Below are positions 1 to 32,707 of a stretch of 32,707 nucleotides of DNA, one piece after another; position 1 is the first letter of the stretch; every line of letters starts with the position of its first letter. Location of the stretch: the NCBI GenBank assembly GCA_030446685.1, contig JAUJMV010000001.1:418026-450732 (forward strand), given 5' to 3'. Position numbers and translations under genes: made by a program. Source of the DNA: Thermomicrobiales bacterium (lineage in GTDB: Bacteria > Chloroflexota > Chloroflexia > Thermomicrobiales > CADCWN01). The notes under the pieces were generated by a model. That model was given only the letters and a program-made list of their open reading frames with translations. It did no database searches and was not told the origin of the DNA.

Positions 1-97
1 CGCTGGCGTTGTCACGCCAGGTCCACCAGCCGGCGCCGCCGATGAGGAGGAGCACGAGCGCGAGCGCGAGGAGGGTCTTGGTGGGGGAACGCATCAT
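1..97 (-). CDS. Partial N-terminus of an unknown membrane-anchored or exported protein
   Basis: Reading the minus strand from the ATG at 97 gives 32 codons that run off the window edge. They begin MMRSPTKTLL and continue through a strongly hydrophobic stretch rich in Leu, Ala and Val that ends GGAGWWTW. A basic start followed by about 20 hydrophobic residues is a signal peptide or N-terminal membrane anchor. Two adjacent ATG codons (97 and 94) are possible starts. No strong ribosome binding site is visible. The functional domain lies outside the window, so no family can be assigned. Confidence 0.6.
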   Translation of the reverse strand, partial: MMRSPTKTLLALALVLLLIGGAGWWTWRDNAS

Positions 98-198
98 GGG
101 GTCCGTCTATCCGCTAGGGCGGTTCTCGTCCCGGCTGGACCGGCGCCACGGCAGGGTGCCGGGCGATCAGATGAGCACCCCGGCACCGCACCGGCACG

Positions 199-228
199 GC
201 GGCGCAACCGTTGCGCCAACCGCTCAGG
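199..228. repeat. Copy 1 of a 30-base dispersed repeat
   Basis: The 30 bases here match 31454-31483 at 27 positions in the same orientation. The core contains a small hairpin, GCGCAA then CCG then TTGCGC, followed by AACCGCTC. Both copies are intergenic. It looks like a short palindromic intergenic repeat; its full size and copy number cannot be judged from two copies. Confidence 0.55.
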
Positions 229-408
229 TGGCGTGCCGGGTGGTCGTCGGGCGTGGGAGGGCGGTCGGGGCGTCGCCCCGGCGGCTCCTCGCGTGCGCTA
301 CTGAAGCAAACGCCCGAGACGCGGGCGCGGGTGCGGGCTCCTCTGGTGTAAGCGCGGCGCCCGGTGATCGGTATCGGGATGACCGGCTTGCCATGCCGCG
401 CGCGAGGA

Positions 409-437
409 AGTATAGCAGGGGTGGTCGGACTGTTCCA
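409..437 (-). promoter_or_regulatory. Possible promoter reading toward the truncated gene at 1-97
   Basis: On the minus strand TATACT (414-409) matches the -10 consensus in five of six positions. TGGAAC (437-432), 17 bases upstream, is a weak -35. It would give a leader of about 300 bases before the ATG at 97, so the assignment is tentative. Confidence 0.3.
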
Positions 438-522
438 TGACATAACGCTTGGGCAGCGAAGGGACGTCCCCCGGATCCCCATCCCGGCTTACCGGGGGAG
501 GTTTTCCGGCGTGGGCGCGGCT

Positions 523-700
523 GGCGGCTGAAGCCACGCCTGCCGGCCCGCGGGCCACTAAGCCCGGCCAAGTCGGGCTGGGACCGACCCACGCAGTATG
601 CTTGTCGGGGGAGCTCAAGGCTATGCCCGGCCCCAGGCCCCGGCGGGGGGTTGGTGGCCCGCGGCGGGCACCCTCCGGGTCGGGCGCGGCTTCAGCCGCC
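523..700. repeat. Inverted repeat pair, 18-base arms
   Basis: Positions 523-540 and 683-700 are reverse complements with one mismatch; the inner 13 bases (GGCGGCTGAAGCC and GGCTTCAGCCGCC) are perfect. The arms are 142 bases apart in a region without a gene. This could be a small non-autonomous mobile element or a chance pairing of two copies of a dispersed intergenic repeat. Confidence 0.5.
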
Positions 701-984
701 GGTGCGACCAACGCAACCTTCCCCTGTGAGCCCAATCCGGGGGGGGAGAAGATGTGGGCCATGCGGTGGCCCGCTCGGAGAGCAGCCAACGGACTACGGC
801 AATCTCCTCTCGCGGGGGGGGGACGCTTCGTGGCCCGACTACGGGCGCGCGGAGAACGCTTCCGCGCAGTCCTGGCGCTGGTCGTCCGGATCGACCGGGT
901 GTCTGGTGGCCACAATTCGAGCGGTCGCACCGGACCGATCCGCAGTCCCCCTTCTCGGCCAAGGCAACATAACGGCGCTCTTGG

Positions 985-1014
985 TTGCCGGATCGCGCGG
1001 TGCTGTGCTACACT
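985..1014 (+). promoter_or_regulatory. Promoter of the bL25 gene
   Basis: TTGCCG (985-990) and TACACT (1009-1014) are spaced by 18 bases and resemble a sigma-70-type promoter (four of six matches in each box). Transcription would start near 1021 and give a GC-rich leader of about 180 bases before the ATG at 1201, long enough for leader-based autoregulation, although no specific fold was identified. Confidence 0.5.
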
Positions 1015-1200
1015 GCGCGGTGTTGCGCGCCGCCGCTCCGCCCGAGCGCCGAGCGCGTTTCCATGTGTGCGGCTGTCGAGTGCCGCGCGGTTCTCCACGG
1101 GGAGACGCGGGGCGCGGCCCCTGTCGCACGGCGCGGCGCGGGATTATGGGGCGGCGCGGGCCGCGTCCGGGGACGAACGTCGAGGAGCGGAGGGGAGACG

Positions 1201-1890
1201 ATGGCGAGATTGCAGATGAGCGCGCAGGCGCGGACGGTCCTCGGCAAGCGGGTCCGGCGACTGCGGCGCGAGGGGCTGCTGCCGGCGGTGGTGTACGGCC
1301 CGGCGATCCGGGGGGTGCAGGCGATCACGCTGAGCACGCGCGAGTTCGAGCGCGTCTACGCGCGGGCCGGCTCGGCGACGCTGCTCGACCTGACGATCGA
1401 GGGTGGGCGCGCCCGGCCGGTGCTGATCCACCAGGTGCAGCACGATCCGACGCGGCGCAACCTCGTCCACGTCGATTTCCTGGCCCCGGATATGCAGGCC
1501 GACCTGACGGTGGCGGTGCCGCTGGCCTTCACCGGCGAGGCCCCCGGCGCGACCGAGGCGGGCGGCCTGCTGACGCAGGTCGCGTCCGAACTCCAGATTC
1601 GCGCCCTCCCCGATCGCATCCCCGCCGCGCTTGAGGTCGACCTGAGCGCGCTGACCGAGATCGGCGCGCAGTTGACCGCCGGCCAGGTGCCGCTGCCCGA
1701 GGGCGCGGCCCTGGTCTCGCCCGAGGACGAGGTGCTGGCGCGGATCGACCAGCCGGTCGTCGAGCAGGAGCCGGAGGTCGAGGACGCGGCCGACAGCGAG
1801 GAGATCGACCGGACGGCCGAAGGCCAGGAGACCGCCGAGCCGACGGCCGAGGGGGCCGGTGACCGGGACGACTCCGGCGACAACGCGTAA
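1201..1890 (+). CDS. rplY: 50S ribosomal protein bL25 (CTC type)
   Basis: The 229-residue protein has the two-domain CTC architecture. An N-terminal 5S-rRNA-binding bL25 domain (about residues 1-92) includes the signature GLLPAVVYGP and the HVDF segment. A C-terminal beta domain spans about residues 95-190. An acidic, disordered tail rich in Glu and Asp covers the last 35 residues. It binds 5S rRNA in the central protuberance of the large subunit. The ATG at 1201 is preceded by GGAGGGGA at the right distance and begins MARLQMSAQARTVLGKRVRR, like other family members. It is monocistronic: a promoter lies upstream and a hairpin terminator directly follows. No defect is seen. Confidence 0.95.
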   Translation: MARLQMSAQARTVLGKRVRRLRREGLLPAVVYGPAIRGVQAITLSTREFERVYARAGSATLLDLTIEGGRARPVLIHQVQHDPTRRNLVHVDFLAPDMQADLTVAVPLAFTGEAPGATEAGGLLTQVASELQIRALPDRIPAALEVDLSALTEIGAQLTAGQVPLPEGAALVSPEDEVLARIDQPVVEQEPEVEDAADSEEIDRTAEGQETAEPTAEGAGDRDDSGDNA

Positions 1891-1912
1891 CAACCCCCCG
1901 CGACAGGCGAAC

Positions 1913-1949
1913 GAACGGGGCGGGCTACCACCGGTGGCCCGCCCCGTTC
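1913..1949 (+). terminator. Hairpin terminator after rplY
   Basis: A 13-base perfect stem (GAACGGGGCGGGC at 1913-1925 and its complement at 1937-1949) begins 22 bases after the rplY stop. Only a short mixed T tract follows, so it is a strong GC hairpin with a weak U tail. Confidence 0.7.
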
Positions 1950-2000
1950 TCGTTGCCCGCCCGCTCCCGTCCGTGTTCCCCTGCCGGCAAGCGGCCGAGG

Positions 2001-2037
2001 CAAAAGAAAACGAGGCCGGTCATTGACCGGCCTCGTT
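2001..2037 (-). terminator. Rho-independent terminator of the 15-codon unit
   Basis: AACGAGGCCGGTCA (2009-2022) and its exact complement (2024-2037) form a 14-base perfect stem. On the minus strand the stem is followed directly by TTTTCTTTTG (complement of 2001-2010), a classical U tract. On the plus strand no T tract follows, so the terminator belongs to the minus-strand unit, not to rplY. Confidence 0.85.
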
Positions 2038-2061
2038 CGAGCCTTTTGGACATCGCCAGGG

Positions 2062-2109
2062 CTACTTACCGGTCCCCCCGGCGATGCCCATAAGCTTGTG
2101 ACTACTCAT
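2062..2109 (-). CDS. Predicted 15-residue microprotein, or the ORF of a structured small RNA
   Basis: The minus strand encodes MSSHKLMGIAGGTGK followed by TAG. The ATG at 2109 lies 8 bases after GGAGG in a Shine-Dalgarno complementary to 12 bases of the 16S rRNA 3' end. A promoter is about 70 bases upstream and a strong terminator begins 25 bases after the stop, so the unit is complete and monocistronic. An in-frame ATG at 2115 is too close to the Shine-Dalgarno. The peptide is basic at both ends, with a Gly-rich C-terminus that superficially resembles a P-loop but is far too short to be one. The last eight codons pair with downstream sequence (2048-2057). I do not recognise a family; the product may be a peptide, a dual-function RNA, or a non-coding RNA using its Shine-Dalgarno. 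No function is assigned. Confidence 0.6.
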   Translation of the reverse strand: MSSHKLMGIAGGTGK

Positions 2110-2113
2110 AAGC

Positions 2114-2125
2114 ATCACCTCCTTT
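2114..2125 (-). promoter_or_regulatory. Full-length (12-base) Shine-Dalgarno of the 15-codon ORF
   Basis: The minus strand reads AAAGGAGGTGAT, perfectly complementary to the 16S rRNA 3' tail (ATCACCTCCTTT). Other genes here have 4-6 base sites such as GGAGGGG or GAGG, so this is an outlier. CACCTC upstream in the same transcript (2156-2151) can pair with its GAGGTG, so the site may be masked. Confidence 0.8.
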
Positions 2126-2182
2126 ATCCCTCATCGGTCATTACTGATGCGAGGTGAGGTCGCCCCGCTCTCGACAACGTGA

Positions 2183-2212
2183 AGTGTACCATCCCCCCCG
2201 CTCGCCCGTCAA
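2183..2212 (-). promoter_or_regulatory. Promoter of the 15-codon unit
   Basis: On the minus strand TTGACG (2212-2207, five of six) and TACACT (2188-2183, four of six) are separated by 18 bases. Transcription would start near 2176, giving a leader of about 67 bases and a whole transcript of roughly 175 bases ending at the terminator. Confidence 0.7.
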
Positions 2213-2239
2213 GGGCTGGGGGGGGTCCCGCCCGTGCTG

Positions 2240-2671
2240 TTACGGCCGCGGGATGATCAGTTCCTGGCCCACGCGCAGCACGTCCGGGTTCTCGAGCTTG
2301 TTGGCTTGGACGATCGCCTCGACGGTCACGCCGTAGCGGTTGGCGATCTGGAGGAGCGTGTCGCCCGCCTGCACCACGTACCGCTCACCCTGAAGGCCGG
2401 TCGCCGGCGTGGCCGTCGGACTCGTCCCCGTCCGGGGAGGGGTCGGGGTGGTGACGGCCGGGCCGGTGTTCGTGCGCGTCGGCGTGGCCCTGGTGCCGGT
2501 CCCGCCGGTGCGCGTGACCGTCGCGGCGGCGGGTCCGCCGGGGGTCGGCGCCGCGGTCGCTTCGGCTTCGCCGCTGCCGGGCCGGCTGCACGCGCCGAAG
2601 ACCAGGATGCTCCCGGCGAGGCTGGCGACGATGCCCGCGCGCATCAGGCGTTGTGTGAACTGGGTCTGCAT
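2240..2671 (-). CDS. LysM-domain lipoprotein
   Basis: The 143-residue protein has a lipoprotein signal peptide (about residues 10-28, ending LVFGAC, with Cys28 as the lipidation site). A long Thr/Pro/Gly-rich low-complexity linker follows (residues 30-93). The single C-terminal LysM domain (residues 98-141) has YVVQAGDTLLQIA, NRYGVTVEAIVQAN and VGQELIIP, the usual features of this carbohydrate-binding fold. It is probably anchored in the membrane with the LysM domain touching the wall or a surface glycan. The ATG at 2671 is chosen because AGGAGG lies 9 bases upstream. No catalytic domain is attached, so it is a binding or scaffold protein, or an assembly factor. A promoter candidate lies at 2863-2890. 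Confidence 0.88.
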   Translation of the reverse strand: MQTQFTQRLMRAGIVASLAGSILVFGACSRPGSGEAEATAAPTPGGPAAATVTRTGGTGTRATPTRTNTGPAVTTPTPPRTGTSPTATPATGLQGERYVVQAGDTLLQIANRYGVTVEAIVQANKLENPDVLRVGQELIIPRP

Positions 2672-2862
2672 GCGCCGTGTCCTCCTGCCTTTCCTCCCGC
2701 CCGCTCCACCAGGGCGCCGCGCCTGCCCCGTCGTACGGGGGGCGCGCCGACCGGGGGCGCGAACCGGCTTGCCCCCGTCCGGAATGTCTCTCGATCGCCC
2801 AGTCGGCGGACAGCGCGACGTGCCGCTCCCTCGAAGGTGTACGTTCACCCTGTCCCGCCCGT

Positions 2863-2890
2863 AGTGTAGCAGGTTCGAGCGAAATGTACA
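2863..2890 (-). promoter_or_regulatory. Possible promoter of the LysM lipoprotein gene
   Basis: On the minus strand TGTACA (2890-2885) and TACACT (2868-2863) are 16 bases apart, each with four of six consensus matches. The leader would be about 185 bases. The rest of the 2672-3130 spacer is G-rich and shows no other feature that I can support. Confidence 0.4.
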
Positions 2891-3130
2891 GCCCTCCGGC
2901 GGACCATTATCGCAGATAGTGCCGGGGCTGTGGCGGGCGCGGACGAGGCGAATGCCGGGACGGCCCACCCACCGCCTACAGGCTACAACGCGCGAGGCCG
3001 GGCGGGGGGTGCAGGCCACGAGGGGGGGCGTGCGGGGTTGTTCGAGGGGAAGGGGGGGGAGGATCGGGTGCGGGAACAGGCGGGGGGCGGCCAACCGGCC
3101 GCCCCCCGCAGCGCCGCGCGAATGGGTCGC

Positions 3131-4243
3131 CTAGCGCGGCCTGCCGCCCGGTTGTTCCTGCTCCGGATCGCCCGCCGGCGGTGCGGCCGGTGGCGCGGCC
3201 GGCGACCGGCGCAGTTCGAGGACCTCGGGGAGCGGCGCGGGTGGCGGTGGGGCCTTCTCGGTGAAGCGGCCCTCGATCACCTTCCGGTCGTCCTCGCGCT
3301 GGAGGATGCCGAGCGACTTGGCGCGCTCGGCCGCCCGGACGTAGAAGCTCTTCATCTGGTCACTGGTGGGGCGCGATCCTTGCTCGTAGAAGAGGTGGGC
3401 GGCCTGCCCGGTGACCATCGTGCCGGCGTAGGCGACGATCAGCTTGGGGATGGTGCCGGCGGCGAACGGGATCAGCGAGGCGAGTTCGCGCGCAACCGTG
3501 CGCCAGAAGATGCCCGCCCCGACGACCGGCAGCATCTCGGTATAGAGCCGCCAGGGCTCCTTGATGTCCTTGCCGTGGATGGCGGCCAGCTTGTAGATCA
3601 TCATGAGCTGGTTCTTGGTCAGGACGAGGAAATCGGCCCCGATCGCCATGACGCTCCCGACGATCGGGACCACGGCGGGGATGTTGGAGAGCACCGCGAA
3701 CTCGGCGTTGGCGCGCGCCGTGGCGTTGATCACGCCCATCGCCGCGTCCTGCCGGAAGGACGGGAGGTAGCGGCCGAGCGCCAATTGGCGGTGCGCCAGG
3801 CGCGTGATCAGGCGCCGCCGCAGGTCGGCCACCGCCTCCTCTGAGAGCGCCGGCTGCCCGTCGCGGCTCAGGCTCGGCGGGAGCTGGAAGGTGAGGGTGC
3901 GCCCGGCCGTCTCGACGCCGTTCAGCAACCCCTTGATCGCGGGCCGGTTGCGGTCGCTGGGCGCGGCGTTGACCAGGACGATCCCGTCGAAGCTGTCGAG
4001 GTGCGACGGGAGGTCATCGAAGTCGGCGATCTCGATGAAGTGCGTCGCGTCGCCGCCGCCGAGCGCGTCCCGCAGGGCGGCCAGGAGCGCGCGATCCGCG
4101 CCGAGCAGGAGCAGGCGCGGCGGCAGTTGCGCCTCGTCGCGCAGCTCGTCGAAGCTCAACTCGCGGACGATGCTGAAGAGTTGGCCGATCCCTGGCGCGC
4201 CACCGCGCAACCGTGCCAGCGTGCCACGCTTCGCTCCCGGCAT
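3131..4243 (-). CDS. DUF697-like membrane-associated protein
   Basis: The 370-residue protein has three parts. Residues 25-135 have an alternating strand/helix pattern (RLLLLGAD, FDGIVLVNAAP) like a degenerate nucleotide-binding fold, but no Walker A. Residues 135-185 are a charged helical region. Residues 188-286 hold hydrophobic segments around IPAVVPIVGSVMAIGADF, TKNQLMMIYKLAAIHG and LIVAYAGTMVTG, which resemble DUF697, a membrane helix module often attached to Era-like GTPases. A Pro-rich tail (from about 325) ends the protein. The ATG at 4243 follows GGGGGA. The role is unknown; related proteins link to GTPases and stress or envelope functions. The DUF697 assignment is by pattern, not search. 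Confidence 0.7.
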   Translation of the reverse strand: MPGAKRGTLARLRGGAPGIGQLFSIVRELSFDELRDEAQLPPRLLLLGADRALLAALRDALGGGDATHFIEIADFDDLPSHLDSFDGIVLVNAAPSDRNRPAIKGLLNGVETAGRTLTFQLPPSLSRDGQPALSEEAVADLRRRLITRLAHRQLALGRYLPSFRQDAAMGVINATARANAEFAVLSNIPAVVPIVGSVMAIGADFLVLTKNQLMMIYKLAAIHGKDIKEPWRLYTEMLPVVGAGIFWRTVARELASLIPFAAGTIPKLIVAYAGTMVTGQAAHLFYEQGSRPTSDQMKSFYVRAAERAKSLGILQREDDRKVIEGRFTEKAPPPPAPLPEVLELRRSPAAPPAAPPAGDPEQEQPGGRPR

Positions 4244-4455
4244 TCTGCTTCCCCCTTCTCTCTATCGGCACGATCGTCCATAATCGCTTGCCAGGGCCGG
4301 GCCATCCGGCGGAGGCGGGCGACCCGACGCGGGCGACGTGGTGCCATGCGCGATCGCACTATGCATGACGCATGCCAACTCGCCCGGCCCGATCTACGCA
4401 GCGGCGCCGGGCGCGGTGTCAGCGCGGCGCGGCGCGGTACAGTCGGGGTGAACGG

Positions 4456-4668
4456 ATGCTCTGGACCGCGGCCTTGCTGAGCCTGATCATCTGGGCGATC
4501 GGCTGGGAGAGCGGTTTTCTCGGCGTGAGCGTCCACGTTTTCCTGCTGCTCGGCCTGCTGGCGGTGCTGGCCGCCCTGCTCCCGCCGCGCCCGCCGGAGA
4601 TCCCTGACGAGGAGTTCCCAGCCCGGCCCACGACTGGGGGCGAAGCGCCGGCGATGGGTGACGAGTGA
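4456..4668 (+). CDS. Small lmo0937/DUF5670-like membrane protein
   Basis: The 70-residue product starts MLWTAALLSLIIWAIGW and has two hydrophobic helices (about residues 2-17 and 24-45). A GFLGVSVHVF link joins them, and an acidic Pro-rich tail follows. The pattern MLWTxAxxLLxLWxxG...GxxxHxLLxxA is that of the short lmo0937 family found widely in bacteria, whose function is unknown. The tail of about 25 residues is longer than usual. The open frame continues upstream to 4372, but the extra residues are Arg-rich and unlike protein; the ATG at 4456 gives the family start, although its ribosome binding site (GGGGTGAACGG) is weak. It is divergent from the DUF697-like gene. Confidence 0.75.
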   Translation: MLWTAALLSLIIWAIGWESGFLGVSVHVFLLLGLLAVLAALLPPRPPEIPDEEFPARPTTGGEAPAMGDE

Positions 4669-4687
4669 GTACGCCCTCATCCCCCAA

Positions 4688-4715
4688 CCCCCTCGCCCGA
4701 TGCTGGGCGAGGGGG
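4688..4715. repeat. GC-rich palindrome after the small membrane protein gene
   Basis: CCCCCTCGCCC (4688-4698) and its exact complement (4705-4715) form an 11-base stem with a 6-base loop. It lies 20 bases after the preceding stop and could slow transcription, but no T tract follows. It resembles the other C-run/G-run palindromes at 9762-9779 and 12820-12932. Confidence 0.6.
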
Positions 4716-4757
4716 AGGGAACCGGCGCCACGGGTGGTGGTGACGCGAACCGCTTAG

Positions 4758-6076
4758 TACTACAGCGAGACGCTAGGGTAGCATGCCGCCGAGGAGGGTG
4801 CAGACCAGGAGGGCAGCATGCGGCAGTTGGACTCGATCGCTGGTACCGGGTGACCTGAGGCCGCAGGATTTCGTGGAGGGCGGCGCCCCATTGTTCGCCG
4901 CGCAACGCACCTGGTCGGCCAAGTATCTCCACGGCCTGCTGCTCGACCTGCGCGGTCGATCGAGCCGATGGTCCTCGCCCTCGAAGGTGCCGACCGCAGG
5001 GCCATGCAGCAGTTCCTCAGCGACGGGGCCTGGGACGACGGCGCGATCCTCCAGCGACACTGGCAGGGTCGACCAGGCGATGACGACGGGGTCCTGACCT
5101 TGGACGTAGCGACTTCCCTAAACAGGGCTCGGTCGGCGTCAAGCGGCAGTACTGCGGCGAACGGGGCAAGCGGGCCAACTGCCCGGCCGGCGTCGGCTAT
5201 GCCAGCCGGCACGGCTACACGCTGCTGGATCGCCGCCTCTACCTGCCCCGGGTCGAGGCCGCCTCCCCCTACGCCGCGCGACGGGCGGCGGGGTGCCCAG
5301 TCCGACCGCGCAGCTGGGCGGGGTCATGATCCAGGCGATCCGGCAGGCGGGCACGCTGCGCTGCCGCTGGTCCACCGGCCTGCGGCGCTGCTCGACCAGA
5401 TCGCCGGGCTGGGGGTGTGGTATTTCGCCGAGGTGCCGCACGAACGCGGGTCTGGCTGGAGCGGCCGGCCACGGCGGTGCCGGCGCGGTCGGGCCGGGGG
5501 CGCCAGCCGACCGGGAACGGCTGGCTTCGTACTGGCGCTGGCCGCGGCGCTGCCCGCGGCGCAGTGGTCGCCGCAATTCATGAGGGCAGCAAAGGCCCCA
5601 GCGTGGCCGACTGCGCCGCCCTGCGGGTGGTCGCCGTGCGGGACGGCCTGCCGGGGCCGGAGGTCTGGCTGCTCCTGCGGCGCAGTCGGGAGACCGGCGC
5701 ACTGAAGCCCTAGAGCAACGCCCCCGCCGGCGCGCCCCGGGCGACCGTGGTCCGCCTGAGCGGCGATGCGCTGGCCCAGCGAACGCTGCTTCCAGCACCT
5801 GGGGCGGGGCGACTACGAGGTGCGCTCCTGGCGCGGCTGGCATCACCATATGACCCTCGGCATCCCGGCGCACTTCTTCCTCAGGCGGCGCCAGCGCCGC
5901 TGGGGGAAGGCACCGGGGCTGACGCTGCCCCCAGTCCACGCTGGTGGCGGTCGTCCCTCCCAGACGTCGCCCCCAAGAAGTGCTGGATTGGCAACACCGC
6001 AACGCGGTCGCCTGCCACGCCCATCGGAAACGCCGCCGCGCGCGCTCAGGGGGCATCGTGAACTCTCGCTGTAGTA
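4758..6076 (+). mobile_element. Decayed IS701-family insertion sequence
   Basis: The element is 1319 bases. Its ends TACTACAGCGAGA (4758-4770) and TCTCGCTGTAGTA (6064-6076) are perfect 13-base inverted repeats. It is flanked on both sides by TTAG (4754-4757 and 6077-6080), a target duplication of the YTAR type favoured by the IS701 family. The interior is an IS701-type DDE transposase broken by many frameshifts. Ends and duplication are intact although the gene is dead, so the element could still be moved in trans by a related transposase. Insertion fell exactly at the TAA of the neighbouring monooxygenase gene; the duplication keeps that stop codon. Confidence 0.88.
4818..6063 (+). pseudogene. 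IS701-family transposase, degenerate
   Basis: An ATG at 4818 follows GGAGG, but the frame stops after 11 codons. Family-like segments then appear in changing frames: PQDFVEGGAPLFAAQRTW and KYLHGLLLDLR (4860-4960), MVLALEGADRRAMQQFLSDG (4968 on), SVGVKRQYCGERGKRANC and GYTLLDRRLYLPR (5129-5250), LLDQIAGLGVWYFAEVPHER (5385-5450), EGSKGPSVADCAALRVVAVR to WLLLRRSRETG (5582-5705), SNAPAGAPRATVVRLSG (5713 on), and MRWPSERCFQHLGRGDYEVRS with WRGWHHHMTL (5766-5853). The order and motifs match IS701 DDE transposases. At least six frame changes plus an altered first catalytic region mean it is not functional. Confidence 0.85.
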
Positions 6077-6394
6077 TTAGCCGCCTGCCGGGTCCGCCTG
6101 GCAGGTTTCGTAGGCGGCGATGTCGCCGCGGCGGCGGTGCTGGACCCGCGCCTCCAGGCCGGCGAAGTGTGCCTGCGCCCAGGGCGCCAGCACCGGCTGG
6201 ACGGCTTCGTAGGCGGCGCGGCTCTCCCAGATCGTCAGCGTGGCCGCCTCGTCCGCGCCGGTGGCGACGGCGTACCAGTGGCGCAAGCCGGGCTGCCGGC
6301 GGATCAGCGGGCCGAAGTCGTCGCGCAGCCGCCGGAGCGCTTCGTTCGCCTGTCCCGGTCCGCCGAACTTCCAGAGCGAGATGACCGTGTACAT
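6077..6394 (-). CDS. ABM-type (antibiotic biosynthesis monooxygenase-like) small protein
   Basis: The 105-residue protein begins MYTVISLWKFGGPGQANEAL and contains IRRQPGLRHWYAVATGADEA and TLTIWESRAAYEAVQP. This is the ferredoxin-like alpha/beta barrel of the ABM/YgiN superfamily: an N-terminal strand, a helix, PGxxxxxv, and an xxxIxxWESxxAxxA strand-helix. Members include quinol or haem monooxygenases and stress proteins; the substrate cannot be told. The start has GAGG 5 bases upstream. The stop TAA lies inside the TTAG target duplication of the adjacent IS701 element, so the insertion ended exactly at the gene without shortening it. Confidence 0.7.
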   Translation of the reverse strand: MYTVISLWKFGGPGQANEALRRLRDDFGPLIRRQPGLRHWYAVATGADEAATLTIWESRAAYEAVQPVLAPWAQAHFAGLEARVQHRRRGDIAAYETCQADPAGG

Positions 6395-6407
6395 GTGTTC
6401 CTCTACA

Positions 6408-6505
6408 GGACTGAGGACTGAGGACTGAGGGCTACGTAGGGCTGTCGCAAGAGGATAGAAATGATGCCTATCCGGAGGCAGCCCTCAGTCCTCAGCCCTC
6501 AGTCC
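6408..6505. repeat. Fold-back element with 7-base unit arms (1 of 5)
   Basis: The left arm (6408-6433) is tandem copies of a CTGAGGA-type heptamer. The right arm (6480-6505) is its reverse complement with one mismatch in 26 bases. The loop is 46 bases. It lies between two minus-strand genes, and the last codons and stop of the moeA-like gene (6492) are inside the right arm. Confidence 0.75.
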
Positions 6506-7771
6506 TTCGTTCGAAGACGCCGCTGCCCTGCTCCCAGTGGAGCATCTCGACCTCGGCCTCGTCGCCGGGGGCGAGGCATTCCACACCGTCGGGAACGATC
6601 AGCAGGCCGTTGGCGCGCACCAGCGCGGTGAGGACGCCCGAGCCCTGCTCCCCGGTCGGGCGCACCGTCGGGCCGTCCGGGCCGGCGGCGACGAGCGCGC
6701 GGACGAAGTGCCGCCGGCCGCCGCGGTTCTCCACCGGCGCGGTCAGGCGGGCGCGGACCGTCGGCTTGCGCCAGTCGCGGTGGCCGAGGAGGCGCAGGAG
6801 CAGCGGGCGGCCGAAGAGTTCGAAGGAGACGAACGCGGCGACCGGGTTGCCCGGCAGCCCCAGGAAGGGCCGGCCGCCGAGGCGGCCGTAGGCGAGCGGC
6901 CTGCCGGGCTTCATCCGCACCTGCCAGAGGTCGATTCGCCCCTCGGCGCGCAGCACGTCCTTGACCATGTCGTAATCGCCGATCGAGACGCCGCCGGAGG
7001 AGACGATCAGGTCGGCGTCGCGCGCGGCCCGGGAGCAGGCCGGTCAGTTCGGCGACGGTGTCCCGCGCGACGCCGAGGAGGCGGGGACGCCGCCGTAGCG
7101 CCGGACCAGCGCGGCCAGGGTGTAACTGTTGCTGTCGCGGATCTGGCCTGGCCCGAGGGGGCGTCCCGGCGCGACCACCTCGTCGCCGGTCGCGACGATC
7201 GCGACGACCGGGCGGCGGTGGACCGGGACGTTCGCGCGGCCGAGCGAGGCCAGCACGCCGATCTCGGCGGGCCGGAGGAGCGCCCCGGCGCGCAGCACCG
7301 TCTCGCCGCGGCGCACGTCCTCGCCGGCCTCGCGCACGTTGATCCACGGCCCCTGCGCGGTGTAGATCGCCACGGCGCCGGGGTCCGCGCCCGACCGCGC
7401 GCCCCGCGCCTCGTCGGTCTCCTCGAAGCGGACGACGGTGTCCGCGCCGGGCGGCAGCGGGGCGCCGGTCATGATCCGGATCGCGGTGCCGGGGGCGACC
7501 GCGCCGCGCGGGGCGTACCCCGCCGGCCCCTGCGCGACGACCCGGAGCCGGGCGGGCGCGTCGCGGCGGGCGCCCGCCAGGTCCGCGGCGCGCACGGCGT
7601 AGCCGTCCATCGCCGAGTTGCGGAAGGGGGGATGTCGGCCGCGGCGACCACGTCCTCGGCCAGCACCAGGCCGAGCGCGTCGAGCAACGGCACCTGCTCG
7701 ACCGGCAGCGGCTCGACGCCGGCGAGGATGCGCTCGCGGGCCTCGTCCACGCCGATCATCGCCTGGTCCAT
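6492..7771 (-). pseudogene. moeA: Molybdopterin molybdenumtransferase, frameshifted
   Basis: Three frames together give a MoeA-like protein of about 420 residues, the normal length. It starts MDQAMIGVDEARERILAGVE (ATG at 7771). The signature DIPP-NSAMDGYAVRAADLAG is split near 7625. Then come IRIMTGAPLPPGADTVVRFE, VAIVATGDEVV and RDSNSYTLAALVRRYGG, LLGVARDTVAELTGLLP, SSGGVSIGDYDMVKDVL and LPGNPVAAFVSFE, which form domains III, I and IV of MoeA. MoeA inserts molybdate into adenylylated molybdopterin. Frame changes occur near 7625, 7085 and 7030, each at a G/C run, so either the gene is decaying or the sequence has indel errors. A molybdenum hydroxylase lies at 20153-22718. The C-terminal RTEG and stop come from the repeat at 6480-6505. 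Confidence 0.88.
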
Positions 7772-7797
7772 CGTCGCTTCGCTCCTTCAGGACGGCC

Positions 7798-7901
7798 AGG
7801 GCTGAGGACTGAGGACTGAGGACGGGGTGGGGCGGTTGCAGAACTGGACGGTTGGTGAACGGTTGGTCATACTTCGCCCTCAGTCCTCAGTCCTCAATCC
7901 T
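7798..7901. repeat. Fold-back element with 7-base unit arms (2 of 5)
   Basis: The left arm 7798-7823 (tandem CTGAGGA) and the right arm 7876-7901 are reverse complements at 23 of 26 positions around a 52-base loop. It uses the same heptamer as the element at 6408-6505, so the two elements bracket the moeA-like gene. It fills the spacer between that gene and the cyclase gene. Confidence 0.75.
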
Positions 7902-8572
7902 CTACTCGAACGCCACGATGCGTAGCGGGAAAGCGTCGAGGCCCTGCACCGGGATCGGCAGGGCACAGATGAAGACGCGCGGCCGGCTGAGGCTGGCGAG
8001 GTTCGCGACGTTCTCGATGAAGGGGATGTCGTGTTCGAGGAGGGCCAGGTGGCAGTCGAGGTGGCCGGGGTGAGCGGCCCCTCCAGCCCGGCGAGATCGG
8101 TGCCGACCAGCTTGACGCCGCGCTCGACCAGCGCCAGCATCGCCGCGGCGGTCAGGCTCGGGCGGTGCGCGTATTCGGGCGTGTCCTGTCGCCCGGCGAA
8201 GCCGGTGCGGAGCAGGGCGATATCGCCCTGCTTGATGCCGCCCGCCGCGGCAATGACTGGCTCCAACTCGGCGGCGCCGACCAGCGTGTCGGGCGGCAGC
8301 GTGCTCAGATCGAGGACGACCGCCTCGCCGACCAGTTGCTCGACCGGGATGCCGGCGAGGTCGCGCCCGGTCTCGACACAGTGGTAGGGCGCCTCGATGT
8401 GCGTGCCGATATGGCTGATCGTGCTGACGCGGTGCATGATGTACCAGGGGTGCTCGACCGGGGGGTGGGGCGTCAACTCCTCGGTGCGGCCGCGCTCGAT
8501 CCGCAGGGGCCGGCCGCCCTGTCCGGGGACGAGCGGCAGGGTGAGATCGACAATCCGAGTGTAATTGATCAT
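7902..8572 (-). CDS. Cyclase-family metal hydrolase (kynurenine formamidase-like), one frameshift
   Basis: The protein begins MINYTRIVDLTLPLVPGQGG and carries the family metal site SHIGTHIEAPYHCVETGRDL, then GDIALLRTGFA and GVKLVGTDLAGLEGPLTP. The homologous C-terminus (LDCHLALLEHDIPFIENVAN then FICALPIPVQGLDAFPLRIV) is in another frame, so one base is missing near 8065. Corrected length is about 223 residues, normal for this family (cyclase/arylformamidase). Members hydrolyse formamides or cyclic amides; the substrate here is unknown. ATG at 8572 is preferred; GTG at 8581 lies almost on top of the AAGGGG site. Uncorrected, the frame continues into the repeat and stops at 7880. It could belong to a degradative set with the amidase at 26247, but the two are not adjacent. 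Confidence 0.82.
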
Positions 8573-8601
8573 CCCGCTCACGGCCCCTTCTTCGAAGATA
8601 T

Positions 8602-8723
8602 AACCGCCAAGACGCCAAGAACGCCAAGGTCGCCAAGCGAGAGAATATCGGCTCTCACCCCACCCAATCTCTTGATCGCATTGGCCCCTTGGCGCTTCTT
8701 GGCGTTCTTGGCGTCTTAGCGGT

Positions 8724-8725
<2 letters not shown>
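8602..8725. repeat. Fold-back element with 9-base unit arms (3 of 5)
   Basis: The left arm (8602-8637) is tandem CGCCAAGNN units. The right arm (8688-8725) is the imperfect reverse complement, with about 32 of 36 positions pairing. It lies between the cyclase and malate dehydrogenase genes, and the right arm reaches the malate dehydrogenase stop (8724-8726). Confidence 0.75.
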
Positions 8726-11217
<2,492 letters not shown>

Positions 11218-11221
<4 letters not shown>

Positions 11222-11778
11222 GCGTCAAGCAACTGATCACGGCGGAAGACCTTTGGGAGATGCCCGAGATCCCCGGCAAGCGGTTCGAACTGGTGAGAGG
11301 AGAGCTGGTCGAGGTGCCGGGAACGAGCGCGCTGCACAATTTCATCGTAATGACCGTTGCCCGCTTGCTCGACACGTTCGTGCGTCCACGACGCTTGGGG
11401 GTTGTCGCCAGCGATGGCGCGAGTTACCTGCTGACCCGCTCCCCCGATGTCTTGCGCATCCCGGACGTATCGTTCGTGACGCGCGGGCGTGTGCCCGAGT
11501 CTGGCATCCCCAGGAGGTACTGGCCGCTCGCGCCGGACTTGGCTGTGGAGATTGTTTCCCCGAGTGACAGGGCGAGCGATCTCCGCGAGAAGGTGCGCGA
11601 CTACCTGGATGCCGGCACGCGGCTCGTCTGGGTGCTGTGGCCCGAGGATCGCTCCGTTACTGTCTACGCAGCGGGCAGTGAAGTGCGCGAGTTGCGGGAA
11701 GGTGACGAACTCGACGGGGGCGAGGTGCTGCCGGGGTTCCGGGCGCGGGTGGCGGACCTCTTCGTGGAAGAGTACTGA
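11218..11778 (+). CDS. Uma2-family (DUF820) putative restriction-endonuclease-like protein
   Basis: The 186-residue protein shows the Uma2 pattern: RFELVRGELVEVPG at residues 22-35, RIPDVSFV (Asp83), APDLAVEIVSPSD (Asp107, Glu111) and Lys125 in DLREKVRDYLDAG. Then come VWVLWPEDRSVTVY and the GFRARVADLF tail. Together these make a PD-(D/E)XK nuclease-like core. Uma2 proteins are abundant in cyanobacteria and Chloroflexota; their function is not settled and many copies occur scattered in genomes. Its start overlaps the LarA-like stop (ATGA), so the two are translationally coupled, but a functional link is doubtful. Base composition in this gene is less GC-extreme than in its neighbours, which fits mobility. 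Confidence 0.85.
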
Positions 11779-11817
11779 CGGCGCGTTGCAATCGACACCG
11801 GGTAGACGGGTGCCATC

Positions 11818-12807
11818 GTGACCGCAGGGATGTCCCGCCGACCGACCGCGGCGAAAACAGCCGCCAGCCGCATCCCGCGGTGGCCGCGCGACGGCCGGCT
11901 GCTGGGTAGCCTCGCCCGCGCGCTCTTCGCGATCTGGTTCGTGATGACCCTCTGCTTCTTCCTCTTCCGGCTCCTGCCGGCGGAGGCCCCGGTCGCGGAC
12001 GGCCACTCGCTGCCGGGGCAGTACTTCGCCTACCTGGGCCAACTGGCGCGCGGCGACTTCGGCACCTCGCTGGTGTCGCGGGGAGTGCCGGTGGGGCGGA
12101 TCATCGCGGCGCTGCTGCCCTGGACGCTCTTCACGGTCGGCACCGGCCTCCTGCTCAGCTTCGCGCTCGGCGTGGCGCTGGGGACGCTGGCGGGCTACTG
12201 GCGGGGCGAGACGTTCGACACGGTGCTCAGCGCGTTCGCGGCGCTGACGCTCGGGGTGCCGCAGGCGATCCTCGGCACGCTGCTGGTGGTCTACGGCGGG
12301 GTGCGCTGGGGGCTGTTCGACATCTCGGCGCAGCGGGGCGCGCTCAGTCCGGGCGTCCGGCCGGAACTGAGCCTGTCCTTCCTGGGCGACCTGCTGGCGC
12401 ACGCCTGGCTCCCGATCCTGGCCTACGTCCTGATGACGTTCGGCTACTGGTTCCTGCTGATGAAGAACGCGACGACGGCGGTGCTGGAGGAGGACTACGT
12501 CGTGCAGGGCCGGGCGCGCGGGCTGACCGACGAGCGGCTGGCCCTAGCGTATGTCGGGCGCAACGCGGTCCTGCCGGTCACCACCTACGGCGCGATCGCG
12601 CTCGGCAGCGCGCTCGGCGGCTCGGTCATCTTCGAGCAGATCTTCGTCTACCGCGGCATCGGCCTGTTGCTGACCGAGTCGGTGAACCGGCGCGACCTCC
12701 CGGTGCTGCAAGCGGCCTTCCTCATCCTGGCGGCGGCGATCATCCTGAGCAACCTCGCGACCGAATTGCTCTACCCGTGGATTGATCCGCGCGTGCGGTC
12801 GGGGTGA
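11818..12807 (+). CDS. Orphan DppB/OppB-type ABC transporter permease
   Basis: The 329-residue integral membrane protein has an N-terminal helix (LARALFAIWFVMTLCFFLF), the short periplasmic segment GQYFAYLGQLARGDFGTSLV that is typical of DppB/OppB, five further helices, and the cytoplasmic EAA-like loop VVQGRARGLTDERLALAYVG followed by RNAVLPVTTYG. It would form half of the channel of a peptide/nickel-type importer. No DppC, ATPase or binding-protein gene is next to it, unlike normal dpp/opp operons, so partners must be encoded elsewhere or the gene is a remnant. The start is uncertain: GTG at 11818 or ATG at 11830, neither with a clear ribosome site. Confidence 0.85.
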   Translation: MTAGMSRRPTAAKTAASRIPRWPRDGRLLGSLARALFAIWFVMTLCFFLFRLLPAEAPVADGHSLPGQYFAYLGQLARGDFGTSLVSRGVPVGRIIAALLPWTLFTVGTGLLLSFALGVALGTLAGYWRGETFDTVLSAFAALTLGVPQAILGTLLVVYGGVRWGLFDISAQRGALSPGVRPELSLSFLGDLLAHAWLPILAYVLMTFGYWFLLMKNATTAVLEEDYVVQGRARGLTDERLALAYVGRNAVLPVTTYGAIALGSALGGSVIFEQIFVYRGIGLLLTESVNRRDLPVLQAAFLILAAAIILSNLATELLYPWIDPRVRSG

Positions 12808-12819
12808 CCTCTCCCTCGA

Positions 12820-12932
12820 CCCCTCCCCTGCGAGGGGAGGGGGGACGGGGAGGCGGTCCCCGGTGGTGGCCCTGGCCTCTCCATTGCGAGGGGAGGGTGG
12901 CGAGCTCCTCCCCCAGTATTGGGGGAGGGGAG
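12820..12932. repeat. Cluster of three GC-rich hairpins after the permease gene
   Basis: Within the 311-base spacer before the aminotransferase gene there are three stem-loops. A perfect 10-base stem is at 12820-12842 (CCCCTCCCCT, loop GCG). A 7-base stem with one mismatch is near 12876-12897, and an 11-base stem with one mismatch is at 12905-12930. The first two share GCGAGGGGAGG, so they are related copies. No T tract follows. The remaining spacer to 13118 is G-rich with no feature I can support. Confidence 0.6.
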
Positions 12933-13118
12933 CGGGTCGTGGCGGCCGGACGTGTGGGTCTGATAACGCCCGGCGGCTCTGGCGGCACGGCGCCTGGTCC
13001 GGGACGCGGCGCAGCGTGTAGGCGCGGGGATGGGCGCCCCGGACCGTGGGGGGCGCGTGTGGAGGGCGTGGAGCGCGGCGCGCGGGGTCGCGCCGGGGCG
13101 GGAGGGGAGGGCGCGACG

Positions 13119-14294
13119 ATGCGGCTGGCGAGCCGGATGGAGCGGTTGGGCACCGAGACGGCGTTCTCGGTGCTGGCGAAGGCGAAGGCGCTGGAGGCGC
13201 AGGGGCGCGAGATCATCCACTTGGAGATCGGCGAGCCGGACTTCGACACGCCCGAGAACATCGTGGAGGCCGGCTGCCGCGCGCTGCGCGAGGGGCAGAC
13301 CCACTACACACCGGCCGCGGGGATCCCGCAGTTGCGCGACGCGATCGCCGCCGACGTGGCGCGCAGCCGGGGGATCCCGGTCGAGCGCGAGCAGGTGGTG
13401 GTCACGCCGGGCGGCAAGCCGATCATGTTCTTCGCGATCACCGCGCTGGTGGACGAGGGGGACGAGGTGCTGATGCCGAACCCGGCCTTCCCGATCTATG
13501 AGTCGATGGTCGAGTTCGTCGGCGGCCGGCCGGTCTTCGTGCCGCTGCGGCAGGAGCGGCAGTTCCGCTTCGACCTGGACGAGTTCCGGGCCGGGCTGAG
13601 CGAGCGCACGCGGCTGGTGATCCTCAACTCGCCCGCCAACCCGACCGGCGGCGTGCTGACGCCGGGGGACATCGCGGCGATCGCCGACATCCTGCGCGAC
13701 CGCCCCGACATCATGGTCCTCAGCGACGAGATCTACTCGCGCCTCCTCTACGACGGCGCGTTCGCCTCGATCGCGGCGGAGCCGGGGATGGCGGAGCGGA
13801 CGATCATCCTCGACGGCTTCTCCAAGACCTACGCGATGACCGGCTGGCGGCTCGGCTACGGCGTGATGCCGGTCTGGCTGGCGGAGGCGGTCGCCAAGCT
13901 GCAGGTCAACTCGAACTCCTGCACGGCCGCCGCCACGCAGTTCGCCGGCCTGGAGGCGCTCACCGGGCCGCAGGACTCGGTCGGCCGGATGCTGGCGGAG
14001 TTCCGCGCCCGCCGCGACCTGATCGTCGCCGGCCTGAACGCGCTGCCGGGCGTCGAGTGCGTTGTGCCGGAGGGGGCGTTCTACGCCTTCCCGCGGGTGG
14101 TCGGGACCGGGCGAGCCGCGTCGGAGTTGGCCGATTTGCTGCTGAATGAGGCGGGGGTCGCCTGCCTCTCCGGCACCGCCTTCGGCCGGCACGGCGAGGG
14201 CCACCTGCGCTTCTCCTACGCCAACTCGCGCGAGAACATCGGCAAGGCGCTCGAACGGATGGGCGAGGTGCTGGCGCGGGCGGGCGTGCGCTGA
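13119..14294 (+). CDS. Class I/II PLP-dependent aminotransferase (aspartate aminotransferase-like)
   Basis: The 391-residue protein is a fold-type I aminotransferase. It has EIGEPDFDTPENIVEAG, THYTPAAGIPQLRDAIA, NSPANPTGGVL (PLP contact Asn), LSDEIYSRLLY (Asp and Tyr contacting PLP), and the PLP-lysine motif FSKTYAMTGWRLGY (Lys236). HLRFSYANS near the C-terminus carries the carboxylate-binding Arg. It resembles subgroup I-gamma aspartate/prephenate aminotransferases, which pass amino groups between aspartate and 2-oxoglutarate; other substrates are possible. ATG at 13119 has GGAGGGG upstream. It precedes sdhA but is separated by 318 bases with its own promoter-like sequence, so it is probably a separate unit. 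Confidence 0.9.
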   Translation: MRLASRMERLGTETAFSVLAKAKALEAQGREIIHLEIGEPDFDTPENIVEAGCRALREGQTHYTPAAGIPQLRDAIAADVARSRGIPVEREQVVVTPGGKPIMFFAITALVDEGDEVLMPNPAFPIYESMVEFVGGRPVFVPLRQERQFRFDLDEFRAGLSERTRLVILNSPANPTGGVLTPGDIAAIADILRDRPDIMVLSDEIYSRLLYDGAFASIAAEPGMAERTIILDGFSKTYAMTGWRLGYGVMPVWLAEAVAKLQVNSNSCTAAATQFAGLEALTGPQDSVGRMLAEFRARRDLIVAGLNALPGVECVVPEGAFYAFPRVVGTGRAASELADLLLNEAGVACLSGTAFGRHGEGHLRFSYANSRENIGKALERMGEVLARAGVR

Positions 14295-14323
14295 AGTACG
14301 AAGTACGAGGTACGAAGTACGAA
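14293..14323 (+). repeat. Tandem heptamer array after the aminotransferase gene
   Basis: Four 7-base units (GAAGTAC twice, GAGGTAC, GAAGTAC) plus GAA begin at the aminotransferase stop codon. Unlike the five fold-back elements elsewhere in the window I find no inverted partner arm in this spacer, so it may be a remnant or a half element. Confidence 0.65.
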
Positions 14324-14395
14324 TGGGCCGCCGGGCGGCCGCACGGTTGGTCCGCCGCGGGGGGGCGGAATCCCCGGCAGCGCGCGGATTTCGCC

Positions 14396-14424
14396 TTTCA
14401 AAGGCGGCGCGCTCGTGCTACAAT
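14396..14424 (+). promoter_or_regulatory. Promoter of sdhAB
   Basis: TACAAT (14419-14424) is a five-of-six -10 box. TTTCAA (14396-14401), 17 bases upstream, is a weak -35. The weak -35 and the palindrome overlapping the -10 edge suggest regulated transcription. The leader would be about 180 bases and contains a 7-base hairpin (CGCCGGA/TCCGGCG near 14463-14485). Confidence 0.5.
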
Positions 14425-14437
14425 TGACATATGTCAA
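14424..14437. promoter_or_regulatory. Perfect 14-base palindrome at the sdhAB start site (operator candidate)
   Basis: TTGACATATGTCAA is its own reverse complement and begins on the last base of the -10 box, covering the expected transcription start. It is AT-rich in a GC-rich spacer. The geometry is that of a repressor operator bound by a symmetrical dimer. No regulator gene is adjacent. Confidence 0.55.
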
Positions 14438-14457
14438 CGGGGTGGGGGAACCCGTCG

Positions 14458-14601
14458 ATGAAGCGCCGGAATCCACCTCCGGCGGTATGTCCTACACAGC
14501 GCGTGCCAGCCACCAGCACCATTCACCGCGAGTTGCGCGCGGGGGCAGCGAGCCCGCCCGAACCGGCTGGCTCTGCGGGGCGGCCCGTTGACGGTCGTTG
14601 A
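14458..14601 (+). other. Possible 47-codon leader ORF upstream of sdhA
   Basis: An ATG with GGGGGA 7 bases upstream opens 47 codons (MKRRNPPPAVCPTQRVPATS and on) that end 11 bases before the sdhA ATG. The product is Pro/Ala/Arg-rich with no membrane segment, so it is not the missing SdhC anchor. It is more likely a chance frame. Confidence 0.15.
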
Positions 14602-14612
14602 GGAGGAGAGCC

Positions 14613-16367
14613 ATGGCGTCCGAGGCGCGTCCTGAGAACTATCACAAGCACGACGTGATCGTCGTCGGGGCGGGGGGCGCCGGCCTGATGGCGGCGGTGC
14701 AGCTCGCCGGCCACGCCGACGTGGCGGTGATCTCGAAGCTCTACCCCAGCCGGTCGCACACCGGGGCGGCGCAGGGCGGCATCTGCGCCGCGCTGGGCAA
14801 TCTCGAGGAGGACCACTGGGAGTGGCACATGTTCGACACGGTCAAGGGGGGCGACTACCTGACCGACCAGGACGCCGCGGAGGTGCTGGCGCGCGAGGCG
14901 GTGGACGCGATCATCGAGCTGGAGCACATGGGGCTCCCGTTCAGCCGCACGCCGGACGGCAAGATCGCCCAGCGGCGCTTCGGCGGGCACACGCGCAACT
15001 ACGGTGAGGGGCCGGTGATGCGCTCCTGCTACGCCGCCGACCGCACCGGGCACATGATCCTGCAGACGCTCTACCAGCAGGGGATCAAGCACAGCGTCAA
15101 CTTCTTCGATGAGTTCCAGGTGCTGGACATCCTCTTCAACGAGGGGGTCTGCTGCGGCGTGGTCGCCTACGCGATCCGCACCGGGGAGATCCACACCTTC
15201 CACGGCAAGGCGGTGATCTTCGCCACCGGCGGCTTCGGGCGGGTCTACTCGGTCACCTCGAACGCGATGGCGCTGACCGGGGACGGGGTGGCGATCCCCT
15301 GGCGGCGCGGCATCCCGCTCGAGGACATGGAGATGTTCCAGTTCCACCCGACGGGGATCTACAAGCTGGGGATCCTGCTCTCGGAGGCGGCGCGGGGCGA
15401 GGGGGGCATCGTCCGCAACAGCGAGGAAGAGGCGTTCGCCAAGCGCTACGCCCCGACGCTGGCCGACCTGGCGCCGCGCGACATGATGTCGCGCTTCATC
15501 TACCAGGAGATCAAGGAGGGGCGGGGCGCGGGGCCGAATAAGGACTACGTCTACCTCGACCTGCGGCACATCCCCTACGACGTGCAGGAGGCCAAGCTCC
15601 CCGACATCACCGAGTTCATCCGGGTCTACCTGGGGGTCGACCCGACGAAGGAACTTTCGCCGATCCAGCCGACGGCGCACTACGCGATGGGCGGGCTGCC
15701 GACCGACGTGGACGGGCGGGTGCTGGTGGACGACCGGACGGCGCTGCCGGGCTTCTACGCGGCCGGGGAGTGCGCCTGCGTGTCGGTCCACGGGGCCAAC
15801 CGGCTGGGGACCAACTCGCTGGTGGACCTGGTCGTCTTCGGGCGGCGCGCGGGCAAGCACGCGCTCGACTTCGTCCGCCACGCCGACCTCGTCCCGCTGC
15901 CGGCCAACCCGGAGGGCTTCGCGCGCGACCAGGTGGAGCGGCTGCTGAGCCGGGGCGCCGGGGTGAGCGAGAAGGCCGGCGAGATCCGGCAAACCTTGCA
16001 GGTCGAGATGTTCGACAAGGCGTCGGTGGTGCGCAACGAGCAGGGCCTCAAAGAGATGCACGGGATCCTGCTCGATCTGCAGCACCGCTACCAGCGGGTG
16101 GCGATCGACGACCACACCCGCACCTACAACACCGATCTGCTGGAGGCGATCGAGCTCGGCTACATGCTCGACTGCGCCGAGTGCATCGTGGCGGGCGCGC
16201 TGGCGCGCCAGGAGAGCCGCGGGGCGCACTACCGCGAGGACTACCCGGAGCGCGACGACGTTAACTGGCTCAAGCACACCCTGGTCTGGAAGACCTCGGG
16301 CGGGCTGCGCCACGGGTCGCGCCCGGTGTCGATCACCCGCTTCCAGCCGAAGGAGCGGAAGTACTAG
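14613..16367 (+). CDS. sdhA: Succinate dehydrogenase/fumarate reductase flavoprotein subunit
   Basis: The 584-residue protein has the N-terminal FAD site VVGAGGAGLMAA (Gly19-Gly24). SRSHTGAAQGG carries the His (His49) that binds FAD covalently. RRFGGHTRNYGEGPVMRSCY, FHPTGIY, RGEGGIVRN, HYAMGGLPTDVDGRV and ANRLGTNSLVDLVVFGRRAG (substrate and FAD contacts) follow, then the C-terminal helical domain with RQESRGAHYREDYPERDD. It oxidises succinate to fumarate in the membrane-bound complex II and passes electrons to SdhB. ATG at 14613 follows GAGGAGGAGAG. No membrane anchor gene (SdhC/D) is adjacent. sdhB follows after a 109-base spacer occupied by a fold-back repeat. Confidence 0.96.
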   Translation: MASEARPENYHKHDVIVVGAGGAGLMAAVQLAGHADVAVISKLYPSRSHTGAAQGGICAALGNLEEDHWEWHMFDTVKGGDYLTDQDAAEVLAREAVDAIIELEHMGLPFSRTPDGKIAQRRFGGHTRNYGEGPVMRSCYAADRTGHMILQTLYQQGIKHSVNFFDEFQVLDILFNEGVCCGVVAYAIRTGEIHTFHGKAVIFATGGFGRVYSVTSNAMALTGDGVAIPWRRGIPLEDMEMFQFHPTGIYKLGILLSEAARGEGGIVRNSEEEAFAKRYAPTLADLAPRDMMSRFIYQEIKEGRGAGPNKDYVYLDLRHIPYDVQEAKLPDITEFIRVYLGVDPTKELSPIQPTAHYAMGGLPTDVDGRVLVDDRTALPGFYAAGECACVSVHGANRLGTNSLVDLVVFGRRAGKHALDFVRHADLVPLPANPEGFARDQVERLLSRGAGVSEKAGEIRQTLQVEMFDKASVVRNEQGLKEMHGILLDLQHRYQRVAIDDHTRTYNTDLLEAIELGYMLDCAECIVAGALARQESRGAHYREDYPERDDVNWLKHTLVWKTSGGLRHGSRPVSITRFQPKERKY

Positions 16368-16373
16368 GTGAAG

Positions 16374-16465
16374 TCGGCTAGTCGGGTAGTCGGGTAGTCG
16401 GGTAGAGGAGAACGAAGCGGTCCCCGTCTTCTTCTAGCCGATTAGCCGACTGCCCGACTCGCCCG
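16374..16465. repeat. Fold-back element with 8-base unit arms, between sdhA and sdhB (4 of 5)
   Basis: The left arm (16374-16405) is four octamers: TCGGCTAG, then TCGGGTAG three times. The right arm (16434-16465) is four octamers of the complementary type (CTAGCCGA, TTAGCCGA, CTGCCCGA, CTCGCCCG). The arms pair over most of 32 bases around a 28-base loop. It occupies nearly the whole sdhA-sdhB spacer. Confidence 0.75.
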
Positions 16466-16476
16466 AAGGGGAAACG

Positions 16477-17175
16477 ATGCGCATTCACTACCGGATCAAG
16501 CGTTTCGATCCGACGACCGATAGCAAGCCGTACTTCCGGGAGTACGATGTCGATCTGGAGCCGACCGACCGCGTGCTCGACGGTCTGAACAAGATCAAGT
16601 GGGAGCAGGACGGGACGCTGACCTACCGCCGCTCCTGCGCGCACGGCGTCTGCGGCTCCGACGCGATGCGGATCAACGGGCGCAACCGGCTCGCCTGCAC
16701 GCTGCTGGTGAAGGACGCGGGCGCCAAGTTGACGATCGAGCCGCTGCTGGGGCTGAAGATCGTCAAGGATCTGGTCGTCGACATGGACCCGTTCTTCGAG
16801 AGCTACAAGAAGGTCAAGCCGTACCTGATCAACGAGGACACGCCGCCGCCGACCGAGCGGCTGCAGAGCCCGGAGCAGCGGGCGATCTTCGACGACACGA
16901 CCAAGTGCATCCTCTGCGCGGCCTGCACCACCTCCTGCCCGCCCTTCTGGGCCAACAAGGAGTTCGTCGGCCCGGCGTCGATCGTCAACGCCCACCGTTT
17001 CATCTTCGACAGCCGGGACCAGGGGGCGGGGGAGCGGCTCGACATCCTCAACCAGCGCGAGGGCGTCTGGCGCTGCCGCACCATCTTCAACTGCACCGAC
17101 GCCTGCCCGCGGCACATCAAGATCACCCACGCGATCGAGGAGGTCAAGCGGGCGCTGCTCTTCAATCGCTACTAG
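16477..17175 (+). CDS. sdhB: Succinate dehydrogenase/fumarate reductase iron-sulfur subunit
   Basis: The 232-residue protein has an N-terminal ferredoxin-like [2Fe-2S] domain with SCAHGVCGSD (Cys54, Cys59, Asp62 in the place often taken by Cys) and LAC (Cys74). The C-terminal domain has CILCAACTTSCP and CRTIFNCTDACP, the ligand sets for the [4Fe-4S] and [3Fe-4S] clusters, with the Pro that fits the 3Fe cluster site. It relays electrons from SdhA flavin to quinone. ATG at 16477 follows AAGGGG. It is part of the sdhAB unit and is followed by a strong terminator at 17214. The membrane anchor is missing locally. Confidence 0.96.
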   Translation: MRIHYRIKRFDPTTDSKPYFREYDVDLEPTDRVLDGLNKIKWEQDGTLTYRRSCAHGVCGSDAMRINGRNRLACTLLVKDAGAKLTIEPLLGLKIVKDLVVDMDPFFESYKKVKPYLINEDTPPPTERLQSPEQRAIFDDTTKCILCAACTTSCPPFWANKEFVGPASIVNAHRFIFDSRDQGAGERLDILNQREGVWRCRTIFNCTDACPRHIKITHAIEEVKRALLFNRY

Positions 17176-17213
17176 CGACCGGGCGCGCGGCACGCGACAT
17201 GGCAGGGTGGCAG

Positions 17214-17245
17214 GGGCCGGGTACGCGGAGTACCCGGCCCTTTTC
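17214..17245 (+). terminator. Rho-independent terminator after sdhB
   Basis: GGGCCGGGTAC (17214-17224) and its exact complement (17230-17240) form an 11-base stem with a 5-base loop, followed at once by TTTTC. It begins 39 bases after the sdhB stop and ends the sdhAB transcript. Confidence 0.88.
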
Positions 17246-17285
17246 ACGTCGCGGAGGGGCGGCGCGGGCGGCGTGGTATGCATCA

Positions 17286-17314
17286 TGCACAAAGGGGCGG
17301 GCCACCTTTGTGCA
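17286..17314. promoter_or_regulatory. Inverted repeat just upstream of the pckA promoter (regulator site candidate)
   Basis: TGCACAAAGG (17286-17295) and CCTTTGTGCA (17305-17314) are perfect 10-base inverted arms around a 9-base centre. The site ends 6 bases before the -35 box of the pckA promoter, the position of an activator or repressor site. No T tract follows, so it is not a terminator. Confidence 0.6.
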
Positions 17315-17320
17315 GACGGG

Positions 17321-17349
17321 TTGAGTCCCGAGCGCCGAGGGGGTACAAT
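17321..17349 (+). promoter_or_regulatory. Promoter of pckA
   Basis: TTGAGT (17321-17326, four of six) and TACAAT (17344-17349, five of six) are spaced by 17 bases. Transcription would start near 17356, about 100 bases before the ATG. Confidence 0.7.
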
Positions 17350-17459
17350 TGGCCGCTGCCGTCACGTCGAACGGGGAACGTTCGGGGTGGTCCGGGCGGG
17401 GAGGTCCGGGGGCGGCGCTTCGGTGCGGAAGCGGGCGGAGAGACGAGGAGGGGGCAGCC

Positions 17460-19103
17460 ATGGCGGCTACGGTCGAGCGCGGGCAGGACGCGGCGGAGGC
17501 GGGCGGGGGGCACGAGGCGTCGGGGGGCGAGGCGCTGGCGGCGATCGGCGTCACCAACCCCGGCACGGTCCACTGGAACCTGGCGACGGCCAAGCTGGTC
17601 GAGGCGGCGGTGGCGCGGGGCGAGGCGCGGCTGGCGGCGAACGGCGCGCTGGCGGCCGAGACCGGGGCCTACACCGGCCGCTCGCCGGGCGACAAGTTCG
17701 TCGTCGACCACCCGGCCTACCACGACCGCATCTGGTGGGGCAAGGTCAATCAGCCGCTGGCGCCGGAGCGCTTCGACGCCCTGCGGGCGCGCGTCGCGGC
17801 CTATCTCCAGGGGCGCGACCTCTTCGTCCTCGACGCGCGGGTCGGCGCGGACCCCGCCTACGGCATCGGAGTGCGGGTGGTGACCGAGTACGCCTGGCAC
17901 AACCACTTCGCGCGCCTGCTCTTCCGCGACCCGGCGACCGGGCCGCGGCCGGGCCTGCGGCCCGACTACACGGTGATCGCCGCGCCGGGCTTCCTGGCCG
18001 ACCCGGCGATCGACGGGATCAAGTCGGAGACGGTCGTCGCGCTCGACCTGGAGCGGCGGCTGGTGATCATCGCCGGGACCGAGTACGCGGGCGAGATCAA
18101 GAAGGCGCTCTTCACGGTGATGAATTACCTCCTGCCTTTGCAGGGGGTGCTGCCGATGCACTGCTCGGCGAGCATGGGTGGGGCGGGCGACGTGGCCCTC
18201 TTCTTCGGCCTCTCCGGCACCGGCAAGACGACCCTCTCGACCGACCCGACGCGCCGGCTGATCGGCGACGACGAGCACGGCTGGAGCGACCGGGGGGTCT
18301 TCAACTTCGAGGGCGGGTCCTACGCCAAGCTGATCAACCTGTCGCAGCAGCACGAGCCGCTGATCTGGGGGGCGATGCGCTTCGGCGCGCTGATGGAGAA
18401 TGTCGTCCTCGATCCGGCGACGCGCGTGCCCGATTACGACGACGGCTCGCTGACCGAGAACACCCGCGGCGCCTACCCGCTGGACTACGTCGGCGGGGTG
18501 GTGGCGGAGGGGACCGGCGGGCACCCGGCGGCGATCGTGCTGCTGACCGCCGACGCCTTCGGCGTCCTGCCTCCGATCGCCGTGCTGACGCCGGAGCAGG
18601 CGCTGTACCATTTCCTCTCCGGCTACACCTCGAAGCTGGCGGGGACCGAGCGCGGCCTGGGCGACGAGCCGGAGGCGACCTTCAGCACCTGCTTCGGCTC
18701 GCCCTTCCTGCCGCTGCCGCCGGAGGTCTACGCGCGGATGCTGGGCGAGCGGATCGCGCGGCACGGGTCGCGCTGCTACCTGGTCAACACCGGCTGGACC
18801 GGCGGGCCGTACGGGGTGGGGCGGCGGATGAGCCTCGACCACACGCGGGCGATGGTGCGGGCGGCGATCGCGGGCGAGCTGGAGGGGGTCGAGCGGGTCA
18901 CCGACTCGATTTTCGGCCTCCACGTCCCGACGCGTTGCCCCGGCGTCCCCGCGGAGATCCTGCAACCGCGCCGCACCTGGCGCGACGGGGCCGCCTACGA
19001 CCGCACGGCGCGCGAGCTGGCGCGGCAGTTCGCCGCGAACTTCGCGCAGTTCGCCGGGCAGGTTCCGGAGGGGGTGCGGGAGGCCGGGCCGCGGGCGTCG
19101 TAG
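17460..19103 (+). CDS. pckA: Phosphoenolpyruvate carboxykinase (ATP)
   Basis: The 547-residue enzyme matches the ATP-dependent class in length and motifs: [19 protein letters not shown] near the N-terminus, [15 protein letters not shown] (oxaloacetate-site Arg), MHCSASMG, the kinase loop [14 protein letters not shown] (about residues 250-263), [19 protein letters not shown] (metal-binding Asp residues), [21 protein letters not shown] and [15 protein letters not shown]. It converts oxaloacetate plus ATP to phosphoenolpyruvate and CO2, the entry step of gluconeogenesis. ATG at 17460 follows GAGGAGGGGGCAGCC. It is a single-gene unit with its own promoter and an upstream inverted repeat. The first 20 residues are a Gly/Ala-rich extension. 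Confidence 0.96.
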
Positions 19104-20152
19104 GGCGGGGCGGGGGGCAGGAGCGGGCGATCTATCCCGTCCCGCTCGCCCCTGCGCGCTATTCCTTCTGGCTGGCTGTTTCAGGAGACGGGGGTCGGAG
19201 GCGAGGGCTTGGACTCGCGGCGCGCGGCGAAGTCGTCGCGGAGCGCGCGCACCTCGCGCCAATGGCGGATCGCGCAGTTTGACCGCGCGCGATGATGATG
19301 CCGCGTTCGCGAGGCGCGAAGGCGGGGCGGCCGGTCGCATCGCCTCCAGGTGCGAGCGCAGATGAAGCCGCTCCGGACCTCCACCAAGAGTTCGGCTACG
19401 CTTGCACGCCTGCGCGAAGCAGGACGCTTCCAACGCGGGCCGGGCGGGAGGCCGTCGGGGATCGCCAGGCCGCCCTCTGCGGCCGGCAGTGGATGACAAG
19501 TTCGTGTATTCCATCAACGTTTTCCCTCGATCAGCCGTGAAAAACTCCGCTTCGGTGAGACCGACGTTGTCCGCAGCATCGCTTTGAGGCCGTTGCGGGC
19601 GTTCGCTGCAGGCCGATCGGCAGCTTCATGCGGGTGTTGACCGGGCAGGAGGATGTAACGATCTGACCGTTCGGCACCGGGATTGACGAGGAGGTGGAAC
19701 ATGGCTTGGGGCCGGCGCAGAAGGGCGTGCCCGCGCGTCCCCTGCGGCCATCCAACGTTCGCCCGCTCGCGGCGCAAACCAGATGATGCGGTGGCGAAGG
19801 GCATGGCGACGAGGATGCTGCGGCGTGGAGCGTCCGCGTGCGATCGAGGATCGCGCTGTAGCGTCGAGCGCTCACGCGCCTGATCGCGACACCGAACGAG
19901 CACGCCCTCCACGACGATTCCCCGCGCGCGGTCCGCGAAGGCCGCCGGGGGCCAATTGACCCGGCGGGGAATCGCTAGAATCGCCGCCGTGCCACGATCC
20001 GGGGCGGCGCCCCTCCGGGCCGTCCTCCGCCACACCGTAGGCCCCGCGGGCGATCTGTCAAGCGCGCCGACCCCGCCGGGGATCGCGCTAGAATCGGGAT
20101 GACGGGGGAACGGCGGCAGGGGCGCGGGAGGGCGTGGGAGGAGGGAGCGGGG
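19104..20152. other. Long spacer with probable gene remnants
   Basis: About 1050 bases without a convincing intact gene. Base composition is less GC-rich than in the neighbours. On the minus strand around 19510-19880 parts of different frames look protein-like (for example NVGLTEAEFSRLIEGK near 19520-19570, and IIWFAPRAGERWMAAGDARA near 19730-19790) but no frame stays open with sense, which suggests a decayed gene I cannot name. Near 19115-19160 a GAGCGGG/CCCGCTC hairpin may end pckA transcription. Two similar TAGAATCG segments occur at 19976 and 20089. Confidence 0.45.
20067..20094 (+). promoter_or_regulatory. Possible promoter of the molybdenum hydroxylase genes
   Basis: TAGAAT (20089-20094) is a good -10 about 60 bases before the ATG at 20153. 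CCGACC (20067-20072), 16 bases upstream, is a very weak -35. A near-duplicate (GGGGAATCGCTAGAATCG) lies at 19966-19983. Confidence 0.3.
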
Positions 20153-20644
20153 ATGGCGGGGGCATCGAACTCACCGTGAACGGGGCGCGGGTGGCGGTGG
20201 ATACCGGCCCGGCGCGGCCCTGCTCTTCGTCCTGCGCGAGGAGCTTGGGCTGACCGGCTGCAAGATCGGCTGCGGCGAGGGGCCTGCGGCGCCTGCACCG
20301 TGCTGGTCGACGACAATCCGACCCACGCGTGCGTCACGCCGGTCGGGGCCGTGGCCGGGCGGCGCGTGCGCACGATCGAGGCGCTGGAGGAGGGCGGGCG
20401 GCTGCACCCGGTCCAGCAGGCGTTCCTCGACGCGGGCGCCTTCCAGTGCGGCTACTGCACGCCCGGGATGATTCTCACAGCCCTCGGCCTGCTCCTGCGG
20501 TGCCCGGACCCGAGCGAGGAGGCGATCGTGCGCGCGATGCAGGGCAACCTCTGCCGGTGCGGGACCTACCCGCGGATCGTCCAAGCCATCGGCCGGGCGG
20601 CGGCGGAGTTGCGCGCCACGGCGGTGGCGGGAGGTGCGCGATGA
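20153..20644 (+). pseudogene. 2Fe-2S subunit of a molybdenum hydroxylase, frameshifted
   Basis: Pieces in different frames add up to a small CoxS/IorA-type protein of about 164 residues. They are IELTVNGARVAVDTGPA, then LLFVLREELGLTGCKIGCGEG, then ACGACTVLVDDNPTHACVTP through FQCGYCTPGMILTALGLLLR and GNLCRCGTYPRIVQAI. These give the plant-type [2Fe-2S] ligands (CxxxxCGxC...C) and the second [2Fe-2S] motif (CGxCTPGM...CRC). It carries electrons from the molybdenum subunit. Single bases seem to be missing near 20158, 20215 and 20280, each in a G/C run. The ATG at 20153 follows GGAGGAGGG, and the stop overlaps the next ATG (ATGA). It may be a live gene hidden by sequence errors. Confidence 0.85.
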
Positions 20645-22718
20645 CGGGCGAGCTCGCGCGGACGACCAGCCCGGACCCCGGCCAGGCGGGCCGCCCCGGC
20701 CGCCCGGCGCCGGGCGAGCTGCCCGCGCCGCGGATCGCGGACTGGCTCCGGATCGAGCCGGACGGCGCGGTCGTGGTCTACACCGGCAAGACCGAGGTGG
20801 GCCAGGACATCCGGACCTCGCTCGCCCAGGCGGTCGCCGATGAATTGCGCCTGCCGGTCGAGGCGATCCGGATCGTCATGGCCGACACCGAGCGCGTGCC
20901 GTTCGACGCCGGCACCACCGGCAGCCGCACCACGCCCTGATGGCCGCCCACCTGCGCAAGGTGGCCGCGGCCGCGCGCGAGCTGCTGGTCGACCGTGCGG
21001 CCGCGGGGTGGGGCGTCGAGCGCGGCGCGCTGCGCGTGGACGGCGGGGCGGTCGCGGACCCGGCCACGGGACGGGCGCTCGGCTTCGGGGCGCTGGCCGG
21101 GGGGGGGGCGCTGGAGGAGGAGTACGGCGACGACGCCCCGATCACGCCCCCGGCGCGGTGGACGGTGGCCGGGCGGTCGGCCCCGGCGGTCGACGGCCGG
21201 GCGATCGTGACCGGGCGGCGGCGCTACACCCCGGACCTCGCGCGGCCGGGGCTGCTGGTCGGGATGGTCCTGCGCGCGCCGCGGTCCGGCGCGCGCCTGG
21301 CGGCGCTCGACATGGCGGCGGCCGCGGCGCTGCCGGGGGTCGCGATCGTCCGCGTGGACGACTTCGTCGGGGTGGTCGCGCCGGACCGCCAGGCGGCCGG
21401 CGCGGCGCTCGGCGCGATCCGCGCGGAGTGGGCCGGCGGGGAGCGGCACGACGCGCGGGATCTCTTCGCGTCGCTCCGGGCGCAGCCGGCCCCGGCCGGG
21501 GGCGGCGGGCGGCCGGGGCGCCCGCAGCGGCACGAGGTCGGATCGGTGGAGGAGGGGCGGGCGGCGGCGGCGCGGACCCTCGCGCGGACCTACAACGTGG
21601 CCTACATCGCGCACGCGCCGCTGGAGCCGCGCGCGGCGGTGGCGGAGTGGCACGACGGGCGGCTGACGGTGTGGACCGGGACGCAGCGGCCGTTCGGCGT
21701 GCGCGATGAACTGGCCCGCGCCTTCGGGCTGCCGGAGGCGGATGTCCGCGTGGTCGTGCCGGAGACGGGGGGCGCCTACGGCGGCAAGCACACCGGCGAG
21801 GCGGCGATCGAGGCGGCGCGCCTGGCGCGGGCCGTGGGGCGGCCGGTCAAGCTCGTCTGGACGCGCGAGGAGGAGTTCACCCAGGCGTACTTTCGCCCGG
21901 CGGGATCGATCGACATCGCCAGCGGGGTCGGCGCCGACGGCGGGCTGGTCGCCTGGGAGTGCCACAACTACAACTCGGGCGCGTCGGGCCTGCGCACGCC
22001 GTACGACGTCCCCCACCAGCGGAGCGAGTTCCACCCCGCGCCGGCGCCCCTGCGCCAGGGCTCCTACCGGGCGCTGGCCGCCACCGCCAACCACTTTGCG
22101 CGCGAGGTCCACATGGACGAGCTGGCCGGCGCCCTCGGCCTGGACCCGCTGGCGTTCCGCCTGCGGAACCTCCAGGACGACCGGCTGCGCGCCGTGCTCG
22201 AGGCCGCGGCGGCGCGCTTCGGGTGGGGCCGGGCGCCGGCCGCTCCCGGCCACGGCAGCGGGATCGCCGGGGGGACGGAGAAGGGGAGCTACGTGGCGAC
22301 CTGCGCGGAGGTGGCGGTCGATCGGGCGGGCGGCCAGGTGCGGGTCGTGCGGGTGGTGCAGGCGTTCGAGTGCGGCGCGATCGTCAACCCGGACGGCGTG
22401 CGCAACCAGGTGGTGGGGGCGATCATCCAGGGGATCGGCGGCGCGCTCTTCGAGGCGGTCGACTTCGCGGACGGGATTATCCTGACCGACCGGTTCTCGC
22501 GCTACCGCGTGCCGCGCTTCGCCGACGTGCCGCCGATCGACATTGTCCTGCTCGACCGGCCGGATCTGCCGTCGGCGGGGGCGGGGGAGACGCCGATCGT
22601 CGGGATCGCCCCGGCGATCGGGAACGCCATCCACGCGGCGACGGGCCGGCGGCTGCGGTCGCTGCCGCTGGCGCCGCACGGCCTCCCGCCGGGCGGCGAT
22701 GACGCGCCGGCGGAGTAA
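20641..22718 (+). CDS. Molybdopterin-binding large subunit, isoquinoline 1-oxidoreductase beta type, one frameshift
   Basis: Two frames joined at about 20936 give roughly 690 residues. The first ends GTTGSRTTP and then hits TGA; the second begins MAAHLRKVAAAARELL. One extra C would join them as SRTTPLMAAHLRK, the expected sequence. The start WLRIEPDGAVVVYTGKTEVG with QDIRTSLAQAVADEL is typical of IorB-like subunits rather than xanthine dehydrogenases. Later motifs are HAPLEPRAAVAEW, ETGGAYGGKHTGEAAIEAAR, QGSYRALAATANHFA, FECGAIVNPDGVRNQVVGAI and GAGETPIVGIAPAIGNAI with the Glu that acts as base. It would hydroxylate an N-heterocycle or aldehyde. There is no FAD subunit, as in IorAB-type enzymes. 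Substrate unknown. Confidence 0.88.
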
Positions 22719-22758
22719 CGGTCACTACTGTCGGCCTGAACGGGGAGGGTGAGGCGAC

Positions 22759-23745
22759 ATGGAATACCGGCGGTTCGGGCGGACCGGCCTACAGGTTTCG
22801 GTGATGGGGTTGGGCACCGGCGGGCCGAGCCAGCTCGGCCAGGGGAGCGGCGTCCCGGAGGAGGAGGCGCGGCGCGCGGTGCGCCGGGCGCTCGACCTGG
22901 GGATCAACCTGATCGACACCGCCGCCGACTACCGCGAGAGCGAGGCGATCCTCGGGCGGGCGCTGGCCGGGGCGCCGCGCGATTCGTACGTCCTCTGCAC
23001 CAAGTTCACCCCGGTGCGGTCGCGCGCGGGGGACGCCGCGGACCCCTCGCTGCTGAAGGGCGAGCAGGAACTGCTCGACTCGCTCGACCGGAGCCTGGCG
23101 CGGCTGAACACCGACCATGTCGACCTCTTCCAGCTCCACGGCGTGACGCCGGACTGGTACGAGCGGGTGCGGGATCGGTTCGTCCCGGCGATGCGCCGGC
23201 TGCAAGAGGCGGGCAAGGTGCGCTTCCTGGGGATCAGCGAGTCCTTCGGGATTGATGACAGGTGGGAGACGCTGCGCCGGGCGCTGGCGGACGATCTCTT
23301 CGACGCGCTGATGGTCGGCTACAACCTGCTGACGCCCGGCCCGGAGCAGGCGGTGCTGCCGGCGGCCCGGCGGCAGGATGTCGGGGTGCTGGTGATGTGC
23401 GCGGTGCGGCGCAAGATCGGCCGCCCGGAGGCGCTGGCGGCGCTGATCGCCGATCTGAAGGCGCGCGGCGACCTGGCGCCGGACGCCCTGCCGGAGCGCG
23501 GCCCGCTGGACTGGCTGGTCCGCGACGGCGTCGATTCGGTCACGACGGCCGCCTACCGCTTCGCCGCCGGGCATCCTGCGGTTTCCTGCGTCCTCACCGG
23601 CACGGCCAACGCCGCCCACCTGGAGCAGAACGTGCGCGGCATCCTCGGTGGGCCGCTGCCCGACGCGGATCGGCGGCGCCTGCTCGATCTCTTCGGGCCG
23701 ATCGGGCGCAAGCTGGGGAACTGCCCGCCGCGCGACTGTTTGTAG
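22759..23745 (+). CDS. Aldo/keto reductase
   Basis: The 328-residue TIM-barrel oxidoreductase starts MEYRRFGRTGLQVSVMGLGT. It has the catalytic tetrad Asp53 (NLIDTAADY), Tyr58, Lys82 (LCTKFT) and His127 (FQLHGV), then GKVRFLGISE and the NADPH-binding end (VLTGTANAAHLEQNV). Members reduce aldehydes and ketones with NADPH; this one is near the AKR families that act on sugars or small carbonyls. The C-terminus NCPPRDCL has two Cys residues, which is unusual but not a known cluster motif. ATG at 22759 follows GGGGAGGGTGAGG. It lies 40 bases after the molybdenum hydroxylase and may be co-transcribed with it. Confidence 0.92.
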   Translation: MEYRRFGRTGLQVSVMGLGTGGPSQLGQGSGVPEEEARRAVRRALDLGINLIDTAADYRESEAILGRALAGAPRDSYVLCTKFTPVRSRAGDAADPSLLKGEQELLDSLDRSLARLNTDHVDLFQLHGVTPDWYERVRDRFVPAMRRLQEAGKVRFLGISESFGIDDRWETLRRALADDLFDALMVGYNLLTPGPEQAVLPAARRQDVGVLVMCAVRRKIGRPEALAALIADLKARGDLAPDALPERGPLDWLVRDGVDSVTTAAYRFAAGHPAVSCVLTGTANAAHLEQNVRGILGGPLPDADRRRLLDLFGPIGRKLGNCPPRDCL

Positions 23746-23765
23746 CCGCCGCCGCGGGCGGGCGG

Positions 23766-24464
23766 TCAGGCCTGGGCCAGCGGCTGCCCCGCCTTGACGG
23801 CCGTCCGCGCCGCGGGGGCGGGCGCGCGCTGGATGATGAACCATTCGGCGACGACGTACGAGACGAAGATCGAGCACCAGACCGAGGCGGTGTAAACCTC
23901 CGCGAAGGGGAGGGACGGGTTGGCGTTCCGGTACGCAATCCCGGCGGCGAGGAAGACGCGCAGCAGCACCGCCGCGAAGGTGAAGGAGTAGTTGCGGATC
24001 ATCCAGTCGCGGTGCAGCGAGATCTGCCGCCGCCGGATCGCGACGAAGGCCAGGAGCCCGCTGTAGAACCACGCGGCGGCGAGGAGGAGGAAGCCGAGCT
24101 GGGCGGCCAGGCCCGACACCGACACGATCGCGGAATAGACGCCCATCACACTGCCGACGAGGATGCTGGCGAGGTAGACGCGGCCGATGATCCCGTGGAG
24201 CGCCGGATACCGGCCCCGGAGCGCCGGGACGAACTGGAACGGCCCGAGGAGCAGCGCCAACCCGCCTGGGATGGCGTGGAGCGACAGCCCGACAATGTGC
24301 CAGGGGAAGGCGGGGTTGAGCGGGATGCGGCTCACGCCGGGGCTGAAGGTCAGGTAGGGGATGGCGGAGAACAGGGCGATACCGACCGCCGAAAGGGCCA
24401 TGAGGACCCAGGCGATCCAAGCACCCGTCCGCCGAGCAACCGGTCGTCGCGAGACGTTGGCCAT
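23766..24464 (-). CDS. DUF2306-family membrane protein
   Basis: The 232-residue integral membrane protein has about six to seven hydrophobic helices: an N-terminal helix, AIPGGLALLLGPFQFVP, GRVYLASILVGSVMGVYSAI, LGFLLLAAAWFYSGLLAFVAIRRR, and FTFAAVLLRVFL. The segments HAIPGGLALLLGPFQF, HGIIGRVYL and SLHRDWMIRNYSFTFAAV are typical of DUF2306, whose conserved His and Arg residues may bind a cofactor such as haem; the function is unknown. It follows the NTF2-like gene by 85 bases in the same direction and shares the TetR-controlled promoter. It converges on the aldo/keto reductase gene with a 20-base gap. Confidence 0.82.
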   Translation of the reverse strand: MANVSRRPVARRTGAWIAWVLMALSAVGIALFSAIPYLTFSPGVSRIPLNPAFPWHIVGLSLHAIPGGLALLLGPFQFVPALRGRYPALHGIIGRVYLASILVGSVMGVYSAIVSVSGLAAQLGFLLLAAAWFYSGLLAFVAIRRRQISLHRDWMIRNYSFTFAAVLLRVFLAAGIAYRNANPSLPFAEVYTASVWCSIFVSYVVAEWFIIQRAPAPAARTAVKAGQPLAQA

Positions 24465-24549
24465 GGCAGGTCCTTTCCGGGGTACGGCCGGCCTCCCGAC
24501 CGGGCGGGCGCCGGCGGCCGAACGGCGCGGCGGAGGGCCGGGCGCGGGG

Positions 24550-25116
24550 TCACCCCGTCGGAGGCGTGTAGGCCCCGGCGGGGAGCCCGATCTGGCGCAG
24601 TAGATCCGCCAGATTGTAGTAGTCGCCGACGCGCCGGATCAGTTGGCCCTCCAACTCGAAGAGGGACGCGACCGGGAGCGAGAACGACTTCCCGGTCGGC
24701 GGCAGGTCGCGCGCGAACGCGCCGGTGTCCGTGCCGGAGAAGATCCAGCGGGCGGCGGCCCGGTCGCCTGCGTGGAAGGCGTCGACGAGTTCGACGCGCG
24801 CGTCGCGGATGCTGGCGCTGGTGATGGAAACCCACAGCGCGATCCCCTCCCGACCCTGGAAGCGGGCCTGGAAGGCGAAGTCCTCGTAGACCCCGTCGTC
24901 GGTGAAGAGCGCCGCCATGCGCGCGGGGTCGGCGGCGTTCCAGGCGTCCGCCCACTGCTGCACGATGCGCGGAACCATCGCTGCGTCCTCCCTCCCACCG
25001 CCCTGGGTCCCGCCGCTGGCGGCCACCGCCCCACCGCCAGAGGCGCCGAGCAGGGCCGCGCCCGCGCCGACTACCGTGCCGCCGAGGATTGTCCGGCGTG
25101 TCAACCTCGCGCCCAT
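24550..25116 (-). CDS. Tat-exported NTF2/SnoaL-like protein
   Basis: The 188-residue protein begins MGARLTRRTILGGTVVGAGA: a twin-arginine motif (Arg7-Arg8) and hydrophobic core, ending near AVAASGG, consistent with Tat export. The mature part (about residues 45-180) is a SnoaL/NTF2-like cone fold with QWADAWNAADPARMAALFTDDGVYEDFAF, REGIALWVS and LFELEGQLIRRVGDYYNLADLLRQIG, the pattern of polyketide-cyclase-like proteins. Ligand unknown. The ATG at 25116 is preferred over 25137 because GGAGG is correctly placed. It heads an operon with the DUF2306 gene. Confidence 0.85.
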   Translation of the reverse strand: MGARLTRRTILGGTVVGAGAALLGASGGGAVAASGGTQGGGREDAAMVPRIVQQWADAWNAADPARMAALFTDDGVYEDFAFQARFQGREGIALWVSITSASIRDARVELVDAFHAGDRAAARWIFSGTDTGAFARDLPPTGKSFSLPVASLFELEGQLIRRVGDYYNLADLLRQIGLPAGAYTPPTG

Positions 25117-25161
25117 GACCCCCTCCGTCCTGCACATGGCGACTGTTTGCCGCTACAATAT

Positions 25162-25177
25162 ACGAGTGTGTGCTCGT
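25162..25177. promoter_or_regulatory. Operator candidate 1 in the tetR intergenic region
   Basis: ACGAGTGTGTGCTCGT has ACGAG and CTCGT as inverted ends. Together with 25194-25209 it fits the shared pattern ACGAGTNNNTNNTCGT. The site lies downstream of the minus-strand -10 box, so a bound protein would block the NTF2-like operon. Confidence 0.6.
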
Positions 25178-25188
25178 GATATGAGCGC

Positions 25189-25217
25189 ATTGTACGAGTA
25201 AATAGTCGTATTGTCAA
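25189..25217 (-). promoter_or_regulatory. Promoter of the NTF2-like/DUF2306 operon
   Basis: On the minus strand a perfect TTGACA (25217-25212) and TACAAT (25194-25189) are separated by exactly 17 bases, the strongest promoter in the window. Its spacer contains operator candidate 2, so a strong promoter is combined with a likely repressor site. Confidence 0.85.
25194..25209. promoter_or_regulatory. Operator candidate 2 in the tetR intergenic region
   Basis: ACGAGTAAATAGTCGT, extended by flanking T and A to an inverted TACGA/TCGTA pair at 25193-25210, lies in the spacer between the -35 and -10 boxes of the divergent promoter. It has the same length and end sequences as candidate 1, 32 bases away. 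Confidence 0.65.
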
Positions 25218-25259
25218 GGGGGCTCGTCGGGGGGCTCACGTCGCGAGGAGAGCGAGCCT

Positions 25260-25937
25260 TTGGGAGTGAACCAGGAACGCCGTCGTGCCCGTCGCCAGCA
25301 GCGCGGCCTGCTCCGCGTGGAGGAGATCCTCCGCGCCGCGGGGGCGCTCTTTGCCGAGATCGGCTACGACAAGACGACGACCAACATGATCGCCGCACGG
25401 GCGGGGGTTTCGCCGGGTTCGCTGTATCAGTTCTTCCCGAACAAAGAGGCCATCGCGCAGGCGTATGCCGCACAGGCGGTCGCGGACCTCCATCGGGTAT
25501 ACGACACCATCCTCTCCCCCCCGGTGATCGCCCTGCCGTTCCCGGCGTTCAACGACACCTTCATCGACGCGCTGATCACCTTCAATCTCGCGTACCCCGG
25601 CTACTTCGCGCTCTCCCTCGCCTCCACCATCTCGGCGCCGCTCGCGGCCGCCCTGGCGGATCTCCAGGGAGGGGTTCTGGAGCGCCTGGAAGCGTTATTC
25701 GCGGCACTTTGGCCGCGGGGCGGACCCGAGGAGCGGCGGCTCCGCGGACTCGTCACGTACCGCATCTTCCTCGCCCTCCTCCCGCTGGTGCTGGAGAGCC
25801 AGGGGGAACAGCAGCAGGCGATCGTGCGCGAGTTGAAGGCGGTCTTGTACCGCTATTGGGACGAGACGATCGCGGCGCAAGGCGGCACAGCGGGCGTGCG
25901 CCCCCCTGGGACAGTCGCCTCGAACGAAGAACGGTGA
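25260..25937 (+). CDS. TetR-family transcriptional regulator
   Basis: The 225-residue protein has the TetR N-terminal DNA-binding domain (residues about 18-65: LRVEEILRAAGALFAEIGYD, KTTTNMIAARAGVSPGSLYQ, FFPNKEAIAQAYAAQ). The variable helical ligand domain runs from about residue 70 to 205. It starts with TTG at 25260 or GTG at 25266; both give an intact domain. Upstream is a 143-base divergent region with two similar palindromic operators and the promoter of the NTF2-like/DUF2306 genes, so the natural reading is a repressor of that operon and probably of itself. The ligand is unknown. The last 20 residues are low-complexity. Confidence 0.92.
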   Translation: MGVNQERRRARRQQRGLLRVEEILRAAGALFAEIGYDKTTTNMIAARAGVSPGSLYQFFPNKEAIAQAYAAQAVADLHRVYDTILSPPVIALPFPAFNDTFIDALITFNLAYPGYFALSLASTISAPLAAALADLQGGVLERLEALFAALWPRGGPEERRLRGLVTYRIFLALLPLVLESQGEQQQAIVRELKAVLYRYWDETIAAQGGTAGVRPPGTVASNEER

Positions 25938-26246
25938 CGCGAGGAGCGCGGAGGCCATGGCGCGGTGCCAGCCCGTACCCCCTCTTGCGGCCGCGGGCGA
26001 ACCGTCGAGGGCGGCGAGGGCGCACCCCGTTCGCCGTCGAGTTACCCGACGGGTCTTGCCGCCTTTCGATCACCACCCTTCGCCCGCTCCGGGCGTTGGG
26101 GCGAGGAGGTCTGCCCACCCCGAGGCCACGCGGAGCCGCGTTGCGGGCGCCGGCCAACGACCCGCGCCGCCCTGGGGGGAAAGGTGGGGAACGGATCAGC
26201 GAATGTCGGCGAGACCCCGTGTTCGGGCGAGGGGTGAACCGACGGC
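25938..26246. other. Spacer between the tetR gene and the amidase gene (convergent ends)
   Basis: About 309 bases in which the only open frames are Arg/Pro/Ala-rich shadows. There is no clear terminator. Short inverted segments occur (for example CCGTCGAG around 26034 with GACGGG after it) but none with a long stem. I see no feature to call. Confidence 0.4.
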
Positions 26247-27671
26247 TCAGGCGTCGGCGAGCGGCGGCCGGACCCGCCAGCAGTCGGTCGCCTCCTCGAA
26301 GGCGCGGGCCAGTTGCAGCACGCCGAGCTCGTCCTGGTGGTGCCGCCCGACGATCTGCACGCCGACCGGCAGCCCCTCCGGGGTGAAGCCGCAGGGGACC
26401 GCAATCGCGGGGAGGCCGGTGATGCTGATGAAGTAGCACGACCGCATCCAGTCGATGTAGGAGTCCAGCGGCACGCCGTCGATCGCGGTGACGTAGGGCT
26501 GCTCCACGTCGAAGGGCGGCGCCTGGCTGACCGGGCAGATCAGGAACTCGTGCCGCTCCATGAAGGCATGTACCCGCCCGTAGATCTCGGTCCGCAGGCG
26601 CTCCAGGCGGGCGAGTCGCGGCCCGGTCAGCCGCGCGCCCTCCTCCACCTCCCGCCGGATCGTCTCCTTGTAGAGGTCGCGGTGCGCCGCGATCAGGTCG
26701 GCGTGGCGCAGCTCGCTGCTCCAAGCGCGCCAACCCTTGAAGACCTCGTCGGCCCCCGCGAAGTCCGGCTCGCCGTCATCCACGGTGCAGCCGAGCGCCG
26801 CGAAGGTCGCGCGCCGCGCGTCGAGCGCGGCGGTCACGCGGGGATCGACCGGCAGCCCCCCGAGGTCGCGGCTCCAGGCGATCCGCACGCCGCGGAAGTC
26901 GCGCGGCGGCGGCGCGGCGAACCGGGCGCCCGGCTCGGTGAGGCTGATCGGCACGCGCGGGTCCGGCCCGGCGATGGCGCTCAGGAGGAGCGCGACGTCC
27001 CCCACGGTGCGCGCCATCGGGCCGGCGACCGACAGCGGCCACCAGCCGAGGGCGGCGGGGTAGACCGGCACGCGGCCGGGGGCCGTGCGGAACCCGACCA
27101 CATTGCAGAAGCTGGCCGGGTTGCGGAGGGAGCCCCCGAAGTCGCTGCCGTCGGCGATGGGGATCATCCCGCAGGCGAGGGCGGCGGCCGCGCCGCCGCT
27201 GCTGCCGCCGCAGGTCTTGGTCGGGTCGTAGGGGTTGCGCGTCGCGCCGAAGACCTCGTTGAAGGTCTGCGAGCCGGCGCCGAACTCCGGCGTGTTGGTC
27301 TTCCCGATGGTGATCGCGCCCGCCCCTTGCAGGCGGTCGACCAGCAGCGAATTCTCGTCCGGGACGAAGTCGCGGTAGATCCGCGACCCGAAGGTCGTGC
27401 GGATGCCGCGCGTCGGCTCCAGGTCCTTGTGGGCGATCGGCAGTCCGTGCAGCGGGCCGACCGCCGCGCCGCGCGCCAGCGCCGCGTCCGCCGCGTCGGC
27501 CGCCGCCAGGGCGCGCTCCGGCACCAGCGTGACGATCGCGTTGATCTGGGGGTTGACCCGCGCGATCTGCGCGAGGTGCGCCTCCAGCACCTCGCGCGCC
27601 GACAGCTCCCGCGCCCGGATGCGCCGTGCGAGCTCGGTCGCGGGCAGGAAACAGAGATCGGTCGGCGTCAT
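26247..27671 (-). CDS. Amidase-signature-family amidase
   Basis: The 474-residue protein has the amidase signature core with its Ser-cisSer-Lys triad: Lys82 (GLPIAHKDLEPTRG), the GGSSGG loop (Ser157/Ser158) and nucleophile Ser181 in IADGSDFGGSLRNPAS. The usual TTFGSRIYRDFVPDEN and CGMIPIADGSD are also present. Length and the C-terminal ITGLPAIAVPCGFTPEGLPV block match ordinary amidases; the SWPxxxIxGP-like region is altered, so it is unlikely to be GatA. It hydrolyses an amide of unknown identity in the cytoplasm. ATG at 27671 follows GAGGAGGACC. It lies 38 bases after the UxuA-like gene and is probably co-transcribed with it. Confidence 0.92.
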   Translation of the reverse strand: MTPTDLCFLPATELARRIRARELSAREVLEAHLAQIARVNPQINAIVTLVPERALAAADAADAALARGAAVGPLHGLPIAHKDLEPTRGIRTTFGSRIYRDFVPDENSLLVDRLQGAGAITIGKTNTPEFGAGSQTFNEVFGATRNPYDPTKTCGGSSGGAAAALACGMIPIADGSDFGGSLRNPASFCNVVGFRTAPGRVPVYPAALGWWPLSVAGPMARTVGDVALLLSAIAGPDPRVPISLTEPGARFAAPPPRDFRGVRIAWSRDLGGLPVDPRVTAALDARRATFAALGCTVDDGEPDFAGADEVFKGWRAWSSELRHADLIAAHRDLYKETIRREVEEGARLTGPRLARLERLRTEIYGRVHAFMERHEFLICPVSQAPPFDVEQPYVTAIDGVPLDSYIDWMRSCYFISITGLPAIAVPCGFTPEGLPVGVQIVGRHHQDELGVLQLARAFEEATDCWRVRPPLADA

Positions 27672-27709
27672 CGGTCCTCCTCCTCGCGCGGTCGCGGGGC
27701 TGGCCGCCG

Positions 27710-28723
27710 TCAGGACTGCTGCCCCGCCGGCTGGTTAGGCGCCGGCCCCTCCACCACCTGGATCAGCGCGCGGAGGTAGCCGAGGCAGAAGGCGAACTGG
27801 CGCTCGCCGCCGGGGTCCACGTCGGACTGCGGGACGTGGTCGGGGCAGATGATGCCGTCGTACCCCGCCTCCTTGTAGGCGCGCAGCGTCCCGTACATGT
27901 CGATGTCGCCCTCGTCGGGGTAGACCTCCTCGAAGTTGAGGAAGCCGCCGCGGATGTTGCGCGAGTGGACCATGAAGATCTTGTCCGCCTCGCCGAAGTG
28001 GCGGATGGCCTCCGGCACCTCGCGCGCCGGGTCGACGCACATCTCCGCGACCGTGCCCTGGCAGAAGTTCAGCCCGTGGTAGGGGCTCGGGGCGATCGCC
28101 ACGAAGCGCTTGAGCCCCTCGACGCTGCCGAGCACGCGGACGACCCCGCGCAGCCCCTCCGGCGGGCCGGGCGGGTCGTGCGGGTGGCAGGCGAGCCGCA
28201 CCCCGGCCGCCTCGGCGACCGGGACGACCCGCTCCAGGAAGTAGGCGATGTTGTCCCAGGACCGCTCCGCCGGCATCGGCCCCGCCTCGGTCAGCGAGTG
28301 GTCGGTCCACTTGGCGAGGTCGAAGTGGCTGTAGCGCGCCCCGCCGCGGCCGGGAGTGGTGCCGGTGCGCAGGAACCCGAGCAGGGTGAAGTTGTACTTG
28401 AGGCAGGGGACGCCGGCCTCGCCGGCCGCGCGGATGCGCTGCTGGAGCGTCGCGATCTCCGCGTCGCGGCTCGGCAGCCCGCGCACGATGCCGGGGAAGC
28501 GCCGCGGCGTGTTGCGGATGTCGAGCCCTAGGGTCAGCACGTCGAGGGTCATCCCGAACCGCGCCAGCCGCGCCTGCAAGTCGCGGATCGCCGCGACATC
28601 CCAGGCGCCGTCCGCGCGCTCGATGCCTTCGGTGGTGTCGACGACGAGGTGTTCCACCCCCAGTTGCGCGAGCCAGGTGAGGTTGCGATCCGAGAGATCG
28701 CCGGTCTGCTGGCCGATGTACAT
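27710..28723 (-). CDS. Mannonate dehydratase-like TIM-barrel enzyme
   Basis: The 337-residue protein resembles UxuA. It has LACHPHDPP (metal-binding His), GLNFCQGTVAEM (Cys ligand), FMVHSRNIRGGFLNFEEVYPDEGDIDMYGTL (His and acidic residues) and GYDGIICPDHVPQSD (Asp/His). These are the conserved active-site motifs of mannonate dehydratase, which removes water from D-mannonate to give 2-keto-3-deoxygluconate. It is shorter than the enterobacterial enzyme, so a related sugar-acid dehydratase or epimerase is possible. ATG at 28723 follows GAGAGGAGAG. It heads a unit with the amidase. Other sugar-acid-type genes (alcohol dehydrogenase, SMP-30 lactonase-like) lie nearby on both strands. Confidence 0.8.
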   Translation of the reverse strand: MYIGQQTGDLSDRNLTWLAQLGVEHLVVDTTEGIERADGAWDVAAIRDLQARLARFGMTLDVLTLGLDIRNTPRRFPGIVRGLPSRDAEIATLQQRIRAAGEAGVPCLKYNFTLLGFLRTGTTPGRGGARYSHFDLAKWTDHSLTEAGPMPAERSWDNIAYFLERVVPVAEAAGVRLACHPHDPPGPPEGLRGVVRVLGSVEGLKRFVAIAPSPYHGLNFCQGTVAEMCVDPAREVPEAIRHFGEADKIFMVHSRNIRGGFLNFEEVYPDEGDIDMYGTLRAYKEAGYDGIICPDHVPQSDVDPGGERQFAFCLGYLRALIQVVEGPAPNQPAGQQS

Positions 28724-28777
28724 GTCGGTCTCTCCTCTCCACCCGCTCCGACGCCGCGCGGCCCCGGTAGCACGGGC

Positions 28778-28783
28778 AGTCTA
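28778..28783 (-). promoter_or_regulatory. Possible -10 box of the uxuA-like/amidase unit
   Basis: The minus strand has TAGACT about 55 bases before the ATG at 28723. No good -35 is present 16-18 bases upstream, so support is weak. Confidence 0.25.
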
Positions 28784-28821
28784 GCAGGTGCGGCGCCGGG
28801 CCGGATGGCGTTCGGTGGCGG

Positions 28822-28949
28822 GTGGGCGGGTGGGCGGCTAGGCGGGTAGCTGGGCATGAGCACCGCCTGGCCGATCGCGATGATAGCGGCCTCCTATCCG
28901 CCTACCCGCCTACCCGCCTAGCCGCCTAGCCGCCTACGCGACTGGCCGC
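28822..28949. repeat. Fold-back element with 8-base unit arms (5 of 5)
   Basis: The left arm (28822-28853) has four octamers (GTGGGCGG twice, CTAGGCGG, GTAGCTGG). The right arm (28894-28949) has seven complementary octamers (CTATCCGC, CTACCCGC, CTACCCGC, CTAGCCGC, CTAGCCGC, CTACGCGA, CTGGCCGC). The loop is about 40 bases. It fills most of the spacer between divergent genes. Confidence 0.7.
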
Positions 28950-29032
28950 CTCGAACTGTTGCGCGCCCGGCGGCGCGGCTGTGGTACGATGCCGGCGCGG
29001 ACGAACACCATCCAGGGGGAAGGGGGCGGGCG

Positions 29033-30045
29033 ATGCGCGGCGTGGTCTTCGTCGGCGACCGGCGGGTGGAGCTGCGCGACTTCCGATCCCCGGCCGGGGC
29101 CGGGGGAGGCGGTGGTGCGGGTGCGGGCGTCCGGCCTCTGCGGCAGCGATCTGCCGCTCTACCGCGGGGGCGGGCGGCGACCTCGATCGGGGGCCACGAG
29201 CCGTGCGGCGAGGTGGCGGCGATCGGGCCGGGCGTCGCGGGGCTGGCGCTCGGCGACCGCGTGATCGTCTACCACTACGCCGGCTGCGGCGCCTGCAAGC
29301 ACTGCCGGTCGGGCTGGGAGCAGCTCTGCGCGCGGGGCGGTCACCGGGTGTACGGGTTCGGCGCGGACGGCGGCAACGCCGAGGCGATCGTCGTCCCGGC
29401 CCGGGCGCTGCTGCCGCTGCCGGCGCCGCTGACGTTCGAGGAGGGGGCGGCGATCGCCTGCGGCACGGGGACGGCCTACGCCGCGCTCAAGCGGCTCGAC
29501 GTCTCGGGGCGCGACACGCTCGCCGTCTACGGGCAGGGGCCGGTCGGGCTGAGCGCGACGCTGCTCGGCAAGGCGATGGGCGCGCGGGTGATCGCGATCG
29601 ACCTGGCGCCGGCCCGGCTCGATCTCGCGCGCGCGCTCGGGGCGGACGAGACCGTGCGGGCGGACGAGGCCGACCCGGTGGCGGCGGTCGCCGCGCTGAC
29701 CGGCGGGGAGGGGGCCGACGCGACGATTGATTGCACCGGCAGCGCGGCCGCCCGCGCCAGGCGGTGCGCAGCGCGCGCCCCTTCGGGCGCGCCTGCTTCG
29801 TCGGCGAGGGCGGCACGGTCACGCTGAACCCGACCCCGGACATCATCCACCGGCAGCTCACCCTCTACGGCTCCTGGACCTTCAGCACGGTGCTGCTGGA
29901 GGAGTGCGCCCGCTTCATCGTCGACCGCGGCGTGCCGCTGGGGCGGCTGATCGCCGGGCGCTTCCCGCTCGACCAGGCCGAGGAGGCGTTCCGGCAGTTC
30001 GAGGCGGGCGCCCCCGGCAAGTTCGTCCTGGTCATGCCCGACTGA
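29033..30045 (+). pseudogene. Zinc-dependent alcohol dehydrogenase (sorbitol/threonine dehydrogenase type), frameshifted
   Basis: Corrected, the protein is about 335 residues of the medium-chain dehydrogenase family. MRGVVFVGDRRVELRDF is followed in another frame by PGPGEAVVRVRASGLCGSDL (catalytic Cys) and LYRGGG. Back in the first frame come IGGHEPCGEVAAIGPG (catalytic His-Glu), the structural zinc loop CGACKHCRSGWEQLC, and the Rossmann motif VYGQGPVGLSATLLGKAM with Asp at the end of the next strand (IAID). In a third frame come RPFGRACFVGEGGTVTLN to the end GKFVLVMPD. Frame changes near 29090, 29170 and 29757 all sit in G/C runs. All zinc and cofactor residues survive, which favours sequence errors. 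The substrate is probably a polyol or sugar derivative. Confidence 0.85.
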
Positions 30046-30057
30046 GTGCGGCGCCGC

Positions 30058-31281
30058 TCAGGTCTTGAAGGCGCGCAGGGGGCGGACCAGCCAGCCGAAG
30101 AGGATCACCGAGACGAGGACCAGCCCGCCGCCCAGCACGGTCGCCGGGCCGGCGCCGAGGGCCGCGGCGGCGAAGCCGGCGTTGAGCGCGCCGACCGAGT
30201 TGCCGCCCTGGACGCTGATCTGGAAGACGCTGGAGACCCGGCCGCGCAAGTCGTCGGGGGTGTTGAGCTGCGTGGCGGCGTGGCGGATCGCCATGCTGAC
30301 CGCGTCGGTGAGGCCGAGCAGCGCGCCGAAGGCCAGCGCCAGCGGGAACCAGGCGCTGAGGCCGAGGCCGATCAGCCCGACCGCATAGCCGGCGACCGCC
30401 ACCAGCATGGTCCAGCCGGGGCGCTTCAGTTGCCCGACCAGCAGCATGACGCCGGCGCCGACCAGCGAGCCGGTGGCGGGGGCCGCCGTCAGCAGGCCGA
30501 AGCCTGCCGGGCCGACGCCGAGGCGCTCGGCGAAGACCGGCAGCAGCGTCGGGTAGTAGCCGAAGAGCATCGCCACCACGTCCAGGCCGAGCAGGCCGAC
30601 GATGATCTGCTTCGACCAGACGAAGCGCAGCCCCTCGCCGATGCTGCCGAGGCTGAGCGGCCGCCCGCCGCCGGCGAGCGGCGGGACGTGCAGCAGCAGG
30701 AGCGCCAGGATGACGGCCAGGAAGGTCAGGGCGTCGAGGCCGAAGACCCAGGCCGGGCCGCCGGCGGTCAGGATCAGGCCGGCGACCACCGGGCCGACCA
30801 GGCTGGCCGCCTGGTTGAGGACGGTCAGCAGCGTGTAGGCGTTGAGCAGGTGCGCCGGCGGCACCAGGTTGGGGATCAGCGACTGGCGCGCGGGCCGGTC
30901 GAGCACGCCGACGATGGTGATCAGGAAGTTGGCGGCGTAGAGGTGCCAGACGGCGATCAGGCCGGTCGCCGTCAGCGCGGCGAGGGCGCCGACGGTGAGG
31001 AGCGCGAGGGCCTGCATCGCCAGCATCAGGCGGCGGCGCTCGACGGCGTCGGCCAGCGCGCCGCCGAGCAGCGACATCGGGATCAGCGGCAGGGCGGCGA
31101 AGAGCCCGGCCAGGCCGAGCGCGAGGGCCGAGCCGGTCAGCTCGTAGATCAGCCAGGCGCTGGCGACCCGCGTGATCTGGCTGCCCATCGTCGAGACGAG
31201 CAGGCCGAAGAAGAGCAGGCGGAAGTCGCGGTGGCCCAGCGCGGCCAGCGGCGGGATGCGGCTGGGTGGTGCTGCTGGCAC
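30058..31281 (-). CDS. MFS exporter of the EntS-like (MFS_3) type
   Basis: The 407-residue protein has 12 hydrophobic segments with the MFS_3 features: FRLLFFGLLVSTMGSQITRVA in helix 1, the LGGALADAVERRRLMLA loop 2-3 motif, DRPARQSLIPNLVPPAHLLNAYTLLTVLNQAASLVGP in the middle, and HAATQLNTPDDLRGRVSSVFQI near helix 10. These are the usual signatures of enterobactin-exporter-like and macrolide-efflux-like members. It probably exports a small molecule, and the substrate cannot be told. The GTG start at 31281 is chosen because AAGGAG lies 5 bases upstream. The 3' end faces the alcohol dehydrogenase gene with a 12-base gap. Confidence 0.9.
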   Translation of the reverse strand: MPAAPPSRIPPLAALGHRDFRLLFFGLLVSTMGSQITRVASAWLIYELTGSALALGLAGLFAALPLIPMSLLGGALADAVERRRLMLAMQALALLTVGALAALTATGLIAVWHLYAANFLITIVGVLDRPARQSLIPNLVPPAHLLNAYTLLTVLNQAASLVGPVVAGLILTAGGPAWVFGLDALTFLAVILALLLLHVPPLAGGGRPLSLGSIGEGLRFVWSKQIIVGLLGLDVVAMLFGYYPTLLPVFAERLGVGPAGFGLLTAAPATGSLVGAGVMLLVGQLKRPGWTMLVAVAGYAVGLIGLGLSAWFPLALAFGALLGLTDAVSMAIRHAATQLNTPDDLRGRVSSVFQISVQGGNSVGALNAGFAAAALGAGPATVLGGGLVLVSVILFGWLVRPLRAFKT

Positions 31282-31414
31282 GGGCGCTCCTTGTCGGCGT
31301 CCGCCGCCGGGCCGGGCGGCGCGGCGGGCGCGGCGTTGCCCTCCTCGTGCGTTGCGTGCCCAACGGCTTACAGCGGTTCTTGTGAGGGTTGAGCCGGTGC
31401 CGCGGCAACGCTTC

Positions 31415-31434
31415 GGGCGTTCAGTTGAACGCCC
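31415..31434. repeat. 20-base palindrome upstream of the MFS gene
   Basis: GGGCGTTCA and TGAACGCCC are perfect 9-base arms around GT, preceded by a TTC-rich segment and followed by CCTACGG. It lies 20 bases from copy 2 of the dispersed repeat, in the MFS leader. It looks like a short intergenic palindromic repeat. Confidence 0.6.
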
Positions 31435-31453
31435 CTACGGACGACGCCGAGGC

Positions 31454-31483
31454 GCGGCGCGACCGTTGCGCGAACCGCTCTGG
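31454..31483. repeat. Copy 2 of the 30-base dispersed repeat
   Basis: Twenty-seven of 30 bases match 199-228, including the CCG-loop hairpin and the AACCGCTC tail. The copy lies between the MFS start and the SMP-30 gene end, in a spacer that otherwise contains only the palindrome at 31415-31434. Confidence 0.55.
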
Positions 31484-31503
31484 ACACGGTCGCGGCGGAT
31501 GGG

Positions 31504-31509
31504 ACTATA
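31504..31509 (-). promoter_or_regulatory. Possible extended -10 promoter of the MFS gene
   Basis: The minus strand reads TGGTATAGT, an extended -10 (TGN plus TATAGT). No -35 is seen. The leader of about 220 bases would carry the palindrome and the dispersed repeat. Confidence 0.35.
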
Positions 31510-31590
31510 CCACGCCGATCCGGCACCCGGCGCGCTCGTTCGGGCTTGGAGCCGGGTCGCCGGGGTGTCGAATGGAGGAGGGCGGCGCGC

Positions 31591-32672
31591 TCAGCCGGGC
31601 GCCGCCCCTGGGTGTTGACGTAGAGCGCGTAGAGCGATTGGCTGGCCGTCATGAAGAGGCGGTTGCGCTTCGGGCCGCCGAAGCAGACGTTCGCGCAGGC
31701 CTCGGGCAGGCGGATGCGCCCGAGGAGCCCGCCGTGCGGCGCGAAGACGAGCACGCCGCTGTAGCCGAGGCCGGCGCCGCCCGCATTGCTGGCGCACCAG
31801 AGGTTGCCGTGGACGTCGGCGCGCAGGCCGTCCGGCCCGCACTTCACGCCGTCCACGGTCATGTCGCTGAAGACCCGGCCGTTTGCCAGGCTGTTGTCGC
31901 CGGTGACGTCGAAGACCTTGATGTCGCGCGGCCCCGGCCCGGTGTCGCAGACGTAGAGGCGCCGGTAGTCGGGGGAGAAGCAGAGCCCGTTGGGGTAGGC
32001 GAGTTCGTCGGTGACACGGTCGATCCGGCCGCCCGGATCGACGCGGTAGACCGCGTTCGGCAACGCTCGCGCCTGCCCGCCGCCGTCCGGTGCGCCGAGG
32101 CGGGGGTCGAGTGGCCCGCCCGCGTCCGGCTGGCCCTCGTAGAGCGAGTCGCCGTAGGGCGGGTCGGTGAACCAGACGCTGCCGTCGGGGTGGGGGACGA
32201 CGTCGTTGGGCGAGTTGAGCCGCCGGCCGTCGTAGGCGTCGGCGAGGACGGTCAGCGCGCCGTCGTGCTCCCAGCGGACGACGCGGCGGGTGAAATGCTC
32301 GCAGGAGAGCTGGCGCCCCTGGAAGTCGAAGGCGTTGCCGTTGCTGTTGCGCGAGGGCGCGCGGAAGACCGCCACGCGGCCGTCCTCCTGCAACCAGCGG
32401 TATTGGACATCGCCGCCGACGTCGCTCCAGAGGAGGTAGCGGCCCTGGCCGGACCAGGCCGGACCCTCCGCCCAGAGCGCCCCGGTCCAGAGGCGCTGGA
32501 GCGGGGTGTTGCCGACGATCAAGCGGCGAAACTCGGGATCGACGAAGATGATGTCAGGGTCGGGGTAGACGTTCGGCGGGGCGTCCGGCCCCCATCGGCG
32601 CGGCGGGTTGGTGACGGTGCTCGGCGGCGTGCCGAGAATCGGGCCGCCGGGATTGGTCGCACCCTGGGTCAT
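31591..32672 (-). CDS. SMP-30/gluconolactonase-like beta-propeller protein, 3' end frameshifted
   Basis: The protein has the six-bladed SMP-30/LRE fold. GALWAEGPAWSGQGRYLLWSD (metal Glu69), SCEHFTRRVVRWEHDG, RLNSPNDVVPHPDGSVWFTD (Asn156 region), YPNGLCFSPDYRRLYVCDTG (metal Asn/Asp) and GVKCGPDGLRADVHGNLWCA are diagnostic. Relatives hydrolyse gluconolactone or similar sugar lactones with a divalent metal. The start ATG at 32672 gives a Pro-rich N-terminus, MTQGATNPGG, with no export signal. Near 31610 one G is probably missing: adding it gives NTQGAAPG then TGA at 31591. As printed, the frame reads on for 80 Arg/Ala/Pro-rich residues to 31368 through the repeats. Confidence 0.88.
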
Positions 32673-32707
32673 GGTTGGCTCCTCCACGCGAGCGTGCCGC
32701 ACTGTCG

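Follow-up and report, generated by a model that had tools for sequence, protein, structure and literature searches.

Introduction

What is a gene that carries every signal for expression but has only fifteen codons to express? Such a unit lies on the minus strand of the window, the whole stretch of 32,707 nt analysed here, which comes from a Thermomicrobiales bacterium (assembly GCA_030446685.1, contig JAUJMV010000001.1, positions 418,026 to 450,732 of the forward strand). The original prediction called it a complete miniature transcription unit and offered three readings of its product: a microprotein, a secreted signal or a dual-function small RNA. The answer that I consider moderately probable, from sequence comparison and folding models, is that the unit represents a small, self-contained gene conserved in Chloroflexota, and that its RNA can, by prediction, adopt either of two hairpins, one masking the Shine-Dalgarno (A:B) and the other setting it free (B:C), a switch that would probably gate the translation of about 15 codons.

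The unit in the window

The unit is composed of the following parts, with positions counted along the window.

2213-2001, minus strand: the whole unit
2183..2212, minus strand: putative sigma-70-type promoter, with -35 TTGACG (2212-2207), an 18-nt spacer and -10 TACACT (2188-2183), matching the consensus at 9/12
near 2176, minus strand: predicted transcription start
2126..2176, minus strand: predicted 5' leader, about 67 nt in all up to the ATG, counted from the presumed start site
2137-2129, minus strand: small hairpin CC-GATGA-GG in the leader, directly 5' of the Shine-Dalgarno
2114..2125 (2125-2114), minus strand: Shine-Dalgarno AAAGGAGGTGAT, its columns mostly invariant or nearly so in alignments A1, A4 and A5
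2108..2119, minus strand: arm A GGTGATGCTTAT, the 3' half of the Shine-Dalgarno and part of the start codon; partner, arm B
2062..2109, minus strand: open reading frame, with ATG (2109-2107), 15 codons MSSHKLMGIAGGTGK and TAG (2064-2062)
2080..2091, minus strand: arm B ATGGGCATCGCC, within the reading frame; can pair with A or with C
2048..2057, minus strand: arm C GGCGATGTCC, directly 3' of the stop; partner, arm B
2001..2038, minus strand: predicted intrinsic terminator, a 14-pair stem with a 3-nt loop (2038-2008), then a T-rich tail

Every element first listed for the unit (promoter, leader, Shine-Dalgarno, ATG, 15 codons, TAG and terminator) is there, far beyond chance. The promoter search returned one site in the unit where shuffles gave 0.0 ± 0.2, and shuffles of the terminator region gave 0.7 ± 0.8 terminator-like sites. 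The pattern AAAGGAGGTGATN{2,8}ATG occurs once in the window, in none of 100 shuffles, and nowhere else in the whole 7.04-Mb genome. The ATG lies 8 nt downstream of GGAGG, and the Shine-Dalgarno AAAGGAGGTGAT is presumably a 12-base complement of the 16S 3' tail in its canonical form. The predicted RNA fold has an energy of -88.2 kcal/mol, compared with -61.3 ± 3.9 in 200 shuffles (z -6.8).

Distribution of the family

How far is this unit conserved? A DNA search found a match in 34 of 61 genomes (here as in all genome counts, the window's own genome is included), one of them, G038, matching by the terminator alone. Alignment A1, with 26 copies, omits L002 (in the same place as L001), L021 (an inverted duplicate at a contig end) and L023 (an incomplete copy), and yielded the model R1. 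Of the 158 genomes in the class R1 matched 138, and of the 93 good ones 89; the match is single in 126 of the 138. The conservation check that the original prediction had proposed thus has a strong outcome, in the DNA search as with R1 and the later models R2 and R3, and conservation in the DNA search and with R1 rules out a chance origin. The gene is nearly universal in the class of Chloroflexus, Roseiflexus, Herpetosiphonaceae and Thermomicrobiales, and it has no match to an Rfam family; its reading frame is too short for the usual protein callers. In Rfam 15 the window had no match at the gathering threshold, and when 27 loci were searched at permissive E-values nothing at the element reached a family threshold. 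Among the open-licence PMC papers covered by the search terms, judged by title or the opening of the abstract, no description of this RNA was found.

Two strong, diverged copies each are present in G131 (L079, L080), G113 (L088, L089) and G122, and other second matches are weak or lie on contig-end fragments. At L021 (G045:C533) two copies stand head to head at a contig end, which is probably an assembly chimera.

Beyond the class, 400 genomes of the phylum were searched with a class-wide model (R2), and 78 matched: 59 from the class and 19 from outside it. R3, built from the earlier training copies plus those 19, matched 139 of the 400, again 59 of the class and now 80 of other classes. I inspected 59 of these 80 matches as sequence, and 58 have a Shine-Dalgarno with a reading frame within the script's limits. 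R3 was trained on the Shine-Dalgarno, start and B:C of 51 copies, so the presence of these features in its matches is partly a product of selection; A:B, the length of the reading frame, promoter and terminator lie outside the model. Judged by sequence, the family extends past the class. Outside the class, most sampled genomes lack a match at the R3 threshold, and copies were likely missed because the models lean on the Chloroflexia form. Searches of more than 40 genomes used stricter filters, by which weak matches are lost. Other phyla were covered by a pattern scan with the Chloroflexia form through about 85,000 species genomes, which returned 66 stretches, all titled as Chloroflexota groups or plain 'bacterium' with the sole exception of one labelled Gracilibacteria that is apparently G081, a genome of the class. 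Since the copies are related, copy counts are not counts of independent events.

The unit also recurs as a unit. Promoter-like sites of at least 9/12 lie upstream of 99 of 143 copies, against 3.5% of shuffles, and in 78 of those 99 the -10 sits 38-57 nt before the Shine-Dalgarno. Terminator-like hairpins follow 133 of the 143 copies, where 10.4 are expected, and 143 of 144 copies have a reading frame of 12-24 codons behind the Shine-Dalgarno (the script's limit was 11-24; L232, with no stop within it, was dropped from the counts on reading frames). The description as a complete miniature transcription unit therefore holds for the family as far as sequence can tell, and with a putative promoter and terminator of its own the gene is built as a dual-function small RNA would be.

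Three arms and two predicted, competing folds

The main feature of the family was absent from the original prediction: by sequence, it is a set of three arms with two mutually exclusive pairings. In every copy arm A (the 3' half of the Shine-Dalgarno and the start region, GGTGATGCCC) is complementary to arm B within the reading frame (GGGCATCACC), and B is also complementary to arm C, the stretch 3' of the stop. Because B is common to both, A:B and B:C exclude each other. A hairpin that masks the Shine-Dalgarno within a small mRNA is thus present as the predicted A:B. In the window copy A:B can be written as 12 contiguous pairs, and arm C (2057-2048) does not overlap the terminator stem (2038-2008).

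The 85 class copies that were compared are a chosen subset of the 138 matching genomes, with L030, L035, L036 and L037, for example, omitted beside close relatives. Alignment A4 holds 76 of the 85; the rest are L117 and L122, which have lost the stop, the near duplicates L098, L103 and L116, L104-L106 with their distant arm C, and L119, in which A:B is weak (-11.0). Across these 76 copies, pairing reaches 96.2% for the 10 pairs of A:B and 91.7% of cells for the 11 pairs of B:C; in slid controls, with the partner moved by 1-3 columns, pairing falls below 50%. B:C is rich in compensatory stem changes (two-sided at 7 of the 11 pairs), the mark of an RNA that had been set beforehand, and A:B has fewer of them (two-sided at 2 pairs, one-sided only at 7). 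Six core A:B pairs are formed in 76 of 76 copies, and two extra pairs that reach into the start codon in only 33 and 59. At the six core positions B shows C<->T or A<->G changes only, A:B being held by G-U wobble, and C often changes to match the altered B. Such transition-only change in B, with compensation in C, is expected if B must serve two partners. The small leader hairpin has its two inner pairs formed in 76 copies (3 by two-sided change) and 74 copies, and its outer pairs in just 42 of 75 and 49 of 76.

In other classes A and B vary together; in L234 and L237, for example, B carries CCTCC, which is able to pair with the core of the Shine-Dalgarno. Compared with 30 mononucleotide shuffles of the partner, all 58 other-class copies have an own A:B and an own B:C whose energies lie below the shuffled mean; the energy is also below the mean for arms swapped between loci in 53 of 58 (A:B) and 55 of 58 (B:C).

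Does the model predict that the switch turns? Fold energies were computed without ribosomes, salt or growth temperature, in one series from 16 nt before the Shine-Dalgarno and in another with a 45-nt leader and a 75-nt trailer. When the RNA ends at B, the site from A to the ATG is less than 35% accessible in 84 of 85 class copies in the first series, and with the 45-nt leader in 80 of 85 class and 53 of 58 other-class copies; at the stop it is still that closed in 81-83 of the 85 class copies. With leader and trailer, forced B:C has a lower energy than forced A:B in 62 of the 85 class copies and 30 of the 58 from other classes; the median difference is -2.5 kcal/mol in the former set and -0.25 kcal/mol in the latter. 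Once C is made, the median accessibility of the site rises from 0.19 to 0.30 with the leader, and 56 of 85 class and 38 of 58 other-class copies remain below 35%; without the leader it rises from 0.11 to 0.37, with 39 of 85 class copies still closed. The window copy is predicted to favour B:C by 4.6 kcal/mol, its accessibility going from 0.06 at the stop to 0.37. Release of the Shine-Dalgarno through arm C alone is thus weakly predicted and partly supported. I considered a B:C clearly stronger than A:B and dropped the idea, the energies with leader and trailer being near balance; in the model the two folds look nearly balanced.

The open reading frame and its peptide

Is the reading frame translated? 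All 76 aligned class copies share invariant ATG columns, and 17, 20 or 23 nt separate the ATG from B, a distance constant modulo 3 in every one of them. Starts were chosen by script (the nearest ATG, or ATG or GTG in the 143-copy set), so that the start counts hold partly by construction. The frame has 14-16 codons in 119 of 143 copies, and it ends in TAG or TAA in 135 and in TGA in 8, compared with TGA at the end of 154 of 431 long stop-to-stop reading frames from the window and class loci. The kept start, frame and length, together with the rarity of TGA, suggest that the sequence is translated.

The stop bias (2064-2062 and its counterparts) favours codons read by release factor 1. In L117, L122 and L232 the usual stop is lost (CAG for TAG, or a shifted frame) and the reading frame is longer, which may be real or an error of draft assembly.

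If there is a peptide, does the gene exist for it? It would be a loosely patterned microprotein of 12-24 residues, polar at its start and basic in the middle and at the end, and the hairpins would only set its amount. Besides the kept start, frame, length and stop, the peptides show recurring residue types, with S or D common at residues 2-4 and R or K at residue 6 in 65 of 143 and at the end in 62 of 143. The tail codons (in-frame pN/pS 0.62, out-of-frame 0.98 and 0.91) and the loop codons (0.65 against 0.80 and 0.81) hint at mild purifying selection on parts of the reading frame, and 17 other-class pairs give 0.69 against 1.10 and 0.70. However, over the whole reading frame the 31 independent class pairs give 0.68, which resembles the out-of-frame 0.70 and 0.83, and the peptides diverge widely between classes. 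The early codons are mostly AGT or GAT, and the loop serines are AGT in 122 of 137 cases, although AGT makes up 12.5% of serines in long reading frames; this excess suggests that the bases, not serine, are kept. The GIT/GVA core of the peptide likewise follows from arm B. Conservation at the amino-acid level, the sign named in advance for a peptide, is accordingly not clear, and in these alignments the amino acids appear under no clear selection beyond the out-of-frame controls. In-frame values below 1 (0.68, 0.69) and the recurring residue types leave scope for a peptide role, but that the gene exists for its peptide I consider unlikely.

Within codons 2-6, 130 of 143 copies have a stop in the -1 frame and 7 have one in the +1 frame, where base shuffles lead one to expect about 42 each. 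Codon-order shuffles still give 116 for the -1 frame, so the choice of codons (AGT/GAT) explains most of this. The -1-frame stops (AGTAGT at 2106-2101 in the window) could also halt ribosomes that slip, or start out of frame, near the strong Shine-Dalgarno. A conserved upstream reading frame ending at the -1-frame stop was rejected as a candidate; by eye, upstream starts and frame are not constant.

Of the three readings first offered, then, a dual-function or regulatory RNA fits best and a microprotein is not clearly backed. The secreted signal finds no support, the peptides being short and mostly polar (median GRAVY -0.18, with 3 of 143 above 1) with a longest hydrophobic run of at most 5 in all 143.

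Might the translation itself be without purpose? The RNA would then be non-coding, its Shine-Dalgarno a decoy for the 16S tail of the 30S subunit, or its arms would bind targets in trans. The strong structure, an arm B that is presumably like the 16S tail, and a 12-base 16S complement that is followed by a start just once in the genome are all in keeping with this. It is nevertheless quite improbable, since nearly all copies retain the start codon, the frame and the stop, and the three loop lengths differ by 3.

Genomic neighbours

Does the RNA serve the gene beside it? In the window the next gene downstream is that of ribosomal protein L25, which is convergent, and the L25 cluster lies downstream in 10 of 61 loci, the window included. 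By Pfam, other downstream genes that face the element encode an ABC ATPase (L092) and a methyltransferase (L095), and co-directional ones an iron-dependent repressor (L069) and Sir2 (L079). Neither the window nor the other loci show a constant co-directional target operon downstream, and since the neighbours are varied and often convergent the element is not the leader of one common operon. A transcription attenuator, with a leader peptide that controls the downstream gene through conditional termination, is disfavoured on these grounds and very improbable: a short reading frame, competing hairpins and a terminator are typical leader parts, and the co-directional genes at L069 and L079 would suit it, but the downstream genes differ, many of them face the element (the L25 cluster, the ABC ATPase and the methyltransferase), and in the window arm C lies outside the terminator stem.

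A type I toxin mRNA with its Shine-Dalgarno masked during transcription is scarcely credible, even though metastable hairpins that mask it are proposed for AapA3 of Helicobacter pylori (PMC6733600), because the peptides here are mostly polar, by the hydropathy and run lengths given above, rather than hydrophobic and membrane-active, and the gene is near-universal in the class and mostly single in a genome.

Directly upstream, a reading frame at 2240-3094 on the minus strand is co-directional with the element, and its cluster (cluster 0) takes this position in 31 of 61 loci; the member in L071 has a LysM domain. The cluster 0 frame sometimes ends about 50 nt ahead of the element model, and read-through into the element is possible. 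Between classes, tblastn with 40 cluster representatives (some probably spurious reading frames) found no synteny match in 19 loci. Proximity to rRNA operons, prompted by the contig ends, was also considered and rejected, with rRNA motifs in 1 of 60 loci (L071) and rRNA also in L097. In these two loci of family f7 the element stands beside rRNA genes (L071 7383-7519, L097 6795-6931), and other f7 contigs end within about 600 bases of it. In L251, from another class, a tmRNA gene (77-441, minus) lies about 580 nt downstream of the element (1024-1120, minus) on the same strand.

A proposed mechanism

To return to a switch between A:B and B:C, I infer that the gene is transcribed from its promoter, that A:B masks the Shine-Dalgarno during synthesis, that copying of C brings release, and that ribosomes caught at the 12-base Shine-Dalgarno translate the frame. 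RNA polymerase would make A and then B, whereupon A:B would form and hide the Shine-Dalgarno; with C copied, B:C could form and free it. As the folds are near balance, a bound ribosome (30S on the 12-base Shine-Dalgarno), rather than C alone, would probably tip the switch. Translating its 15 or so codons, the ribosome would open B:C and come to a halt between B and C; a reading frame so short would hardly have room for more than one. Its departure would let either hairpin re-form. Because a ribosome would open B:C on the way and either hairpin could re-form on its exit, the supply of ribosomes would set the state of the RNA.

With the amino acids little constrained, and the initiation site and the arms constrained, I think that the act of translation is more likely to be selected than the peptide, which would make this a leader-like RNA without a downstream gene. 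How would its state be passed on? At a guess, for example, by arm B, which presumably resembles the 16S tail, pairing with other Shine-Dalgarno sites. A role in translation or its control is plausible. A bolder proposal, possible but doubtful, is a phylum-wide ribosome sensor with a Shine-Dalgarno unique in its genome, in which translation is the signal and the peptide its carrier: the contest between Shine-Dalgarno, anti-Shine-Dalgarno and trailing arm would read the supply of free 30S subunits, and the freed anti-Shine-Dalgarno arm would act on other messages. If true, this would be a leader RNA that lost, or never had, an operon. In any case, the three-arm design with its wobble-limited changes offers a natural test case for translation gated by folding, and simple mutations could separate the possibility that the peptide matters from the possibility that translation does.

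Comparison with known systems

Leader-peptide attenuators of amino-acid operons (trpL, Leu_leader) have a short reading frame, a strong Shine-Dalgarno, a stop between competing arms and a terminator, and the element shares all of these. RF00512 matches overlap it in L033 and L203, far under the RF00512 threshold. Unlike the attenuators, the element has no constant gene downstream, its peptides lack a run of one regulatory amino acid, and in the window arm C and the terminator stem do not overlap. SgrS/SgrT and SR1/SR1P are dual-function small RNAs that also encode a peptide. The element is likewise a free-standing small RNA gene with a short reading frame, but its peptide is shorter and weakly conserved, and the Shine-Dalgarno itself is part of the predicted switch.

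Within the phylum, the Chloroflexi-1 RNA (RF01698) is likewise a candidate RNA, from Chloroflexus, and is tabulated for Chloroflexus aggregans only (PMC2864571). No Rfam family, this one included, reaches its threshold on the element. The AapA3 type I toxin mRNA of Helicobacter pylori, as described, is inert at full length, is activated by 3' trimming and has an antisense RNA (PMC6733600). The Chloroflexota element differs from what is described there in keeping a competing hairpin that lacks the Shine-Dalgarno, in its mostly polar, variable peptide and in its distribution. Like AapA3, it has a small reading frame on a transcript of its own, with anti-Shine-Dalgarno stretches, one of them within the frame, that form masking hairpins expected to arise during transcription. 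The element is an unlisted RNA family that unites known principles in a free-standing gene.
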